Assembly (NCBI RefSeq): GCF_019285735.1
Contig: NZ_CP079107.1
Coordinates: forward strand, 744,001 to 808,000
Source: Paeniglutamicibacter sp. Y32M11
GTDB taxonomy: Bacteria; Actinomycetota; Actinomycetes; Actinomycetales; Micrococcaceae
Length of the DNA stretch: 64,000 nt
Direction: 5' to 3'
Shown: positions 1-64,000 of the stretch, in pieces
Layout of the letters: each line of letters begins with the position of its first letter
How positions within the stretch are numbered: position 1 is the stretch's first letter
Notes under the pieces: model-generated
Told to the model about the DNA's origin: nothing
Seen by the model: only the letters and a program-made list of their open reading frames with translations
Database searches by the model: none
Program-made: the position numbers and the translations under genes

Positions 1-1
1 C

Positions 2-370
2 GTCGTGGTCCTATCCTGTCCCTTAACCCAGGAAACTAGGGGCCTTTTCGGCGAGCAACAAATTTCCGCCATGAAGAAGGGGAGCATCCTGGTGAATCTG
101 GCCCGGGGTCCGGTACTGGATCAAGATGCGCTCCTAGCGGCGCTGGTGAGCGGGCGTCTTGGGGGAGCGGTGCTTGATGTCGCGAGTCCCGAGCCGTTGC
201 CGCAAGGTGACCCGCTGTGGAAGGCTCCGAACCTTGTGCTCTCACCACATTGCGCAGCAAACGTTGATGCGGAGAACACCCGGCTCGTGGAGTTGTTCAT
301 CAAAAACATTCGACGTTTTCTCGACGGCGAAGAACTGATCAATCGATACGATCCGCACGCTGGATATTGA
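2..370 (+). CDS. D-isomer 2-hydroxyacid dehydrogenase, C-terminal part (cut by window edge)
   Basis: This is the C-terminal end of an NAD-dependent 2-hydroxyacid dehydrogenase, and the reading frame is open back to the left edge. The visible residues match the end of the Rossmann domain: the LVNLARGPVLDQDALLAAL stretch, the GGAVLDV turn, and the SPHCAAN segment whose His sits where the family's catalytic His lies. The family reduces 2-keto acids or oxidises 2-hydroxy acids in the cytosol, but the substrate cannot be told from this fragment. It converges with the aminotransferase-like gene, with 34 bases between the two stop codons. Confidence 0.85.
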   Translation, partial: VVVLSCPLTQETRGLFGEQQISAMKKGSILVNLARGPVLDQDALLAALVSGRLGGAVLDVASPEPLPQGDPLWKAPNLVLSPHCAANVDAENTRLVELFIKNIRRFLDGEELINRYDPHAGY

Positions 371-404
371 GGGTCCATTCCGCCGCAAACTCTATGGGTC
401 CGAG

Positions 405-1610
405 TTACTGCGCGAACTCCGGGTCGGTGATGTCCTTGTTGTCGCAGCCATCCACTGCCGCTCCCATGCGGTGGATCATGCCACCTAGCACTGGATGTGG
501 GGTAGCAAAGTTCAGCCGCACAAAGCCCTGGCCGCCGCTACCGCAATCACTGCCGTTAATCAGTGCGACCTGGGCCTCGGCCAGGAAGAACCTTGCGGCA
601 TCGGGATCGAGGTTTAGTTGTGAAACATCGAGCCATCCGAGATAAGTCCCTTGCGGGGGTTGGTAACCGACGTGGGGAAGATGTCGCTTGATGAGCTCGC
701 CGAGCAACATCCGTGAGTGATCAAGATAGTCGACCACCCCGTCAAGCCACCCGGTGCCGGTACTGTAAGCGGCAGTGGTGGCAGCGAGCCCAACATTGGC
801 TGCGCAACTTTCCGGAATCTGTCCCACCCTCGCCCACAAGTCGAGATCCGCAGAGTTGCTCAAAATGAGTTGCGCGCACTTGAGGCCCGAGAGATTAAAC
901 GCCTTGGTAGCGCCAACAGCCGTGACACTATGAGCTGCCGCTGCCGGCACTACTGTGGCATAGGGAAGGTGCGAAGCACCTTCGAAAACCAGCGGCGAAT
1001 GGACCTCATCGACGAAAACTCGCGAACCCGTGGCCTCAACGAGGTCACAGATTCTGAGCAGCTCCGCACGCGAATAGACCTTGCCGATCGGATTGTGCGG
1101 ATTGACCAGAATCAGTAGTGCCCCTCCGGAAAGTGCTTGCTCTAACGCCGTCCAATTGATCTCCCACCCGGAATCGGTCCGGAGCATCGTCACTTCTATG
1201 GATTCTCGGCCAAAGCGTGATGCCGCAGCGATGTAGGGCATGTAGGCAGGGGTGAGCAAAACCAGCGGGGCATTGCGACGGTTACGCGGTGAAAAGTGCA
1301 TGATCGCCGCTTCGAGCGCTGCCTCGATGGAGTTCAGTGGCCTCACCTGCTGAGGGTCGATCGACCAAGAAAATCTGTTGTCCAACCAGGACGCGGTGGC
1401 CAATTGCATATCGTGGACCAACCACGTTGGTGCATAACCGGTCAGCCCATGGGCCAGGGTCTGTTGGGCGGCCTCGATCACGCCAGGAGCAGTTCCGAAA
1501 TCCATTTCGGCCAGTCCCGCACCGAGCGCGTGAGGGTACTCGGACCACTTCCGAGATCCAGCGTGGCGCAATTGCTCAACGGTGAGCTGATCATAGGGGT
1601 GGACACTCAT
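405..1610 (-). CDS. PatB/MalY-type PLP-dependent C-S lyase (aminotransferase class I/II fold)
   Basis: 401 aa, the usual length for MalY/PatB cystathionine beta-lyases. These PLP enzymes cleave the C-S bond of cystathionine or cysteine conjugates to give pyruvate, ammonia and a thiol. NPHNPIG lies at 170-176, DEVHSPL at 201-207, and the PLP-binding Lys is K236 in GATKAFNLSGLK, a typical MalY signature rather than that of a plain aminotransferase. The ATG at 1610 is preceded by TAAGCT and 6 bases with no Shine-Dalgarno, so the message is probably leaderless. A role in sulfur amino acid metabolism is inferred from the family. An aminotransferase with another substrate is possible. Confidence 0.85.
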   Translation of the reverse strand: MSVHPYDQLTVEQLRHAGSRKWSEYPHALGAGLAEMDFGTAPGVIEAAQQTLAHGLTGYAPTWLVHDMQLATASWLDNRFSWSIDPQQVRPLNSIEAALEAAIMHFSPRNRRNAPLVLLTPAYMPYIAAASRFGRESIEVTMLRTDSGWEINWTALEQALSGGALLILVNPHNPIGKVYSRAELLRICDLVEATGSRVFVDEVHSPLVFEGASHLPYATVVPAAAAHSVTAVGATKAFNLSGLKCAQLILSNSADLDLWARVGQIPESCAANVGLAATTAAYSTGTGWLDGVVDYLDHSRMLLGELIKRHLPHVGYQPPQGTYLGWLDVSQLNLDPDAARFFLAEAQVALINGSDCGSGGQGFVRLNFATPHPVLGGMIHRMGAAVDGCDNKDITDPEFAQ

Positions 1611-1616
1611 TTAGCC

Positions 1617-1622
1617 AGCTTA
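1617..1622 (-). promoter_or_regulatory. -10 element of a leaderless promoter for the C-S lyase gene
   Basis: TAAGCT on the minus strand, ending 6 bases before the ATG. No Shine-Dalgarno lies between. The spacing would put the first transcribed base at or next to the start codon. Confidence 0.55.
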
Positions 1623-1796
1623 GACGCGATCGATGGGTAAAGACCCAGAGAATTTTGGTTTTCTTCGGCCCATGGGCGGCCAAGTTGTATAGGTTGGGAG
1701 GAGGTCGGGACGCGGGCCACCGATGCCACCTTCGAGGGATCATTTTCCGCAGAGAGATCCGGCCCCGAACGCCAACTAAGGTATGGGGGGAGAACG

Positions 1797-2315
1797 ATGA
1801 GCGGACGCCGCGAGAGCGTTGAGGAACGACTGGACCGGAACTGGAACGAGCTCATGCAGGAGCTTCGAGTCATGCAGACGGGTGCGCAGATTCTGGCAGC
1901 TTTCCTAGTGGTCCTGCCCTTTCAGGCCGGATTCGTGAATCTTGAGCATGCCGAACGGATCTTCTACCTGGTGCTCTTGGTCTTCTCGGCGCTGCTGATC
2001 ATCCTGCTGGTCACCCCGGTCGCCGTGCACCGCCACCTCTTCGGACATCGGGTGAAGGTCACCACCGTTCACATGGGACACGTTATCTCCAAGATCGTGA
2101 TCATGGGCGTGGGGATGCTGGTGGCAGGGTGCGTCTGGTTTGTTATCCAGGTCCTCTATGGCTGGGCGATTGGTGCCATCATCGGCGGACTGACCATGCT
2201 GGCGGCCATTTTCCTGCTGTTTGTCTTACCCCGAATCATCAAACCGCGGTCCTCGATCCCCGCAGAACCGTCGCAGGTAGCTGGTGCGGGGGAAACAATC
2301 GACCCGCAAATGTGA
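1797..2315 (+). CDS. DUF6328 family membrane protein
   Basis: 172 aa with a charged N-terminus (SVEERLDRNWNELMQELRVMQTG) and four predicted membrane segments near residues 27-45, 54-74, 98-120 and 122-145. The N-terminal NELMQELRVMQTGAQILAAFL stretch and the VTPVAVHRHLFG turn after segment 2 match the DUF6328 family of actinobacterial integral membrane proteins, whose function is unknown. The start is supported by a purine-rich GGGGGAGAA 4 bases before the ATG. It stands alone between a divergent C-S lyase gene and hpaH. Confidence 0.8.
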   Translation: MSGRRESVEERLDRNWNELMQELRVMQTGAQILAAFLVVLPFQAGFVNLEHAERIFYLVLLVFSALLIILLVTPVAVHRHLFGHRVKVTTVHMGHVISKIVIMGVGMLVAGCVWFVIQVLYGWAIGAIIGGLTMLAAIFLLFVLPRIIKPRSSIPAEPSQVAGAGETIDPQM

Positions 2316-2426
2316 TGTTCGCGACCCATTGGATACGATGTTCAGAGTGTGACCTGCGTCCTCATGTGACGGGGCGCCGCATACCGCACACCATGCATCC
2401 AGAACTTTAGAAGGGCCGCGGCCAGC

Positions 2427-3212
2427 ATGCTCAATGATGAGACCATCACCCAGATCGCCGATGAACTCGTGCAGGCGGGCCAAGACCGGGTGCCGGTCAA
2501 GCGCCTGACCGCCCGCTTCCCCGAGATGACCATCGAAGATTCCTACCGGGTCCAGAATCTCTGGCGTCAGCGGTCGGAGGCCAACGGCCGCATCCTCACC
2601 GGTCGCAAGATCGGACTGACGTCCCGTGCCATGCAGATGGCCACGGGAATCACGGAACCGGACTACGGCATCATCTTTGATGACATGGTGCTCGACTCCG
2701 GCGCCAGCGTCGAATGGGACAAATACACCCACCCGCGCGTTGAAATGGAGCTGGCCTTCAAGCTCAACAAGGACATTGAGGGTCCCAACGCCAACATCTT
2801 CGATGTTTTGAATGCCACCGAATATGTCATCCCGGCATTGGAAATCCTTGACTCGCGCATCGAGATGGAGGGCCGCACCATCGTGGACACCATTAGCGAC
2901 AACGCCGCCATGGGAGCCATGGTCATCGGCGGCAACCCGATGAAGCCCTCCGACCTAGACCTGCGCTGGGTCTCGGGCATCCTGTTCAAAAACCAGGTGG
3001 TCGAGGAGACCGGTGTCGCCGCAGGGGTGCTGAACCACCCGGCCGCCGGAGTCTACTGGCTGGCCAATAAGATCGCCGCCCACGGCGATAAACTCAACGC
3101 CGGGGAAATCATCCTGGCAGGCTCCTTCACCCGCCCCATGTGGGTGGACAAGGGTGACACGGTCTTTGCCGACTACGGACGAATGGGGACAGTGACATGT
3201 CATTTCGCCTAG
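2427..3212 (+). CDS. hpaH: 2-oxo-hept-4-ene-1,7-dioate hydratase
   Basis: 261 aa, full length for HpaH/MhpD-type hydratases. The enzyme adds water to 2-oxo-hept-4-ene-1,7-dioate to give 4-hydroxy-2-oxoheptanedioate in the homoprotocatechuate branch of 4-hydroxyphenylacetate degradation. Visible signatures are GRKIGLTS at 59-66, the metal-site PRVEMELAF around 103-111 (E106, E108) and LEILDSR. The start has an AAGGG 12 bases upstream. It overlaps the next gene, the aldolase that acts on its product, by 16 bases, so the two are co-translated. A neighbouring-pathway hydratase (MhpD, XylJ) is less likely because of the aldolase partner. Confidence 0.88.
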   Translation: MLNDETITQIADELVQAGQDRVPVKRLTARFPEMTIEDSYRVQNLWRQRSEANGRILTGRKIGLTSRAMQMATGITEPDYGIIFDDMVLDSGASVEWDKYTHPRVEMELAFKLNKDIEGPNANIFDVLNATEYVIPALEILDSRIEMEGRTIVDTISDNAAMGAMVIGGNPMKPSDLDLRWVSGILFKNQVVEETGVAAGVLNHPAAGVYWLANKIAAHGDKLNAGEIILAGSFTRPMWVDKGDTVFADYGRMGTVTCHFA

Positions 3213-4012
3213 AGGCCGATCCGTCCCTGAAGGACGCGCTGAAGGACGCGGATCATTCGCTCGCAGGCATCTGGGTCTGCTCCGGATCCCCGCTCATCGC
3301 CGAGATCTGCGCCGGAGCCGGATTCGACTGGATTTTCATCGATGCCGAGCATTCGCCCAATGGACTCGAATCCATCCTGGCCCAGCTTCAGGCCGTCCGC
3401 GGCTACCCCGTCATCCCGGTGGTTCGCCCCCCGGTTAACGACACCGTGGTGATCAAGCAGTATCTGGATCTGGGGGTGCAGTCACTGATTGTGCCGATGG
3501 TTAACAACGCCGACGACGCTCGCGCGGCCGTCGCGGCCTGCCATTACCCGCCCATGGGGGTCCGCGGTGTGGGTTCGGCCCTGGCACGCTCGGCACGTTG
3601 GAACCGGATTCCGGATTACCTCACACACGCGAGTGAAACCGTGACGTTGATGGTGCAGATCGAATCCGCTCAGGCGGTGACCAATGTTGATGAGATCGTG
3701 GCCACCGAGGGAGTTGACGGCATCTTCATTGGCCCCTCCGACCTCGCCGCCTCGATGGGTGTGATCGGTCAGCAGGAACACCCAGAGGTCATCAACGCCG
3801 TGGAAACCGCCATCACGGCGGGCCGTAAGGCCGGCAAATACGTGGGGGTTAACGCCTTCACCGAGGCCTCGGCCAAGCGCTACATTGCCTGTGGTGCCCA
3901 CTACGTCGGGGTCGGTGCAGACGTTGCGATGTTGGCCCGTGGCTCCGAGGCCCTGGCCGCGAAGTTCGGTGCCGGAAACCACAGCGCGGACGGAACTCCC
4001 GCCAGTTACTAA
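3197..4012 (+). CDS. hpaI: 4-hydroxy-2-oxoheptanedioate aldolase (HpcH/HpaI class II)
   Basis: 271 aa. It belongs to the metal-dependent HpcH/HpaI aldolases, which split 4-hydroxy-2-oxoheptane-1,7-dioate into pyruvate and succinate semialdehyde. The family's FIDAEHSPNG (H52), VVRPPVND, MVQIESA (metal ligand E156) and IGPSDLAASMG (D182) are all present. It overlaps hpaH by 16 bases and is followed by a strong terminator, so this two-gene unit ends here. No ring-cleavage or decarboxylase genes of the pathway lie to its right. They may lie elsewhere, or the pair may serve a related keto-acid substrate. Confidence 0.88.
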   Translation: MSFRLEADPSLKDALKDADHSLAGIWVCSGSPLIAEICAGAGFDWIFIDAEHSPNGLESILAQLQAVRGYPVIPVVRPPVNDTVVIKQYLDLGVQSLIVPMVNNADDARAAVAACHYPPMGVRGVGSALARSARWNRIPDYLTHASETVTLMVQIESAQAVTNVDEIVATEGVDGIFIGPSDLAASMGVIGQQEHPEVINAVETAITAGRKAGKYVGVNAFTEASAKRYIACGAHYVGVGADVAMLARGSEALAAKFGAGNHSADGTPASY

Positions 4013-4043
4013 GCATCACCGACGAAGACATCGTGTTTTTGGT

Positions 4044-4084
4044 ACGGCGGCCCCGCGGGAACTTACCTCCCGCGGGGCCGCCGT
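4044..4084 (+). terminator. Stem-loop terminator after hpaI
   Basis: A perfect 17-bp stem (4044-4060 with 4068-4084) closes a 7-base loop (ACTTACC) 32 bases after the hpaI stop codon. There is no long U-tract. It also separates hpaI from the leaderless promoter of the next gene. Confidence 0.75.
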
Positions 4085-4111
4085 GCGTTTCGGGCCACAG
4101 CGCGGAGCCGA

Positions 4112-4117
4112 TAGGGT
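4112..4117 (+). promoter_or_regulatory. -10 element of a leaderless promoter for the TauE/SafE gene
   Basis: TAGGGT followed by 7 bases and the ATG at 4125. No Shine-Dalgarno is present. A convincing -35 is not visible. Confidence 0.5.
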
Positions 4118-4124
4118 CGATCTA

Positions 4125-4871
4125 ATGGAACTCTCCCTCATCTTCGTCGTGCTCGGCATGGTCGTCATCGGTGCCATCGCTCAGCGAGTTGCGGGCCTCG
4201 GGTTCGCCATGCTCGTTTCCCCCTTCCTCGTGATCATGCTTGGCGCCCACGAGGGCGTCTTCCTGGTGAACATCTGTGGAGTGCTCTCCTCGGCGATCAT
4301 CATGCCGCGGGTGTGGAAGGACATCGACTGGTCGATGTTCCGCTGGCTGTGCTCCTTTTCCATCATCGGCTCCGTCATCGGGGCGCTGCTGGCCGGAGCG
4401 CTACCCGCGGCACCGCTGTCGATCGTGGTGGGGGCGGTGGTCCTGGCGGCACTGCTACTTTCGCTGATCCTCGCACGCGCCAATGTCACGGTGAGCGGTC
4501 AGCTCCCCAAATCCAGTGCCGGTTTCCTCTCCGGGCTCACCAACGCGATGGCGGGTGTGGGTGGACCGGCGGTGAGCGCCTACGCGGTATTGGCCCGCTG
4601 GCCGCAACGGCCCTTCGCCGCAACCCTGCAGCCGTTTTTTGTGGTGACGGGTTTGATCTCCATCGGGATGAAATTCATCACCACCCCCGCCGCGCTGCCG
4701 GTCATGCCGCTCTGGGCCTGGATCGGTGTGGCGGTATTTATCTGGGTCGGGGTGTTCATTGGTGAGCGGGTCCAGCGCGTGGTTAGTGACAAGCACGCCC
4801 GCTTCTTTGTCCTGTGTATTGCCTTCCTCGGAGCGATCACCGCGCTCATCAGTGGACTGCGCGCGCTCTAA
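4125..4871 (+). CDS. TauE/SafE family sulfite exporter-like permease
   Basis: 248 aa, almost entirely membrane-spanning with about 7-8 hydrophobic segments. The two halves carry the TauE/SafE repeats: GLGFAMLVSPFLVIMLG near the N-terminus and AGFLSGLTNAMAGVGGPAVSAY in the second half. The family moves small organic or inorganic anions such as sulfite, sulfoacetate or other carboxylates across the membrane, and the substrate cannot be told here. A longer frame runs back into hpaI, but the ATG at 4125 gives the standard TauE start and lies 7 bases after TAGGGT. The gene follows the hpaHI terminator, so it is its own unit. Confidence 0.82.
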   Translation: MELSLIFVVLGMVVIGAIAQRVAGLGFAMLVSPFLVIMLGAHEGVFLVNICGVLSSAIIMPRVWKDIDWSMFRWLCSFSIIGSVIGALLAGALPAAPLSIVVGAVVLAALLLSLILARANVTVSGQLPKSSAGFLSGLTNAMAGVGGPAVSAYAVLARWPQRPFAATLQPFFVVTGLISIGMKFITTPAALPVMPLWAWIGVAVFIWVGVFIGERVQRVVSDKHARFFVLCIAFLGAITALISGLRAL

Positions 4872-4919
4872 GGTGGCGGGGCGGTAAACCGCGTCAATCA
4901 GGGGATCACAGGCACTTCG

Positions 4920-6266
4920 ATGGCACGATGGGACACGATGAGTGAGAAGAAAAAGCAGCCGCCCGCCGCAGCTGCGCTAAATGCTGCCCGCCAACGGTTG
5001 AGTACCGGATGGCCCATGCCGCTATTCCTGCAGGGAGCCTTCGAGTTCATGCAGGCGGCCCTATTCTCCGCGTTCCTCGTGGTCATTCCGTGGTTCGCCG
5101 TCTGGTTCAGCGGCGGCTTCGCCGACCGGGGCATCGAATCGGTCCTCAAAATGGGCGGCCAGATCTGGCTACTGATCCACGGCGTGCCCATCAACTTGCT
5201 GCAGGTCGGGGACGGCATTGACCCATCACACGGTTCGGCGGTGCTGAACTTCATCCCGCTGGGACTGACCCTGATCCCGTTTTTCCTCTGCTGGCGTGCC
5301 GGACGACGCATCGCCCGAGCCTCCTATACCGACCAATTATGGCAGGGCATCCTTGGCGCCCTGGGCGTCTACCTGCTCTGTGGGCTATTCACCGGTTTCC
5401 TGGTGAACAACGAGGAAGCCAACGTCTCGCTGCTGGCCGCAACATTGATTCCCCTGATCCCGGCCGGAGCCGGAGTCATCACCGGGGCCCGCCGCGAGGC
5501 CGGGTCCTGGGTACGGCTCATCGGCTTTGATGCGGCAGCCTGGATCGCCAAGACCTCCCAGCACTCGCGCTGGGCGGGGTCCTATGTCTGGGCCGCATTG
5601 TGCGGGGGCGCCCTGGCCTACCTACTCACCTTTGCGCTCGCCTCCGGATTGCTAGCGATCAACTTGGCCGTGCATTGGGTGGATGTCTCCAACGTTTACC
5701 AGCAGCTGCGCCCCGGTCCGATCGGTTCGGCCGTGCTGACCCTGGGCCAGCTCGGCGTGATGCCGAACCTGGCGCTGTGGACCCTGGCCTGGATCACCGG
5801 CGGTGGCTTCACCCTGGGAGTGGGCAGTACGCTCTCCACCCTGCAAACCACCGTGGGCCCGCTGCCCGCGGTTCCGGTGCTCGCGGCGCTGCCCGCCGGG
5901 GATTTGAGCTACGCCTGGGCCTTTATGCTGCTGCCGGTGTTTGCCGGGTTCATGGCCGGCTGGTATTTCCTGCGGGTGGGGGAGAACCACCTTGATGACT
6001 GGATCTCCAAGCGGATCGGCTACCGATGGCTGTCCCTGGGACTGTCCACGGTGGCCCTTGGCCTGTTTGTGGGCATCATCGCCGGGCTGCTTTCGGTGGT
6101 GGGATCCTGGCTGGCCGGCGGTTCGCTGGGCATCGGGCGCTTCACCGAGGTGGGTCCCGACGTGCTGCTCACCGCCGTGCTCCTGGCCGCGGAGGTCGCG
6201 CTGGGCACGGCCATCGGTTACCTGGTGTCCCCGTTACTTGAGCACGATCCGGTGCTTGACCGCTAG
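4920..6266 (+). CDS. DUF6350 family polytopic membrane protein
   Basis: 448 aa with about 9-10 membrane segments. The pattern of a long periplasmic-side loop with IWLLIHGVPINL and FIPLGLTLIPFFLCWRAGRRIA matches the DUF6350 family. This family sits next to purN in many actinobacteria and has no proven function (a link to the cell envelope or division has been suggested for the wider group). The ATG at 4920 is used here. A second ATG at 4938, preceded by GGGA, is equally plausible. In this genome a 5-kb peptide-transport operon separates it from purN. Confidence 0.8.
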   Translation: MARWDTMSEKKKQPPAAAALNAARQRLSTGWPMPLFLQGAFEFMQAALFSAFLVVIPWFAVWFSGGFADRGIESVLKMGGQIWLLIHGVPINLLQVGDGIDPSHGSAVLNFIPLGLTLIPFFLCWRAGRRIARASYTDQLWQGILGALGVYLLCGLFTGFLVNNEEANVSLLAATLIPLIPAGAGVITGARREAGSWVRLIGFDAAAWIAKTSQHSRWAGSYVWAALCGGALAYLLTFALASGLLAINLAVHWVDVSNVYQQLRPGPIGSAVLTLGQLGVMPNLALWTLAWITGGGFTLGVGSTLSTLQTTVGPLPAVPVLAALPAGDLSYAWAFMLLPVFAGFMAGWYFLRVGENHLDDWISKRIGYRWLSLGLSTVALGLFVGIIAGLLSVVGSWLAGGSLGIGRFTEVGPDVLLTAVLLAAEVALGTAIGYLVSPLLEHDPVLDR

Positions 6267-6538
6267 GAGCGCAGCTTCACGCCCGGATCGTGGTGCGGAT
6301 GGTGTGCCGCGACGTGCCGGGTAAATTGCGCCAGCGCTCAAACGCTGAAGACCGAGCCGTTGAACCCCTCACCGCGCCGCGAGTACCGCTCGCGACGCAG
6401 CGATTCCACTACCGTGGTCGGGTCGCCGGCGGGGTCAGCAAGCTGACATCGATCCCGCATTACCCGCACACCTGGGTCAGGACGATGGCCCATTCCTTGG
6501 AGCCACCCGGTGGTTAGAGGGTCATGGTTTTGACCCAC
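6267..6538 (-). pseudogene. Possible decayed reading frame in the gap after the DUF6350 gene
   Basis: On the minus strand one frame reads from 6538 to a stop at 6338-6340 (ending RRGEGFNGSVFSV). It then continues in the same frame as ALAQFTRHVAAHHPHHDPGVKLRS to a stop at 6267. The two halves read like parts of one protein interrupted by a TGA, but I do not recognise it. The 5' part overlaps the next gene. It may equally be chance coding. Confidence 0.2.
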
Positions 6539-6938
6539 CGGTGCTCATACCCGCGGGCATGAGCTGCTCCTGATAGTGCTGCGTGCAGAGCGCCTGGCTA
6601 CGCAGCGTCAGCGCATCGGTGGTGCAATCCTTGAAGGCCACGGTGGGTCCGTAAAACACCAGCTGCACCACCAGCGGCAGGGCCACCAGGACGCAGCCCA
6701 GCGTCGCGATGGGCGCGGCAATACGCAACATCCCGGAGGCGGGAGTCCGCAGGGCGATAATGCAGGTCACGATGCCACACACCAGACCCGCGGCGGCGAA
6801 GAGCAGACCGATGAGGTTAAAGGGTAGGGGCAGGTACCAACAGATTAATGTGCCAGCCATTGTCATGATCGTGGCGCGAGCCCAGGGCAGGAGCCGAGTC
6901 ATTGCGGCGCGCGCGTCGGGGGAAGAATGTGGAGCCAT
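6522..6938 (-). CDS. Small membrane protein, DUF4190-like, function unknown
   Basis: 138 aa. After a short basic, hydrophilic N-terminus there are three hydrophobic segments: ATIMTMAGTLICWYLPLP, LIGLLFAAAGLVCGIVTCII and APIATLGCVLVALPLVVQLVFY. The C-terminal tail is polar and contains two Cys (KDCTTDAL...QALCTQ). The arrangement resembles DUF4190-type small membrane proteins, but no firm family is claimed. The start at 6938 is chosen because TAGGGT lies exactly 7 bases upstream, a leaderless arrangement, while an upstream ATG would add an unlikely hydrophilic tail. It is divergent from the peptide ABC operon. Confidence 0.6.
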   Translation of the reverse strand: MAPHSSPDARAAMTRLLPWARATIMTMAGTLICWYLPLPFNLIGLLFAAAGLVCGIVTCIIALRTPASGMLRIAAPIATLGCVLVALPLVVQLVFYGPTVAFKDCTTDALTLRSQALCTQHYQEQLMPAGMSTGGSKP

Positions 6939-6945
6939 GAGAACC

Positions 6946-6951
6946 ACCCTA
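6946..6951 (-). promoter_or_regulatory. -10 element of a leaderless promoter for the small membrane protein gene
   Basis: TAGGGT on the minus strand, 7 bases before the ATG at 6938. Confidence 0.55.
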
Positions 6952-7089
6952 GACCTCAACGGTGCAACGTTTATGGCCACGGCGGTCACACATGGGTGCC
7001 GCTGCGTACGATAATGGTTTGTCACAGGTACTTTTTAACACCCGCGGTACCCCCGCGCCCCGATTGACGATGTGAAGGAACAACGGCTG

Positions 7090-8613
7090 ATGCAGGCAAG
7101 AACCAAGGCCCGACGCGGTATTCGCGGCGCATTGCTCGGCGCGGCACTCACCGCAGCCCTGCTGCTTTCCTCCTGTAGCGCCGGCGCCGGCCCGCAGGCC
7201 ACCGATCCCGACTCGCTCACCGTGGCGTTAACCGGGGAGCCGGTAAACCTGGACTTCACCACCACGGCCGGGGCGGCGATCCCGCAGGCGCTGATGTCTA
7301 ACGTCTACCAGGGTCTGGTGGCGGTGGATCAGACCGGGGCCATCAACCCGCTGTTGGCCACCAGCTGGGAAACCAATCAAGCCAACACGTCCTATACCTT
7401 CACGCTGGTGGCGGGCGCCACCTTCTCCAACGGTGCGGCATTCGACGCGCAGGACGTGAAGTTCTCCATTGAACGGGTTAAATCCGAGGCGTGGCTGAAC
7501 GGGCTCAAGTCCAAGATGGACGTGGTGAAGAACGTGGTGGTTAATTCCCCGACCTCCGTCACGGTGAACCTCTCGCGCCCCTCACAGGCCTGGCTATACT
7601 CCATGACCACGCTGGTCGGTGCCATGTTTGATGCCTCGGGTGTTGCCGATCTGGCCACTACGCCGGTGGGCACCGGACCCTACACGCTCACCTCGTGGGC
7701 TCGCGGGGATTCGATCGGCCTGACCGCACGCCCGGACTATTGGGGCACGGCCCCGAGCATCAAAAACGTGAAGCTGCGCTACTTCGCCGACGCCATCGCC
7801 ACCACCAACGCCCTGAGCACCGGGGATGTTGATGTCATCTACAACATGCAGGCTCCGGAACTGCTCTCCACCTTTAGTTCCAACCCCGATTACCAGGTCC
7901 TCGAGGGCACCTCCAACGGGGAAATCATCCTGTCGATGAACAACAAGGTGGCACCCTTTGATGACAAGCGGGTCCGCCAAGCGGTGCTCTACGCCATCGA
8001 CCGGCAGGCGGTGCGCGATACCGCGTGGAACGGACTCGGTACGCTGGTGGGCGCACCGGTGCCCCCGACCGACCCGTACTACGAGGATCTGAACTCGCTC
8101 TACCCCTTTGACCCGGCCAAGGCCAAGGCCCTGCTGAAGGACGCTGGCGCGGAAAATGTGAAGATCACCTTTACCGTGCCCACCCGCCCCTACGCCGGTG
8201 CGGTGGCGGAGATCGTGCAGTCGCAATTGCGTGATGTGGGGATCGACGCGAAGATCACCTCCGCCGAGTTCCCCGCCGTCTGGCTGGACACGGTCTTTAA
8301 TAAGCACAACTATCAGATGTCGGTGGTGCTCGCCGTGGAGGCCCGCGACGTGCTCACCATGTTTAACAACCCCGACTACTACATCGGGTACGACAACTCG
8401 AAGATCTCCGAGGCGGCGGCCGCGGCCGATGCGGGGGATACCACCAGCTACATCGCCGGCATGAAAAACGTGGTGCGTACCATTGCCGATGATGCGCCGG
8501 TGGATACGCTCTTCATCTTCCCGAACATCTCGGTAGCCAAGGTGGGCATCACCGGTCTGGGAGCCAATTCGGTCACCGAGGCGCTGAACCTTTCCACCAT
8601 CGCCTGGTCCTAG
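7090..8613 (+). CDS. Peptide/nickel-type ABC transporter substrate-binding lipoprotein (SBP family 5)
   Basis: 507 aa. The N-terminus is a lipoprotein signal: basic start, hydrophobic core and LLSSC with the lipidated Cys at 29. The mature part has the family 5 signatures, including WETNQANTSYTFTLVAGATFSNGAAFDAQDVKFSIERV and GTGPYTLTSW. It captures oligopeptides or similar ligands outside the membrane and delivers them to the permeases encoded next. The ATG at 7090 is preferred over a GTG at 7072 because AAGGA lies 10 bases before it. It is the first gene of a four-gene operon whose genes are 17, 3 and -4 bases apart. Confidence 0.88.
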   Translation: MQARTKARRGIRGALLGAALTAALLLSSCSAGAGPQATDPDSLTVALTGEPVNLDFTTTAGAAIPQALMSNVYQGLVAVDQTGAINPLLATSWETNQANTSYTFTLVAGATFSNGAAFDAQDVKFSIERVKSEAWLNGLKSKMDVVKNVVVNSPTSVTVNLSRPSQAWLYSMTTLVGAMFDASGVADLATTPVGTGPYTLTSWARGDSIGLTARPDYWGTAPSIKNVKLRYFADAIATTNALSTGDVDVIYNMQAPELLSTFSSNPDYQVLEGTSNGEIILSMNNKVAPFDDKRVRQAVLYAIDRQAVRDTAWNGLGTLVGAPVPPTDPYYEDLNSLYPFDPAKAKALLKDAGAENVKITFTVPTRPYAGAVAEIVQSQLRDVGIDAKITSAEFPAVWLDTVFNKHNYQMSVVLAVEARDVLTMFNNPDYYIGYDNSKISEAAAAADAGDTTSYIAGMKNVVRTIADDAPVDTLFIFPNISVAKVGITGLGANSVTEALNLSTIAWS

Positions 8614-8630
8614 GGGTAGGTGGGGAAAAG

Positions 8631-9575
8631 ATGTTGCTACGACTGGGCTCGAATCTGGCCCGCTTTGTGCTCTCCTTATGGGTTGCCACCATCGCGGTGT
8701 TCGCGATGATGCGGGTGCTGCCCGGGGATCCGGCGGTGATTGCCGCCGGGGAAAACGCCTCACCGCAGATCGTGGCCTCCCTCGCGCACCAATTTGGTAC
8801 GGATCGCCCGCTGCTGGTGCAGTACTGGGATTGGTTCTCCGGGCTCTGGCGGGGGGACTTCGGCATCTCGTATGTGACCCGCACGGATATCTCACCGCTG
8901 GTGGCGGACAAGGTGCAGGTCTCGCTGATTCTTGTCGTCCTGGCCATGGCGCTGGCCCTGGCCATCGCCATCCCGGCCGGCATCATTGCCGCGGTGCGTC
9001 ACAACAAACCCAGCGGCACGCTGATCTCGGCCCTGAGCCAGCTGGGCATCGCCATCCCCGGGTTCCTGCTGGGCATCGTCTTGGTTTCATTTTTTGCGCT
9101 GCGGCTGGGCTGGCTGCCGGCCAATGGCTGGGTGGCCCCGATGGAAGGTTTTTCGTCCTTCCTCTCGCGGCTGGTGCTGCCGGTGATGGCGCTGGCCGGT
9201 GTGCAGTCGGCCATCCTGGTGCGCTACGTACGATCCGCGGTGCTGGGCATCATGCACGAGGACTATCTGCGTACCGCCCGCGCCAAGGGACTCTCCCCGC
9301 TGCGCGCGCTGGCCAAACATGGATTGCGTAACGCGGCGATTCCGGTGCTGACGGTCACCTCCGTGCAGTTCTCGGCGCTGATCATTGGTGCGGTGGTCAT
9401 CGAGCGCGTATTTGTCATTCCCGGGCTGGGCTCGATGCTGCTGGCCGCGGTGGGCAACCGCGACCTGCTCACCGTCCAATCGGTGGTGATGGTGCTGGTG
9501 GCCATCACGCTGATCGTTAATCTGTTGGTGGACATGCTCTATACCGTCCTTGACCCGCGCATTCGGGCGGCCTAA
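8631..9575 (+). CDS. Peptide-type ABC transporter permease, DppB-like
   Basis: 314 aa with six membrane segments in the DppB/OppB layout: an N-terminal segment, a periplasmic loop and five further segments. The cytoplasmic coupling loop follows the EAA-type pattern (EDYLRTARAKGLSPLRALAKHGLRNAAIPVLT). It forms the membrane channel together with the DppC-like product encoded 3 bases downstream. The solute is inferred to be a peptide from the family. Nickel, opines or glycosides are also carried by this family. Confidence 0.88.
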   Translation: MLLRLGSNLARFVLSLWVATIAVFAMMRVLPGDPAVIAAGENASPQIVASLAHQFGTDRPLLVQYWDWFSGLWRGDFGISYVTRTDISPLVADKVQVSLILVVLAMALALAIAIPAGIIAAVRHNKPSGTLISALSQLGIAIPGFLLGIVLVSFFALRLGWLPANGWVAPMEGFSSFLSRLVLPVMALAGVQSAILVRYVRSAVLGIMHEDYLRTARAKGLSPLRALAKHGLRNAAIPVLTVTSVQFSALIIGAVVIERVFVIPGLGSMLLAAVGNRDLLTVQSVVMVLVAITLIVNLLVDMLYTVLDPRIRAA

Positions 9576-9578
9576 AGA

Positions 9579-10448
9579 ATGAAAAAGATGTTCATGTCCC
9601 GCGCTAAAAATTCTGCCGGATCGCCGGTCTCCGGAGTTAACTCCACCCTGCTCATGGGATCGGTGCTGGTGGCGGTGGTGCTGCTGAGCGCACTGCTGTC
9701 CTGGGTTTTTACCCCCTATGATCCGGTACAGGCGAACCCCTCGGTGCGTCTGAGCACACCGAGCGCCACACACTGGTTGGGCACCGATCAGCTGGGCCGT
9801 GATCTGCTTTCGCGGATCCTGGTGGGCGCGCGCATCACGTTGCTGGTCGGGGTACTCTCGGTGTCCATCGCCGCGCTGATCGGCACGCCGCTCGGTATGT
9901 GGGCGGGGATGAAACGTGGCGCGGTGGAGGAAGTGACGATGCGCGCCTCCGACATTCTGTTGGCCTTCCCGGCCCTGCTGCTGGCGATCATGTTCGCGGC
10001 AATTTATGGTGCATCAACCGTCAGTGCGATGGTGGCCATCGGGCTGGCCTCGGTGCCGGGCTTCGCCCGGGTGGCACGGGCCGGCACACTCCAGGTGATG
10101 AACGCCGAATTTGTGCTTGCCGCTCGCGCCGCTGCCCAACCGCCGGTGCGAATTGCGCTGCGCCACGTGCTGCCCAACATCACCGGGATGCTGCTGGTGC
10201 AATGCTCGGTGACCTTCGCCCTGGCCGTCCTGGCGGAGGCGGCGCTGTCTTTCCTGGGACTGGGCACACCGCCGCCGGTTCCCTCTTGGGGCCGGATGTT
10301 GCAGGAATCCCAGCAATACTGGGGCACTTTCCCGCTGCTGACCATCGTGCCCGGGGTGAGCATTGCCGTGGCGGTACTGGGGTTTAACCTGCTGGGCGAT
10401 GGCTTGCGCGACAAATTTGATCCGAAGTTGGGACGGGGTAAGGCATGA
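9579..10448 (+). CDS. Peptide-type ABC transporter permease, DppC-like
   Basis: 289 aa with the DppC/OppC layout. The early HWLGTDQLGRDLLSRILVGARITL motif follows the first membrane segment, and the coupling-loop pattern NAEFVLAARAAAQPPVRIALRHVLPNI comes later. It pairs with the DppB-like permease. Its stop overlaps the start of the ATPase gene by 4 bases (ATGA), indicating coupled translation. Confidence 0.88.
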   Translation: MKKMFMSRAKNSAGSPVSGVNSTLLMGSVLVAVVLLSALLSWVFTPYDPVQANPSVRLSTPSATHWLGTDQLGRDLLSRILVGARITLLVGVLSVSIAALIGTPLGMWAGMKRGAVEEVTMRASDILLAFPALLLAIMFAAIYGASTVSAMVAIGLASVPGFARVARAGTLQVMNAEFVLAARAAAQPPVRIALRHVLPNITGMLLVQCSVTFALAVLAEAALSFLGLGTPPPVPSWGRMLQESQQYWGTFPLLTIVPGVSIAVAVLGFNLLGDGLRDKFDPKLGRGKA

Positions 10449-12190
10449 GTGAGCGCCAGCTCTTGGAGGTCTCGAACCTGTCCATTTCCGCCGGTGAACG
10501 AGCGCTGGTGTCAGATCTTTCCTTCTCGATGGCCGCCGGGGAACGCATCGGGCTGATCGGGGAATCCGGGTCCGGAAAATCGCTCACCGCCACGGCCCTG
10601 CTGGGCTTGTTGCCCGAAGAACTGAGCGTCTCCGGTACCGGAAGGCTGCACGGCTTTGAGCACAATCTGTTCACCGCCCCGGAGCGGGCCATGGCACCGC
10701 TGCGCGGGGATGAAATCTCGATGGTGTTCCAGGAGCCGCTGAGCGCGCTGAACCCCTTGATGAAAATCGGTGCGCAGGTGGCCGAGGTGCTGCTCATCCA
10801 TCGCACCCTGGGTACCCGCGCCGCAGCGCGTGCCCGGGCCATCGAATTGTTGGCATCGGTGCAGATCCCCGATCCCGCTCAGGCCGCCAACGCCTACCCC
10901 CACCAGCTCTCCGGCGGGCAGCGGCAACGGGTCATGATCGCCATGGCCCTGGCGAACGACCCACAATTGCTCCTGTGTGACGAGCCGACCACCGCACTGG
11001 ATGTCACGGTGCAGTCCCAGGTACTGGAGCTGATTTCCGCCCAGGTCTCCGCGCGCGGCACCGGCCTGCTCTTTATCACTCACGATCTGGCGGTGGTCGC
11101 GCGGATGTGTACCCGGGTCCTAGTGCTGAATCAGGGGCGGATCGTGGAACAGGGCGAGATCGATACCGTCTTTTCCGCCCCGACTCACCCCTATACCCGG
11201 GCACTGCTCGCGGCCAGTGACATGTCGGCCACCGATGAGCGCGGACGCCTGTTCACCGTGGCGACGGCGGGGAACTATCAACCGCCGGCGCTCCGTGCGG
11301 CCGCGCCGGATTCACCAACCTCGGCTCCGGTGCCCGCCGCCTCTGTTAGGTCTTCCGCCACGACAGCTGACCGTGCGATCGCCCCGCTGATCACCGCCAG
11401 CAACCTGAGCCGCAGCTATCACCGCGCGCGCACCTCACTCTTTGGCCCGCGTCCGGTGGTTCATGCGCTGGCCAATATCGATTTCACCGTGGCGCCGGGG
11501 GAACGCGTGGGCATCGTGGGGGAATCTGGCTCCGGCAAATCCACGTTGCTCCGCATTTTGGCCGGGCTCGACACCCCCACCGGCGGCGACGCCATCGTGG
11601 CCGGCACCTCCATAGCAGGTGCGCGCGAAGCGGATCTGAGCGCGCTGCGCAGCGAGCTGCAGATCATCTTCCAGGACCCCTTGGGTTCTCTTGACCCGCG
11701 GATGCGAGTGGCAGACATCGTCGCCGAACCGCTGCTGGTCCCGGGCCAGAGGCTGGACGCGGCCGCCCGGCGGGCCACGGTGCTCAAGCTGCTCAACGCG
11801 GTGGGACTCGAACCAGATTCAGCGAACCGCTATCCGCATCAGTTCTCCGGCGGGCAGCGCCAACGCATCTCCATCGCCCGCGCCCTGGTAAATCGCCCGC
11901 GGATCCTGGTGGCAGATGAGCCGGTCTCCGCGTTGGATGTTTCGGTGCGAGCCCAGGTGTTGAACTTGATCGCTGATCTGGTGGACGAATACGCACTGAC
12001 GCTACTTTTGGTCTCCCACGACCTTTCGGTCATCCGCCACCTGTGCCAGCGAGTCATCGTCATGAAGGATGGTCGCATCGTGGAGGCCGGGGACACCGAG
12101 CAGATTTACAACAACCCGGCGCACCCCTATACCGCGCGATTGATCGCCAGCTCGCTTGACCTGTCCGAGGAACTGGCCCGCGCCCACTAA
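10445..12190 (+). CDS. Fused double ABC ATPase of the peptide importer (DppD-DppF fusion)
   Basis: 581 aa containing two complete ABC ATPase domains. Domain 1 has GESGSGKS at 39-46, a LSGGQRQR signature and [12 protein letters not shown]. Domain 2 has GESGSGKS near 359-366, FSGGQRQR and [12 protein letters not shown]. They are joined by an Ala/Pro/Ser-rich linker around 275-320. The two domains correspond to DppD and DppF, which are separate proteins in many bacteria but commonly fused in actinobacteria. It energises uptake by the two permeases. The gene ends 10 bases before purN, whose -10 element overlaps this stop codon. Confidence 0.9.
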
Positions 12191-12193
12191 ACT
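12188..12193 (+). promoter_or_regulatory. -10 element of a leaderless promoter for purN
   Basis: TAAACT overlaps the stop codon of the ATPase gene and ends 7 bases before the purN ATG. There is no Shine-Dalgarno, so purN has its own start signal despite abutting the transport operon. Confidence 0.5.
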
Positions 12194-12200
12194 TGAAGCC

Positions 12201-12767
12201 ATGCGCATCGTAGTTCTTGTCTCCGGCACCGGGTCCAACCTCCAGTCAGTTATCGACGCCGTCGCCGACGGCTCACTACAAAATGTTGAGATCGCGGCCG
12301 TCGGTGCGGATAAGGCGGGGACCTTTGGGGTGCAACGCTCCGCCGCGGCCGGGATCGAAACCTTTGTAGTGAACTTCAAGGACTTCGCCGAGCGTGCCGA
12401 CTGGAACCACGCACTGACCCAAAAGTGCCTCTCCTACTCGCCGGATTATGTGGTGTCTTCCGGCTTCATGCGCATCGTGGGTGAGGAATTCATCAACGCC
12501 TTCGATGGCACCTACATCAACACGCACCCCGCACTGCTGCCTTCATTCCCGGGCGCCCACGGGGTCCGCGACGCGCTGGCCTACGGTGTAAAGGTCACCG
12601 GCTGCACCGTGCACATCGCCGATGCCGGTGTGGACACCGGTCCGATCCTGCGCCAGGAAGCGGTGGTCATCACCCCCGATGACACCGAAGATTCGTTGCA
12701 CGAGCGCATCAAGATCGTTGAGCGCCGCCTACTCATCGCCACCCTGGCAGATCTGGCCGCTCGGTAA
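12201..12767 (+). CDS. purN: Phosphoribosylglycinamide formyltransferase
   Basis: 188 aa, a typical PurN length. It transfers a formyl group from 10-formyltetrahydrofolate to GAR, step 3 of purine synthesis. SGTGSNLQ near the N-terminus binds the ribonucleotide phosphate. The catalytic triad is visible as N107 and H109 in YINTHPALLPSFPG and D145 in DAGVDTGPI. The start at 12201 gives the standard MRIVVLVSGTGSN N-terminus, and a longer frame into the ATPase gene is rejected. In many actinobacteria purH follows directly. Here 5.8 kb of other genes lie between. Confidence 0.93.
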   Translation: MRIVVLVSGTGSNLQSVIDAVADGSLQNVEIAAVGADKAGTFGVQRSAAAGIETFVVNFKDFAERADWNHALTQKCLSYSPDYVVSSGFMRIVGEEFINAFDGTYINTHPALLPSFPGAHGVRDALAYGVKVTGCTVHIADAGVDTGPILRQEAVVITPDDTEDSLHERIKIVERRLLIATLADLAAR

Positions 12768-12787
12768 CATGTGTGGGGGACCGACAC

Positions 12788-13246
12788 TCAGCTCATGGAG
12801 CTCGTGTCAGTGGCGGCAATTCGGAGTGCGAGGTTGTCTAAACCCTTGCCAATCATTTGTCCGTAGCCGTCGGCGTTAAGAGCCTGAACGCAGGATTGAC
12901 CGAGGGCCAACTGCTCGCGAGCCAGTTCGATTCTGCCTTGGCGATGGTAACCATCGGCGAGGTTCAGGTGCAGTGATGGCCGTAATCCGTCGGTGGATGT
13001 GATGCCAAGCGGTGCGAGATCCTCATCGGTCAGAAAACCGTGTTCCACAAGTGCCAGCTCGTCCCAGAGCACTTCGTTCTCCACCTCGGTTTCCGTGTCC
13101 GCTAGGTAATGAGCCACAATGCAGCGCTGGGCATGATCCGTGGGATTGGTGGAATTCCAGCAGCCGAGCAATAGCTCGTGGCCGCGATTCGGGTCACCGC
13201 CCTGGGCTATAAAGATGGCATCGGTAATGGTTGCCCAGGCGATCAT
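12788..13246 (-). CDS. TPR-like hypothetical protein
   Basis: 152 aa, mostly helical, with a run resembling tetratricopeptide repeats: HAQRCIVAHYLADTETEVENEVLWDELAL, then LHLNLADGYHRQGRIELAREQLALGQSCVQAL. I know of short actinobacterial proteins with this look but no proven function. The start at 13246 is chosen because GGGAG lies 5 bases upstream. A GTG at 13282 would add 12 unlikely residues. It is convergent with purN, 20 bases apart, and lies in the block that splits purN from purH. Confidence 0.6.
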   Translation of the reverse strand: MIAWATITDAIFIAQGGDPNRGHELLLGCWNSTNPTDHAQRCIVAHYLADTETEVENEVLWDELALVEHGFLTDEDLAPLGITSTDGLRPSLHLNLADGYHRQGRIELAREQLALGQSCVQALNADGYGQMIGKGLDNLALRIAATDTSSMS

Positions 13247-13637
13247 GTTCGCTCCCGTGTTGTGCTTATCGTGGTGAACCACATACTACCGAGCGACCTG
13301 AGTCCGGGTATTGGACGATTCGGACATTTGGGGCGATGGCAAAAGCTTGGGTGGGACGTTTCCCAACCAATTGACGGACCATCTCGGTGGAGATGGGCCT
13401 GGTCGAAATGGTCAGCGTTCACGGCCAGATCACTCCACGCGGAGCTGGATCCGAGAAGTCGATCCGCAATACCCTCCAGGAAGTTCACCCAAGCGCACAA
13501 GTGCCCTCGGACGACTCTGTTCCCGAAACAAGGAAGCCAGTCCATTCAGGGGAACGTGTCTTTGACTCGTTGGCGTGGTTCTTTGTCCGTCCTGCACGAC
13601 GGCCGCCATACGTTGTGTCAAGGGGTCAGTGCGGCAC

Positions 13638-13686
13638 TGTGGATAAACCAAAAGTGAATCTGACCTGCCATAAGAAGTTATCCACC
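13638..13686. repeat. Inverted pair of DnaA-box-like 9-mers
   Basis: TGTGGATAA at 13638-13646 is the exact complement of the classical TTATCCACA box. TTATCCACC at 13678-13686 differs from it by one base and points the other way. They lie 50-90 bases upstream of the DUF222-HNH start codon. Whether DnaA binds is unknown. Confidence 0.4.
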
Positions 13687-13723
13687 ACCACCCAGCACCC
13701 CACAAAACGGGGGATCCCCGGCG

Positions 13724-13729
13724 TAGAAT
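13724..13729 (+). promoter_or_regulatory. -10 element of a leaderless promoter for the DUF222-HNH gene
   Basis: TAGAAT followed by 6 bases and the ATG. The intervening GGAGG is only one base from the ATG, too close to work as a Shine-Dalgarno. Confidence 0.5.
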
Positions 13730-13735
13730 GGAGGT

Positions 13736-15160
13736 ATGTTCGAAGAATATCCCAGCGGAGATTCACTACACGAACCTCCCAACGAAGAAATAGTCCTCAC
13801 CCCTACTATGACCCCCACTCTCAAGGTCGAGCCCGCTGGTGAGATCCACGGAGTGGTTCTCCCGGTCCCGGTTCCGGGCCGCAGCCACACCGAAGACCTC
13901 TGCTTCTTGGACTACATGCGCCGCTCCCTGGCCCTGCTTGAGCTCAGCGGCAACGCCAAGGAGCATCACGAGATCTTGGGAAAACTCGAAGAGATCAAGG
14001 GCGCCGCCGCTGGAGCGCAAGTCATCTCCGCGACCCTCTTCGAAGCGGACGTGATCACCCAACGCACCGACGCCGGAATACGAGAAAATAACCCTTCTTA
14101 CGGTGTTGGTTCCCAAATCGCGTTGGCCCGCCGAGAATCCCCAGACCAGGGACGTTCCTTCCTGGCCTGCTCGCGCCGCTTGGTCGCGCATCTGCAATTC
14201 ACCCTCGCAGCTCTTCTGGAGGGGCAGATTAGCTGGTTTCAAGCGCAGATCATCGTGAAAAACACCGAGCACCTCTGCGCTGAGCACTGCGAAGCCGTGG
14301 ACCAGGACCTCCTACGCGACCCGCAGGCCTTAGATGGAATCTGTTCTCGGGCCTTAGAAGATGAGGTCCGGCGGCTCTCGTTCCTCTATGACAGCTCCGA
14401 TGCCCTGAGCCGCATGGAACAAGCTAACACCCACCGCTATTGCTCGGTATATCCTGCCCGTGATGGCATGATGCAACTCTCGGGCATGTTCTCGGTCCAA
14501 GATGGTCTGGCGATCCGCCAGACACTGATGCAGGATGCGGCGAGTTTGAAGGTCGGTGGGGATCCTCGGTCCCTAAATCAGATCATGGCTGATCTGGCGG
14601 TCGATCGCCTCACCGGCAGAGACCCGGCCAAGGGCCAGCCGGTGATGGTGAATCTGGTGATGACCGATCGCACGCTCTGCCAGGGCAGTGGCGAACCTGC
14701 CTACCTTCAGGGGTATGGAACGGTGCCAGCGACCTGGGCACGAGCCGTGATTAAGGGTTCGGAGGCTCCGGATCATGCGTGGTATCGGGCTCAGGTATCC
14801 CTACGGCGGCTCTATACCCATCCGCAGAGCGGGGAGTTGCTGGCGATGGATTCTAGTTCCCGCTCGTTCCCTAAGAACCTCAAAGAGTTCATCCGGATTC
14901 GCGACCAATACTGTCGCACTCCCTATTGCAATGCACCGATCAAACACTTTGATCACGTGGTGCAACATGCGCGAGGGGGAGCGACCAGCGCGATTAATGG
15001 TTCAGGGCGCTGTGCGGCATGTAATCAGGCCAAGGAGCAGGAAGGGTGGGAGGAGAAGGTGATTGAGACCGGTGGTCGTCATACCATCGAAATCACCACT
15101 CCTACCGGAGCGGTTTACACCTCGATTGCACCGGCACTGCCCGGAACGCCTGCCGCATAA
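13736..15160 (+). CDS. DUF222 domain HNH endonuclease-like protein
   Basis: 474 aa. The central region is the DUF222 helical domain common in actinobacteria, and the C-terminus carries an HNH motif: IRDQYCRTPYCNAPIKHFDHVV, then HARGGATSAINGSGRCAACNQAKE. The four Cys (two CxxxC/CxxC pairs) and the DH/N/H residues of the zinc and metal sites are all present. Such genes occur in many copies per genome in Arthrobacter and as part of REP13E12 elements in mycobacteria. Their role is not established, although a mobile or selfish nature is often suspected. It is part of the block lying between purN and purH. Confidence 0.85.
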   Translation: MFEEYPSGDSLHEPPNEEIVLTPTMTPTLKVEPAGEIHGVVLPVPVPGRSHTEDLCFLDYMRRSLALLELSGNAKEHHEILGKLEEIKGAAAGAQVISATLFEADVITQRTDAGIRENNPSYGVGSQIALARRESPDQGRSFLACSRRLVAHLQFTLAALLEGQISWFQAQIIVKNTEHLCAEHCEAVDQDLLRDPQALDGICSRALEDEVRRLSFLYDSSDALSRMEQANTHRYCSVYPARDGMMQLSGMFSVQDGLAIRQTLMQDAASLKVGGDPRSLNQIMADLAVDRLTGRDPAKGQPVMVNLVMTDRTLCQGSGEPAYLQGYGTVPATWARAVIKGSEAPDHAWYRAQVSLRRLYTHPQSGELLAMDSSSRSFPKNLKEFIRIRDQYCRTPYCNAPIKHFDHVVQHARGGATSAINGSGRCAACNQAKEQEGWEEKVIETGGRHTIEITTPTGAVYTSIAPALPGTPAA

Positions 15161-15209
15161 TTGCGGGTACGAGTCCTGTCGGGGCACTGTTCTGCCCATT
15201 AACAGAAAC

Positions 15210-15262
15210 GGTCCATGACGCTCAGAACCGCACTTAGGTGCGTGTTCTGAGTGCCATGGACC
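15210..15262. terminator. Long imperfect stem-loop between converging genes
   Basis: Arms of about 24 bases (15210-15233 and 15238-15262) pair with one mismatch, one G-U and one bulge around a TTAG loop. It lies 50 bases after the HNH stop and 23 bases after the end of the oppositely oriented MFS gene, as expected of a shared bidirectional terminator. Confidence 0.6.
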
Positions 15263-15284
15263 GCGCCACGACAAAACACCAAGA

Positions 15285-16634
15285 TTATTGCAGGGCTCGG
15301 CCCTTGGTCTCAGGAGCGAACAAAGCCATCAGGATGACTGCGGCGACCACGAGGGCTCCCGCAGCGAGGAATAAATTGCCGAGGCCAAAGACTGGCCACA
15401 ACGCGGCAAAAAGTAGAGGGCCAAAGCCCGCGCCCAATCTGCTGAATGAAGAGGCCCAGCCGAAGCCCGAACTGCGTAATTCCGTGGGGTAAAGCTCGGA
15501 AATATAGGCATACAGCACCGGGATGGCAACCTGAATGACAACGCCAAACACCAACATCCAGACCAGTGCGATGGTTGGGGCGTTGATGCTCACCGCCACC
15601 AGTACCAAAATGAAGGCAGATAGAGGGCCAGTGATGCCCAGCAACCATTTGCGGCCAACCTTCTCGACCAACAGTGCTGCAATGGCAACACCGATCAAGC
15701 CCATCAGCGCCATCACCGAAGTCATGAAGAGGGCCGTGGATTGTGCCATGCCCGCATCGGAAAGGATAGAAGGCATCCATGTCAATGCCAGGTAGTAAAC
15801 CAAGAGAATGGTCAGGAACAATGACCAAGAAACTAACGTGATCTTGGGGCTGAACCGCCAGACTTTCACAAGCTGATCGAGCCAAGACCCGGCAGAGAGA
15901 CGAGGAGCCGATTCCGGATCCGGCAGAGTATAGGGTTTGGCCTCGGCACCTGTTCGGCTGACCAAATCATCAATGACCTTGGCGGCCTTGTCACGTTGGC
16001 CGGCGCGGACCAGATACAGCGGTGACTCCGGAACACTTCTGCGGATCCAAAACACCAGTAGGGCAGGAAGCACCATGACGGCAAGAATGAGTCGCCAATT
16101 ACCCGTAGTTGCTTGAACCCAACCGGAAATGAAGAACGAGAGCGCAGCGCCAATTGGCCACCACCCATCCATGGCGGTGAGCACTCGTCCCCGCTGTTTG
16201 GCTGGGGTGAACTCACCCACGAGAGCGTAATCAACCGGGATGCAGCCACCCAGACCCACTCCGGCAATAAAGCGGAAGGCAACGAACCAGGCGAAGCTGG
16301 GAGCCAAGGCACCCGCAACGGTGAAGATGGAGAAGATCAGTAACGTCCAAGTGAATGCCTTTTTGCGCCCGATTTTATCCGCAATGGTTCCCCAGAGGAA
16401 CGCGCCAAGCGCCATGCCCAGCAGGTTACCCGTGCCCAAGAGGGCCGCGGTGGTGCGGTCTAGGCCCCACTCCGCGGCGACCAAAGGAATGAGCGCTCCA
16501 TTGAGCGTGACATCCCAGGCGTCAAACATGAATCCCAGTCCACCAATGACAAATATCTTCCCCTGGACACCCCACTTCCACGGGAGATTCTGGACGATTG
16601 ACTCGCCAGTGGGGAGCTTGAGGTAGTTGTTCAT
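15285..16634 (-). CDS. MFS metabolite:H+ symporter-type transporter
   Basis: 449 aa, 12 membrane segments. The loop 2-3 signature is present (GTIADKIGRKKAF), with a second copy in the other half (VEKVGRKWL), and PESPLYLVRAGQRDKA follows segment 6. The pattern is that of the sugar-porter/aromatic acid branch of MFS importers, driven by protons. The substrate cannot be assigned. The start at 16634 has AAAGG 7 bases upstream. It stands alone and is convergent with the HNH gene. Confidence 0.82.
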   Translation of the reverse strand: MNNYLKLPTGESIVQNLPWKWGVQGKIFVIGGLGFMFDAWDVTLNGALIPLVAAEWGLDRTTAALLGTGNLLGMALGAFLWGTIADKIGRKKAFTWTLLIFSIFTVAGALAPSFAWFVAFRFIAGVGLGGCIPVDYALVGEFTPAKQRGRVLTAMDGWWPIGAALSFFISGWVQATTGNWRLILAVMVLPALLVFWIRRSVPESPLYLVRAGQRDKAAKVIDDLVSRTGAEAKPYTLPDPESAPRLSAGSWLDQLVKVWRFSPKITLVSWSLFLTILLVYYLALTWMPSILSDAGMAQSTALFMTSVMALMGLIGVAIAALLVEKVGRKWLLGITGPLSAFILVLVAVSINAPTIALVWMLVFGVVIQVAIPVLYAYISELYPTELRSSGFGWASSFSRLGAGFGPLLFAALWPVFGLGNLFLAAGALVVAAVILMALFAPETKGRALQ

Positions 16635-16880
16635 GAGAGGCCTTTTGACAGGTGTGGTTTGGCACGGGACGTGTTGAGCCATGAAGGCTGGGTAATATGT
16701 GCGGCGTGGGAGGAGCCGATCCTCTGCAACCGGGATCAACGCTACGCGCTGAATAGGGTTTGCACAGAATATCCCTTGACTTTTTCTTGCTTCTTGTCCC
16801 GTGAAACGGCAAATTCTGGCGGTTCGGATTTTGATTCAGACCCATGTTCAAAGGCTGTTCCGGTGCGGACCATCCCGGGG

Positions 16881-16886
16881 TAGGCT
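16881..16886 (+). promoter_or_regulatory. -10 element of a leaderless promoter for the DUF4303-like gene
   Basis: TAGGCT followed by 6 bases and the ATG at 16893. No Shine-Dalgarno. Confidence 0.5.
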
Positions 16887-16892
16887 CTGAAT

Positions 16893-17648
16893 ATGGGAGT
16901 AGATTGGACCGCTCTCGAAGAGGCGATACGGGTGTCGGCTCTTCGCCAGGCGGAAGAGATTATTAACCACCACCCGGACGAAGTGTTCTACGCGATCGCC
17001 CTCGATGGGGTGAGCGCCGATGAAACCGACCATATCGATTTGCCGGTTCTAGCCCTGAATTCCGAACAAGCCTTAACACGTGCCCTCAGCGGCGACGACG
17101 TGCAAACAGTTGAAGAGGACTTCGACGAGGAAAGCGACGAAGAAGGCTTCGAGGAACGTGCCGACGGTGACAACAACGGTTCTGACCGGGACACTCATCT
17201 CCACGACAACGATGTAATTCGTGATGAAGATGACGACGACGATGACGATGACGACGACGATACTGACTTCGACGACGATGAAGATATCGACGAGGTGCTT
17301 AAGGAATTTGACGCCCTGACTTCTGATGCGGAACAAGGCTATTTCTCTTCCAAATGGAATCCGGCGGACTGGCAGTGGAGTCCGATTGAGCTCTTTGATG
17401 AGTCAGCAACGTCGCTTTGGAACCAGGCGCTGACCAGCGTGGCCAAGGATCATGGCTGGGAAAAGACCAACCAGCTGTATTACGAAATGCTCATCCGCGT
17501 CACCGAATCGTTGCGCTCCGCCCTTGCCGTGGGGCGAAACGCGGATATCGTCGTTTACCTTTCCGATGAGGAACATGGCGACGCCTTGCTGCGAAGGTGC
17601 CTTACCGATGCTCAGTTGGCGAAGCACTTCCCGGAACTCGCGCATTAG
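16893..17648 (+). CDS. DUF4303-like protein with an Asp/Glu-rich insert
   Basis: 251 aa. Residues 1-65 (RQAEEIINHHPDEVFYAIALDG...) and 145-251 (KWNPADWQWSPIELF, the C-terminal helical part) resemble the two halves of the DUF4303 fold, a family of unknown function often seen near toxin-immunity genes. Between them, residues 68-140 are extremely acidic, with eleven Asp in a row at 113-123 encoded by alternating GAT/GAC. Without that insert the protein would be about 180 aa, the family's usual size. The insert may be a disordered linker, a cation-binding tract or a repeat expansion. The DUF4303 match is from memory of the pattern and is moderately sure. Confidence 0.6.
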   Translation: MGVDWTALEEAIRVSALRQAEEIINHHPDEVFYAIALDGVSADETDHIDLPVLALNSEQALTRALSGDDVQTVEEDFDEESDEEGFEERADGDNNGSDRDTHLHDNDVIRDEDDDDDDDDDDDTDFDDDEDIDEVLKEFDALTSDAEQGYFSSKWNPADWQWSPIELFDESATSLWNQALTSVAKDHGWEKTNQLYYEMLIRVTESLRSALAVGRNADIVVYLSDEEHGDALLRRCLTDAQLAKHFPELAH

Positions 17649-17943
17649 TCGAATTCGATGGGTGGATTCGCTGGATGGCTAAGCCCGGTCAGAAAGGTGG
17701 AATCGTCGCTACGAACTGCGCAGTCCATAGATATCACACCGACTGAATTACCCTAGCGACATCGATCTATTCTTGCCGCGCGGCCGGAAAACGACGGCAC
17801 TTCACCCACAACACATTGGGACTAATAACGCTTCAAAAACCTCTGAGAACTCGCATGAAGGTGCCAGTTTCCATGAACCGCGAGCCCCGGAGACATCGCA
17901 GAAAATAGGCGCTTGTTCCCCTCCAGAGTCAGGGAAATACATC

Positions 17944-18477
17944 ATGAACCGCAAACGCATCATTTCCATCTCATCATCTGCGGCGCTGGTACTTGGTGCC
18001 GCAATGTTGCTGGCTGGCTGTGGGGGCAACACCGATACAACCAGCAGTCCGGCCACAACAGCGGTGGATGGCGGCGGTTATGCGCCCCCATCGAGCAGTA
18101 CCGTGTCCTCGAGCACCGCGGCAGCAACGGTTGACGTGAAAACGGGATCAACGAACGTCGGGAACATCGTGGTGGACGCAAGGGGCATCAGCCTGTACGT
18201 CTTCACCAAGGATGTCAAAGGCACCAAAACCAGCGCATGCACCGGAGAATGCCTGAATGCCTGGCCCATCGCCACCACCGCCAATGCCACGCCGACGATG
18301 GACGGCGTCACCGGAGAAGTGGGAACCATCACTAGTCCCGACGGTCAGAAGCAGCTGACGATCAACGGCATGCCGCTGTACTACTTCTCGCAGGATACAA
18401 AGCCCGGGGATATTTTGGGTCAAGCGGTGCAAGGGATCTGGTACGTGGTCACGCCCGCGGGTGAAATGGTCAAGTAA
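17944..18477 (+). CDS. COG4315-type lipoprotein with YxFxxD repeats
   Basis: 177 aa. The lipoprotein signal ends in LLAGC (Cys 26), followed by a Ser/Thr/Ala-rich linker. The mature domain has two copies of the family's Yx(F/W/Y)xxD motif, YVFTKD and YYFSQD, plus CTGECLNAWP, the hallmark of COG4315 secreted lipoproteins. The function is not established. The protein is extracellular and membrane-anchored. The ATG at 17944 has AGGGA 9 bases upstream. A longer frame from 17773 would bury the signal peptide. It lies just upstream of purH on the same strand, with purH having its own promoter. Confidence 0.8.
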   Translation: MNRKRIISISSSAALVLGAAMLLAGCGGNTDTTSSPATTAVDGGGYAPPSSSTVSSSTAAATVDVKTGSTNVGNIVVDARGISLYVFTKDVKGTKTSACTGECLNAWPIATTANATPTMDGVTGEVGTITSPDGQKQLTINGMPLYYFSQDTKPGDILGQAVQGIWYVVTPAGEMVK

Positions 18478-18517
18478 CGCCGCCGCCACACAAGCGGGCT
18501 GCCGTGGGGCTGGGCGC

Positions 18518-18523
18518 TAAGAT
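18518..18523 (+). promoter_or_regulatory. Likely -10 element of the purH promoter
   Basis: TAAGAT, about 41 bases before the purH GTG. This would leave a short leader carrying the GGGAG ribosome site at 18554-18558. Confidence 0.4.
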
Positions 18524-18564
18524 GGGACCTGCACCCCCCTCAAACTGCACCATGGGAGACCCTT

Positions 18565-20232
18565 GTGAGCCGTATTGTCCTTGATCGCGTCCCGATTCGA
18601 CGGGCTCTGATTTCCGTCTATGACAAGAGCGGATTGGAGGAACTGGCAGCAGGTCTGCACGCCGCAGGAGTCGCACTGGTCTCCACCGGTTCCACGGCCA
18701 AGCGCATTGCCGCCGCCGGAATCCCGGTCACCGAGGTTGAGGAAGTTACCGGCTCCCCGGAGATGCTTGACGGTCGAGTCAAGACCCTGCACCCGCGTGT
18801 ACACGGCGGAATCCTTGCCGACCGTCGAGTGCCGGAACACATGAAAACTCTCGACGACATGCAGATCGAGGCCTTTGACCTCGTCGTGGTGAACCTTTAC
18901 CCGTTCGTCGACACCGTTCGCTCCGGCGCGGAAAATGACGACGTTGTTGAGCAGATCGACATCGGCGGACCCGCCATGGTGCGTTCGGCAGCCAAGAACC
19001 ACGCGGCCGTCTCCATTGTTGTTGACCCGGCCTACTACTCCGAGGTCATCGCCGCAGCTTCGGTCGGTGGCTTCGATCTGAAGTCGCGTCAGCGTCTGGC
19101 CGCCAAGGCCTTCGCCCACACCGCAGCCTATGACACCGCTGTCGCATCATGGACCGCAGCGCAGTTCCTCGACGAGGACGGCGACGGAGTCATCGACTGG
19201 CCCGCATACTCGGGTTTGGCCCTGGAACGCTCCGAGGTTTTGCGCTACGGCGAAAACCCGCACCAGCAGGCAGCTCTCTACGTGGACAAGGCAGCACCGG
19301 CCGGCATCGCCCAGGCCGACCAGCTCCACGGCAAGGCCATGAGCTACAACAACTACGTCGACGCCGATGCGGCATTGCGTGCAGCCTTCGACTTCGAGGC
19401 CCCGGCCGTCGCAGTGATCAAGCACGCCAACCCGTGTGGCGTGGCAGTGGCTTCGGCCGATGCCACGGATCCGATCGCCGACGCTCACGCCAAGGCTCAT
19501 GCAACGGACCCGCTCTCCGCCTTCGGTGGTGTTATTGCCGCGAACCGCACCGTGACCGCTGGCATGGCCAACACCATCAAGGACATCTTCACCGAGGTTG
19601 TTATTGCGCCGGACTTCGCGCCGGAAGCGGTGGAAATCCTCTCCAAGAAGAAGAACATCCGTCTGCTGGCCCTGCCCGAGGGCTACGGACGCTACCCGAG
19701 CGAAATCCGCCAGGTTTCCGGTGGAGTGCTCGTCCAGGTGTCGGATAAGGTCGACGCCGATGGCGACGACTCGGCAAACTGGACCCTGGCAGCAGGCGAA
19801 GCAGCCGACGCTGCCACCCTTGCGGATCTTTCCTTTGCTTGGACCGCGGTGCGTGCCGCGAAGTCCAACGCCATCCTGCTGGCCAACAACGGTGCAGCAG
19901 TGGGCATCGGCATGGGCCAAGTCAACCGCGTTGACTCCTGCAAGCTTGCCGTTGAACGCGCCAACACCCTGGGCGTCACCGTGGAATCCACGGTGGATGC
20001 AGCCGGTGGCGCCTCCGGAACCGAGGGAGTTTCTGCCGAACGCGCCCGCGGCGCGGTGGCTGCCTCGGATGCCTTCTTCCCGTTTGCCGACGGACTGCAG
20101 ATCCTGTTGGACGCCGGTGTACGTGCAGTGGTGCAGCCGGGCGGATCGGTCCGCGATGAAGAGGTTATTGCCGCAGCAAACGCGGCCGGCATCACCATGT
20201 ACTTCACCGGTGCACGCCACTTCTTCCACTAG
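18565..20232 (+). CDS. purH: Bifunctional AICAR transformylase / IMP cyclohydrolase
   Basis: 555 aa. It catalyses the last two steps of IMP synthesis: formylation of AICAR by 10-formyltetrahydrofolate, then ring closure. The N-terminal cyclohydrolase domain shows [16 protein letters not shown] and [11 protein letters not shown]. The C-terminal transformylase has the catalytic K286-H287 in [11 protein letters not shown]. The start is a GTG with GGGAG 6 bases upstream. It is separated from purN by five unrelated genes and followed by a strong terminator. The one-carbon donor is made by FolD and GlyA, encoded at 42.8-45.1 kb. Confidence 0.95.
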
Positions 20233-20263
20233 AAAAAACGTCACTGATCACCAGTGATCATGA

Positions 20264-20306
20264 TGCCGCCGCTTTCCCCTATCCGGGGAAAGTGGCGGCA
20301 GTTTTT
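20264..20306 (+). terminator. Rho-independent terminator of purH
   Basis: A 16-bp stem (20264-20279 with 20285-20300, one G-U pair) closes a 5-base loop and is followed by GTTTTT. Confidence 0.9.
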
Positions 20307-20373
20307 CGTTAACGGCGGTGGCCCCGAGCGAATCGCCCGGGGCCACCGTGGTCAACGGCTATTGCGGTGTTGA

Positions 20374-21834
20374 CTAGCGAGTCTTATTTACCTTGACAAA
20401 GAAGGAAATGGCCAACCCGATCGTGGCCAATACGGCACCGATGATGAAGGAGACATGGGCGCCGGAGAACAGTGCGTGGGCTAGGTCCGATCCCGCTTCC
20501 AGCTTTGCGGTGGATAACAGGGACATGACCGTCACGAAGATGGTCGTGCCGATGGCACCACCGAGCTGCTGGCCGGTGTTGAAGATGGCCGAACCATGGC
20601 CGTAGAGCCGCGGCTCTACGGTGGACAGAGCCGAGGACATCAGTCCGGTCATCAGCAGGGCGAGTCCGACGGAGAAGACCACGTGGTTAAGCATGAACAT
20701 CCACAACGCGGTGTCCGAATCCACGGTGACATACATCCACTGGCCAGCCGCCAACATGGCAGCACCTGGAATCAGCACCGGACGCGGGCCGAAACGGTCG
20801 TAGATGCGTCCGAAGATCGGGGAGACGATGGCTTGCGCCAGACCGCCGGGCAGCAGCATCATGCCGATGGACAGCGTGCTGAAGCCGGAACCTGATTCGA
20901 GGATGATCGGCAGCATCACGATGGTACCCAGCAGGGTGCCAAAGGCAATCATGATCATGAGCAGCGAGAAGGTGAAGGTGCGGGACGTGAACGGGGTGAG
21001 GTTCAACAGTTCTTTGCCTACGCGGGTCAAACGGACCTGGCGCTTGATGAACAGGCCCAGAGCAACCAGGCCGACGACGAAGCAGCCAACGGTCAAGGCA
21101 ACGTTCTCGCCCAGATGTTCAAGGGTGGAGATGCCGTAAACCAGCAGGCCGAAGGCCAGCGCGGAGAGCACGACCGAAAGAACATCAAGCGGAATCTTGC
21201 GGGCCTGTGACGGGACCTTGATGAAGATGAGGCCCAGCACCAAAATGATCACGGCCAACGGTGCCATCAAAATGAAGATGTAGTGCCAGGTGAAGGCGTT
21301 CACAATGGCACCGGAAACCGTTGGACCGATGGCCGGGCCCACGGAGATGACAATGGCGTTTAGTCCCATGATGGCCCCGCGCTTATGTACGGGAACCAGA
21401 GACAGCGTGGTGGTCATCAGCAACGGCAGCACGATCGCGGTACCGACGGCCTGGATGATGCGGGCCACCAGCAGCACGGCGAAGCTCGGTGCGAAGATGG
21501 CGAGCACGGTGCCGAGGATGAAGCTGGACAGCGCGAAAATAAAGAGGCTGCGGGAGGTGAAACGCTGTAGCAGGTAGCCGGTCGTCGGGATGACCACGGA
21601 CATGGTCAGCAAGAATCCGGTGGTCAGCCACTGTCCTGCGGCCGCGGAGACGGACAAGTCCGCCATAACTGCTGGCAGCGCAACGCTGAGTACCGTTTCG
21701 TTGAGGATCATCATGAATGCGGCGAGTGCGAGTGCGCCAATGATTCCGGTCAGTTGCTTTGTTGGCAACGTTGGCGGAGCCGGCCGGGTAGGAGTTTCGG
21801 GCGGCGACATCGTGTCGTCTGCGGTCTGAGCCAT
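20374..21834 (-). CDS. DHA2-family (EmrB/QacA) drug efflux MFS transporter
   Basis: 486 aa with 14 membrane segments. It shows the DHA2 signatures: LNETVLSVALPAVMADLSVS after segment 1, TGYLLQRFTSRSLF in loop 2-3 and GLNAIVISVGPAIGPTVSGAIV in segment 5 (motif C of drug:H+ antiporters). It should export hydrophobic or cationic toxic compounds by proton exchange. It is divergent from a TetR gene over a 153-base gap carrying two identical-pattern operators, so local repression is very likely. The two transcripts do not overlap. Confidence 0.88.
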   Translation of the reverse strand: MAQTADDTMSPPETPTRPAPPTLPTKQLTGIIGALALAAFMMILNETVLSVALPAVMADLSVSAAAGQWLTTGFLLTMSVVIPTTGYLLQRFTSRSLFIFALSSFILGTVLAIFAPSFAVLLVARIIQAVGTAIVLPLLMTTTLSLVPVHKRGAIMGLNAIVISVGPAIGPTVSGAIVNAFTWHYIFILMAPLAVIILVLGLIFIKVPSQARKIPLDVLSVVLSALAFGLLVYGISTLEHLGENVALTVGCFVVGLVALGLFIKRQVRLTRVGKELLNLTPFTSRTFTFSLLMIMIAFGTLLGTIVMLPIILESGSGFSTLSIGMMLLPGGLAQAIVSPIFGRIYDRFGPRPVLIPGAAMLAAGQWMYVTVDSDTALWMFMLNHVVFSVGLALLMTGLMSSALSTVEPRLYGHGSAIFNTGQQLGGAIGTTIFVTVMSLLSTAKLEAGSDLAHALFSGAHVSFIIGAVLATIGLAISFFVKVNKTR

Positions 21835-21876
21835 CGGAGGCTACCTCTTCTGTAAGTTTTTGAACTGACAAAATCA

Positions 21877-21924
21877 TGTCATGGTCTGACACTTTTGGTA
21901 AGCTAAACCTGTCAGAGTGTGACA
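21877..21924. promoter_or_regulatory. Twin TetR-type operators
   Basis: Two copies of TGTCA-N5-TGACA, at 21877-21891 and 21910-21924, exactly 33 bases apart (about three helical turns). An extra half site TGACA lies at 21866-21870. They lie between the efflux gene and the divergent TetR gene, so one regulator could repress both. Confidence 0.7.
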
Positions 21925-21987
21925 TGAAATATAGTGGGAGGGTCTCGCCGGCTGTCGAGGCGGCCGCTACGGGGAATGAGATGAATC

Positions 21988-22572
21988 GTGGGTATTCGTG
22001 AAGATCACCGCGCCCAGATGCTGCGCGAGATTCAGGGGGCCATGTTGGATCTCGTGGAGGAACGCGGCCTGGATGCCACGACGGTCGGTGACATCGCGGC
22101 TCGAGTTGGGATTTCCGAGCGGACGGTTTTTCGCTACTACGCTTCCAAGGAACATGTGCTGATGCCCGGTCAGCAAAACCTGATCGAAGCTCTGGTGGAT
22201 CACAAAAGCACGTCTAGCGGCGCATCGGGGATTCTGGGGGACTTATTGTCACGCTGCCGCGAACTTTTTGCGCTCGAAGTTGAACAGAGTGATTTTCGCA
22301 GGATTTCTCGGTTGATGGTCAAGGAGCCGCAGATACTGCGGATAGCTATGCATCAAGAGCGAATCTTGGTTAAGGCGCTCAGCGAGGCGCTGACGCACCG
22401 GGGCCAGCTGAGCCAGCTTCGGGCGCTGCTAGTTGCCGAGGTAGTCACTGCCGCCTGGCGGGTTGCCTGGCAAACCTTCGGCCAGCGGGAAACTGATGGC
22501 ATCGACGCCGATCCGGTAGCCATCTTTGACGAAACCGTGCGTGAGTTGGGGATGCTCTTTCCTCGAGCCTGA
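21988..22572 (+). CDS. TetR family transcriptional repressor
   Basis: 194 aa. The N-terminal helix-turn-helix is typical (LDLVEERGLDATTVGDIAARVGISERTVFRYYASKEHVL, about residues 15-54). The C-terminal ligand domain is variable and helical. The start is a GTG at 21988. It most likely represses the divergent DHA2 pump and itself, and is released by a pump substrate. That is inferred from arrangement and operators, not shown. Confidence 0.88.
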   Translation: MGIREDHRAQMLREIQGAMLDLVEERGLDATTVGDIAARVGISERTVFRYYASKEHVLMPGQQNLIEALVDHKSTSSGASGILGDLLSRCRELFALEVEQSDFRRISRLMVKEPQILRIAMHQERILVKALSEALTHRGQLSQLRALLVAEVVTAAWRVAWQTFGQRETDGIDADPVAIFDETVRELGMLFPRA

Positions 22573-22738
22573 GCCGCAGCGCCCCTGAGTTCAGTTATGA
22601 CGGGTTAACTTAACGAGGGGTTGTTCCAATGACGGTGATTGCCGCGTCTTTTCGCGGTGAAATGGGCGCGGCGGAGAACGCGTCTCTCGCCACAAAAAGT
22701 GTGTGTGCGCAGTAAATCGGGTAAGTTAGGGCTGTTGA

Positions 22739-25015
<2,277 letters not shown>

Positions 25016-25036
25016 TTTCACGCCTTCAACGCACTA

Positions 25037-25083
25037 CGGCACGGGCCGCCACCTTCCTTTTCGGAAGGTGGCGGCCCGTGCCG
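25037..25083. terminator. Perfect 21-bp stem-loop terminator
   Basis: Arms 25037-25057 and 25063-25083 pair perfectly around TTTTC. It lies 22 bases after the icd stop and 12 bases beyond the end of the converging dGTPase-like gene, so it can serve both. Confidence 0.88.
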
Positions 25084-25094
25084 TTTGTGGTTGA

Positions 25095-26627
25095 TCAGAG
25101 CCCGCGGCCCACTTCCCAGATGCTCTCCGAGGTGCCGGTCAGCAGGGCATTCACCGAGACCGCCTGGGCGTCGGTGAACGAGGCGATGTAATCCACGATC
25201 GCCCGGGACCTACCCAGTCGTCGGATCTCGCTTCCCGACGCGTTCGGAATGGCATCCGGGGACTGGATGAACAGCTGCTGATACTCGGCCGTTGCCGCCT
25301 CGACGGAATCCAGCAGCCGGCGCGGTGCGCGGGCGGAATCCTGTGGATCATCCAGCCAGGCGGACAAGCCCTCGGCCAACGACTTGATGATGCGAGTTTG
25401 CCCGCGCTGGTACAGCGCCAAATCCGAGCGCTCCAGCACAAAGCGTTCGTGTACAAATTTGAGCACCACCACATCATGCCAGGCCTCGTCGGCCAACCGG
25501 ACATGCCCGCTGCGGATTTCCGGATTCTTCTCCACTGCGATCGAGCCCTGCAGCCTGTCGATCCAGCGCCGGGTGAAGGCGGTGACGGTGCGATCGGCAT
25601 CAAGCCCGCCGTCATAGGGCAGGGACAACAGCCCCTCCACCAGATCGTTGTCCACCCGCTGCACCGAGGCGCGGAAGGCCTGCGCATCGGCGATCCACGG
25701 GTCCTTGGCAGCAACCCGGCGCCAGGCGCGCTCGAGCTCATGGCCGGGTAAACGTCGGTCAAGATCGCGCGCATCCAGTGCCGAGAGCTCGGGGGCGGCA
25801 TCAAGCCAACGACGCAGCTCGGTGGATACGAGGGAATACTGCAGCACCCCGGCCCGATAGAAGTCATCGAGGTCATGCACCGCATAGGCAATGTCATCGG
25901 CAATGTCCATGACCGAGCATTCCAGGGTCTGCTGGTGTTCGGCGATTTGCGGGAACACCGAGAGCACATCGGCCATCTCCGCCGACTCGATGTCATAGGC
26001 CGAGAACTTGAGTGCGGGGTTGCCACCGCCAACCCCCACGCCACGCGGCAGCAGCTCCGGTGGTCGGGGCGGCATCGTCCGCCAGGCATTGCGGGTCCAC
26101 GGGTACTTCAACACCGCCGCGCGTACCGCACGGGTCAGGTTCAGCCCCCGCGGGCTCGCATCGCAGCTGTCCAGCGCGGTGAGGATGCGGAAAGACTGGG
26201 CGTTCCCCTCAAAGCCGTCGGGCAAGCCGAGGATGTTGCGGGCCGCCCGGTCGAGTTCCTGTTCACCCAGATGCCCGAAGGGTGGGTGGCCCAGGTCGTG
26301 GGCGGCGGCCGCTGCCTGCACCACCACCGGATCGCAACCGCCGAGTTCGGCAACCAGGGCGCGCGTGGGTTCATCGGTGGTACGCAGGCCGATGGCGATG
26401 GAGCGAGCCACCGCGGAGACCTTGAGCGTGTGAGTGAGCCGGTTATGCACCACGGTGCCCGCCCCGGCCTGCGGGATCACCTGCGTCACCGCCGAGAGCC
26501 GGGAGAAGTAGGGGGAGAAGCGGATGCGTTCGATGTCGACGCGGAATTCGTCTTCTCCGGGCCGCGAGTCCTCGCCGATTGACCGTTCCCTGCCGCCGCT
26601 TTGGTGAGTTGTGTTCCTGTAGTCCAT
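25095..26627 (-). CDS. dgt: Deoxyguanosinetriphosphate triphosphohydrolase-like protein (HD domain)
   Basis: 510 aa. HD-superfamily metal-dependent dNTPase that splits dGTP or other dNTPs to the nucleoside and tripolyphosphate. Visible motifs are VVHNRLTHTLKV (H61, R63, H66), AAHDLGHPPFGHLGE with the HD pair at 110-111, and DIADDIAYAVHDLDD for the last metal ligand. The ATG at 26627 is used because TAGGCT lies 10 bases upstream, giving a leader of only a few bases. A GTG at 26636 would sit too close to that -10. Actinobacterial members are usually annotated as dGTPase-like, and the true nucleotide preference is not visible. Confidence 0.87.
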   Translation of the reverse strand: MDYRNTTHQSGGRERSIGEDSRPGEDEFRVDIERIRFSPYFSRLSAVTQVIPQAGAGTVVHNRLTHTLKVSAVARSIAIGLRTTDEPTRALVAELGGCDPVVVQAAAAAHDLGHPPFGHLGEQELDRAARNILGLPDGFEGNAQSFRILTALDSCDASPRGLNLTRAVRAAVLKYPWTRNAWRTMPPRPPELLPRGVGVGGGNPALKFSAYDIESAEMADVLSVFPQIAEHQQTLECSVMDIADDIAYAVHDLDDFYRAGVLQYSLVSTELRRWLDAAPELSALDARDLDRRLPGHELERAWRRVAAKDPWIADAQAFRASVQRVDNDLVEGLLSLPYDGGLDADRTVTAFTRRWIDRLQGSIAVEKNPEIRSGHVRLADEAWHDVVVLKFVHERFVLERSDLALYQRGQTRIIKSLAEGLSAWLDDPQDSARAPRRLLDSVEAATAEYQQLFIQSPDAIPNASGSEIRRLGRSRAIVDYIASFTDAQAVSVNALLTGTSESIWEVGRGL

Positions 26628-26637
26628 GGTGCGCACC

Positions 26638-26643
26638 AGCCTA
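26638..26643 (-). promoter_or_regulatory. -10 element of the dgt promoter
   Basis: TAGGCT on the minus strand, 10 bases before the ATG at 26627. Confidence 0.45.
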
Positions 26644-26721
26644 ATTCACCCGATGGCTCTGCCCGGGGCGACGCGACACAATCGCGGGCGATCCATCGCC
26701 GTAGATCGGTCGGGGGAAAAC

Positions 26722-26759
26722 ACATCGGGTGCCCATCCTTGTGGACGGGCACCCGATGT
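26722..26759 (-). terminator. Rho-independent terminator of ilvD
   Basis: Read on the minus strand, a 17-bp stem (26759-26743 with 26738-26722, one G-U) closes a 4-base loop and is followed by GTTTTCC. It lies 31 bases after the ilvD stop codon. Confidence 0.85.
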
Positions 26760-26790
26760 TCAAACTACGTTAGCGCGAACGCGGTGGTCC

Positions 26791-28659
26791 TTAGACTCGC
26801 GCCGGCAGTGGAACCGAGATTTCCGGTACGTGCCGCACGGCGCCCTTGTCCGCCGACTGAGCGAAGGCCGCGTAGGCGCGCAGGGCCGGGGAAACCACGC
26901 GTTCGCGGTCGCGGGGCCGGTAGCCGATGCTCGATTCGAGCAGCTCGCGGCGGCGGGCCAGCTCATCGTCGCTGACCTCCAGTGTGATGGAACGGGCCGG
27001 GATGTCGATGGAAATGATGTCACCGTTTTCCACCAGCGCGATAGCGCCACCGGCGGCGGCCTCGGGCGAGACGTGGCCGATCGACAGCCCGGAGGTGCCT
27101 CCGGAGAAGCGCCCGTCGGTGATCAGTGCACACTTGGCGCCCAGACCCAGTCCCTTGAGGAACGAGGTGGGGTAGAGCATTTCCTGCATGCCCGGGCCGC
27201 CGCGCGGGCCCTCGTAGCGGATCACGACGACGTCGCCGGCGACGACGGTCTTGCTCAGGATGGCGGTGACGGCGTCGTCCTGGGATTCGAAGACCACGGC
27301 TGGACCGGAGAACTTGAAGATCGATTCGTCCACACCGGCGGTCTTCACCACGCAGCCGTCAACGGAGATGTTGCCGCGCAGCACGGCCAGCCCGCCCTCG
27401 ACGGTGTGGGCATGCTCAACGGAGTGAACACAGCCGTTTTCCGCGTCGGTGTCCAGGGTGTCCCAGCGCTCGGACTGTGAGAAAGCGGTGGCCGAGCGGA
27501 CGCAGCCCGGGGCTGCATGGAACAGTTCGATGGCCGTCTCGGTGGCCTTGCCGCCACGGATGTCCCAATCATCGAGCCAGGAGCGCAGATCCGGGCCGTG
27601 TACGGAGCGGACGTCATGGTTCAGCATTCCGGCGCGGTCCAGCTCGCCCAAGATGGCGGGGATGCCGCCGGCGCGGTGGACATCCTCGACCAGATAGACG
27701 CCATTGGGGGCGACCTTGGACAGGCACGGGGTGCGGCGTGAAATGGCGTCGATGTCATCGAGGGTGAAATCGAGTTCGGCTTCCTGGGCCGCGGCGAGCA
27801 GGTGCAGGATCGTATTGGAGGATCCGCCCATCGCGATGTCCATGGTCATGGCGTTCTCAAACGCGGCACGTGAAGCGATCGAGCGTGGCAGTACCGAGTA
27901 ATCATCCTCGAGGTAGTGCGCGTTGGTGATCTCGACGATGGCCTTGCCGGCATCCTGGTAAAGGGCGCGGCGAGCCGTGTGCGTGGCCAGCGTGGTGCCG
28001 TTACCCGGCAGCGCCAGACCCAGCGCCTCGGTGAGGCAGTTCATGGAGTTGGCGGTGAACATCCCCGAGCACGAGCCGCAGGTGGGGCAGGCATTCTCTT
28101 CGAGGGTCAAGAGGTCGGCGTCGGAGACGGATTCGTCCACGGCGTCGGCGATGGCCGAGATCAGGTTCAAGCCCTTGCGCACGGTGCCGTCAATCAGGAC
28201 CGCGGAGCCACCCTCCATCGGCCCGCCGCTGACAAAAACGACCGGGATATTCAGGCGCAGTGCCGCCATCATCATGCCGGGGGTGATCTTGTCGCAGTTG
28301 GAGATGCAGATCAGTGCGTCGGCGCAGTGCGCGTTCACCATGTACTCGACCGAGTCGGCAATCAGTTCGCGCGAGGGCAGCGAGTACAACATTCCGCCGT
28401 GTCCCATGGCGATGCCGTCATCCACGGCGATGGTGTTGAATTCGCGCGGGATGCCGCCGGCCTCGATGATCGCCTCGGAAACGATGCGGCCGACGGGCTG
28501 GAGGTGGGTGTGGCCGGGAACGAATTCGGTGAAGCTGTTGGCTACGGCAATGATCGGCTTGCCGAAGTCGGAGCCTTTAACGCCGGCTGCTCGGAGCAGG
28601 GCGCGGGCGCCGACCATGTTGCGGCCGTGGGTGACTGTGCGTGAACGAAATGGAGGCAT
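26791..28659 (-). CDS. ilvD: Dihydroxy-acid dehydratase
   Basis: 622 aa, the full length of IlvD. It dehydrates dihydroxy-isovalerate and dihydroxy-methylvalerate in valine, leucine and isoleucine synthesis, using an Fe-S cluster. Cluster-ligand motifs [12 protein letters not shown] and [19 protein letters not shown] are intact, as is the early [19 protein letters not shown]. No Shine-Dalgarno is visible before the ATG, and TAACAT lies 5 bases upstream, so it may be leaderless. It is divergent from the MmyB-type regulator across 77 bases, which raises but does not prove a regulatory link. Confidence 0.95.
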
Positions 28660-28705
28660 AGAACATGTTATCCAGTACCGGTCCCCAGGCGGAAGTCGCT
28701 CGTAA

Positions 28706-28729
28706 TACTAGTAGTGGCAGTGATAGATT
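28706..28729 (+). promoter_or_regulatory. Leaderless promoter with a palindrome in its spacer (MmyB-type gene)
   Basis: -10 TAGATT (28724-28729) ends 7 bases before the ATG at 28737. The palindrome TACTAGTA (28706-28713) lies in the spacer region, a natural position for an autoregulatory site. Confidence 0.45.
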
Positions 28730-28736
28730 TGGAATC

Positions 28737-29573
28737 ATGAGCACCGAACGCCGGCAGGAGCTGGGACAGTTCCTGCGCGATAGACGCAGCCACCTCGTCC
28801 GCGCGGAACTCGGGCTTCCGCCGATCGGGCGCAACCGCACCTTGGGTCTGCGCCGGGAGGAAATTGCCGCCTTCGCCGCGGTCAGCGTCACCTGGTACAC
28901 CTGGCTTGAACAAGGCCGAGACATTAACGCCTCCCGCCAGGTCCTCGAATCCATCGCCCGCGTGCTCACCCTGACCTCCGCCGAAGCGTCGTACCTACTA
29001 GCCATGGGCGGATATACGCCCAGTCCCGTCACCGAGGTCAGCTCGATTGAGCAGGCTCCGGAGCACCTGCAGCGGCTGCTTGATGCCTTTGATTTCCCGG
29101 CGTTTGCCGTCGCCCCAGACTGGGGTATCGCCGGGTGGAATCGTGCCTACACCGTGCTGTACAACCGCATCTCGGCGGTAGATCCGGGGGACCGGAACCT
29201 GCTCTGGCTGATTTTTACCGACCCCTACCTGCGCAAGATGCTGCCGGACTGGGAAGAGACCTCACGGCACTTTGTGGCGGAGTTCCGTGCCGAGGCTGGA
29301 GCGCGACTCGGCTCCGCCGCTCATACAACGCTGCTGCGGCGCCTGAGCGAGGCCAGCGGGCAGTTCGCCAAGCTCTGGGCCGACCGCGGTGTGGAGCGCT
29401 TTGCCTCCCGGCAGCGGGTCTTCCTGCATCCGCTCGCCGGCGAGCTGGTTTTTGAGCAGCACCGGCTGGTGCCCTCGGACGCACCGGAATTGCATCTGGT
29501 GATGTACGTGCCGGTGGCAGGTACGCAGACAGCCGATCGGCTGCAAACGTTACTGGCGGAGCACACCGCCTGA
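28737..29573 (+). CDS. XRE-family regulator with MmyB-like ligand domain
   Basis: 278 aa. The N-terminus is an XRE helix-turn-helix with the family marker LGLRREEIAAFAAVSVTWYTWLEQGRDI. Residues from about 100 form the MmyB-like ligand-binding domain (FAVAPDWGIAGWNRAY...NLLWLIFTDPYLRKMLPDWEE...). The ligand-binding domain is thought to bind fatty-acid-like ligands in its PAS-like pocket. The ATG at 28737 is preferred because TAGATT lies 7 bases upstream. Such regulators usually control an adjacent oxidoreductase. Here the only close gene is the divergent ilvD, so the target is uncertain. Confidence 0.85.
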   Translation: MSTERRQELGQFLRDRRSHLVRAELGLPPIGRNRTLGLRREEIAAFAAVSVTWYTWLEQGRDINASRQVLESIARVLTLTSAEASYLLAMGGYTPSPVTEVSSIEQAPEHLQRLLDAFDFPAFAVAPDWGIAGWNRAYTVLYNRISAVDPGDRNLLWLIFTDPYLRKMLPDWEETSRHFVAEFRAEAGARLGSAAHTTLLRRLSEASGQFAKLWADRGVERFASRQRVFLHPLAGELVFEQHRLVPSDAPELHLVMYVPVAGTQTADRLQTLLAEHTA

Positions 29574-29950
29574 GCAGCTCGCCGGTGCCCGAAGCCACAA
29601 TCGCATCACGCTTCGCCTGGTTAATGGAGCGACAGTGAAGCGTCGGTCATCCGTTTGATTGGTTCCGCGCGCCAGTAGCGTTATGCGGCCCTTGCGGTGC
29701 CCGGTGAATGCTGGTCACGCTCCGGACGATGGTTCCGTGCGACGTCACGGACGCTTCACAGTGATCTGTCCACCGTCATATAAAATCCCAAAATCCTCAC
29801 CAAACAAAGGAAATCGCGAGCGGCCGGGCTGTAACAATGTGTCCCCGAGCACCGCCCGAAGATGACGCCCCGCGTTCATGTGAAGTGTTTTTGCCCTTCG
29901 TGACGAGGGCCCTCGAGTGCCCCTTGCGCAGCGTGCTGATGGTGTTTCAA
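29574..29950. other. Gene-free stretch ahead of the SAM riboswitch leader
   Basis: No gene is supported. It holds a 10-bp inverted repeat (GTGAAGCGTC at 29635-29644 with its complement at 29750-29759), a nearby pair of GGTTCCG-type direct repeats, and the 12-bp palindrome CGAGGGCCCTCG at 29904-29915. The metF promoter must lie in its right part. Confidence 0.45.
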
Positions 29951-29963
29951 GATGGACACATCA

Positions 29964-30143
29964 ACCATCAAGAGCGGCTGAGAGATCTGGCTCGTTGACG
30001 CCGCAGCAACCATCACGTGATGGCATTCCTCCTTCAAGAGGATGTCCATCAATGAGGGTGCTAAGGCCAGAAGCGATGGAGCCGCTTCAGCGTTCGCTCA
30101 CCATCGCCGCAGGACACCCCACATGTGGGTCCCAGCGGCTTTT
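29964..30143 (+). promoter_or_regulatory. SAM riboswitch (SAM-I/SAM-IV clan) with attenuator, upstream of metF
   Basis: The conserved core is clear: ATCAAGAG, the TGAGAGA bend, GCAGCAACC and GGTGCTAA. P1 pairs CCATC (29965-29969) with GATGG (30075-30079), and P2 pairs GCGGC (29974-29978) with GCCGC (30000-30004). A pseudoknot TCTGG/CCAGA (29986-29990 with 30067-30071) fits. No P4 arm is seen, which points to the SAM-IV or SAM-I/IV variant. Downstream, GCGATGG (30073-30079) can pair with CCATCGC (30101-30107) as antiterminator. It competes with a terminator built on GCCGC/GCGGC (30106-30139) containing the palindrome CCCACATGTGGG and followed by TTTT. High SAM should switch metF onward off. 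Confidence 0.85.
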
Positions 30144-30189
30144 GTGTCGACCCCACTGAGGCCTCCCTCGAATCAACGAGGAGTCCCAC

Positions 30190-31116
30190 ATGAGCATTGC
30201 AACAAGCGTCGCACCACCGTCGCTGTCTTATGAGTTGTACCCACCGGCTAGCCGTGATGCCAGTGAAAGCGTGTTCAGTACCATCGCCGCGCTGGAGAGC
30301 ACCGATCCGGACTATGTGTCGGTGACCTACTCCGGATCTCCAACCCGTCGCGCTGCCTCACTGGAACTAATTGACCACTTGATCCGCGACACCCGACTGC
30401 GTCCGCTGGCCCACCTAACCTGTGTGGGGGAGAGCCGGGAGTCCCTACAGAACCTGGTGCGCCACTTCATTTCCCTCGGGGTGCGCGGAGTGCTGGCCCT
30501 GCGCGGGGACCTGCCCACCAAGAGCGATGAATGGCGCGGAGAATTTCCATTCGCCCGGTACCTCATCGAACTGATCCGTGAGGTCGAGGCCGAACATTCG
30601 GCGGCCCTGGCCGGCGGCAGGCTCGGTGTGGGTGTGGCCGCTTACCCGATTCGGCATCCGGAATCGCCCTCCTTTGACCACGACATCGAGGTGCTCCTGG
30701 CGAAGGAACGTTCCGGCGCCAACTACGCCATCACTCAGGTGTATTTCCAAGCCAGCGAATACACCAACCTGGTGGAATCGGCGCAACGAGCCGGGGTGAC
30801 CATCCCGATTATTCCCGGCGTCATTCCGCTGAACTCGCTGAAGCGGCTGAATCGGTTGGCCTCCATGACCGGGGTGTGCCCGGATCCGGAACTGGCCCAC
30901 GCACTGGAAACCGCCGATTCGGAGGCCGAACGCCATCGCATCGGCGTGGCAGCAGCGGTGAACCTGGCCCGGCGCGCCTTCGACGATGGCGCTCCGGGAG
31001 TTCACCTGTACACCTTCAACGATCATCGTGGCTCCCTCGATGTGGTTGAACAACTGGAATTGCCACGCACTCGGGCCAAGGTCACCCGCACGTGGGCCAC
31101 CCGCGCCGTGGCCTAA
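30190..31116 (+). CDS. metF: Methylenetetrahydrofolate reductase
   Basis: 308 aa, the usual MTHFR length. It reduces 5,10-methylene-THF to 5-methyl-THF, the methyl donor for MetE. The family stretches are present: LSYELYPPAS, VSVTYSGSPTRR, HLTCVGESRE, VLALRGD, and the flavin-binding GANYAITQVYF and IPIIPGVIPL. GAGGAG lies 6 bases before the ATG. The preceding CCTCG-AATCAA-CGAGG (30166-30181) can fold over part of that ribosome site. It is the first gene after the SAM riboswitch, with metE 66 bases downstream. Confidence 0.92.
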   Translation: MSIATSVAPPSLSYELYPPASRDASESVFSTIAALESTDPDYVSVTYSGSPTRRAASLELIDHLIRDTRLRPLAHLTCVGESRESLQNLVRHFISLGVRGVLALRGDLPTKSDEWRGEFPFARYLIELIREVEAEHSAALAGGRLGVGVAAYPIRHPESPSFDHDIEVLLAKERSGANYAITQVYFQASEYTNLVESAQRAGVTIPIIPGVIPLNSLKRLNRLASMTGVCPDPELAHALETADSEAERHRIGVAAAVNLARRAFDDGAPGVHLYTFNDHRGSLDVVEQLELPRTRAKVTRTWATRAVA

Positions 31117-31182
31117 AGAACCGCCCCACCAGCTCCACCACCCACCGAACTTTTAAGCATCACAACACTCAGGAGAAATACC

Positions 31183-33540
31183 ATGTCGAAGCAGACCTTC
31201 CCCGCCGCATCCATCCTCGGTTACCCACGCATCGGTCCTCACCGTGAACTAAAAAAGGCCCTCGAAGCGCACTGGGCCCAGCAGACCGACGAAGCCACCC
31301 TGCACGCCGCGGCTCGCGAACTGCAGAGAAACAATCTCGCGAAGCTCACCACCCTGGGACTTGGTGCCACCGATGCATCGCTGCCCGGTGACTTCGCCTA
31401 TTACGATCAGGTACTGGATACGACCATCGCGCTCTCCGCTGTGCCGACCCGCTTCGCGGACCTCGCCGCAACCGACGGCACCATCAATACCGCCGGCGCA
31501 TTTGTCCTGGCCCGCGGCGATGAATCCCGCGCCCCGCTGGAAATGACCAAGTGGTTCGACACCAACTATCACTACCTCGTGCCGGAGATCGGTGAAAGCA
31601 CCCCGATCAAGGCCAACGCCGCAGCATTGGTGGAATCTTTCACCGCCCACCAGGCTAACGGCACCATCATCCGACCCACGCTCGTGGGACCCATCAGCTA
31701 CCTGCTGCTGGCCAAGGCCGAGGACGGCGCAGCAGCCGACTTCGATCCGTTGGTGCGCCTGGATGACGTGGTAAACGCCTATGTCGAGATTCTTGCGGCG
31801 CTGGCCGCTGCCGGTGCCCCGTGGGTTCAGCTTGATGAGCCAGCCTTGGTCACCGACCGCGGTGCCGCACTGGCCGTTCCCGGCGCTCTGGCCGAATCCG
31901 TCTACACCACGCTGGCCGCGGCCACCGAGCGCCCGGCCCTGCTGGTGACCTTGGGCTACGGCACCGCGGGCAACGTCGAACGCCCGGGCGAAACTCAGGG
32001 CCTGCTGGCCCGCGCCGGTGTTGACGCGGTGCACGCCGACCTCGTCCGTGGGACATTGCCCACCGCAGACTTCCTGGGCGATCTGGCCGGCTCCACGCTG
32101 GTGGCGGGCATCGTTGATTCACGCAACATCTGGCGCAACAACCTCACCACGTCACTGCAGACCCTGCAGGGGCTGCGCGCCGAGGTTCAGCGGGCCGGCG
32201 GGTCGCTCGCCGTGGGTACCGCCACCTCGTTGCAGCACGTCCCGCACGATGTCGCCCTGGAAACCCAGCTGCCGGCACACCTCCCCGAATGGCTCGCCTT
32301 CGCCAACCAGAAGGTCTCCGAGGTCATCACGCTGGCCAAGGGCCTGAACGACGGGCAAGAAGCAGTGGTAACGGAATTGGCAGAAGCCGACGCTGCCATC
32401 AAGAACCGCGCCGAGTTCGCCGGAACCACCGTGCCAGCTGTCCGCACCCGCCTGGCCAACCTGACCACCGCCGACTTCTCCCGCTCGGACGCCACCACCC
32501 GCAAGGTAGCGCAGGAGCAGGCACTGGACTTGCCGCTGCTGCCCACCACCACCATCGGTTCCTTCCCACAGACCGTGGAGGTCCGCTCCGCCCGTGCCGC
32601 GCACGGCGCCGGTACCATCAACGACGCCGCCTACGAGGGTTTCTTGAAGGAAGAGATCGCCCGCGTGGTGGCCCTGCAGGAAGAACTGGGTCTGGATGTG
32701 CTGGTCCACGGCGAGGCCGAGCGTAATGACATGGTCCAGTACTTCGCCGAAAACTTCGACGGCTTCGCCGAAACCTCCAACGGCTGGGTGCAGTCCTACG
32801 GCTCGCGGGCCACGCGTCCCTCGATCCTCTGGGGAGACGTCTCCCGACCGGCCCCGTTCACCGTCCCGTGGATCTCCTACGCGGCATCGTCGACCAACAA
32901 GCCGTTCAAGGGCATGCTCACCGGTCCGGTCACCATCCTGGCCTGGAGCTTCATCCGCGACGACGAGCCGCTTTCGGTCTCCGCCAACCAGGTGGCCCTG
33001 GCCCTGCGCGATGAGATCGCCGACCTCGAGGCCGCCGGCATCTCCATCATCCAGGTCGATGAGCCGGCATTGCGCGAGCTATTGCCGCTGCGGGCCAAGG
33101 ATCAGACCAAGTACCTGGGCTGGAGCGTGGATTCCTTCCGGCTATCCACCGCCGGAGCCGCGGACAGCACCCAGATCCACACGCACCTGTGCTACTCCGA
33201 ATTCGGGGAGATCATCAACGCGATTGACGCCCTGGATGCCGATGTGACATCGATCGAGGCCGCACGTTCCCGGATGGAGGTCACCGAGGATTTGACGAAC
33301 TTCGGCTTCTCCCGCGGCATCGGTCCGGGCGTCTATGACATCCACGCCCCGCGTGTACCTTCCGAGGCCGAGGTTGCCGAACTGATCACCATTGCGCTGG
33401 GCTCCCTGGATGCGCGCCAGCTCTGGATCAACCCGGACTGCGGACTCAAGACCCGCGGTTACGCAGAGACCCGCGAGTCGCTGGCCAACCTCGTTGCGGC
33501 CACGGTTGCCGCACGCAGCACCCTGAGCCTGAGCGTCTAG
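31183..33540 (+). CDS. metE: Cobalamin-independent methionine synthase
   Basis: 785 aa. It transfers the methyl of 5-methyltetrahydropteroyl-triglutamate to homocysteine with a zinc centre and no B12. All four zinc ligands are visible: H668 and C670 (THLCYSEFGEI), E692 and C753 (NPDCGLKTR). The N-terminal half carries ILGYPRIGPHRELKKALE. It follows metF on the same strand and sits behind the same SAM riboswitch, with its own AGGAG ribosome site. A hairpin follows its stop codon. Confidence 0.95.
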   Translation: MSKQTFPAASILGYPRIGPHRELKKALEAHWAQQTDEATLHAAARELQRNNLAKLTTLGLGATDASLPGDFAYYDQVLDTTIALSAVPTRFADLAATDGTINTAGAFVLARGDESRAPLEMTKWFDTNYHYLVPEIGESTPIKANAAALVESFTAHQANGTIIRPTLVGPISYLLLAKAEDGAAADFDPLVRLDDVVNAYVEILAALAAAGAPWVQLDEPALVTDRGAALAVPGALAESVYTTLAAATERPALLVTLGYGTAGNVERPGETQGLLARAGVDAVHADLVRGTLPTADFLGDLAGSTLVAGIVDSRNIWRNNLTTSLQTLQGLRAEVQRAGGSLAVGTATSLQHVPHDVALETQLPAHLPEWLAFANQKVSEVITLAKGLNDGQEAVVTELAEADAAIKNRAEFAGTTVPAVRTRLANLTTADFSRSDATTRKVAQEQALDLPLLPTTTIGSFPQTVEVRSARAAHGAGTINDAAYEGFLKEEIARVVALQEELGLDVLVHGEAERNDMVQYFAENFDGFAETSNGWVQSYGSRATRPSILWGDVSRPAPFTVPWISYAASSTNKPFKGMLTGPVTILAWSFIRDDEPLSVSANQVALALRDEIADLEAAGISIIQVDEPALRELLPLRAKDQTKYLGWSVDSFRLSTAGAADSTQIHTHLCYSEFGEIINAIDALDADVTSIEAARSRMEVTEDLTNFGFSRGIGPGVYDIHAPRVPSEAEVAELITIALGSLDARQLWINPDCGLKTRGYAETRESLANLVAATVAARSTLSLSV

Positions 33541-33565
33541 CCTCACCACCAGCCGGCCCATCATC

Positions 33566-33604
33566 GCGGAGGGTGCGGCGCCACCTAGGTGCCGCACCCT
33601 CCGC
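33566..33604 (+). terminator. Stem-loop between metE and metY
   Basis: A perfect 14-bp stem (33566-33579 with 33591-33604) has an 11-base loop that includes CCTAGG. There is no U-tract. It may be a partial terminator or an RNA-stability element between the two cistrons. Confidence 0.55.
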
Positions 33605-33653
33605 ATCACCCCACTTCGCATTCACTTACCACTTCGGCCCGAAAGGCACGATC

Positions 33654-34985
33654 ATGGCCTCCAGGCAATGGCACAGCTCCACCACCGAAATTCACGCAGG
33701 CTACACACCCGCTGCCCCGCACCGCCCCATGACCGTGCCTATCTACTCCTCCGCCGCCTATCAATTCCCCGACTACGCCACCGCCGCGCAGCTTTTCTCA
33801 CTCCGGCAGCCGGGCTTCACCTACTCCCGCACCGGTAACCCCACGGTGGCCGTCTTGGAGGAACGCGCCGCGGCTCTCGAGGGCGGGATCGGTGCCATCG
33901 CCACGGCCACCGGACAATCGGCGGTGGCCCTCGCGCTACTGGCGTTGCTGCAGGGCCCGGGCCACCTGGTGGCCTCCAATAAGCTCTACGGCGGCACCGT
34001 TGACCTGCTCACCGATACCTTCGCCGACTTTGGGGTCACCGTCACGTTTATCAACCCGGAGGATCCTAGCGCCTGGGCCGGCGCGATCACGGAGAAGACT
34101 CGGGGTTTTTTACTCGAATCAGTCTCCAACCCGCTAATCACGCTGGTGGACCTGCGGGCCATTGCCGAGGTCGGGCACGCCGCGGGGATTCCGGTGGTCG
34201 TGGATAACACCTTGGCCACGCCCGCTGCCTACCGGCCCATCGATTTCGGGGCCGATGTGGTGGTGCATTCGGCCACCAAGGCGCTGTCCGGTCATGGATC
34301 GGTGCTGGGCGGTTTGATCATCGACGCTGGAACCTTCGATTTTTCCGATGCCACCCGGTGGCCGCAGATCGCCGCGCCCAAGGCCCGCTACTACGGGGAT
34401 TCACTGCTGGAGCGTTATGGCTCCAAGGCCTACCTGATGCTGGTGCGCTCCAAATTCCTGCACGATCTGGGGCCCACACTCTCGGCCGCCGCCGCCGCCG
34501 GAATTCTCACCGGCATCGAGACGCTATCGCTGCGTGTGACCAAGGCCCAGGCGAACGTGCTGGACCTGTGCCGGGGCCTGGCCGGGCATCCGGCGGTGGC
34601 CCGCGTGCATCACCCCTCCATCCCCACCCACCGGGACCACGCGTTGGCGCAGCGCGACTTCCCGCGCGGTACCGGTGGGGTGTTCTCCTTTGACCTCGTG
34701 GATCCGGGGAACGTCCCGGTTTTTGTTGATTCGCTACGGCTCTTCGCGCTGGCGGCAAACATCGGGGACGCCCGCTCACTGGTGGTCCACCCGGCGTCCA
34801 TGACGCACTGCCGACTCTCCGACGCCCAGCTTCAGGAGGCGGGGATTAGCGCCGGCACGCTGCGCATCTCGGTCGGTCTGGAGGATGCGGCGGATCTGCT
34901 GCAGGACCTCATCGGTTCGCTGGACGCGCTGAGCACCACGCCGGCGCCACCAGCGGCAGACCTGTTGGAAACCAGCAACGCCTAA
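33654..34985 (+). CDS. metY: O-acetylhomoserine sulfhydrylase (aminocarboxypropyltransferase)
   Basis: 443 aa. PLP enzyme of the Cys/Met family that makes homocysteine directly from O-acetylhomoserine and sulfide. The PLP Lys is K209 in VVHSATKALSGHG. The long form with TYSRTGNPT, the insertion around the PKARYYGDS region and the C-terminal TLRISVGLED favour MetY over MetB. GAAAGG lies 7 bases before the ATG. It sits 113 bases after metE and 34 bases before metB, giving the cell both direct and trans-sulfuration routes. Confidence 0.85.
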   Translation: MASRQWHSSTTEIHAGYTPAAPHRPMTVPIYSSAAYQFPDYATAAQLFSLRQPGFTYSRTGNPTVAVLEERAAALEGGIGAIATATGQSAVALALLALLQGPGHLVASNKLYGGTVDLLTDTFADFGVTVTFINPEDPSAWAGAITEKTRGFLLESVSNPLITLVDLRAIAEVGHAAGIPVVVDNTLATPAAYRPIDFGADVVVHSATKALSGHGSVLGGLIIDAGTFDFSDATRWPQIAAPKARYYGDSLLERYGSKAYLMLVRSKFLHDLGPTLSAAAAAGILTGIETLSLRVTKAQANVLDLCRGLAGHPAVARVHHPSIPTHRDHALAQRDFPRGTGGVFSFDLVDPGNVPVFVDSLRLFALAANIGDARSLVVHPASMTHCRLSDAQLQEAGISAGTLRISVGLEDAADLLQDLIGSLDALSTTPAPPAADLLETSNA

Positions 34986-35019
34986 ACAACCGCCCCTCCA
35001 CGAAAGGATGAACCCAAAA

Positions 35020-36222
35020 ATGAGCGAGCACAACCACGGCTTTAATACCCAGGCCATTCACGCCGGACAGGCCCCGGATCCACTAACCGGCGCGGTGATC
35101 CCGCCGATCTACCAGACCAGCACCTTTGTCCAGGACGGCATCAACGTGCTGCGCAACGGACACGAATACTCCCGCGGATCCAATCCAACGCGCAACGGCT
35201 TCGAAACTCAGCTCACCACCTTGGAGGCAGGGCACGCCGGATTTGCCTTCGCCTCGGGCATCGCCGCGGAGGACGCACTACTGCGTGCGGTGCTGGCCCC
35301 GGGGGACCACATCGTGCTGGGCGCCGACGGTTATGGCGGAACCAACCGGCTGATCAATCGACTGCACGGAAAATGGGGGATCACCAACACCCCGGTGGAT
35401 ATCACCGATACCGCGGTAGTTTCCGCCGCAGTGCAGCCGGGGAAAACCGCGCTGCTTTGGGTCGAAACCCCGTCCAACCCGCTGTTGGGGATTGCCGATA
35501 TTGCGGCGTGGGCAGCCATCGCCCACGCTGCCGGTGCCCTGTTGGTGGTGGATAACACCTTCTCCACACCCTTCCTGCAGCGGCCCCTGAGACTGGGCGC
35601 GGATGTGGTGGTGCATTCGACCACCAAGTACATTGGCGGGCACTCCGATGTGTTGGGCGGCGCGGTGATTGTTTCCGATGCAACGTTCCGTGGCGAGACC
35701 TTGGCAGCGGCGGTGGGCTTCCAGCAATTTGCCGGGGGAGCCGTGGCCGGGCCGCAGGATTGTTTTTTGGCCGCCCGCGGCCTGAAGACCCTGGGGCTGC
35801 GGATGGAACGTCACTGCTCCAACGCCGCGAGGATCGCGCGCTGGTTGGACGGGCGGGCCGAGTTGGAAAAGGTGCTCTATCCGGGGCTGCCCACCCACCC
35901 GGGGCACGAGTTGGCCAAGGCTCAATCCTCGGGCTTTGGTGGAATCGTCTCGCTGCAATTTGTTGGCGGTGAGGCCGCAGCCCGGGCCTTCGCCGAAGCC
36001 ACCGAGCTCTTTGCCCTCTCGGTCTCCCTGGGCGGGGTCGAATCGCTGGTGTGCTATTCGGCGGAGATGACGCACGCCTCGGTCATCGGCACCGAGCTGG
36101 CGGTGCCACGGAACTTAGTGCGGCTTTCGGTGGGCATCGAGCAGGTGGAGGACCTGATCGCCGACCTCGAGCTCGGTCTGACCGCGGCCCGTAGCGCTAC
36201 CTTGGAGCGGGTCGCCGCCTGA
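35020..36222 (+). CDS. metB: Cystathionine gamma-synthase-type trans-sulfuration enzyme
   Basis: 400 aa, the length of MetB. It shows the family markers NTQAIHAGQAPDPLTGAVIPPIYQTSTF, EYSRGSNPTRN and the PLP Lys K203 in VVHSTTKYIGGHSD. It would form cystathionine from an O-acyl-homoserine and cysteine. A cystathionine gamma-lyase role (MetB and gamma-lyase are close relatives) cannot be excluded, but position next to metY supports MetB. The start at 35020 is used because the AAAGGA is 12 bases upstream, while the ATG at 35008 overlaps that ribosome site. Confidence 0.8.
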   Translation: MSEHNHGFNTQAIHAGQAPDPLTGAVIPPIYQTSTFVQDGINVLRNGHEYSRGSNPTRNGFETQLTTLEAGHAGFAFASGIAAEDALLRAVLAPGDHIVLGADGYGGTNRLINRLHGKWGITNTPVDITDTAVVSAAVQPGKTALLWVETPSNPLLGIADIAAWAAIAHAAGALLVVDNTFSTPFLQRPLRLGADVVVHSTTKYIGGHSDVLGGAVIVSDATFRGETLAAAVGFQQFAGGAVAGPQDCFLAARGLKTLGLRMERHCSNAARIARWLDGRAELEKVLYPGLPTHPGHELAKAQSSGFGGIVSLQFVGGEAAARAFAEATELFALSVSLGGVESLVCYSAEMTHASVIGTELAVPRNLVRLSVGIEQVEDLIADLELGLTAARSATLERVAA

Positions 36223-36306
36223 AAAAGTGTGGGGTGGGTGGCAAGAATCCCGACACATCGTGCTGCAACTGCGCCGGGCGGTAGTGATCGCGCGATGAAC
36301 GGTAGT

Positions 36307-36360
36307 TCATGATCAGATTGTGGTCACGATTGGAAAAGTGTTGATCATTTTGTCATGATC
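36307..36360 (+). promoter_or_regulatory. Possible operator with repeated GATCAT/ATGATC elements
   Basis: GATCAT and ATGATC form an inverted repeat at 36343-36348 and 36355-36360, directly before the BASS gene start (36366). Another TCATGATCA lies at 36307-36315. The regulator is unknown. Confidence 0.35.
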
Positions 36361-36365
36361 GGTGC

Positions 36366-37373
36366 ATGTCTACCCATCGAAACGTACAGCAAAAGTCCGT
36401 CCTGGACGCCGAAGAACGCAGCGCAAAAATAGCCGTGACGGTATTCCCGCTGCTGGTTCTGGCCGGCGGGGCATTGGCTCTGCTCACCCCGGAAACCTTC
36501 AGTGGATTCTCCAAGGCGGTGAATCCGCTGCTCATGATCATCATGTTCGGGATGGGACTCACGCTGACCCTGCCGGACTTCGCGCTGGTGGTGCGCAAGC
36601 CGCTTCCGGTACTGCTGGGCGTTGTGGCGCAGTACGTGATCATGCCGCTGCTGGGGCTGGGTATTTCGATGTTGCTGCAGCTTCCGCCGGCTCTGGCTGC
36701 GGGTGTCATTCTGGTGGGTTGCGCCCCCGGTGGTACCGCATCCAACGTCGTGACCTACCTGGCCAAGGGCGATGTTGCGCTCTCGGTGACGATGACCTCG
36801 ATCTCCACGCTGGTGGCACCGATCTTCACCCCACTGCTGACGCTGTGGCTGGCCGGGCAGTACCTGCCGGTTGATGCCGGCTCGATGGCCATGTCCATCG
36901 TCCAGATCGTGCTGATCCCCGTGGCGCTCGGGCTCGTACTGCGTCTGGTATTGCCCCGTTTCGCCACCCTCGTTTTACCTGCCCTTCCGTGGGTATCGGT
37001 TCTGGCGATCACCGCGGTGGTCCTGATCGTGGTCGCCGGCAGTGCCGCGGCCATCTTCAGCGCCGGGGCGCTGATCCTGTTGGCTGTCATCATGCACAAC
37101 GCCGGAGGCATGGCTCTGGGGTACGGCACCGCCAAGCTCTTCAAGCAGCCCATCGCCACCCGCCGCACCATGGCCATCGAGGTTGGCATGCAGAATTCGG
37201 GGTTGGCCGCCGGCCTAGCCAGGACGTACTTCAGCCCGGAGGCGGCATTGCCCGGCGCCGTGTTCTCGGTCTGGCACAACCTATCCGGCGCCATCATTGC
37301 CTCGATCTGGCGCCGCAGTAGCGCCAAGAATGCCGCGCGGGAGACCGAGGCTGCTCAGCCAGTCGCCCGCTAA
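36366..37373 (+). CDS. Bile acid:sodium symporter (BASS) family transporter
   Basis: 335 aa with nine to ten membrane segments. The BASS signatures are clear: FGMGLTLTLPDF, VGCAPGGTASNVVTYLAKGDVALSV (substrate and sodium site region) and the C-terminal EVGMQNSGLAAGLA. Bacterial members move organic acids such as pantoate, keto acids or glucosinolate-like compounds with sodium, so bile acids are unlikely. It follows the methionine genes on the same strand but 143 bases away behind its own repeats, so co-regulation with them is possible but unproven. Confidence 0.85.
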   Translation: MSTHRNVQQKSVLDAEERSAKIAVTVFPLLVLAGGALALLTPETFSGFSKAVNPLLMIIMFGMGLTLTLPDFALVVRKPLPVLLGVVAQYVIMPLLGLGISMLLQLPPALAAGVILVGCAPGGTASNVVTYLAKGDVALSVTMTSISTLVAPIFTPLLTLWLAGQYLPVDAGSMAMSIVQIVLIPVALGLVLRLVLPRFATLVLPALPWVSVLAITAVVLIVVAGSAAAIFSAGALILLAVIMHNAGGMALGYGTAKLFKQPIATRRTMAIEVGMQNSGLAAGLARTYFSPEAALPGAVFSVWHNLSGAIIASIWRRSSAKNAARETEAAQPVAR

Positions 37374-37400
37374 GCGGTACCGGATTGACCGTCGCTGCGC

Positions 37401-37997
37401 TTAGCCCTCGAAGGTCTGCGGGAGAATATCGCGGTGGGCGAGCACCGAAGCAACATCAAGGAACGGATCCTGATGCAGCGCACGAAATAGCTCCGGGGCC
37501 GCGGCGATGAACAGCGAATCGGGATACAGGCACGTGCCCCAGGCAAAGGCCATCCCCGGATCGGCGACAAAATCGGGCACGATACCCTTGATCCCACGCT
37601 CGATGATCTCGTGGATCGTCAGTGTCTCGTGCGCATATTCCTGGCCGTTGACCATGCTGGTTCTCATCCCCGGAGCAGATGAGCGCGAATATCCGGCCCA
37701 GCTGCGCGTGGGCAACAGCTGGTCCGGGCCCAGCTGAGTTGTCAGGAGCTCGCGCAGGCTGTGCGCGGTGAGTGGATCCAAGGAGCCCAAGGCGGGACTC
37801 GGCGTCACGGCGCCGGGATGATCGGCGCTGTAGAGCGCCCAGAGTTCATAAAAGTTGGTTGAGGCGGTGAGCTCGACCCCCACCGGCAACAGGGCAGACC
37901 AGCGTATTGCCGCCCCCGGTTCGTTAACAACGGGCAGGAAGAGTCGAAGCATCCGCAGGGAATGGAACTCCTCGGGAATGAGGTCCCGTGCCAGCAC
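37401..37997 (-). CDS. Hypothetical protein, unrecognised
   Basis: 198 aa with no signal peptide or membrane segment. It contains a Trp/Tyr-rich middle (FYELWALYSADHPGAVTPSPALGSLDPLTAHSLRELL) and an ending DPFLDVASVLAHRDILPQTFEG. I do not recognise a family. The GTG at 37997 is chosen because AAGGA lies 9 bases upstream and because the terminator of the gene before it ends at 38031. A longer frame would overlap that gene's terminator and coding end. It is convergent with the BASS gene. Confidence 0.55.
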   Translation of the reverse strand: MLARDLIPEEFHSLRMLRLFLPVVNEPGAAIRWSALLPVGVELTASTNFYELWALYSADHPGAVTPSPALGSLDPLTAHSLRELLTTQLGPDQLLPTRSWAGYSRSSAPGMRTSMVNGQEYAHETLTIHEIIERGIKGIVPDFVADPGMAFAWGTCLYPDSLFIAAAPELFRALHQDPFLDVASVLAHRDILPQTFEG

Positions 37998-38030
37998 GAC
38001 GTCACGTCCTTCTTCTCTTGATCTGTCAAA

Positions 38031-38067
38031 CAAAAGTGGTGGTGCCAGAAAATTCCGGCACCACCAC
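38031..38067 (-). terminator. Rho-independent terminator of the Gfo/Idh oxidoreductase gene
   Basis: On the minus strand an 11-bp stem (38067-38057 with 38046-38036) has a 10-base loop and is followed by TTTTGTTTG. Confidence 0.85.
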
Positions 38068-38082
38068 CCGTTGTGTAAGTTA

Positions 38083-39141
38083 CTAGCCCACGAGTACATC
38101 GTTGGGGTAACGGATCCCCAACTGATGGCGGATCCCGTCAAAGACGGCGATGGTATTCACCGAGTGTTCCCACGGCATGGTGGGAGACTCGTTGAGATCC
38201 TGTTGGATACACCGTGTCGCCTCGCGGAACTCGAACGTGTAGTTCGCGCCCACGGCTTCAAAGACTTCGGTCCGGGCCGGGCCATCGGCCGGGTGGATGA
38301 AGAGCTTGGTGGGATTGTGCAGCGGCGCGTTGGTACCCAACCAGCCATTGGTACAGGCCACCCGGGCTTCCCGCGTGGAGGTGCTATTGAGCGAAACCAT
38401 CAGCTGCGCATGGCGTCCCTCCGGGTAACCCAACGTGACGGCGGTCTGGACATCCACCCCGTCATCGTTGACCTCACCGAGGGCTTGCACCGAGGTCGGG
38501 AAGCCGAAGGCTGCGATCGCCCAGGTCATGGGGTAAACAGCCAAGTCCAGCAGGGCTCCGCCACCGGCGTCTCGATCCCAGATACGCCACTGTGGATCGT
38601 ACTCGGCGGTGAATCCCAGATCGGCCTGGACCCATGTCGGTTCGCCGAGCTCGCCGGAATCCAGAATGTCCAAGGCTCGAGCGAACACCGGGGTGAAGCG
38701 AGACCAGACGGCTTCCATCAGGAAGAGGTCACGTTCGTGGGCCTCAAGAGCCAATGCCCGGGCCTCGGCGGCATTGATGGTCAACGACTTTTCGCAGACC
38801 ACATGCTTGCCGGCCCGCAGTGCAGCCATGGCGATCTCAAAATGCTGCGCATGCGGGGTGCCGATGTAAACGGCCTCGATCTCCGGCTCGGCAAACATCG
38901 CTTCGTAGGAGCCGTAGGCCCATTCAATGTCGTGTTCATCAGCGAACGCGCGGGCACGCTTCTCGGAGCGTGAGGAAACAGCAATCACATTCGCGTCTTC
39001 CAGCGACTGCAGATCGGCAACAACCTTGCCGACGATGCTTCCGGTAGAGACGATGCCCCAATTCAGTGAGCGGCCCGTGGCCTTGATCGGCGAGGGGGCT
39101 CCCGGGTGGGCGGTGGGTGGTGCCTGGATGTTGATTTCCAT
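38083..39141 (-). CDS. Gfo/Idh/MocA family NAD(P)-dependent oxidoreductase
   Basis: 352 aa. The N-terminal Rossmann fold (LNWGIVSTGSIVGKVVADL, about residues 26-44) is followed by IGTPHAQHFEIAMAALRAGKHVVCEKSLTINAAEA, whose EK pair holds the family's catalytic Lys. The C-terminal domain has the GGGALLDLAVYPMTWA motif. These enzymes oxidise or reduce sugars, inositols or dihydrodiols in the cytosol. The substrate is not visible. GGGAG lies 10 bases before the ATG. Only 35 bases separate it from the carbonic anhydrase-like gene upstream on the same strand. Confidence 0.87.
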   Translation of the reverse strand: MEINIQAPPTAHPGAPSPIKATGRSLNWGIVSTGSIVGKVVADLQSLEDANVIAVSSRSEKRARAFADEHDIEWAYGSYEAMFAEPEIEAVYIGTPHAQHFEIAMAALRAGKHVVCEKSLTINAAEARALALEAHERDLFLMEAVWSRFTPVFARALDILDSGELGEPTWVQADLGFTAEYDPQWRIWDRDAGGGALLDLAVYPMTWAIAAFGFPTSVQALGEVNDDGVDVQTAVTLGYPEGRHAQLMVSLNSTSTREARVACTNGWLGTNAPLHNPTKLFIHPADGPARTEVFEAVGANYTFEFREATRCIQQDLNESPTMPWEHSVNTIAVFDGIRHQLGIRYPNDVLVG

Positions 39142-39176
39142 CGCGTGTGTGCTCCCTATGCAGTGGGCGGGTGAAT

Positions 39177-39701
39177 TTAGAGCGTGGCGTTTGCCTCGCG
39201 GTGTTTTGCCGCCAACACCAAGTAGTGGGCGGCGTTTTCCTTCAGGTTCTCAACCTCCTCATCGCTCAACTCACGGCGGACCTTTGCGGGGACTCCTGCC
39301 ACCAGCGAACGCGGCGGGACGATGGTGCCCTCAAGCACCAAGGCGCCGGCGGCCACCAGGGAGTTCTCCCCAATGACGGCCCCGTTCATGATGGTTGCGC
39401 TCATTCCCACGAGGCAGTCATGACCCACGGTGGCACCATGGACCACTGCCGAGTGACCCACCGAGACGCGCTCGCCGATGGTGCAGGGGTACCCGGTATC
39501 GGCATGCAGCACCACGTTGTCCTGGAGATTGGTGCCTGCCATCACGGTGATGGTGTCCGAGTCTCCGCGGGCCGAAACGCCATAAAAGGCACTAGCGTTT
39601 GCGCCCAGTGACACGTCCCCGGACAGCGTTGCTGTCGGTGCCACAAAAGCCGTGGGGTCAACGATCGGAGTTTTCGAATCAATGGTGATGATGTGAGCCA
39701 T
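39177..39701 (-). CDS. Gamma carbonic anhydrase family hexapeptide-repeat protein
   Basis: 174 aa built from left-handed beta-helix hexapeptide repeats (VDPTAFVAPTATLSGDVSLGANA...). The zinc His pattern is present (H66, H83, H88), within VVLHADTG, SVGHSAVVHGATVGHDCLVG. Homologues bind zinc and are annotated as gamma carbonic anhydrase-like. Enzyme activity is proven for few. TAGAGT lies exactly 6 bases before the ATG, so it is probably leaderless, and it may lead the following oxidoreductase gene. Confidence 0.88.
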   Translation of the reverse strand: MAHIITIDSKTPIVDPTAFVAPTATLSGDVSLGANASAFYGVSARGDSDTITVMAGTNLQDNVVLHADTGYPCTIGERVSVGHSAVVHGATVGHDCLVGMSATIMNGAVIGENSLVAAGALVLEGTIVPPRSLVAGVPAKVRRELSDEEVENLKENAAHYLVLAAKHREANATL

Positions 39702-39707
39702 AACACC

Positions 39708-39713
39708 ACTCTA
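39708..39713 (-). promoter_or_regulatory. -10 element of a leaderless promoter for the carbonic anhydrase-like gene
   Basis: TAGAGT on the minus strand, 6 bases before the ATG at 39701. Confidence 0.55.
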
Positions 39714-39966
39714 GCCTGTGCTCAGCACCGAAAATGGACGCGCGGCACCGGGAGGCCAGCCGCGGTTTTGCTCTCCCGCGGTGGAGCCGTGCAGACAGCG
39801 CCCGTGCTGGTGCCGAGCCGAGGATATGATCGTAGCCAGAGACCGGCACCGGGCCGAGGATGCAGCCAGACTCAGCACGGCGTTGTGGCTGTCGCCCGCG
39901 CGATGCAGGTGAGACAAAGAACGGCGACGATGTCCGGACGCCAAAAATTCAGGAGCAGCTGGAAAG

Positions 39967-40545
39967 ATGTGGCCGCAGCACAAGGTCGAGGTTTACGAGC
40001 AGATGGTAGCGGAGCTCCGCGCCACGCTGGAGCGTAACGCTCCCACCATTAATCCGCAGCTACGGACTCAGCTGAACGGGATCATTAATCACGCGGTGAA
40101 CGCCGTCAATAACGGAGCCCCGATTGTGGCGATCGGCCTGCCTGAGCTGGAAACCGAAGAACTTGGGCTCTCGGTGCCAGCTGCACCATCCGCGACGAGT
40201 GCTATTGACGATGCCGAAACGGTAGAGGTTGCGGCGAAACCCGCCATCGATCCCTTCCGCCATGGTGCCAAGGCCGAGGCCAACAGGATGCTCAAGGCCA
40301 AGGATTTGGCTCGCTGGCTCTGGGACAGGGACATCAGCGGGGAACAGATGATGGCCTTCAGCAATAAGTGGCGCAACAAGATGGCCCGTGCCGCGGGTGT
40401 TAATCCGCCCTCAACGCTGGAAACCTGGACGGTGGCGGGGGATCTGATGGAGCGCATGGCACAAATTGATGAGGCCGGGAGCGCTTCCGGGATCAGCAAA
40501 CGCCATCATCTTGATGAGCACGAGCAATGGGTCACCGAACGCTGA
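39967..40545 (+). CDS. Hypothetical protein, unrecognised
   Basis: 192 aa, soluble. The N-terminal part is helical (MWPQHKVEVYEQMVAELRATLERN), followed by an Ala/Glu-rich acidic linker around 65-95. A compact C-terminal helical part is rich in Trp, Lys and Arg (KAKDLARWLWDRDISGEQMMAFSNKWRNKMARAAGV). I do not know the family. It may bind nucleic acid or a protein partner, but this is not shown. GGAGCAGC lies before the start. It is convergent with purU. A TATGAT about 140 bases upstream could be its -10. Confidence 0.55.
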   Translation: MWPQHKVEVYEQMVAELRATLERNAPTINPQLRTQLNGIINHAVNAVNNGAPIVAIGLPELETEELGLSVPAAPSATSAIDDAETVEVAAKPAIDPFRHGAKAEANRMLKAKDLARWLWDRDISGEQMMAFSNKWRNKMARAAGVNPPSTLETWTVAGDLMERMAQIDEAGSASGISKRHHLDEHEQWVTER

Positions 40546-40572
40546 TACAGCCGTCGTGCTGGCTGAGCTGAC

Positions 40573-41421
40573 TTAGGAGAACACCACGGTGCGGTGCCCG
40601 TCGAGCATGACCCGGCGTTCGGCATGCCATCCCACGGCCCGCGTGAGTGTGCGTCCCTCAACGTCCCGGCCCATGGCCACAAATTGTTCGGCCGTGCGAG
40701 CATGGCTCACTCGGATCACTTCCTGATCAATGATCGGGCCCTCATCGAGGTCCGCCGTCACGTAGTGGGCCGTCGCTCCAATCAGCTTCACGCCGCGGGC
40801 GTGAGCCTGGTGGTAAGGCTTGGCTCCCTTGAAAGAGGGCAAGAACGAGTGGTGGATGTTGATGGCGCGGCCGTTCAGTGCCCGGCAGAGATCATCGGAG
40901 AGTATCTGCATGTAGCGGGCCAAAACCACCAGCTCAATATTGTGCTCAGCAACCAGTTCCAGCAGTTTCGCCTCGGCCTGAACCTTCGTTGCGGCGGTGA
41001 CGGGGATGTGCACAAACTCGATGCCATGAAAATCTGCCAACGGTTTGAGATCCAAGTGGTTGGAGACAATGATCGGAACGTGCACCGGTAGAGTCCCCGC
41101 ACGCTGGGAGAAGAGCAGGTCATTCAGGGCGTGAGCTTCCTTGGACACCATGATTAAGGTGCGCAGCAGAGCCCCTGCGGCGGTGAGCTTCAGATCCATG
41201 CCAAATTGCTCGCGGACCGGGCCCAATGCTTCGCGCACCGATTCAATGTCACGATCGGTGGCCACGGCGATGCGCATAAAGAAGTTATGCGTCTCGGGGC
41301 TCTCGAATTGTTGCGATTCGGTGATGTTGCAACCCACGCTTAACAACGCGCCGGAAACGGCATGGACAATGCCCGGTCGGTCGGGGCAAGACAGGGACAC
41401 AATAAATTCGTTGGTGCTCAC
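40573..41421 (-). CDS. purU: Formyltetrahydrofolate deformylase
   Basis: 282 aa. It hydrolyses 10-formyl-THF to formate and THF and balances the one-carbon pool for GlyA, FolD, PurN and PurH. The N-terminal ACT domain (FIVSLSCPDRPGIVHAVSGALL) is the usual regulatory part. The formyltransferase-fold domain has INIHHSFLPSFKGAKPYHQA and LDEGPIID, covering the catalytic N-H-D set. The GTG at 41421 is preferred because TAGCGT lies 7 bases upstream and the protein then starts right at the ACT domain. It is likely leaderless. Confidence 0.9.
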   Translation of the reverse strand: MSTNEFIVSLSCPDRPGIVHAVSGALLSVGCNITESQQFESPETHNFFMRIAVATDRDIESVREALGPVREQFGMDLKLTAAGALLRTLIMVSKEAHALNDLLFSQRAGTLPVHVPIIVSNHLDLKPLADFHGIEFVHIPVTAATKVQAEAKLLELVAEHNIELVVLARYMQILSDDLCRALNGRAINIHHSFLPSFKGAKPYHQAHARGVKLIGATAHYVTADLDEGPIIDQEVIRVSHARTAEQFVAMGRDVEGRTLTRAVGWHAERRVMLDGHRTVVFS

Positions 41422-41428
41422 GGTGATT

Positions 41429-41434
41429 ACGCTA
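41429..41434 (-). promoter_or_regulatory. -10 element of a leaderless promoter for purU
   Basis: TAGCGT on the minus strand, 7 bases before the GTG at 41421. Confidence 0.4.
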
Positions 41435-41482
41435 CATGCCCAAACCACGGCCACCGAAACCATGGCGTATTACCTGCGCTCA

Positions 41483-42583
41483 TTAGCCGTGGACGCCAGC
41501 GCCTTCCGGGAGACGGGTCAGCAGTTTCCCCGCGGCCGCTGCCGCAGCACGTCCGGCCCTGGTCGCCCCGATGGTGGAGGCCGAGGCCCCGTACCCCACC
41601 ATAAATAATCCAGGGACCTTGCTCACGGAAACCGAATCTTCGGCCATGAAAATTCCGCCTCCGGCTTCGCGCAGGCCCAGCGGCGCCAGATGGTCTAACG
41701 ATGCCCGGAAGCCGGTAGCCCACAAGATGACATCAATATTCTCGGTGGTGCCGTCGGTGAAGGTGACGGCATGGTCGGCAAGAGATTTGATGCCACCGCG
41801 AGAAACTAAGACGCCGGAGTCGATGCCGTCCTGATAAAAGTCGGTGAGCGGCAACCCCGTCACCGAGACCACCGAGGTGGGCACCAAACCCGAGTGGGTA
41901 CGTGAATTGACATTGGCTTCTACCTCGATGCCCCAGGCCTTGTTTTGTGGTGCTTCGCGCCACAGCGGCGGGCGACGGGTGGACCACAGAGTATCGATGC
42001 CTAACGAAGCGAGCTGCAGGAGGAACTGTGCGGCGCTGGTTCCGCCGCCGACCACCAATACCCGCTTATCCAGGAACTGCTCGGGCGCCACGAAGTCGCG
42101 GGTGTGTAATTGGGTCCCCGTGAAATCGCGTGCCCCGGGGTAATAGGGCCAATAAGGCTTATCCCAGGTGCCGGTGGCGTTGATGATGCTCGCAGCATTC
42201 AGGACTCGGCCCTGCGTGGACGTCACGGTGAATCCGTTGGCTAAAGATCCGGTGACGGTCTTGACCTTAAACGGGCGGATGACCGGTAGCGCGAACGCGG
42301 ATTCGTAGTCCCCGTAGTAGCGAGTCACTACAGCGGAGGCCGGCTCGGTTGGATCCGAGGGAGTCAGGTCCATGCCGGGCAGCGAATGGAGGCCGTGGAC
42401 TCGATCGAAGGTTAACGAATCCCAGCGGTGGCGCCAGGCGCCACCGGGTCCATCGTTGGCATCTAGCACCACAAAATCCTGGAACGGCACCAAACCCTTG
42501 CGTCGAAGATGGTGGGCGGCGGAGAGCCCAGCCTGCCCGGCACCGATCACGATCGTGGATAGCTGCTCACCGGGGGACGGCAT
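41483..42583 (-). CDS. Flavin-containing monooxygenase-like NAD(P)/FAD enzyme
   Basis: 366 aa with two nucleotide-binding motifs: VIGAGQAGLSAAHHLRRKG near the N-terminus for FAD and VLVVGGGTSAAQ in the middle for NAD(P)H. The INATGTWDKPYWPYYPG and VILWATGFRASLDHL regions are typical of FMO/BVMO-like oxidoreductases, which oxygenate soft nucleophiles such as sulfur or nitrogen compounds, or convert ketones. The substrate is not visible. The ATG at 42583 has AAGGAG 11 bases upstream. The frame continues to 42742 but without a better ribosome site. It is divergent from glyA across 248 bases that hold the ZTP riboswitch. Confidence 0.82.
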   Translation of the reverse strand: MPSPGEQLSTIVIGAGQAGLSAAHHLRRKGLVPFQDFVVLDANDGPGGAWRHRWDSLTFDRVHGLHSLPGMDLTPSDPTEPASAVVTRYYGDYESAFALPVIRPFKVKTVTGSLANGFTVTSTQGRVLNAASIINATGTWDKPYWPYYPGARDFTGTQLHTRDFVAPEQFLDKRVLVVGGGTSAAQFLLQLASLGIDTLWSTRRPPLWREAPQNKAWGIEVEANVNSRTHSGLVPTSVVSVTGLPLTDFYQDGIDSGVLVSRGGIKSLADHAVTFTDGTTENIDVILWATGFRASLDHLAPLGLREAGGGIFMAEDSVSVSKVPGLFMVGYGASASTIGATRAGRAAAAAAGKLLTRLPEGAGVHG

Positions 42584-42683
42584 GGATGCTGGTGCTCCTT
42601 GGACGATTTTTGTGACTGAAAATGCAACGGTCATCTCCTGTAACAGTCTGGCCCGCGCGCCTATTCCGTCTAAGATTGGTGAC

Positions 42684-42760
42684 GTGTCGCAACTGGCGTT
42701 GGGTGGGGTGAACCACCGGGGAGCGACACAGGAACACACCACGGACCGCGCGCCTGGGTC
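42684..42760 (+). promoter_or_regulatory. ZTP (pfl) riboswitch upstream of glyA-folD
   Basis: P1 is GTGTCGC (42684-42690) with GCGACAC (42723-42729), enclosing CTGGCG and a hairpin ending AACCACCGGGGA. The second domain CCGCGCGCCTGGGTC (42746-42760) matches the conserved CCGCCUGGGCA of this class. ZTP and ZMP build up when 10-formyl-THF is short, and the riboswitch then raises expression of folate genes. Downstream GGGATT/AATCCC (42763-42768 with 42786-42791) could form part of the switch. The glyA-folD context is one of the most common for this class. Confidence 0.85.
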
Positions 42761-42830
42761 TAGGGATTAATTGAAGTGCACGCTAAATCCCCGCCCGAAG
42801 AACAACACTCACCCACTGGAGTTCAACACG

Positions 42831-44117
42831 ATGAGCAACAATTCCGTGACCAATCAATCCCTGGCCGAGCTCGACCCGGAAATCGCCGCAGTCCTCACCC
42901 TTGAACTGGGCCGTCAGCGCGACACCCTTGAAATGATCGCCTCGGAGAACTTCGCCCCGCGCGCCGTCCTCGAGGCTCAGGGTTCGGTGTTGACCAATAA
43001 ATACGCCGAGGGTTACCCGGGCCGCCGTTACTACGGCGGTTGCGAACACGTGGATGTGGCCGAGAACCTGGCCATCGAGCGCGTCAAGACTTTGTTCGGT
43101 GCCAAGTTCGCCAACGTCCAGCCACACTCCGGCGCCAGTGCCAACGCCGCAGCACTCTCTGCCATGATCCAGCCCGGGGATAAGATCCTTGGTTTGTCGC
43201 TGGCTCACGGTGGCCACCTGACCCACGGCATGAAGCTGAACTTCTCCGGCAAGCTCTACGCCGTCGCGGCGTACGAGGTGGACCCGGAAACCTTCCGCGT
43301 GGACATGGACAAGCTCCGTGCCCAGGCCATCGCCGAAAAGCCGCAGGTCATCATCGCCGGCTGGTCCGCCTACCCGCGTCAGCTCGACTTCGCTGCCTTC
43401 CGCTCCATCGCCGACGAGGTTGGTGCGCTGTTGTGGGTGGACATGGCTCACTTCGCTGGCTTGGTTGCCGCCGGTCTGCACCCGAACCCCGTGCCGTTTG
43501 CCGATGTTGTTACCTCCACGGTGCACAAGACTCTGGCCGGCCCGCGTTCGGGTTTGATCCTGACCAATAATGCCGATCTTGCCAAGAAGATCAACTCCAA
43601 CGTCTTCCCCGGACACCAGGGTGGACCGCTGATGCACGCGATCGCCGGTAAGGCAGTGGCCTTCAAGATTGCCGCGGGCGAGGAGTTCAAGGAACGCCAG
43701 CAGCGCACCCTTGAGGGTGCGAAGCTTCTGGCCGAGCGACTGACCGCTTCGGATGTCACCGAAGCGGGAGTTTCGGTACTCACCGGCGGCACCGATGTAC
43801 ACCTGGTCCTGGTTGACCTGCGTAACTCGGAGCTTGATGGCAAGCAGGCCGAAGACCTGCTGCACGAAATTGGCATCACGGTTAACCGCAACTCGGTGCC
43901 GTTTGATCCCCGCCCACCGATGACCACCTCGGGTCTGCGCATCGGTACCCCGGCACTGGCCACGCGCGGTTTCGACGCGGCTGCCTTTACCGAGGTTGCC
44001 GACATCATTGGCGTCGCCCTGCGTGACGGCTTGAATGCGGACACGGCAGCGCTCTCGACGCGCGTGAAGGCACTTGCTACCAGCTTCCCGCTCTACGAGG
44101 GCCTCGAAAACTGGTAA
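42831..44117 (+). CDS. glyA: Serine hydroxymethyltransferase
   Basis: 428 aa. PLP enzyme that converts serine and THF to glycine and 5,10-methylene-THF, the cell's main one-carbon entry point. The PLP Lys is K233 in [14 protein letters not shown]. Other marks are [34 protein letters not shown] near the N-terminus and [11 protein letters not shown]. The ATG at 42831 has TGGAG 10 bases upstream. A frame from 42771 would add 20 residues inside the riboswitch region. folD follows 76 bases downstream on the same strand. Confidence 0.95.
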
Positions 44118-44193
44118 ACGGCACCCAGCCACCCATGCACCACCCGGCACGATGATGTGCACGAGCGCATTTCTTGAAACGGAGTAACACTTT

Positions 44194-45075
44194 ATGACCG
44201 CACAGATTCTTGACGGCAAGGCAACCGCGAAGGCCATCAAGGCCGAACTGACCGAGCGTGTGGCAGTCCTTGCCGCGCGCGGCGTCACCCCGGGCTTGGG
44301 AACCATTTTGGTTGGATCGGACCCCGGATCGACCTGGTACGTCGGCGGCAAGCACAAGGACTGCGCCGAGGTTGGCATCAAGTCGATCCGCGTAGACCTC
44401 CCCGAGGACACCACGCAGGAGATCCTGCTGGCTAAGGTCCGCGAACTGAACGAGAACCCGGAATGCACCGGCTACATCGTCCAGCTGCCGCTGCCCAAGC
44501 ACATTGACCAGGACGTCATCCTCGAGGCCATGGACCCGGCGAAGGATGCGGATGGACTGCACCCGATGAACCTCGGTCGTCTGGTGGCCAACGTGAACCG
44601 CCCGATGACCTCCCCGCTGCCCTGCACCCCCAAGGGGTGCGTGGAGCTGCTGGCCCGCCACGACATCGACCTGAACGGCAAGAACGTCTTGGTCGTCGGC
44701 CGTGGCGTGACCATCGGACGCCCGATCGGCCTGCTGCTGACCCGTCGCGACGTTAATGCGACAGTTACCCTGGCCCACACGGGCACCGCCGATTTGGCCA
44801 GCCACCTGGCGCAGGCAGACGTGGTCATCGCAGCTGCAGGACAGCCGCACATGATCAAGGCCAAGGACCTGAAGCCCGGCGCGATCGTATTGGACGTCGG
44901 TGTCTCACGTGTCAATGACGAAAACGGCAAGGCCGTTGTGACCGGTGACGTGGAGCCGGCAGCCTACGAGGTCGCCTCCTGGATTTCTCCGAACCCCGGT
45001 GGTGTGGGTCCGATGACTCGTGCCATGCTCTTGGCCAACGTGGTCGAGTCAGCCGAACGCGCGGCCGGAATCTAG
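44194..45075 (+). CDS. folD: Methylenetetrahydrofolate dehydrogenase / methenyl-THF cyclohydrolase
   Basis: 293 aa. It interconverts 5,10-methylene-THF, methenyl-THF and 10-formyl-THF with NADP. The active-site pair Y49 and K53 lies in [11 protein letters not shown], followed by [26 protein letters not shown], the NADP-binding [13 protein letters not shown] and [14 protein letters not shown]. It uses the methylene-THF made by GlyA and feeds PurN and PurH. GGAG lies 10 bases before the ATG. It is very probably co-transcribed with glyA under the ZTP riboswitch. Confidence 0.95.
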
Positions 45076-45190
45076 GTACAGCACGGCAAACAACAACGGC
45101 TCGGGCGTTCGTTTCTCTGTAAAGGGGGAGGAATACCCGGGCCGTTGTGGTTTCTCAGCGCGCGACAGGTTTGCCCCGATAAGCTGCCGC

Positions 45191-45887
45191 ATGAGCACGT
45201 TAAACGCTCCGATTCTTCGGCGACCCTTCTCGGTGCGTGTGCGCTGGGGCTGCGGACTACTGGTGTTCGCCGCCAGTTGCTATGCGATCTTCGGATGGCT
45301 GTTAAGTGGGTCGTTTCACGATGCGGCCGGCAACCAACTTCTCTTTTACGCTGGGTTTCATGAAGGCCACATCAGTGTGCTGTCCTTCGTGCTCGGCGGA
45401 CTTGCTACGGGAGCACTAGTGCTGTTGTTACTTGGTCCGTATATCTGGCGACTAAATCTTCGCCATTGGGTGTTGGACCTAACCCTCATGCTTCTGGCAA
45501 GTCTGATCGGATTGGCCTTGCTGCTCGGTACGGGCAGTGGCCTGCCTCGTGGTTTTTCTGTCGGCCTTCGTGAATCCACTAGAACCGATCATCGCGGCAG
45601 ACGGGCAGCGCGTGCTGATTGAGCGCAGTGGATACGATGGGTCACTTTTGTCTGTGTGGGTTCCCCACTGACGGTTCATGTTCGTTCAGGACCCGCAGAA
45701 CGAGGATTTCGGGATCGATGCGGTGCGTCCCGAAGACTGGACCCTCAACACAGCCGCACAGCCGTGGGTCCTGAGCTGTGCGGGAACGGATCTGCTCCTT
45801 GACGAAGCGAGGACAGCGACTCTGCAGTCAGACGCGCGGCGACGTACTTCCAGCGAGGTAGACGGGACTACCACCGCGGCCGGATGA
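45191..45887 (+). pseudogene. Decayed membrane-protein gene with one frameshift and one in-frame stop
   Basis: The ATG at 45191 opens a 143-aa frame with three membrane segments (LLVFAASCYAIFGWLL, VLSFVLGGLATGALVLLLLG, LDLTLMLLASLIGLALLLG). After about 45535 that frame turns into a Gly/Arg-rich end. The neighbouring frame continues naturally as ACLVVFLSAFVNPLEP then IIAADGQRVLIERSGYDGSLLSVWVPH, meets TGA at 45669-45671, and continues in the same frame as MFVQDPQNEDFG...SCAGTDLLLDEARTATLQ to 45887. Joining the parts gives a plausible protein of about 231 aa with a C-terminal extracytoplasmic domain. I do not recognise the family. A sequencing error could explain the shift but hardly both lesions. 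Confidence 0.6.
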
Positions 45888-45907
45888 TCCAAGAGGAGTT
45901 CAGCGAG

Positions 45908-45913
45908 TAGTCT
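45908..45913 (+). promoter_or_regulatory. -10 element of a leaderless promoter for the sensor kinase gene
   Basis: TAGTCT followed by 6 bases and the ATG at 45920. No Shine-Dalgarno. Confidence 0.55.
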
Positions 45914-45919
45914 CGTCTC

Positions 45920-47047
45920 ATGATCAACCGACGCCGCCCTCCGCTGGCCATCCTGCCGGTCGTCGTGGCGATCATTCAGCTTGTCGGAACGCATTTTGCG
46001 GCACTACGCTTCGGCGAGCCACTGACGTGGTTCGCCGTGCTTCTTCTGCTGGCGGGGCCAGCACTGTTGCTCCTACGACGTCGCGCTCCTGGACCCATGG
46101 TTGCCGGAATCGCGCTGGTGAGCTTCGGCTACATCGCCGCTGGCTTCCCTTGGGGACCCTTCGCCTTGTGTCTTGCCATCGGGCTGATCGTCTCCGTTGT
46201 GGCAGGTGACCGGTGGTGGGCCTGGGGCAGTGCAGCCGCGGCGGCACTGGCGGGGTGGAGCGTGACGTTGCAGCAGGGTGAGGGCCGACGGTTCGTCTTT
46301 GTCCTGGTGTGGTTGGTTGTCGTCTTGTTAGTGGGGGAGCTGGCCCGGAGTTTTAGGATCAGGGGCGAGGAATTCCGTCGGGCCGCCCGGGAAAGAGCCG
46401 CGCACCAGCGCGACGAGGAACGCTTGGTCTTGGCCCGCGACATTCATGATGTTGTGGCACATTCGCTCTCGATGATTCACGTCCAGGCCTCCGTCGCGTT
46501 GCACCTAGATAGGAAAGATGCGGACGCAGCCGGCATGCGCGAAGCCTTGGAAAATATCAAGATCGGATCCAAAGAGGCTCTGGCCGAAGTGCGGGAGGTT
46601 CTTGCCGTGTTGCGTCAGGACGCACCCCGCGTTCCCAGTCAACGCCTCGAACAGCTCGAAGATCTCATCACCAGAGTGCGTGGAGCAAATTTCTTGATCA
46701 CCTACACACCGCCCATCCTGCCACCCCCGGACTGGGTGGATGAACGCGTGGAGAACATCCTCTATCGGGTGGTTCAGGAGTCCCTCACCAATGTTGTACG
46801 CCATGCCCACGCCAACCATGTGGAGGTGAATGTCGACATCGATGAGGGGCAAGCGAGCATTCGGGTCTCCGATGACGGTATAGGCATAGGGCCGGGACGA
46901 GAGGGCAACGGGATCGGTGGCATGCGCGAACGTTTGGCGGCCAGAGGAGGATCATTGGTCATCACAAACGCGCGGCCAGCGGCGGCAGAAACCCCGGGCA
47001 CACTCGTGTCGGTATGGCTTCCCGCCACCGAGATACCGCATGCCTGA
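45920..47047 (+). CDS. NarL-type sensor histidine kinase
   Basis: 375 aa. About four to six N-terminal membrane segments (to residue 140) are followed by the HisKA_3 dimer domain with the phosphorylated His at 176 (ARDIHDVVAHSLSMI). The ATPase domain has QESLTNVVRHAHA (N box), VSDDGIGIG (D box) and GNGIGGMRERLAARGG (G box). The sensing part is only membrane helices with short loops, typical of intramembrane-sensing actinobacterial kinases. Its partner response regulator starts 37 bases after its stop. The stimulus is unknown. Confidence 0.9.
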   Translation: MINRRRPPLAILPVVVAIIQLVGTHFAALRFGEPLTWFAVLLLLAGPALLLLRRRAPGPMVAGIALVSFGYIAAGFPWGPFALCLAIGLIVSVVAGDRWWAWGSAAAAALAGWSVTLQQGEGRRFVFVLVWLVVVLLVGELARSFRIRGEEFRRAARERAAHQRDEERLVLARDIHDVVAHSLSMIHVQASVALHLDRKDADAAGMREALENIKIGSKEALAEVREVLAVLRQDAPRVPSQRLEQLEDLITRVRGANFLITYTPPILPPPDWVDERVENILYRVVQESLTNVVRHAHANHVEVNVDIDEGQASIRVSDDGIGIGPGREGNGIGGMRERLAARGGSLVITNARPAAAETPGTLVSVWLPATEIPHA

Positions 47048-47084
47048 AACCACGCCAGCTTTCGACCCAAGGCCAAGGAAAAAC

Positions 47085-47786
47085 ATGATCGGCATTCTCA
47101 TCGTTGATGACCAGTCACTCATCAGGGCGGGATTTTCCGCATTACTGAGTGCCGAAGAGGACATGGTGGTTCTTGGCCAAGCATCCAACGGGCTGCAGGG
47201 ATTAGCCCAGGCCCGAGCACTAAAGCCGGATGTTGTACTGCTGGATATTCGCATGCCGCAGGGCGATGGGATTACAGCGGCCGCGGCCATCACGGCTGAG
47301 CCGGGTCTTGAACATACGCGAGTCATTATGCTCACCACCTTTGAGCTAGAGGACTACATCCTTGATTCCATCCGCGCCGGAGCTTCGGGCTTTCTGGTTA
47401 AAGACACCGAGCCGGAGGAGCTGATTGCTGCCGTGCGCATCGTTGTCGCGGGGGATTCTTTGTTATCTCCCTCGGTGACTCGGAAGTTGCTCGCTCAGGT
47501 CGCTGCGACCAAACCGGCGCGGATGCCCACGCATGCGGCAGCCTTTGACGTCCTGACCGAGCGCGAGCGCGAGGTGCTCTTGCTAATTGGAGCGGGCAAA
47601 ACCAACGCCGAGATCGCCGAGCAGCTGTTCATCACGCCGCTGACAGCAAAAACTCATGTTTCACGCATTATTGGAAAAATGGGGGTGCGTGACAGGACCG
47701 GGCTGGTGGTGATTGCTTACGAGAGCGGGCTCATCACACCCGGCGTGCAGCCCGGTGATACGGCGGCTGGGAAGCACGGGAACTAA
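47085..47786 (+). CDS. NarL/LuxR-family response regulator
   Basis: 233 aa. The receiver domain has the acidic pocket (VDDQS) and phospho-acceptor D54 (VLLDIRMP). The C-terminal LuxR helix-turn-helix shows LTEREREVLLLIGAGKTNAEIAEQLFITPLTAKTHVSRIIGKMGV. The ATG at 47085 has AAGGA 5 bases upstream. An earlier ATG overlapping the kinase gene is less likely. It works with the kinase encoded just before it. Targets are unknown, but the small SHOCT gene that follows is a candidate. Confidence 0.9.
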   Translation: MIGILIVDDQSLIRAGFSALLSAEEDMVVLGQASNGLQGLAQARALKPDVVLLDIRMPQGDGITAAAAITAEPGLEHTRVIMLTTFELEDYILDSIRAGASGFLVKDTEPEELIAAVRIVVAGDSLLSPSVTRKLLAQVAATKPARMPTHAAAFDVLTEREREVLLLIGAGKTNAEIAEQLFITPLTAKTHVSRIIGKMGVRDRTGLVVIAYESGLITPGVQPGDTAAGKHGN

Positions 47787-47942
47787 TTCCGGAGACAGGA
47801 TCGGCTGCTCCTGCTGGAGTACCGAAGGCCTTCGCAGGTGTCTCCCACGGGCCGATGCGCCACCGGGTAACCTCGACGGATAGTGGAAATAAGAGGCAAA
47901 CGCCTTGTAATCCACGATCTGCTCCATAAGGAGTTACCCACC

Positions 47943-48215
47943 ATGACTACTGCAATTATTCCGGTCCTCACGGCGCTGCCTGCCCACGCTTGGGGAAATG
48001 GCAACGGACCGGGCTGGTTTGTCCTGTTCCCGTTCCTTTGGATCCTGCTCATCGGCTTTTTCATCTTCTTCAGTCGCCGCATGTTCTGGCGTCACCGGAT
48101 GCAGGGCGATCCCATGAGCGCCGAAGGCGTACTGCGCGAGCGCTACGCACGCGGAGAAATCGACGAAACCGAGTACCGTCAACGCCTGGAGGTGCTGCGC
48201 ATCGGCCGGAAATAG
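47943..48215 (+). CDS. Small membrane protein with SHOCT domain
   Basis: 90 aa. After a short N-terminus comes one membrane segment (WFVLFPFLWILLIGFFIFF), then a basic stretch and the C-terminal SHOCT motif (VLRERYARGEIDETEYRQRLEVLR). SHOCT domains are short helical modules often found at the ends of membrane proteins, with an oligomerisation role proposed. AAGGAG lies 10 bases before the ATG. It follows the two-component pair by 156 bases. Confidence 0.75.
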   Translation: MTTAIIPVLTALPAHAWGNGNGPGWFVLFPFLWILLIGFFIFFSRRMFWRHRMQGDPMSAEGVLRERYARGEIDETEYRQRLEVLRIGRK

Positions 48216-48236
48216 GGGCAACGGTACGCAGCAATT

Positions 48237-48277
48237 GGTGCCGATCCGATAACTTTCCGAGCTGGGGGATCGGCACC
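48237..48277 (+). terminator. Possible terminator after the SHOCT gene
   Basis: An 11-bp stem (GGTGCCGATCC at 48237-48247 with its complement at 48267-48277) has a 19-base loop and is followed by TTCAACTT. The large loop makes it only moderate. Confidence 0.5.
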
Positions 48278-48561
48278 TTCAACTTAACAATCTGTTGACG
48301 TGACTCAGGTAACACATGCCATCTTGGCTATATGTCTTTGGTTTGACGCTCGATGAAATTGCACCGTCATCATGCGGAAATGACCATCTTTTCGGACGGT
48401 GAGTGAAAAATTCATACGTGGATCTGAATCCACTAAATGGTGGCATTTCGCAACGATCAGGCGATACACATGCATTGCACGTAAGCTCTGATACATAGGA
48501 ACCGAGACTTTCAGTTCTTTCGACTGAAATTGTCGCCCTACTCGCTACGCGGGAGCCACCC
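48278..48561 (+). other. AT-richer leader region of the desaturase gene
   Basis: No gene is supported between the SHOCT gene and the desaturase. Base composition is visibly more AT-rich than the neighbours. A 7-bp hairpin TTTCAGT/ACTGAAA (48509-48515 with 48523-48529) lies about 30 bases before the start codon. A long leader with RNA structure would suit temperature control of a desaturase, but nothing proves it. Confidence 0.35.
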
Positions 48562-49674
48562 TTGAGCAGTATGAGTTCCACTTTGTCCGCCTCGACTTCT
48601 GAACAACGCGTATCGCGTGGTTCCGCCGGGGCAAACAACTATCGTCATCTGAAAATCCGTGTCCGTGACGCGGGTCTGCTGGGTCGCCGTAAGGGCCACT
48701 ACATCGGACTCATCAGCGTTTTGGTAGCACTGCTGGGCGGTGCAGTCACCGGATTTGTGTTGTTGGGGCACAGCTGGTTCCAGTTGCTGATTGCAGCGGC
48801 AATCGGCATTATCCTGACCCAGTTCGCGTTTCTGGCCCATGAGGCAGCCCACCGTCAAATTCTGACGTCGGGGCCGGCCAACGACAGGTTCGGCCGATTC
48901 TTGGCCAATTTCGTGGTTGGCATCAGCTACCAATGGTGGATGAACAAGCACAACAAACACCATGCCATGCCCAATACGGTAGGTAAGGATCCGGACATTG
49001 AATGGGACACCATTTCATTCCAAACCGAGGATGCTCAGAAGCAAAAGGGATTCCTCAAGTGGATCACTGAGCGTCAGGGTTACCTATTCTTCCCATTGTT
49101 GACCCTCGAGGGTTTCAACCTGCATATGCGTTCGATGATTTACCTGTTCACCGGTGACCGGGTTAAAGATCGTCGCCGTGAGATCATTTCCATCATGGTG
49201 CGCCTGACCCTCTATGTGGCTGCGATTTACATCTTCTTGCCCGTGGGTATCGCCTCGGCCTTCATTGGTGTTCAGCTTGCCGTCTTCGGCGTGTACATGG
49301 GCGCCTCGTTCGCACCGAACCACAAGGGCATGCCGATGATCCCCAAGGACTCGCGCATCGACTTCTTCTCGCGCCAGGTCCTGACCAGCCGAAACGTCAT
49401 GGGTCGCACGCGCTTCGGCAACCGCGTACTCTCACACGTCTTCGGTGGTCTGAACTACCAGGTCGAGCACCACCTCTTCCCCTCGATGCCGCGCGCCAAC
49501 CTCGCAGGTGTCGCAGAGATCGTGCGTGAATACTGCTTGGAGTTGAAGGTCCCTTACACGGTCACCTCGGTGACCCAGTCCTACGGCCAGGTCATCACCT
49601 ACTTGAACAAGGTAGGGCTCTCCGCCCGCGACCCGTTCGACTGCCCTATGGTTTCTGAGTTCCGCCTCCACTAA
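48562..49674 (+). CDS. Membrane fatty acid desaturase
   Basis: 370 aa. Di-iron membrane desaturase that inserts a double bond into acyl chains. All three His boxes are present: HEAAH at 93-97, HNKHH at 130-134 and QVEHH at 300-304, the last being the front-end/acyl-lipid desaturase type. Four membrane segments flank them. The TTG at 48562 is taken as start because GGGAG lies 6 bases upstream. The ATG three codons later would be 15 bases away. It is monocistronic with a strong terminator. Position specificity is not visible. Confidence 0.9.
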   Translation: MSSMSSTLSASTSEQRVSRGSAGANNYRHLKIRVRDAGLLGRRKGHYIGLISVLVALLGGAVTGFVLLGHSWFQLLIAAAIGIILTQFAFLAHEAAHRQILTSGPANDRFGRFLANFVVGISYQWWMNKHNKHHAMPNTVGKDPDIEWDTISFQTEDAQKQKGFLKWITERQGYLFFPLLTLEGFNLHMRSMIYLFTGDRVKDRRREIISIMVRLTLYVAAIYIFLPVGIASAFIGVQLAVFGVYMGASFAPNHKGMPMIPKDSRIDFFSRQVLTSRNVMGRTRFGNRVLSHVFGGLNYQVEHHLFPSMPRANLAGVAEIVREYCLELKVPYTVTSVTQSYGQVITYLNKVGLSARDPFDCPMVSEFRLH

Positions 49675-49733
49675 GCGTGCGGAACACTTGGTCGCCTGAG
49701 GTTGAGTGAGTCTTCTCAGTACACGTAATGCAC

Positions 49734-49774
49734 AAAGCCCGCGGCGCCAATCGGCGCCGCGGGCTTTGTTCTTT
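49734..49774 (+). terminator. Rho-independent terminator of the desaturase gene
   Basis: A perfect 15-bp stem (49734-49748 with 49753-49767) around AATC is followed by GTTCTTTT. Confidence 0.92.
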
Positions 49775-50044
49775 TCATGGTCAATATGTAAATGCGGTTT
49801 TGCGGCAATTTATGACGCCGAATTCATTGGTGGTCTATAGGCATGCGTATCCGGCCACCGCGATGCCTAGTTTTTTGTGAATGACCGAGGTGTCCCCTTG
49901 AAGAACAGGCTTTCATAAGGGGGGATCTGCTCAGCCGGGAGATCTTGAATGCAGTGCATTGTAGGGGTTCTAGTGGCCTTGTGTGCTAATAATGAAAAAC
50001 TGAAGATGCATTGTTTTGTATTGGCACGCGTTTTGTTTGGTGAA
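49775..50044. other. AT-rich gene-free stretch ahead of the iron-uptake operon
   Basis: No coding frame is supported on either strand. The right end should hold the promoter of the iron-uptake operon, next to the DtxR-type box. Confidence 0.4.
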
Positions 50045-50063
50045 TTATGTAAGTCATACCTAA
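50045..50063 (+). promoter_or_regulatory. DtxR/IdeR-type iron box
   Basis: TTATGTAAGTCATACCTAA agrees with the 19-base DtxR/IdeR consensus TWAGGTWAGSCTWACCTWA at 16 of 19 positions and keeps its dyad symmetry. It lies 73 bases before the start of a ferric-iron ABC operon, the expected target. Iron-loaded regulator should repress. Confidence 0.75.
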
Positions 50064-50135
50064 GCTATGTTGGTGGCCCACCCAAAACCTCCCGGGCCAA
50101 CCGAATGTTTCACTCCAAAGAGAGTCCCCACACTC

Positions 50136-51170
50136 ATGACAATTCGCAAAAATATGCTGGCTGGCCTGGCCATCGTTGCCACGGCCACCCTCGGCTTGAC
50201 TGCATGCTCGTCCGGCGCTCCAACCTCGGACGCGTCGGACGATGCTGGGATCACCGTGTACAACGCCCAGCATGAAAGCCTGGCCCAGGAGTGGGTCGAC
50301 GCCTTCACCGCTGAAACCGGCATCAAGGTCACCATCCGCAATGGCTCGGACACCGAAATGTCCAACCAGATCATCCAAGAAGGTGCCGCCTCACCGGCGG
50401 ACGTCTTCTTGACCGAAAATTCTCCCGCAATGGCGCAGGTTGAGAATGCAGGTCTCTTCGCGGATGTGGACAAGGCAACCATCGCTCAGGTTCCGGCCGA
50501 TTTCCGCCCCTCCACCGGCAAGTGGACGGGTATCGCTGCCCGGTCGACCGTCTTTGTCTATGACTCAAAGAAGATCAGCGCGGACCAGCTGCCGAAGTCC
50601 ATGCTGGATCTGGCAAAGCCAGAGTGGAAGGGCAAATGGGCGGCCTCCCCGACCGGAGCTGACTTCCAGGCCATTGTTGCTGCATTGCTGGAGCTCAAGG
50701 GTGAAGCTGCCACGACCGAGTGGCTCGCCGGGATGAAGGAAAACTTCACCGCGTACAAGGGCAACTCCACTGCCATGAAAGCAGTGAACGCCGGCGAAAT
50801 TGATGCCGCTCTGATCTACCACTACTACTACTATGGCGACCAGGCCCAGACCGGGGAAAACTCGAAGAACGTCACCCCGTACTACTTCAAGAACCAGGAC
50901 CCTGGAGCCTTCGTTTCGGTTTCCGGCGGAGGTGTACTTAGCTCTTCGAAGCACGCCGAACAGGCTCAAGAATTCCTGAAGTTCGTGACCGGCAAGGCCG
51001 GCCAGGAAATCCTGAAAACGGGAACTTCTTTTGAATACCCGGTTGGTTCCAAGGTGGCCTCCAACGAGAAGTTGGTACCACTGAAGGAACTTCAAGCACC
51101 GACGGTTGATGCCGCCAAGCTGAATTCGGCTAAGGTCACCGAGCTGATGAACACGGCAGGACTTCTGTAA
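50136..51170 (+). CDS. Ferric-iron ABC transporter substrate-binding lipoprotein
   Basis: 344 aa. The lipoprotein signal ends in GLTAC (Cys 24). The mature protein is a FbpA/FutA-like iron-binding protein: [27 protein letters not shown] at its start and a Tyr cluster YHYYYY at 228-233, where this family binds Fe(III). The start at 50136 has AAAGAGAG upstream. An in-frame ATG at 50067 would place 23 hydrophilic residues before the signal peptide. The permease gene begins 5 bases after its stop codon. Confidence 0.9.
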
Positions 51171-51175
51171 CCAAT

Positions 51176-52768
51176 ATGAGCAAGACCAAGTTGGTTCCTA
51201 ACGCTTTAAAGGAACCGAGTATGGCGGGCGGGGGCAAAATGCCCCGCCCGCCATTGGGCGTTTCGACGCTGGCACTTCTAGCGACCCTGATCGCTCTGTT
51301 CTCTCTTATCCCACTGGGCTACGTGGTCTATATGACGGTCGTGACAGGATGGGACACTGTCGTAGAACTTGTCATCCGCCCGCGTGTTGGTGAGCTGTTG
51401 CTGAACACTGTTTTGCTGATACTGGTTACCGTGCCGATGTGCCTCGTGTTGGGAGTCGGTGGGGCATGGTTGGTCGAGCGCACGAACTTGAGAGGACACC
51501 GTTGGTGGGCGCTAGCGCTTGCTGCGCCGCTGGCGATCCCGGCGTTTGTTAATAGCTATGGATGGGCCTCCGCCGTTCCTTCGCTTGCAGGTTTAGGCGC
51601 CGGAACCCTCATCGCCACGCTGTCTTATTTCCCGCTGGTATACATCCCTGTTGCAGCCACGCTCGGACGCTTAGATCCGGCCATTGAACAATCAGCAGCC
51701 TCGCTCGGGCTCGGACCATGGACCGTATTCTTCCGCGTGATTCTTCCGCAGCTGCGCATCGCCATGGCTGGAGGCTCGTTGCTCGTGGCCTTGCACTTGC
51801 TATCGGAATATGGCGCCTTTGCGATGATCCGGTTCGACACCTTCACTACGGCCATCATGGTGCAGTTCCAATCGGCCTTCAGCGGTGCCGCCGGCAACAT
51901 GCTGGCCAGCGTGCTGGTATTGATGTGCATGGTGTTGCTACTCGCTGAGGCCAAAGTTCGCGGCAACGCACGGTATTCCCGAGTCGGGTTTGGGGCACAG
52001 GGACTTGCAACCCGACTGCGCCTGAGCTGGTATCAATTGCCGGCTCAGCTGGCCTTGTTGGCTCTCATTGTTTTGTCGGTAGGGGTTCCTCTGTATTCCG
52101 TAGCGCGGTGGACCATTGCCGGGGGAGCAGAGATCTGGGAACCGGACGAGTTCTTCCCGGCACTCTTCCAAAGCCTGGGTTACGGCTTGGGGGGTGCCTT
52201 GGTGACTTGTGTGGTGGCCTTCCCCATGGCCTTCATTGCTGTGCGTCACCCCAACTGGTTCAGCAGGCTCCTGGAGCTCTCCAACTACGTCACCAGTTCG
52301 ATGCCGGGCATCGTCGTGGGTCTGGCCTTTGTTACCGTGGCGATCCGTCTGGTCCCCGGAATCTACCAAAGCTCCTACGTACTGCTTGCGGCCTACGTTC
52401 TACTCTTCCTCCCACGTGCGCTGGTGAATTTGCGGGCCGGGTTGTCCCAAGCGCCCATCGAACTTGAGGAAGCCGCTCGCTCACTGGGAAAGTCGCCCGC
52501 ACGGGCCTTCTTCCGCGTCACTCTGCGACTGACCGCCCCCGCTGCGGCGGGTGGGGCGGCGCTTGTGTTCTTGGCCGTAGTTAATGAACTGACGGCGACC
52601 TTACTGTTGGCTCCCAACGGCACCCGCACCTTGGCCACAGCTTTTTGGGCTAAGAGTAGCGAAATCGATTATGCGGGGGCAGCTCCCTACGCCTTGTTGA
52701 TGATCCTGATTTCCATCCCCATGACCTACTTGCTCTTCCAGCAGTCAAAGAAAGCGGCCGGACAGTGA
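51176..52768 (+). CDS. Ferric-iron ABC transporter permease (fused double permease)
   Basis: 530 aa, about 12 membrane segments made of two similar halves, as in FbpB/SfuB. Each half carries the coupling-loop pattern: [24 protein letters not shown] in the first and [23 protein letters not shown] in the second. It forms the whole channel for Fe(III) delivered by the lipoprotein. The stop overlaps the ATPase start (GTGA). Confidence 0.9.
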
Positions 52769-53877
52769 CCATCCCCGTACCGAAGGCCCACAAGATTCAC
52801 GGACTCATGCCCTCCGTTAAATTCCTGCGCACCAGCAATCTGGTCAAGAGCTTCGGTTCCAAGGGCGTCCTTAAAGGTGTTGACCTCGCCCTGAGCGAGG
52901 GTGGAACCACCGCTATCGTCGGTCCCTCGGGTTCGGGCAAAACGACATTGCTGCGCTTGATCGCTGGATTCGAAAATCCCGATTCCGGGACCATCGAGCT
53001 AAATAACCGCATGGTGGCCGGAGATGCTTGGATTCCGGCACACAAACGGGAAATCGGTTACGTCGCTCAAGACGGGGCGCTATTCCCACACCTCAGTGTT
53101 GCTCAAAACGTTGCCTTCGGTCTGGGGCCGGCCTGGAAAATCGCTGGCCGAAAGGCCAATGCCCGCCGTGTGGCCGAATTATTGGACATGGTTTCCCTTG
53201 AATCGGACATGGGAGAGCGTCGTCCGCATGAGATTTCCGGTGGGCAGCAACAGCGCGTAGCTCTGGCTCGAGCCCTGGCTAGGAAGCCAAAATTGATGTT
53301 GCTGGATGAGCCGTTTTCTGCGTTGGATGCCGGGCTGCGCGTGGCTACACGCAAGGCGGTGGCAGATGTCCTGCACGCAGCGGAAATTACCACGATCCTG
53401 GTCACCCACGATCAGGGCGAGGCACTGTCCTTTGCTGACCAAGTCGCCGTCATGCGTGGTGGAACCCTGGCCCAGACTGGAACGCCCTTCGCCGTCTACA
53501 CTCGGCCGGCAGACCTGGACACCGCGGAATTCTTGGGGGACGCCGTCATGCTTGACGCTCAGCTCCAAGGCTCACTAGCCACCTGTTCGCTCGGCGGCAT
53601 TCCGGTGCGTCACGCCATGATTCAGGGGGCCGTGCGATTGATGCTGCGTCCCGAGCAGATCCGCATCGTGGCCGATGGGAACATCAAGGGAACCGTTGTT
53701 GACACCGTATTCTTTGGTCCAGAAACCACCGTTCGTATCAGGCTAGCCCCGGTTCCCTCAATTGCCGGTGGTGGGGAAATTATTACCATCCGCCATTGGA
53801 ATGCCGCTATGGCACGTCCCGGAATGGAGCTCAGGCTACGGGTCGTGGGCGAGGGCGTGGTCTTCCCGGCCGAGTAG
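52765..53877 (+). CDS. Ferric-iron ABC transporter ATPase
   Basis: 370 aa. The ATPase domain has GPSGSGKT at 53-60, the signature [15 protein letters not shown] and [14 protein letters not shown]-terminal TOBE-like extension follows (about 280-370), as in FbpC. The start is a GTG overlapping the permease stop by 4 bases. The N-terminal 18 residues before the conserved [11 protein letters not shown] are extra, so a downstream ATG (MPSVKF) is possible. It closes the three-gene iron operon. Confidence 0.88.
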
Positions 53878-53887
53878 GAAAATCAAT

Positions 53888-53939
53888 TTAACGACGTAGG
53901 GTCGGTGTTCCGTGAGGAAGACCGACCCTACGTCGTTAA
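53888..53939. terminator. Perfect 19-bp bidirectional stem-loop terminator
   Basis: Arms 53888-53906 and 53921-53939 pair perfectly. The loop holds a further TTCC-GTGA-GGAA hairpin. It lies between the iron operon and the converging MHS transporter gene. Confidence 0.88.
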
Positions 53940-53982
53940 TACCCTGAGACCCGAATGGTTCGGGGCTCAGGGTAGTGTTTTG

Positions 53983-55383
53983 CTACTTGACCGAGGTTGA
54001 CTGAACCGCGGGGGCAACTCGACGCTTGTCGAAGATAGTTGCCCCGACCTCCTGCTCGGCCTGGTTACTGATCGAGAGATCAATTCCCGCGCGGTCACGC
54101 AGCAAGGAGACCGCGGTCAAAGAGATGAGCGTCATGAACAACAGATAGACGGATACCGCGGTGGTGGTTCCGGTGGCTTGGACCAGTGCTGTGGCGATCA
54201 TCGGGGCAAACGCTCCGCCGATGATCGCACCAAGAGCGTAGGAAATCGAGACGCCGGAGAAACGGACCGAAGCCGGGAACAGCTCGGAATACAGGGCCGC
54301 CTGCGGGCCGTAGGCCAAGCCTAGACCGACGGCGAAGAGCGCGAAGGCCAGATACAACATGGGCAGTGACGCGGTATTAACCAACCAGAACAGTGGGAAG
54401 ACCACCAACGCCTGCGAAGTAAAACCGATCTGGTAGGTGCGCTTGCGACCAATTTTATCGGCCAGGTAGCCCGAGAGCAGGGTGAATAAGAACCACATAG
54501 TTGCGGCAAAGACCACGGCCACCAGGACGTCGGTCCGCTCGAACCCGATGGGACCCTCCGGGTTGGTGGTGTAGGCCTGCAGGAAGCCGCCGGTGGTCAT
54601 GTAGCCCGCGGCATTATTGCCGGCGAATACCAAAGCAGCAATGATGACCAGTAGCCAGTGCTTGCGGAAGAGCTCAACGATCGGGACCTTGGTCTGCTGC
54701 TTCTTGGCGGCGATTTCCTCGAAGATCGGCGATTCTTCCACGGCGCGACGCACCATGTAGCCGACGGCGATCAGCACGATGCTCAGCAGGAACGGTACGC
54801 GCCAGCCCCAGGCCATGAACTCTTCGCCGGGGGAGATAACTCCCGTCATCAGTGCCATTACACCCGAAGCCAGAAGCATGCCCAGCGGGACACCGAGCTG
54901 CGGGAAGGCGCCAGCACGTCCGCGACGGTCCTTCGGAGCATGCTCAACAGCCATGAGGACCGCGCCGCCCCATTCGCCGCCAGCGGAGATTCCCTGCAAG
55001 ATGCGCAACAGCAGCAGCATGATCGGGGCGATGACCCCGGCCGTGGCGTAGGTGGGCAAGACTCCAATGAGCGTGGTTGCCGCACCCATCATGATCAGCG
55101 TGATCACCAGCATGGCACGGCGGCCAATCTTGTCCCCGTAATGCCCGGCCAGGAATGCGCCAAGAGGCCGGAAGAGGAAGGAAATACCCACTGAAGCGAA
55201 GGCCAGCAAGAGACCAATCTGTGCGCCGGCGGGCTTAAAGAACAGCTCGGCGAAGATCAGGCCAGCGGCGGTGGCGTAAATGAAGAAGTCGTACCACTCA
55301 ATGGTGGTGCCGATGATCGTGGCAAACGCCACCCGGCGCGAGTTGGCTCGCTGGGCTGGTGTCTGGCTCTGGGCAATGCTCAT
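53983..55383 (-). CDS. MHS-family (metabolite:H+ symporter) MFS transporter
   Basis: 466 aa, 12 membrane segments. The N-terminal FATIIGTTIEWYDFFIYATAAGLIF and FRPLGAFLAGHYGDKIGRRAML are the hallmark of MHS symporters (ShiA, ProP, KgtP group). They import organic acids, osmolytes or aromatic acids with protons. It is divergent from a LysR gene across 134 bases with dyad elements, and next to the P450 genes, so it is the likely importer of the P450 substrate. That link is inference. Confidence 0.87.
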   Translation of the reverse strand: MSIAQSQTPAQRANSRRVAFATIIGTTIEWYDFFIYATAAGLIFAELFFKPAGAQIGLLLAFASVGISFLFRPLGAFLAGHYGDKIGRRAMLVITLIMMGAATTLIGVLPTYATAGVIAPIMLLLLRILQGISAGGEWGGAVLMAVEHAPKDRRGRAGAFPQLGVPLGMLLASGVMALMTGVISPGEEFMAWGWRVPFLLSIVLIAVGYMVRRAVEESPIFEEIAAKKQQTKVPIVELFRKHWLLVIIAALVFAGNNAAGYMTTGGFLQAYTTNPEGPIGFERTDVLVAVVFAATMWFLFTLLSGYLADKIGRKRTYQIGFTSQALVVFPLFWLVNTASLPMLYLAFALFAVGLGLAYGPQAALYSELFPASVRFSGVSISYALGAIIGGAFAPMIATALVQATGTTTAVSVYLLFMTLISLTAVSLLRDRAGIDLSISNQAEQEVGATIFDKRRVAPAVQSTSVK

Positions 55384-55430
55384 GGTGCTCCTCTTTGAGC
55401 GGACTGCTCGGACTGTAAGGACCTGCTCAC

Positions 55431-55484
55431 GTTAGCCAGATCACTAACCAGTGTCACAGACCACATAGATTGAGTAAACTTCAA
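55431..55484. promoter_or_regulatory. LysR-type operator region between the MHS and LysR genes
   Basis: Two dyads are seen: GTTAG-N8-CTAAC (55431-55448) and TTGA-N7-TCAA (55470-55484). The second contains a T-N11-A core (55471, 55483) as LysR regulators prefer. Confidence 0.5.
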
Positions 55485-55517
55485 ATAGGTGTACAACATT
55501 TTTGATTGGACTGAAGA

Positions 55518-56435
55518 ATGGCACGATTCTCCCTGCGCCAGCTTGAACTGCTGGCCGAACTCCCACGGCATTCAACCCTTGGGTCAGCGGCCGCGGAACT
55601 AAACATCTCCGAATCCGCACTGTCCCAAGCGATCACCTCCGTCGAAAGGATCGCCGGAGAACAGCTATGTGTGCGCCGCAAAGCGCACGGAGTACGGATG
55701 ACCCCGGCGGGACAGTACTTCGCTGCCAAGGCGGCACGCATCGTGGCCGACGCCGACGAGCTGGGAGATTCCTTTCCCCGCTCAGATGGTTCGTTGCGAG
55801 GTCCGGTGTCGATGGGCTGCTTCGCGTCCTTCGCCAGCCACGTGGTGCCCTCGATTCTCGAAGGCTTTCGCGCCGTCCAGCCGGGGATTGATGTCAGCGT
55901 GAGTGTTGGCACCCACGATGATCTGCTTCCGGCCCTTGATAGTGGGGAACTGGACTTCGCCCTGGTCTACGATCTTTTGCTGCCCAGTGGTTTCACCAAA
56001 CACACGCTCTATCAGACGAAGCTCGAGGTGGTGTTGCACCCCGAGCACCCGCTTGCTGCCCAAGCCTCCATTACGCTGGCCGAACTGGAGAGCGAACCAT
56101 TGGTGAACTATGAATCCGAACCCAGTACCGAAAACACCCGCAGACTTTTTGCCGAGGCCGAGCTGAATCCCACTATTGCCTATTCGCTGCCACAGGTGGT
56201 GCTGGTCAACGCCATGATTGGTCGTGGGTTGGGCTACGGGCTGCTCTATGCTCGGCCCAACAATCCACCGCACACCCTGGACGGACTTCCCGTGGCCATT
56301 AGGCAACTCACGCCACCGAACAGTCCCACCTCGGTGGTGGCGATCTGGCCGCGGACCTCCACGCTCGGGCCGCGGGCAGCGGCGTTGCTGGAACACGGAA
56401 AATTGGCGATGGATGCTGCCTGGAGCCGCAACTAA
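55518..56435 (+). CDS. LysR family transcriptional regulator (paralogue 1)
   Basis: 305 aa. Winged helix-turn-helix at the N-terminus (FSLRQLELLAELPRHSTLGSAAAELNISESALSQAITSVERIAG) and a periplasmic-binding-like effector domain from about residue 90. It is clearly related to the LysR protein encoded at 59501: both begin MAR(F/Y)(S/T)LRQLE and share RRKAHGV and TP(A/S)GQY. It most likely controls the divergent MHS gene and perhaps the P450 operon, whose last gene ends 11 bases downstream of it in the opposite orientation. Confidence 0.88.
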   Translation: MARFSLRQLELLAELPRHSTLGSAAAELNISESALSQAITSVERIAGEQLCVRRKAHGVRMTPAGQYFAAKAARIVADADELGDSFPRSDGSLRGPVSMGCFASFASHVVPSILEGFRAVQPGIDVSVSVGTHDDLLPALDSGELDFALVYDLLLPSGFTKHTLYQTKLEVVLHPEHPLAAQASITLAELESEPLVNYESEPSTENTRRLFAEAELNPTIAYSLPQVVLVNAMIGRGLGYGLLYARPNNPPHTLDGLPVAIRQLTPPNSPTSVVAIWPRTSTLGPRAAALLEHGKLAMDAAWSRN

Positions 56436-56446
56436 ATACCCGCGAC

Positions 56447-57694
56447 TCACGAGGGGACCGGAATCAGTGTCTTGGCCAGAGCCTTAAGGCTAAATGAGGG
56501 GTGGGTCAAGGTGGCTGGATCCACGGAAATGTTCTGTCCCACGAGCTTGCGGGCAGCGATGTGATCGGCGGGCGAGTTCACCGACTCCACGGCCGCCAAC
56601 GCTCCGTTGCGCAGCAGCGCGATGGAGAATTTGCCACTGCTGGGATCGCCTAGGATCACCGGTTCATCCGTCGGCTCCGAAATCCCGGCGATTTGCAGCC
56701 GTAGTGCCCCTTGGGTGCTCCAGAACCACGGGAGTTGAGCGTAACTGCTGTTCTCACCCATGATGCTGCGGGCCGCATGGCGTCCCTGATCGGTGGCGTT
56801 CTGCACCGATTCAAGCCGGGTCCTTGTACCGGTGTGCACATTGGGGAACGAGGCGCAGTCACCAACGGCCAACACTCCTGGAACCGAAGTACGAAGCGCT
56901 GCGTCCACCAAGACCCCGTTGTCCGTGGCCACCCCGGCCGCCTGCGGCACCTCGGTGCGTGGAAGAACTCCCACGCCATAGAGGACAAGATCCGCCGGAT
57001 ACCGACGGCCGGTGGTGGAGATGACCACCAGCCCCGCCTCATCACGTTCAATGGAGGTTACCCCCTCGTTCAAACGCAGATCGATTCCATCGGTACGGTG
57101 CCGCTCGGCGAACCACTGGGAGGCCGTCGCCGAGAGGGCCCTGCCCATGGGGCGGGAAGCAAATTCCAGCACCGTTACCTCGAGCCCGCGGGCGTGGGCG
57201 GCGGCGGCAAACTCTAGGCCAATAAAGCCGGCCCCGATGACAACAACCCTTTGAGCCGTTGCGAGTGCGCGCTGCAGGTTCTGCGCATCACGCAGTGTAC
57301 GCAGAGCATGGACACCTTCGAGGGTGGCGCCCGGGCAGGACAGTGGCCGGTTCGCCGCCCCGGTGGCAAAGACTAGATGGGTGTAGTCCAGTACGGTGCC
57401 GCCATCAAGGCTCACCTTGCGTGCATCTGTGTCCACCGCGACGGCGCGGCCGGAGTGCAAAGTGATGTTCTTGGATTCAAAGAAGTCGGGTCCGCGCAGC
57501 GGCAGCGCGGTACCCTCGGCGGCAGTGCTCAAGTAGTCCTTGGACAGTGGAGGTCGCTGGTAGGGATCGGCAGATTCGTCATTAAGAACGGTGACGGCTC
57601 CGGGGTAGCCCTCGGCTCGCAGGGAATCGGCTACCTGGATTCCGGCCTGCCCGGCACCAATGATGACCGTGTGCTCAGCGCGTTTGGCGTCCAT
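56447..57694 (-). CDS. Ferredoxin--NAD(P)+ reductase of the P450 system
   Basis: 415 aa. FAD enzyme of the putidaredoxin/rhodocoxin reductase type. FAD motif GAGQAGIQVADSLR at 13-26, DPYQRPPLSKDYL, the NAD motif VIGAGFIGLEFAAAA and the VLAVGDCASFPN motif that contacts FAD are all in place. It passes electrons from NAD(P)H to the ferredoxin encoded 5 bases upstream. A longer in-frame extension to 58138 runs through the ferredoxin gene and is rejected. The ATG at 57694 gives the standard start. It is the third gene of the P450-ferredoxin-reductase operon. Confidence 0.9.
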   Translation of the reverse strand: MDAKRAEHTVIIGAGQAGIQVADSLRAEGYPGAVTVLNDESADPYQRPPLSKDYLSTAAEGTALPLRGPDFFESKNITLHSGRAVAVDTDARKVSLDGGTVLDYTHLVFATGAANRPLSCPGATLEGVHALRTLRDAQNLQRALATAQRVVVIGAGFIGLEFAAAAHARGLEVTVLEFASRPMGRALSATASQWFAERHRTDGIDLRLNEGVTSIERDEAGLVVISTTGRRYPADLVLYGVGVLPRTEVPQAAGVATDNGVLVDAALRTSVPGVLAVGDCASFPNVHTGTRTRLESVQNATDQGRHAARSIMGENSSYAQLPWFWSTQGALRLQIAGISEPTDEPVILGDPSSGKFSIALLRNGALAAVESVNSPADHIAARKLVGQNISVDPATLTHPSFSLKALAKTLIPVPS

Positions 57695-57699
57695 GGTGA

Positions 57700-58023
57700 T
57701 TACACCTGATCCGCGGGGACATCTACAACGATATTCATCAAAGCTGGGGACATCTTGATCTGGCAGCCCAGGCGAGATGAATCGGTGCGCTCGGCGGTGG
57801 TGCAATCGAGCATCTCGTCCTCGTCGTCGCTGAGCTCGAGTAGCTGATCGGTGAACTCCGGGCGAACGTAGACATGACAGGTGGCGCACATGGCCTGGCC
57901 GCCGCATTCGCCGACAATTCCGTCCACGGAGTTGGTGACTGCTGCGCGCATGAGGGAGGTACCTTCGGCGACGGTGATTTCGGTGGTTGCACCGCTGGAC
58001 TGGGCAAAGGTGATGGTGGGCAT
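57700..58023 (-). CDS. Putidaredoxin-type [2Fe-2S] ferredoxin of the P450 system
   Basis: 107 aa. The four cluster Cys follow the adrenodoxin/putidaredoxin pattern: C40, C46, C49 and C87 (CGGQAMCATC, then LGC). ACTIVITY is inferred: it ferries electrons from the reductase to the P450. The start at 58023 removes three unlikely N-terminal residues. It lies 69 bases after the P450 gene and 5 bases before the reductase gene. Confidence 0.92.
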   Translation of the reverse strand: MPTITFAQSSGATTEITVAEGTSLMRAAVTNSVDGIVGECGGQAMCATCHVYVRPEFTDQLLELSDDEDEMLDCTTAERTDSSRLGCQIKMSPALMNIVVDVPADQV

Positions 58024-58092
58024 GAGGAACAACGCTCCTGAAGTAGGGGGAGAAATTCGAGTGGGAAGAATGGCTGGGCGTGGAGGGACGGA

Positions 58093-59385
58093 CTATCCCC
58101 AGGTCACGGGCATTTTGGTCAGACCGCGGAAGACCCAACCGGCGTCGATGCTTTGGCTGGAGGGGTCGAGGCGAAGGTCGGGGATTCGCTCAAAGAGCGC
58201 TGGCATGGCGATCTGGGCGACCTGTGCCCGGGCGATCCACGTGCCGGCGCAGAAGTGCACTCCGCCGCCAAAACCAAGATGTGGCTTCTTGGGACGGAAA
58301 ATGTTGAACGATTCCGGATCCTCGAAGATCCTGGGATCCCGGTTCGCCGCACCCAACACCACGCCTAGCCGGGAGCCCTTGGGAAGATGCACTCCCTCGA
58401 GCACCACATCCGCGGTGGTTTCGCGGGGGTACATGCCGATGGGTGCTACCCAGCGCACCGACTCTTCGAAGGCCACAGCATGCAGCTTGGGGTCGCTCTT
58501 GACGGCGGCCAGTTGCTCGGGGTGATTCAGTAGTGCCCAGACGGTGGTGGCCAGCACGTCGCGTGGCTCGTTCAGCCCACCGCCGATGGTCATCTTCAGG
58601 TTGGCTCGGATCGCCTCTAGGGGGATAGGTAAGGAAGCGAGGCCCGAGAGCAATGAATGGTCAGGGTTAGCAGCTAGGTAGGGGAGCATCTCGTCGATGG
58701 CCGCGTCGACCTCTGCCGATGCGGCGGCGGACTTGGCCCAGACCTCGGGGTCATCGGCGTAGTTTCCCGTTCCATCGATCATGCTCTGGCTCCAGCGCTG
58801 CAGGTCCTCTTGCGTTGCGTTGTGGAAACCGCAAATCAGTCGCAGGTTCTCCGCCGTGTATGGAGCCGCGTAGTCCCAGACGAAGTCGGCTCCTGGTCCC
58901 TTGGCGATCAGGGCGTCCAAGGATTTGGCGTGGTTGGACGCGAAGATCTGGTTCCAGTGCTTTTTGATGGTGCCAGGGCGCAGCGTCGAACCGTAGGAGT
59001 CGCGATCCACCTGATGTTTTGGATTGTCCTTGCGCAGCATCGAATGACCCATGGCACGTTTCATCAGCGAATTGTTTTCATCGGCAGAGAACCGTGCTTC
59101 ATCCTGCTCGATCTCGTGGCAGGCAGCGTAGGAGGTCACCATGTACCTATTCACCGCAGGAACCCAGTGCACGGGCGATTCGGCACGCATTCGCTGGTAG
59201 AGGGGGAAAGGATCGTTGTAAAGGTCAGGGATGGTCACCCAATCGGCCACGGGTGCTTCGGCAAAGGTACCGGGTGACGTGGAAGTAGGCGGGACCGCTA
59301 CCGGTTCAGCTGGTGGATCCGTTTCCGCTGGGCCAGTGGCACCGGAGAAGGGGCAAACGCCGGTCGGGGCATTGGGTGTACTCAT
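58093..59385 (-). CDS. Cytochrome P450 (class I, bacterial)
   Basis: 430 aa, the size of soluble bacterial P450s. The heme loop FGGGVHFCAG places the heme Cys at 379. The K-helix pair is E308/R311 (ESVR), and LYNDPFPLYQRMRAESPVHW opens the fold. The I-helix reads GGGLNEPRD (268-276), so the usual acid-alcohol pair (D/E-T) is replaced by N272-E273-P274. AGGAG lies 9 bases before the ATG at 59385. It is the first gene of a three-gene operon with ferredoxin and reductase, a complete class I system. The substrate is unknown. Flanking LysR genes and an MHS importer suggest a catabolic role. Confidence 0.9.
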   Translation of the reverse strand: MSTPNAPTGVCPFSGATGPAETDPPAEPVAVPPTSTSPGTFAEAPVADWVTIPDLYNDPFPLYQRMRAESPVHWVPAVNRYMVTSYAACHEIEQDEARFSADENNSLMKRAMGHSMLRKDNPKHQVDRDSYGSTLRPGTIKKHWNQIFASNHAKSLDALIAKGPGADFVWDYAAPYTAENLRLICGFHNATQEDLQRWSQSMIDGTGNYADDPEVWAKSAAASAEVDAAIDEMLPYLAANPDHSLLSGLASLPIPLEAIRANLKMTIGGGLNEPRDVLATTVWALLNHPEQLAAVKSDPKLHAVAFEESVRWVAPIGMYPRETTADVVLEGVHLPKGSRLGVVLGAANRDPRIFEDPESFNIFRPKKPHLGFGGGVHFCAGTWIARAQVAQIAMPALFERIPDLRLDPSSQSIDAGWVFRGLTKMPVTWG

Positions 59386-59464
59386 GGTGATCGGACTCCT
59401 GCGAGATATGGTCGGCTTCTTGACCTCTAGTGTGAGCTGTCCCATAACATCGGGTAAAGTACGA

Positions 59465-59497
59465 GTTTCAGTGAAGTATCCACGGTTTTAGTGAGGT
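59465..59497. promoter_or_regulatory. Direct-repeat operator between the P450 operon and LysR paralogue 2
   Basis: GTTTCAGTGAAGT (59465-59477) and GTTTTAGTGAGGT (59485-59497) match at 11 of 13 positions and are 20 bases apart, about two helical turns. They sit between the divergent P450 and LysR start codons, a likely binding site for this regulator. Confidence 0.5.
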
Positions 59498-59500
59498 GTT

Positions 59501-60412
59501 GTGGCGCGCTATACGTTGCGGCAATTGGAGTGTTTTATTGCCGTGGGTGAGCACGGTTCCATCGCCGGCGCCGCGGCAGCCATGTTGCTCTCACCCTCGG
59601 CCATCACCGGAGCACTGAATGAACTCGAACGTGCCTTCAATTCACAACTGACGATTCGTCGCAAAGCCCATGGGGTTCTCCTGACACCCTCGGGTCAGTA
59701 TGTACTTGCTCAGGCACGGGGATTGTTACATGCAGCAACGGACCTAGAAGTGATGGCCGGCGAAGCCGGGAACACCTTACGCGGCAAGATTTCCATCGGG
59801 TGCTACTCGTCCTTGGCGCCCACCATCCTGACCGAGCTCATGGCCGAGTATGGCAGCCGCCATCCGGAGGTGGAACTCGACTTCTTTGCCGGAACGCAGC
59901 AAGAGATCCACGAGAAATTGATGTCCGGGGAGCTGGATCTGGCCATTGCCTATGAATTTACTGTTCCACAGGGGTTGAACCGCACACGTTTACGCGAAGC
60001 GGTGCCGAGCGTCGTGCTGCCAGCTGACCATCGACTAGCAGCCCAAGAACGGATTGCGCTCGCCGAGCTTGTTGGCGAGCCGATGATCCTGCTGGATGTG
60101 AATCCGAGCCGAGAGAACACCGAGATGATGTTCTCGGCAGCTGGTCTGACACCCGTGATTCGATACCGTACTACCGACTTTGAAGTGACCCGTTCGATGG
60201 TTGCTCGCGGCATGGGATACGCCATCTTAGTCCAGCGTCCAGCGTCCGACTTCTCCTACGAGGGCCTGCCACTTGCTGTCCGTCCGATCCATCCGGCCAC
60301 CCGCAATGTGCCGATTTCCATGATTTGGCAGGCGAGCGTCAAGCTCTCAAAAAGTGCCGAAGCCATGCTTGATCTTGCCTTGGAGCTACATCGACCGTCT
60401 CCGAATCGCTAA
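59501..60412 (+). CDS. LysR family transcriptional regulator (paralogue 2)
   Basis: 303 aa. N-terminal helix-turn-helix (YTLRQLECFIAVGEHGSIAGAAAAMLLSPSAITGALNELER) and an effector-binding domain. It is divergent from the P450 operon and so its probable direct regulator. The start is a GTG with GAGG upstream. It is a sister of the LysR protein at 55518, sharing the MAR-LRQLE start, RRKAHGV, TPSGQY and the SGELD(L/F)A(I/L)(A/V)Y stretch in the effector domain. The pair probably arose by duplication within this locus. Confidence 0.9.
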   Translation: MARYTLRQLECFIAVGEHGSIAGAAAAMLLSPSAITGALNELERAFNSQLTIRRKAHGVLLTPSGQYVLAQARGLLHAATDLEVMAGEAGNTLRGKISIGCYSSLAPTILTELMAEYGSRHPEVELDFFAGTQQEIHEKLMSGELDLAIAYEFTVPQGLNRTRLREAVPSVVLPADHRLAAQERIALAELVGEPMILLDVNPSRENTEMMFSAAGLTPVIRYRTTDFEVTRSMVARGMGYAILVQRPASDFSYEGLPLAVRPIHPATRNVPISMIWQASVKLSKSAEAMLDLALELHRPSPNR

Positions 60413-60624
60413 GGGTAGATAGCTGGCGAATACAAACGGCTCAGTTCCAGTTCGACGGAGTAGACCACCTTCGATAACGGCGCCCGTCGAAGGATCACGC
60501 ACGAGAATGAACGCCACCGCGAGACCAGTTTTTCGAAGGTAGCTCTGGCTGCTTGGTAACAACCGGTGCATACTAATGGGGCAAGAAATCTCCCATAATG
60601 TAGGCAACTGAAGGGCGTGCGGAC

Positions 60625-60981
60625 ATGGTTGGTTCATGGCAAGCGTTGGTGATTGACTGCGAAAATCCGGATTCCTTGGCAGCGTTTTATGAAGAGCTGC
60701 TGGGCATGGTTCGTGTTGAAAACGAGGACGACTGGGTGGGCATTGGCGACGCCCCGGATCGACCAGCAATCGCCTTTCAGCGGGTGGATCCCTATGTAGC
60801 TCCGGAATGGCCAGGGCATGTGCATCCTCAACAAGCGCACATTGACGTTCGAGTTAAAGACCTTGATATTGCCGAGTCTCAGGTCCTGTCCATGGGTGCG
60901 ACATCCATGGCTTCGGGCTCCAAGAGCTTTCGGGTGTTCCTCGATCCACAGAAACACCCATTTTGTCTGGTGAGCTGGTAA
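60625..60981 (+). CDS. VOC (glyoxalase-like) superfamily protein
   Basis: 118 aa, one VOC-fold unit of two beta-alpha-beta-beta-beta modules. The start WQALVIDCENPDSLAAFYEELLGM and the end RVFLDPQKHPFCLVSW are typical of Glyoxalase_6-type proteins, with H84 (AHIDVRV) as a possible metal ligand. Such proteins may be dioxygenases, lyases or resistance proteins. No substrate is visible. AAGGG lies before the ATG. It stands alone. Confidence 0.82.
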   Translation: MVGSWQALVIDCENPDSLAAFYEELLGMVRVENEDDWVGIGDAPDRPAIAFQRVDPYVAPEWPGHVHPQQAHIDVRVKDLDIAESQVLSMGATSMASGSKSFRVFLDPQKHPFCLVSW

Positions 60982-61026
60982 CCGGCCAAAACACGGTTCG
61001 GCACGAATCTGTGATGCAAATTTGCC

Positions 61027-61734
61027 TCAGTCGTTTTCGAACGTGACGTGTGCGATCAGCGCAGCCTGCACCCGAGAAGAAACACCGAGCTTGCTCATGA
61101 CTCGTGACACGTGGGTCTTCACCGTGGTCTCACTGATTCCCAAGCTCCGTCCGATTGCATGATTGGTGAAACCCGTTCGAAGTTCCTTGAGGACATCCAA
61201 CTCACGGCCGGTCAGTAGTTCGCGTGGATCGTAATCTGGAGTGCTCTGTGGAGCCGAGGTTTTTGCGTCAAGTGCGGCCCTGACAATGGTGGCAGTGACT
61301 TCCGGCGCCAGTACTTGGTCTCCCTCGAGCACTGCATGCATGGCCGCGATAATATCGCGTGGGGCTGCACTCTTCAGCAGGAACCCATTAGCTCCCGCTG
61401 ACAAAGCGCCGAATAGGTAGTCGTCGTGATCGAAGGTCGTTAATACCAAGACCTTTGAGATTGCTTGGGCCGAAATAAGCCTTGTGGCCTCAATCCCATC
61501 CATGATGGGCATCCGCAGATCCATCAGGATGATGTCGGGGCGCACCGCCGTTGCCATGGCAACCGCTTTCACTCCGTTGTTCGCTTCGCCAGCCACTTCG
61601 AACCCAGCCGCCGATTCCACCACCATACGCATGCCTAAACGGATGGCTTCATGGTCATCCACCAGCAGGACTCTGATGGTTTGCTCCCGCACCCCCGGGG
61701 CATGAGTGCGTTGCTCGACTGTCTCATCGGTCAC
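61027..61734 (-). CDS. NarL/LuxR-family response regulator (second pair)
   Basis: 235 aa. Receiver domain with LLVDDHEAIRLGM and phospho-acceptor D72 (ILMDLRMP). The C-terminal helix-turn-helix shows LTGRELDVLKELRTGFTNHAIGRSLGISETTVKTHVSRVMSKLGV. The start is a GTG that overlaps the kinase stop by 4 bases (GTGA), so the two proteins are made from one message. A longer frame to 61836 lies inside the kinase gene and is rejected. Confidence 0.9.
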   Translation of the reverse strand: MTDETVEQRTHAPGVREQTIRVLLVDDHEAIRLGMRMVVESAAGFEVAGEANNGVKAVAMATAVRPDIILMDLRMPIMDGIEATRLISAQAISKVLVLTTFDHDDYLFGALSAGANGFLLKSAAPRDIIAAMHAVLEGDQVLAPEVTATIVRAALDAKTSAPQSTPDYDPRELLTGRELDVLKELRTGFTNHAIGRSLGISETTVKTHVSRVMSKLGVSSRVQAALIAHVTFEND

Positions 61735-63086
61735 TGTGGGGCCTTTCGACGTGCGAGGGGGAGGCCCTTGTTGTTTTCGGCCGCTGAATCGGACGCATCC
61801 GTGGATAATCCGCCCTGTATCGGCAGTTGCACGCAAAGAGTGAACCTGTTGTTTTCCGTTGCGGAGTCAAAGAATCCCCCCATTTCGGTGGCGCGTGCGC
61901 GCATGCTTCGCAGGCCGGTGCCCGTGCCCTGCATTGTCCGAGAACCATCGTGGGTGTCCTTTACCGTGTTGCTCGCCGTGAAGTGCACGGAGTCATCGAG
62001 GCGAGCCAACTCCATGGTCAGTTCCCCGTCGGGTGCATGTTTTGAAAAGTTGATGAGGACCTCGTTGATGCTCAGATACAGCGTTGCCTGGACTAGTGCA
62101 TGGGCAATCACATCGCGTGGTGCAAGGTGATTGTTATAGGTGATGTTGAGGCCGGTGCCGCTGTAGGTCTGGATAAGTGCTGGCACATCTGCAAGGGTTC
62201 CGGCCGGCTCCAGCGGAACTCCGTCATGGAGTAAACGAATCATCGTCCTGAGTTCTTCGATTCCCTGCACGCTCTGCGCGCGGATCTGTTCCATGGCTCG
62301 ATCGTTGAGCGCCGTATTCTGCGGAGCATTTAATGCCGCGCCACTTTGCAGAGCGATGGCGGAGAGCCTGGCCGACAAAACATCATGAACTTCGCGGGCC
62401 ATAACGCTTCGTTCCAGAGTCATCAACCGCTCGTGTTCGGCATCTTGGGCCGCCGCACGTGCTGCCGCTGCCTCGGTGACTGCCGCAGCGGTTTTGGCCT
62501 CGCTGGATGCGAGCTCACGTGCATGGCGAACATTTGCTGCCCACTGAGCGGGCATGACCAGAGTGAGGGTTGCGGCCAAGCCAAGAGTCACACTGATACC
62601 CGCTGACCCGGTGACAAAGTACATCCCCACGGCCAGCAACAGCGTCAGCACCAATGCTCCATGTTCGGTGAGCTTTGACGTTCTTTGACCACCCAGTAAA
62701 ACGAGCGTGAAAATGCACTCAAAAATTAGGAAGAATCCACCGGTGCTTCCGATCAGCAACAACACAATGCCAGTGAAAGCCATGACGGCAGCGCACGTTG
62801 GCGCATGCCATCTCCGAAGGATGATGGCGAGGCAACCAACGCCGAGTACTACTGGCCACCATCCGCCAAAGATACTGAATCCCCACAGGGCGTCGTTGCT
62901 CATCGACAGTGCATGGAGCAACCACGTAATGCCAACGTAGACCAACGCCGGTCCGAGATCCTCGTAACGCATCAAGTGGAAAAGCCGTGGCCGGCCCTTC
63001 GCTGGGGTGTATGTATCGGCTGGCACCCCTTCATCGTCGTACGTCAGCGCGTATTTACCAAGGACTATTCTGGCCCTGTTGTTCAT
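61731..63086 (-). CDS. NarL-type sensor histidine kinase (second pair)
   Basis: 451 aa. A cytoplasmic N-terminal 40 residues come first. Five or six membrane segments (about 45-180) are followed by an Ala-rich coiled coil (about 183-225) and a HisKA_3 domain with the phosphorylated His at 234 (MAREVHDVLSARLSAIALQ). The ATPase domain has SINEVLINFSKHAP and GTGTGLRSMRARATEMGG, and the C-terminal tail is basic. It is the partner of the regulator that follows with a 4-base overlap. The signal is unknown. Confidence 0.88.
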   Translation of the reverse strand: MNNRARIVLGKYALTYDDEGVPADTYTPAKGRPRLFHLMRYEDLGPALVYVGITWLLHALSMSNDALWGFSIFGGWWPVVLGVGCLAIILRRWHAPTCAAVMAFTGIVLLLIGSTGGFFLIFECIFTLVLLGGQRTSKLTEHGALVLTLLLAVGMYFVTGSAGISVTLGLAATLTLVMPAQWAANVRHARELASSEAKTAAAVTEAAAARAAAQDAEHERLMTLERSVMAREVHDVLSARLSAIALQSGAALNAPQNTALNDRAMEQIRAQSVQGIEELRTMIRLLHDGVPLEPAGTLADVPALIQTYSGTGLNITYNNHLAPRDVIAHALVQATLYLSINEVLINFSKHAPDGELTMELARLDDSVHFTASNTVKDTHDGSRTMQGTGTGLRSMRARATEMGGFFDSATENNRFTLCVQLPIQGGLSTDASDSAAENNKGLPLARRKAPQ

Positions 63087-63308
63087 GGGTTGCCACAGAG
63101 TGGAGTCTTATGGTGGCTCGGTGATGCTGTCCGCAGGCCCAGCAAGTACCGCATATCAGCCGTGGATCCAGCCATCGTGAGGCCCAGATATCTCACGTTT
63201 CCTTGATCGCGGCTGCCCAGAATTGAACGGTCCATCCTACGAAGGTATGACACCAGATGAGTCGAACGCAGGACGCTGTCTTGTCGCATCGCGGTGGATG
63301 CTTGAGTC

Positions 63309-64000
63309 ATGATGCTAGGAACCGTTGGATTGTTTGCTTCCCTAAGCGTGCTCGCCCTGATCGATGCCACCAGCATTGGAACTCTGGTGATCCCTCTCTG
63401 GCTGGTCCTGCGCGCCAGGAAGCGCGGCGATCTACGTGCCGCCGTGCTTTATTTATGTGTCATAGGTGCCTTCTATCTCGCCATCGGGCTGGCACTGCTG
63501 CGTGGCGTACATTTCTTAGAAGACGTCATCACCGGGTCCTTGGCGCAGTCGCCGGTGATCCGTTGGATGATGCTGGTGCTCGGGGGAGTCATGCTCATCT
63601 GGGCGATCTGTAAAAACCCTCGGAAGCAGGATCAGGGGGCGCAGGGCATCATGGCGCCCACGAGCGGGCGGGTCGCATCATCAGGTTCCACGCTGGCAAG
63701 CGAGCCTCACGGCAGTGCCGCCACGGAGTTTCCGAAAGCTGAAGGGCGATGGGCGCGGCGAATCGATACGGCACTCGGTAGTACGTGGGGAATCGTTGGA
63801 CTGGGAATCACCGCAGGTCTCTTGGAACTGCCCACCATGCTGCCGTACCTCGGCGCCATGGGCCTCCTGGCTCAGAGCTCGTACGGCTTAGCAGCCCAAG
63901 CCGGGCTATTGACCGCCTACTGCCTGGTGATGCTCATTCCTGGGTTCCTTGCCATTGGTGTACGGGCCGCCGCCGGTGAGCGCCTACAAGGACCATTGGA
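63309..64000 (+). CDS. GAP/Sap family membrane protein (cut by window edge)
   Basis: At least 230 residues, open to the right edge with no stop. Hydrophobic segments alternate with short polar loops: MMLGTVGLFASLSVLALIDATSIGTLVIPLWLVL, then LYLCVIGAFYLAIGLALL and, after a hydrophilic loop, WGIVGLGITAGLLELPTMLPYLGAMGLL. These match the GAP family (Sap, the sulfolipid-1 addressing protein group) thought to help export lipids in actinobacteria. The ATG at 63309 or 63312 may be used, and no strong ribosome site separates them. Confidence 0.75.
   Translation, partial: MMLGTVGLFASLSVLALIDATSIGTLVIPLWLVLRARKRGDLRAAVLYLCVIGAFYLAIGLALLRGVHFLEDVITGSLAQSPVIRWMMLVLGGVMLIWAICKNPRKQDQGAQGIMAPTSGRVASSGSTLASEPHGSAATEFPKAEGRWARRIDTALGSTWGIVGLGITAGLLELPTMLPYLGAMGLLAQSSYGLAAQAGLLTAYCLVMLIPGFLAIGVRAAAGERLQGPL

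Follow-up and report, generated by a model that had tools for sequence, protein, structure and literature searches.

Several described riboswitches come close to the leader RNA analyzed here. SAM-IV (RF00634) is reported to be devoid of a P4 arm, to occur in Actinobacteria and to possess the shared binding core (PMC6890682). The SAM-I/IV variants are described with a P2 without internal loop (PMC2864571). For the SAM-I riboswitch of the met operon of Xanthomonas campestris, an action mainly on translation through an anti-Shine-Dalgarno (anti-SD) strand is reported (PMC7270179). Combined attenuation of transcription and translation was a named riboswitch category by 2007 (PMC2258182), coherent as well as incoherent dual cases have been reviewed (PMC11218506) and a Rho-based duality is reported for an M-box of M. 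tuberculosis (PMC12810186).

We analyzed the leader of a metF-metE-metY-metB operon of a soil bacterium within a stretch of 64,000 nucleotides, here referred to as the window. We consider it likely that this leader is a P4-less SAM-I-like riboswitch whose two gates act coherently to turn the operon OFF. The computed support comprises an aptamer match, pairings with conservation and covariation, and the co-occurrence of the two transcriptional parts. SAM binding, termination and a block of translation are inferred from these, as are the succession of the steps and the direction in which the platform evolved.

The operon and its SAM-type aptamer

Coordinates in the window refer to its plus (+) strand. 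The leader RNA with its SAM-clan aptamer and expression platform was read directly at 29962-30189. It is followed by metF (30190..31116, 308 aa, ATG at 30190; NCBIfam TIGR00676, E 1.4e-68), metE (31183..33540; NF003556, 981.9 bits, cut-off 541), a metY-like gene for an O-acetylhomoserine sulfhydrylase (33651..34985, start codon at 33651 picked by us; TIGR01326, E 6.4e-135) and metB for cystathionine gamma-synthase (35008..36222; NF005871, 585.9 bits, cut-off 513). As the curated thresholds were not reached even by the best NCBIfam models, the names metF and metY rest on strong E-values. The gene order behind the riboswitch, as given in an initial annotation made from the sequence, was borne out by these models. 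A 99% identity between the metF protein and its counterpart of Paeniglutamicibacter terrestris places the window in the genus Paeniglutamicibacter.

A promoter scan found no sigma-70-type promoter at the leader. By eye, TTGCGC (29924-29929) and CAAGAT (29948-29953) form a candidate weak promoter with a start just 5' of P1. An inverted-repeat-like stretch, TCATGTGAA...TTCGTGACG, was seen by eye 5' of the leader at about 29875-29906. It recurs in some relatives of the genus 5' of the presumed promoter and is possibly a protein operator.

Two RNAs of the window matched Rfam. The second one, besides the SAM aptamer at 29962-30082, is a ZMP/ZTP riboswitch at 42679-42766 (RF01750, 51.6 bits) ahead of a glyA-like gene starting at about 42828 and a folD-like gene at 44194-45075, both named from a reading of their translations.

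The aptamer was matched by the Rfam SAM model RF00162 with 51.4 bits (cmscan, cut-off 44.4, E 6.6e-9), and the alignment spans the full model from 1 to 108. The SAM-clan core noticed initially has hence passed the covariance-model check proposed for it. P1, P2 with its internal loop, P3 and the pseudoknot of the P2 loop are all present in this alignment. P1 is formed by CCATC (29965..29969) and GATGG (30075..30079), base by base as first annotated; its 3' strand doubles as the 3' part of the antiterminator 5' arm, and the last GG begins the antisequestor described below. P2 pairs 29974-29978 with 30000-30004 and, beyond the internal loop, 29982-29984 with 29991-29993. The pseudoknot joins TCTGG (29986..29990) to CCAGA (30067..30071) and co-varies: among the 40 SAM-type metF leaders we counted TCTGG/CCAGA in 26, CCTGG/CCAGG in 7 and TCTGG/CCAGG in 7.

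The P4 of the described SAM-I fold is absent. Only three bases separate CCAGA, ending at 30071, from GATGG, starting at 30075, which is too tight for such an arm and agrees with the earlier remark that none is visible. Among 59 genomes, which comprised that of the window and those of relatives, 40 had RF00162 matches above the cut-off, and 29 of the 30 best RF00162 loci of the relatives had a P4-less core as well. The remaining locus, L005, was missed by our pattern since its P1 strand differs; by eye it looks P4-less, too. An oddity of the metF locus is thus ruled out, and the absence of P4 is the regional rule among the SAM loci of these relatives.

The initial annotation had leaned towards SAM-IV or SAM-I/IV, a membership which our analysis did not support and which we rejected. 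The SAM-IV model RF00634 gave no match at the metF leader at E <= 10, and the SAM-I/IV model RF01725 gave none genome-wide at the same limit with all 133 candidates scored; furthermore, the P2 internal loop is kept. In 13 leaders of the genus the P3 loop shows free variation, and a partner for PK-2 or P5 of SAM-IV was not seen in it by eye. The TCTGG/CCAGA pairing, quoted in favor of these classes, does exist, but a pseudoknot of this kind is common to the clan and no mark of SAM-IV. Because the SAM-I fold includes a P4 that is lacking here, we place the aptamer, as judged from its sequence, within the SAM clan as a SAM-I-like variant without P4, and not as canonical SAM-I. It is the same in all leaders of the genus, with no change up to P3 in 13 of 13, and the RNA probably senses S-adenosylmethionine.

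Both classes coexist in the window's genome. RF00634 scored above its cut-off at five loci elsewhere, and three more RF00162 matches lie outside the window within 5 kb (G000:C1 223932-228510).

Alternative pairings of the expression platform

Downstream of the aptamer a terminator-like hairpin spans 30106..30143, composed of GCCGC (30106-30110), GCGGC (30135-30139) and TTTT (30140-30143). Its stem has a folding energy of -17.6 kcal/mol, which was equalled by 1 of 200 shuffles; the full leader folded with z = -2.2 (6/200 shuffles). The hairpin folds in all 13 leaders of the genus with -16 to -21 kcal/mol and is followed by UUU or UUUU each time. In the genus alignment 90.9% of the stem cells were paired, compared to 27-53% in slid controls, and six cells had changed on both sides, a number reached by none of 500 shuffles. 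The U-tract comprises 3-4 U (TTTTGTG; TTTGG in two leaders and TTTATTT in one), and a terminator scan demanding 5 T in 8 bases found none at the leader. A uniform scan for a hairpin plus T-run was positive in the 12 leaders of the window's clade and in L121 and L122, marginal in L117 and without result in the other 16.

The putative antiterminator pairs GCGATGG (30073..30079), overlapping the P1 3' strand, with CCATCGC (30101..30107), overlapping the terminator by the GC at 30106-30107. Both the consumption of the P1 3' strand and the two bases shared with the terminator had been annotated before and were confirmed. In the 13 leaders 98.9% of the antiterminator cells were paired, with a G.G mismatch in P. 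antarcticus; covariation is missing, since P1 leaves one arm no freedom to change. The motif CAT[CG]GC follows P1 at a distance of 22 bases in all 12 leaders with a terminator and is absent from the 19 others; the clade with terminator was delimited only after the leaders had been inspected. This co-occurrence with the hairpin is a stronger argument for the antiterminator than its pairing. Taken together, the terminator stem kept in 13 of 13 leaders and the antiterminator strand in 12 of 12 speak for the readable attenuator first proposed.

A further hairpin covers the SD sequence of metF. It consists of CTCCcTCG (30163-30170) and CGAGGAG (30177-30183), in total 30163..30183, and includes the earlier register CCTCG (30166-30170)/CGAGG (30177-30181), whose place over the ribosome site could be verified. 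An alternative 7-bp register has C30167 bulged; folded alone, the hairpin prefers the 5-bp register. The stem sequence differs between genera, and 30 of the 31 leaders have 5 or more of the 7 bases of the SD strand paired (L118: 4).

What had been missing was a link from this hairpin to the aptamer. It is now supplied by a pairing here named antisequestor, with the 5' strand GGAGccgCTTCAG (30078..30090) and the 3' strand CTGAGGcCTCC (30156..30166), whose CTCC is the SD-hiding strand. The native duplex had -17.1 kcal/mol. We compared native with swapped strands in 31 metF leaders of six GTDB genera, 26 of them distinct. The distinct leaders had a native mean of -17.5 kcal/mol versus -14.5 kcal/mol for swapped strands, and 0 of 5000 permutations were as good; with the leaders pooled into seven groups it was 24 of 5040. 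Other leaders carry different pairs in this place, such as GGAGacGCACCAG/CTGGTGCaCTCC in L115, GGATaaGCAC/GTGCtgATCC in L112 and GGAGcacCTTTAG/CTGAAGtCTCC in L109. Within the genus, 94.6% of the cells were paired versus 41-64% for slid controls, and covariation was no better than in shuffles (217/500). In L201 the native duplex was weaker than most swaps (-12.5 kcal/mol), and several leaders of the genus were average. A decay of the antisequestor in the window's genus was ruled out by folding, as CTTCAG/CTGAGG plus GGAG/CTCC are retained. The evidence for a ribosome site sequestered in competition with an aptamer-linked strand thus consists of pairing and covariation.

The 31 leaders of the pairing tests were drawn from 41 SAM-type metF leaders. 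Left out were L110, which was missed by the pattern and in whose likely twin L047 cmscan finds the aptamer, and nine leaders of more distant genera (L130, L148, L158, L159, L176, L190, L195, L196 and L197).

Two putative gates and their alternatives

Based on these pairings we propose the following sequence of events. With SAM bound, P1 (29965-29969/30075-30079) would hold GATGG and prevent the antiterminator, so that the terminator-like hairpin (30106-30139) would fold and part of transcription would stop. In transcripts reading through in the presence of SAM, CUCC (30163-30166) would remain to mask the SD sequence. Without SAM, GCGAUGG and CCAUCGC would pair and block the terminator. After synthesis of the RNA further downstream, GGAGccgCUUCAG (30078-30090) would pair with CUGAGGcCUCC (30156-30166) and expose the ribosome site. 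The GG at 30078-30079 would be used in turn by P1, antiterminator and antisequestor. Judging from position alone, the antiterminator would come first and the antisequestor would follow after 30156-30166 has been made. The suggestion of stacked transcriptional and translational control made at the outset thereby gains support from the conserved terminator module as well as from the antisequestor and sequestor pairings.

Constrained folding, which leaves aside the pseudoknot, SAM and transcription kinetics, gave -82.7 kcal/mol for the OFF state (P1, terminator and hidden SD), -83.1 kcal/mol for the antisequestor with free SD and -85.0 kcal/mol for the antiterminator with hidden SD; pseudoknot and SAM should favor P1. 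The modelled states are predicted to lie within 2.5 kcal/mol, as a switch needs. Freeing the SD would cost 7.6 kcal/mol with P1 formed and 0.7 kcal/mol with the antisequestor formed. An extra rearrangement would be needed, because the SD is predicted to be hidden in the antiterminator state as well.

The short U-tract and the pattern scan without a terminator would also suit a SAM switch acting on translation only, in which the hairpin at 30106-30139 folds without terminating or merely pauses the polymerase, and antisequestor and sequestor exert control as in the other genera. Such a switch would be in line with the translational parts in every genus tested, with the lack of such a hairpin in 16 of the 19 leaders that do not belong to the clade, and with the statement of Barrick and Breaker that, apart from Firmicutes and some further groups, translation attenuation is the most common mode (PMC2258182). 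However, 13 of 13 leaders retain the hairpin, in which compensating changes occur and which invariably ends in UUU, and CAT[CG]GC, whose spacing is constant in all 12 leaders that carry it, would have no role. We regard control of translation only as unlikely.

The opposite simplification, a transcription-only attenuator with an incidental and constitutive SD hairpin, could refer to a terminator and antiterminator that are complete on paper. Yet covariation between the SD hairpin and the strand competing with it extends over genera devoid of a terminator, which leaves this option very little credence. Equally improbable to us is a degenerate or ligand-shifted aptamer that has lost SAM sensing and, for instance, responds to a related metabolite instead. 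The missing P4 would fit, and so would a score below the 59.3 and 56.1 bits of other SAM loci of the genome (the third has 50.7), but higher-scoring loci such as L015 are likewise P4-less and the sequence up to P3 is identical in 13 of 13 leaders of the genus.

Distribution of the putative gates and known systems

Translational parts were found in all six GTDB genera of the 31 leaders (g1, g8, g11, g18, g21 and g52). In the window's clade, each of the 12 leaders had both the terminator and the antiterminator strand; among the 19 leaders outside of it the antiterminator strand was present in none and terminator-like hairpins in three. The genome G013 (leader L201) belongs to the same GTDB genus as the window and is without the terminator module. 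The best reading of this distribution is that an older translational SAM switch existed, into which the Paeniglutamicibacter clade would later have inserted a transcriptional gate. For the fuller scenario we see roughly even chances: a working translational switch was kept across the Micrococcaceae, one clade inserted terminator and antiterminator strand between the antisequestor arms, and the same SAM signal is read early by transcription and late by translation. A gain as the direction rests on parsimony, because the metF tree leaves the nearest branches unsettled. It does not tell whether the leaders with a terminator are a single clade distinct from G157 and g11, and it places G013 outside on the basis of an incomplete row of 203 aa whose branch is long.

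The near-identical leaders L121 and L122 of genus g21 have a different hairpin, ACGCCC...GGGCGT-TTTT, between the antisequestor arms. This may represent a second, independent terminator gain.

In total, 103 metF loci from 102 Micrococcaceae genomes carried the SAM aptamer in 40 cases (39 by pattern, and L110 via cmscan of its likely twin L047), another conserved RNA in 57, both in none and neither in 6. The consensus of the other RNA is GUCAGCGAYC(stem)GGUGUGGGUGCCCCCAUGUGGGCCUGACAUUUG; examples, all outside the window, are the region L056:2233-2335, L133:285-365 and L067:2242-2322. Among 25 sequences six pairs, all in the first stem, had changed on both sides. No Rfam family matched. A model of this RNA found it in 57 of 197 genomes of the family, with one copy each and always before metF, in 1 of 396 phylum-wide genomes, which is also a Micrococcaceae, and in no copy in the window's own genome. 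In the main text of selected papers on bacterial RNA discovery metF is unmentioned. The RNA is a candidate for a new regulatory RNA and may be an unnamed regulator that replaces the SAM switch.

Expression platforms change fast, and a transition from a translational to a transcriptional riboswitch is seldom visible. Here, close relatives with one and with two putative gates are comparable, and the jointly gained parts can be named. The comparison also cautions that a second, older gate may sit at the ribosome site even where a terminator can be read ahead of a gene.

We found no account of the metF leader in the open-access literature searched. With SAM-I (S box, RF00162) it has in common P1, the P2 internal loop, P3, the pseudoknot, the core sequence and a score above the cut-off, as well as a P1 3' strand that doubles as part of the antiterminator. 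In contrast to SAM-I, it has no P4, a very short P1 (5 bp) and a putative two-gate platform with a separate antisequestor. It resembles SAM-IV (RF00634) in being P4-less and actinobacterial with the shared binding core (PMC6890682), but this model has no match at the leader, and PK-2 and P5 were not seen by eye. The clan core is shared with SAM-I/IV (RF01725) as well; here the P2 internal loop is kept and the genome has no match. Like the SAM-I riboswitch of Xanthomonas campestris, the leader is a switch of the SAM-I clan on a methionine operon. There, the release of the SD in the absence of SAM is assigned to uncharged initiator tRNA (PMC7270179), whereas the metF leader has a conserved antisequestor in cis and a terminator-like hairpin. 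Dual riboswitches are already known and the metF leader adds a variant to them, in which the gates would be separate, successive structures and for which relatives with the translational gate only are available.
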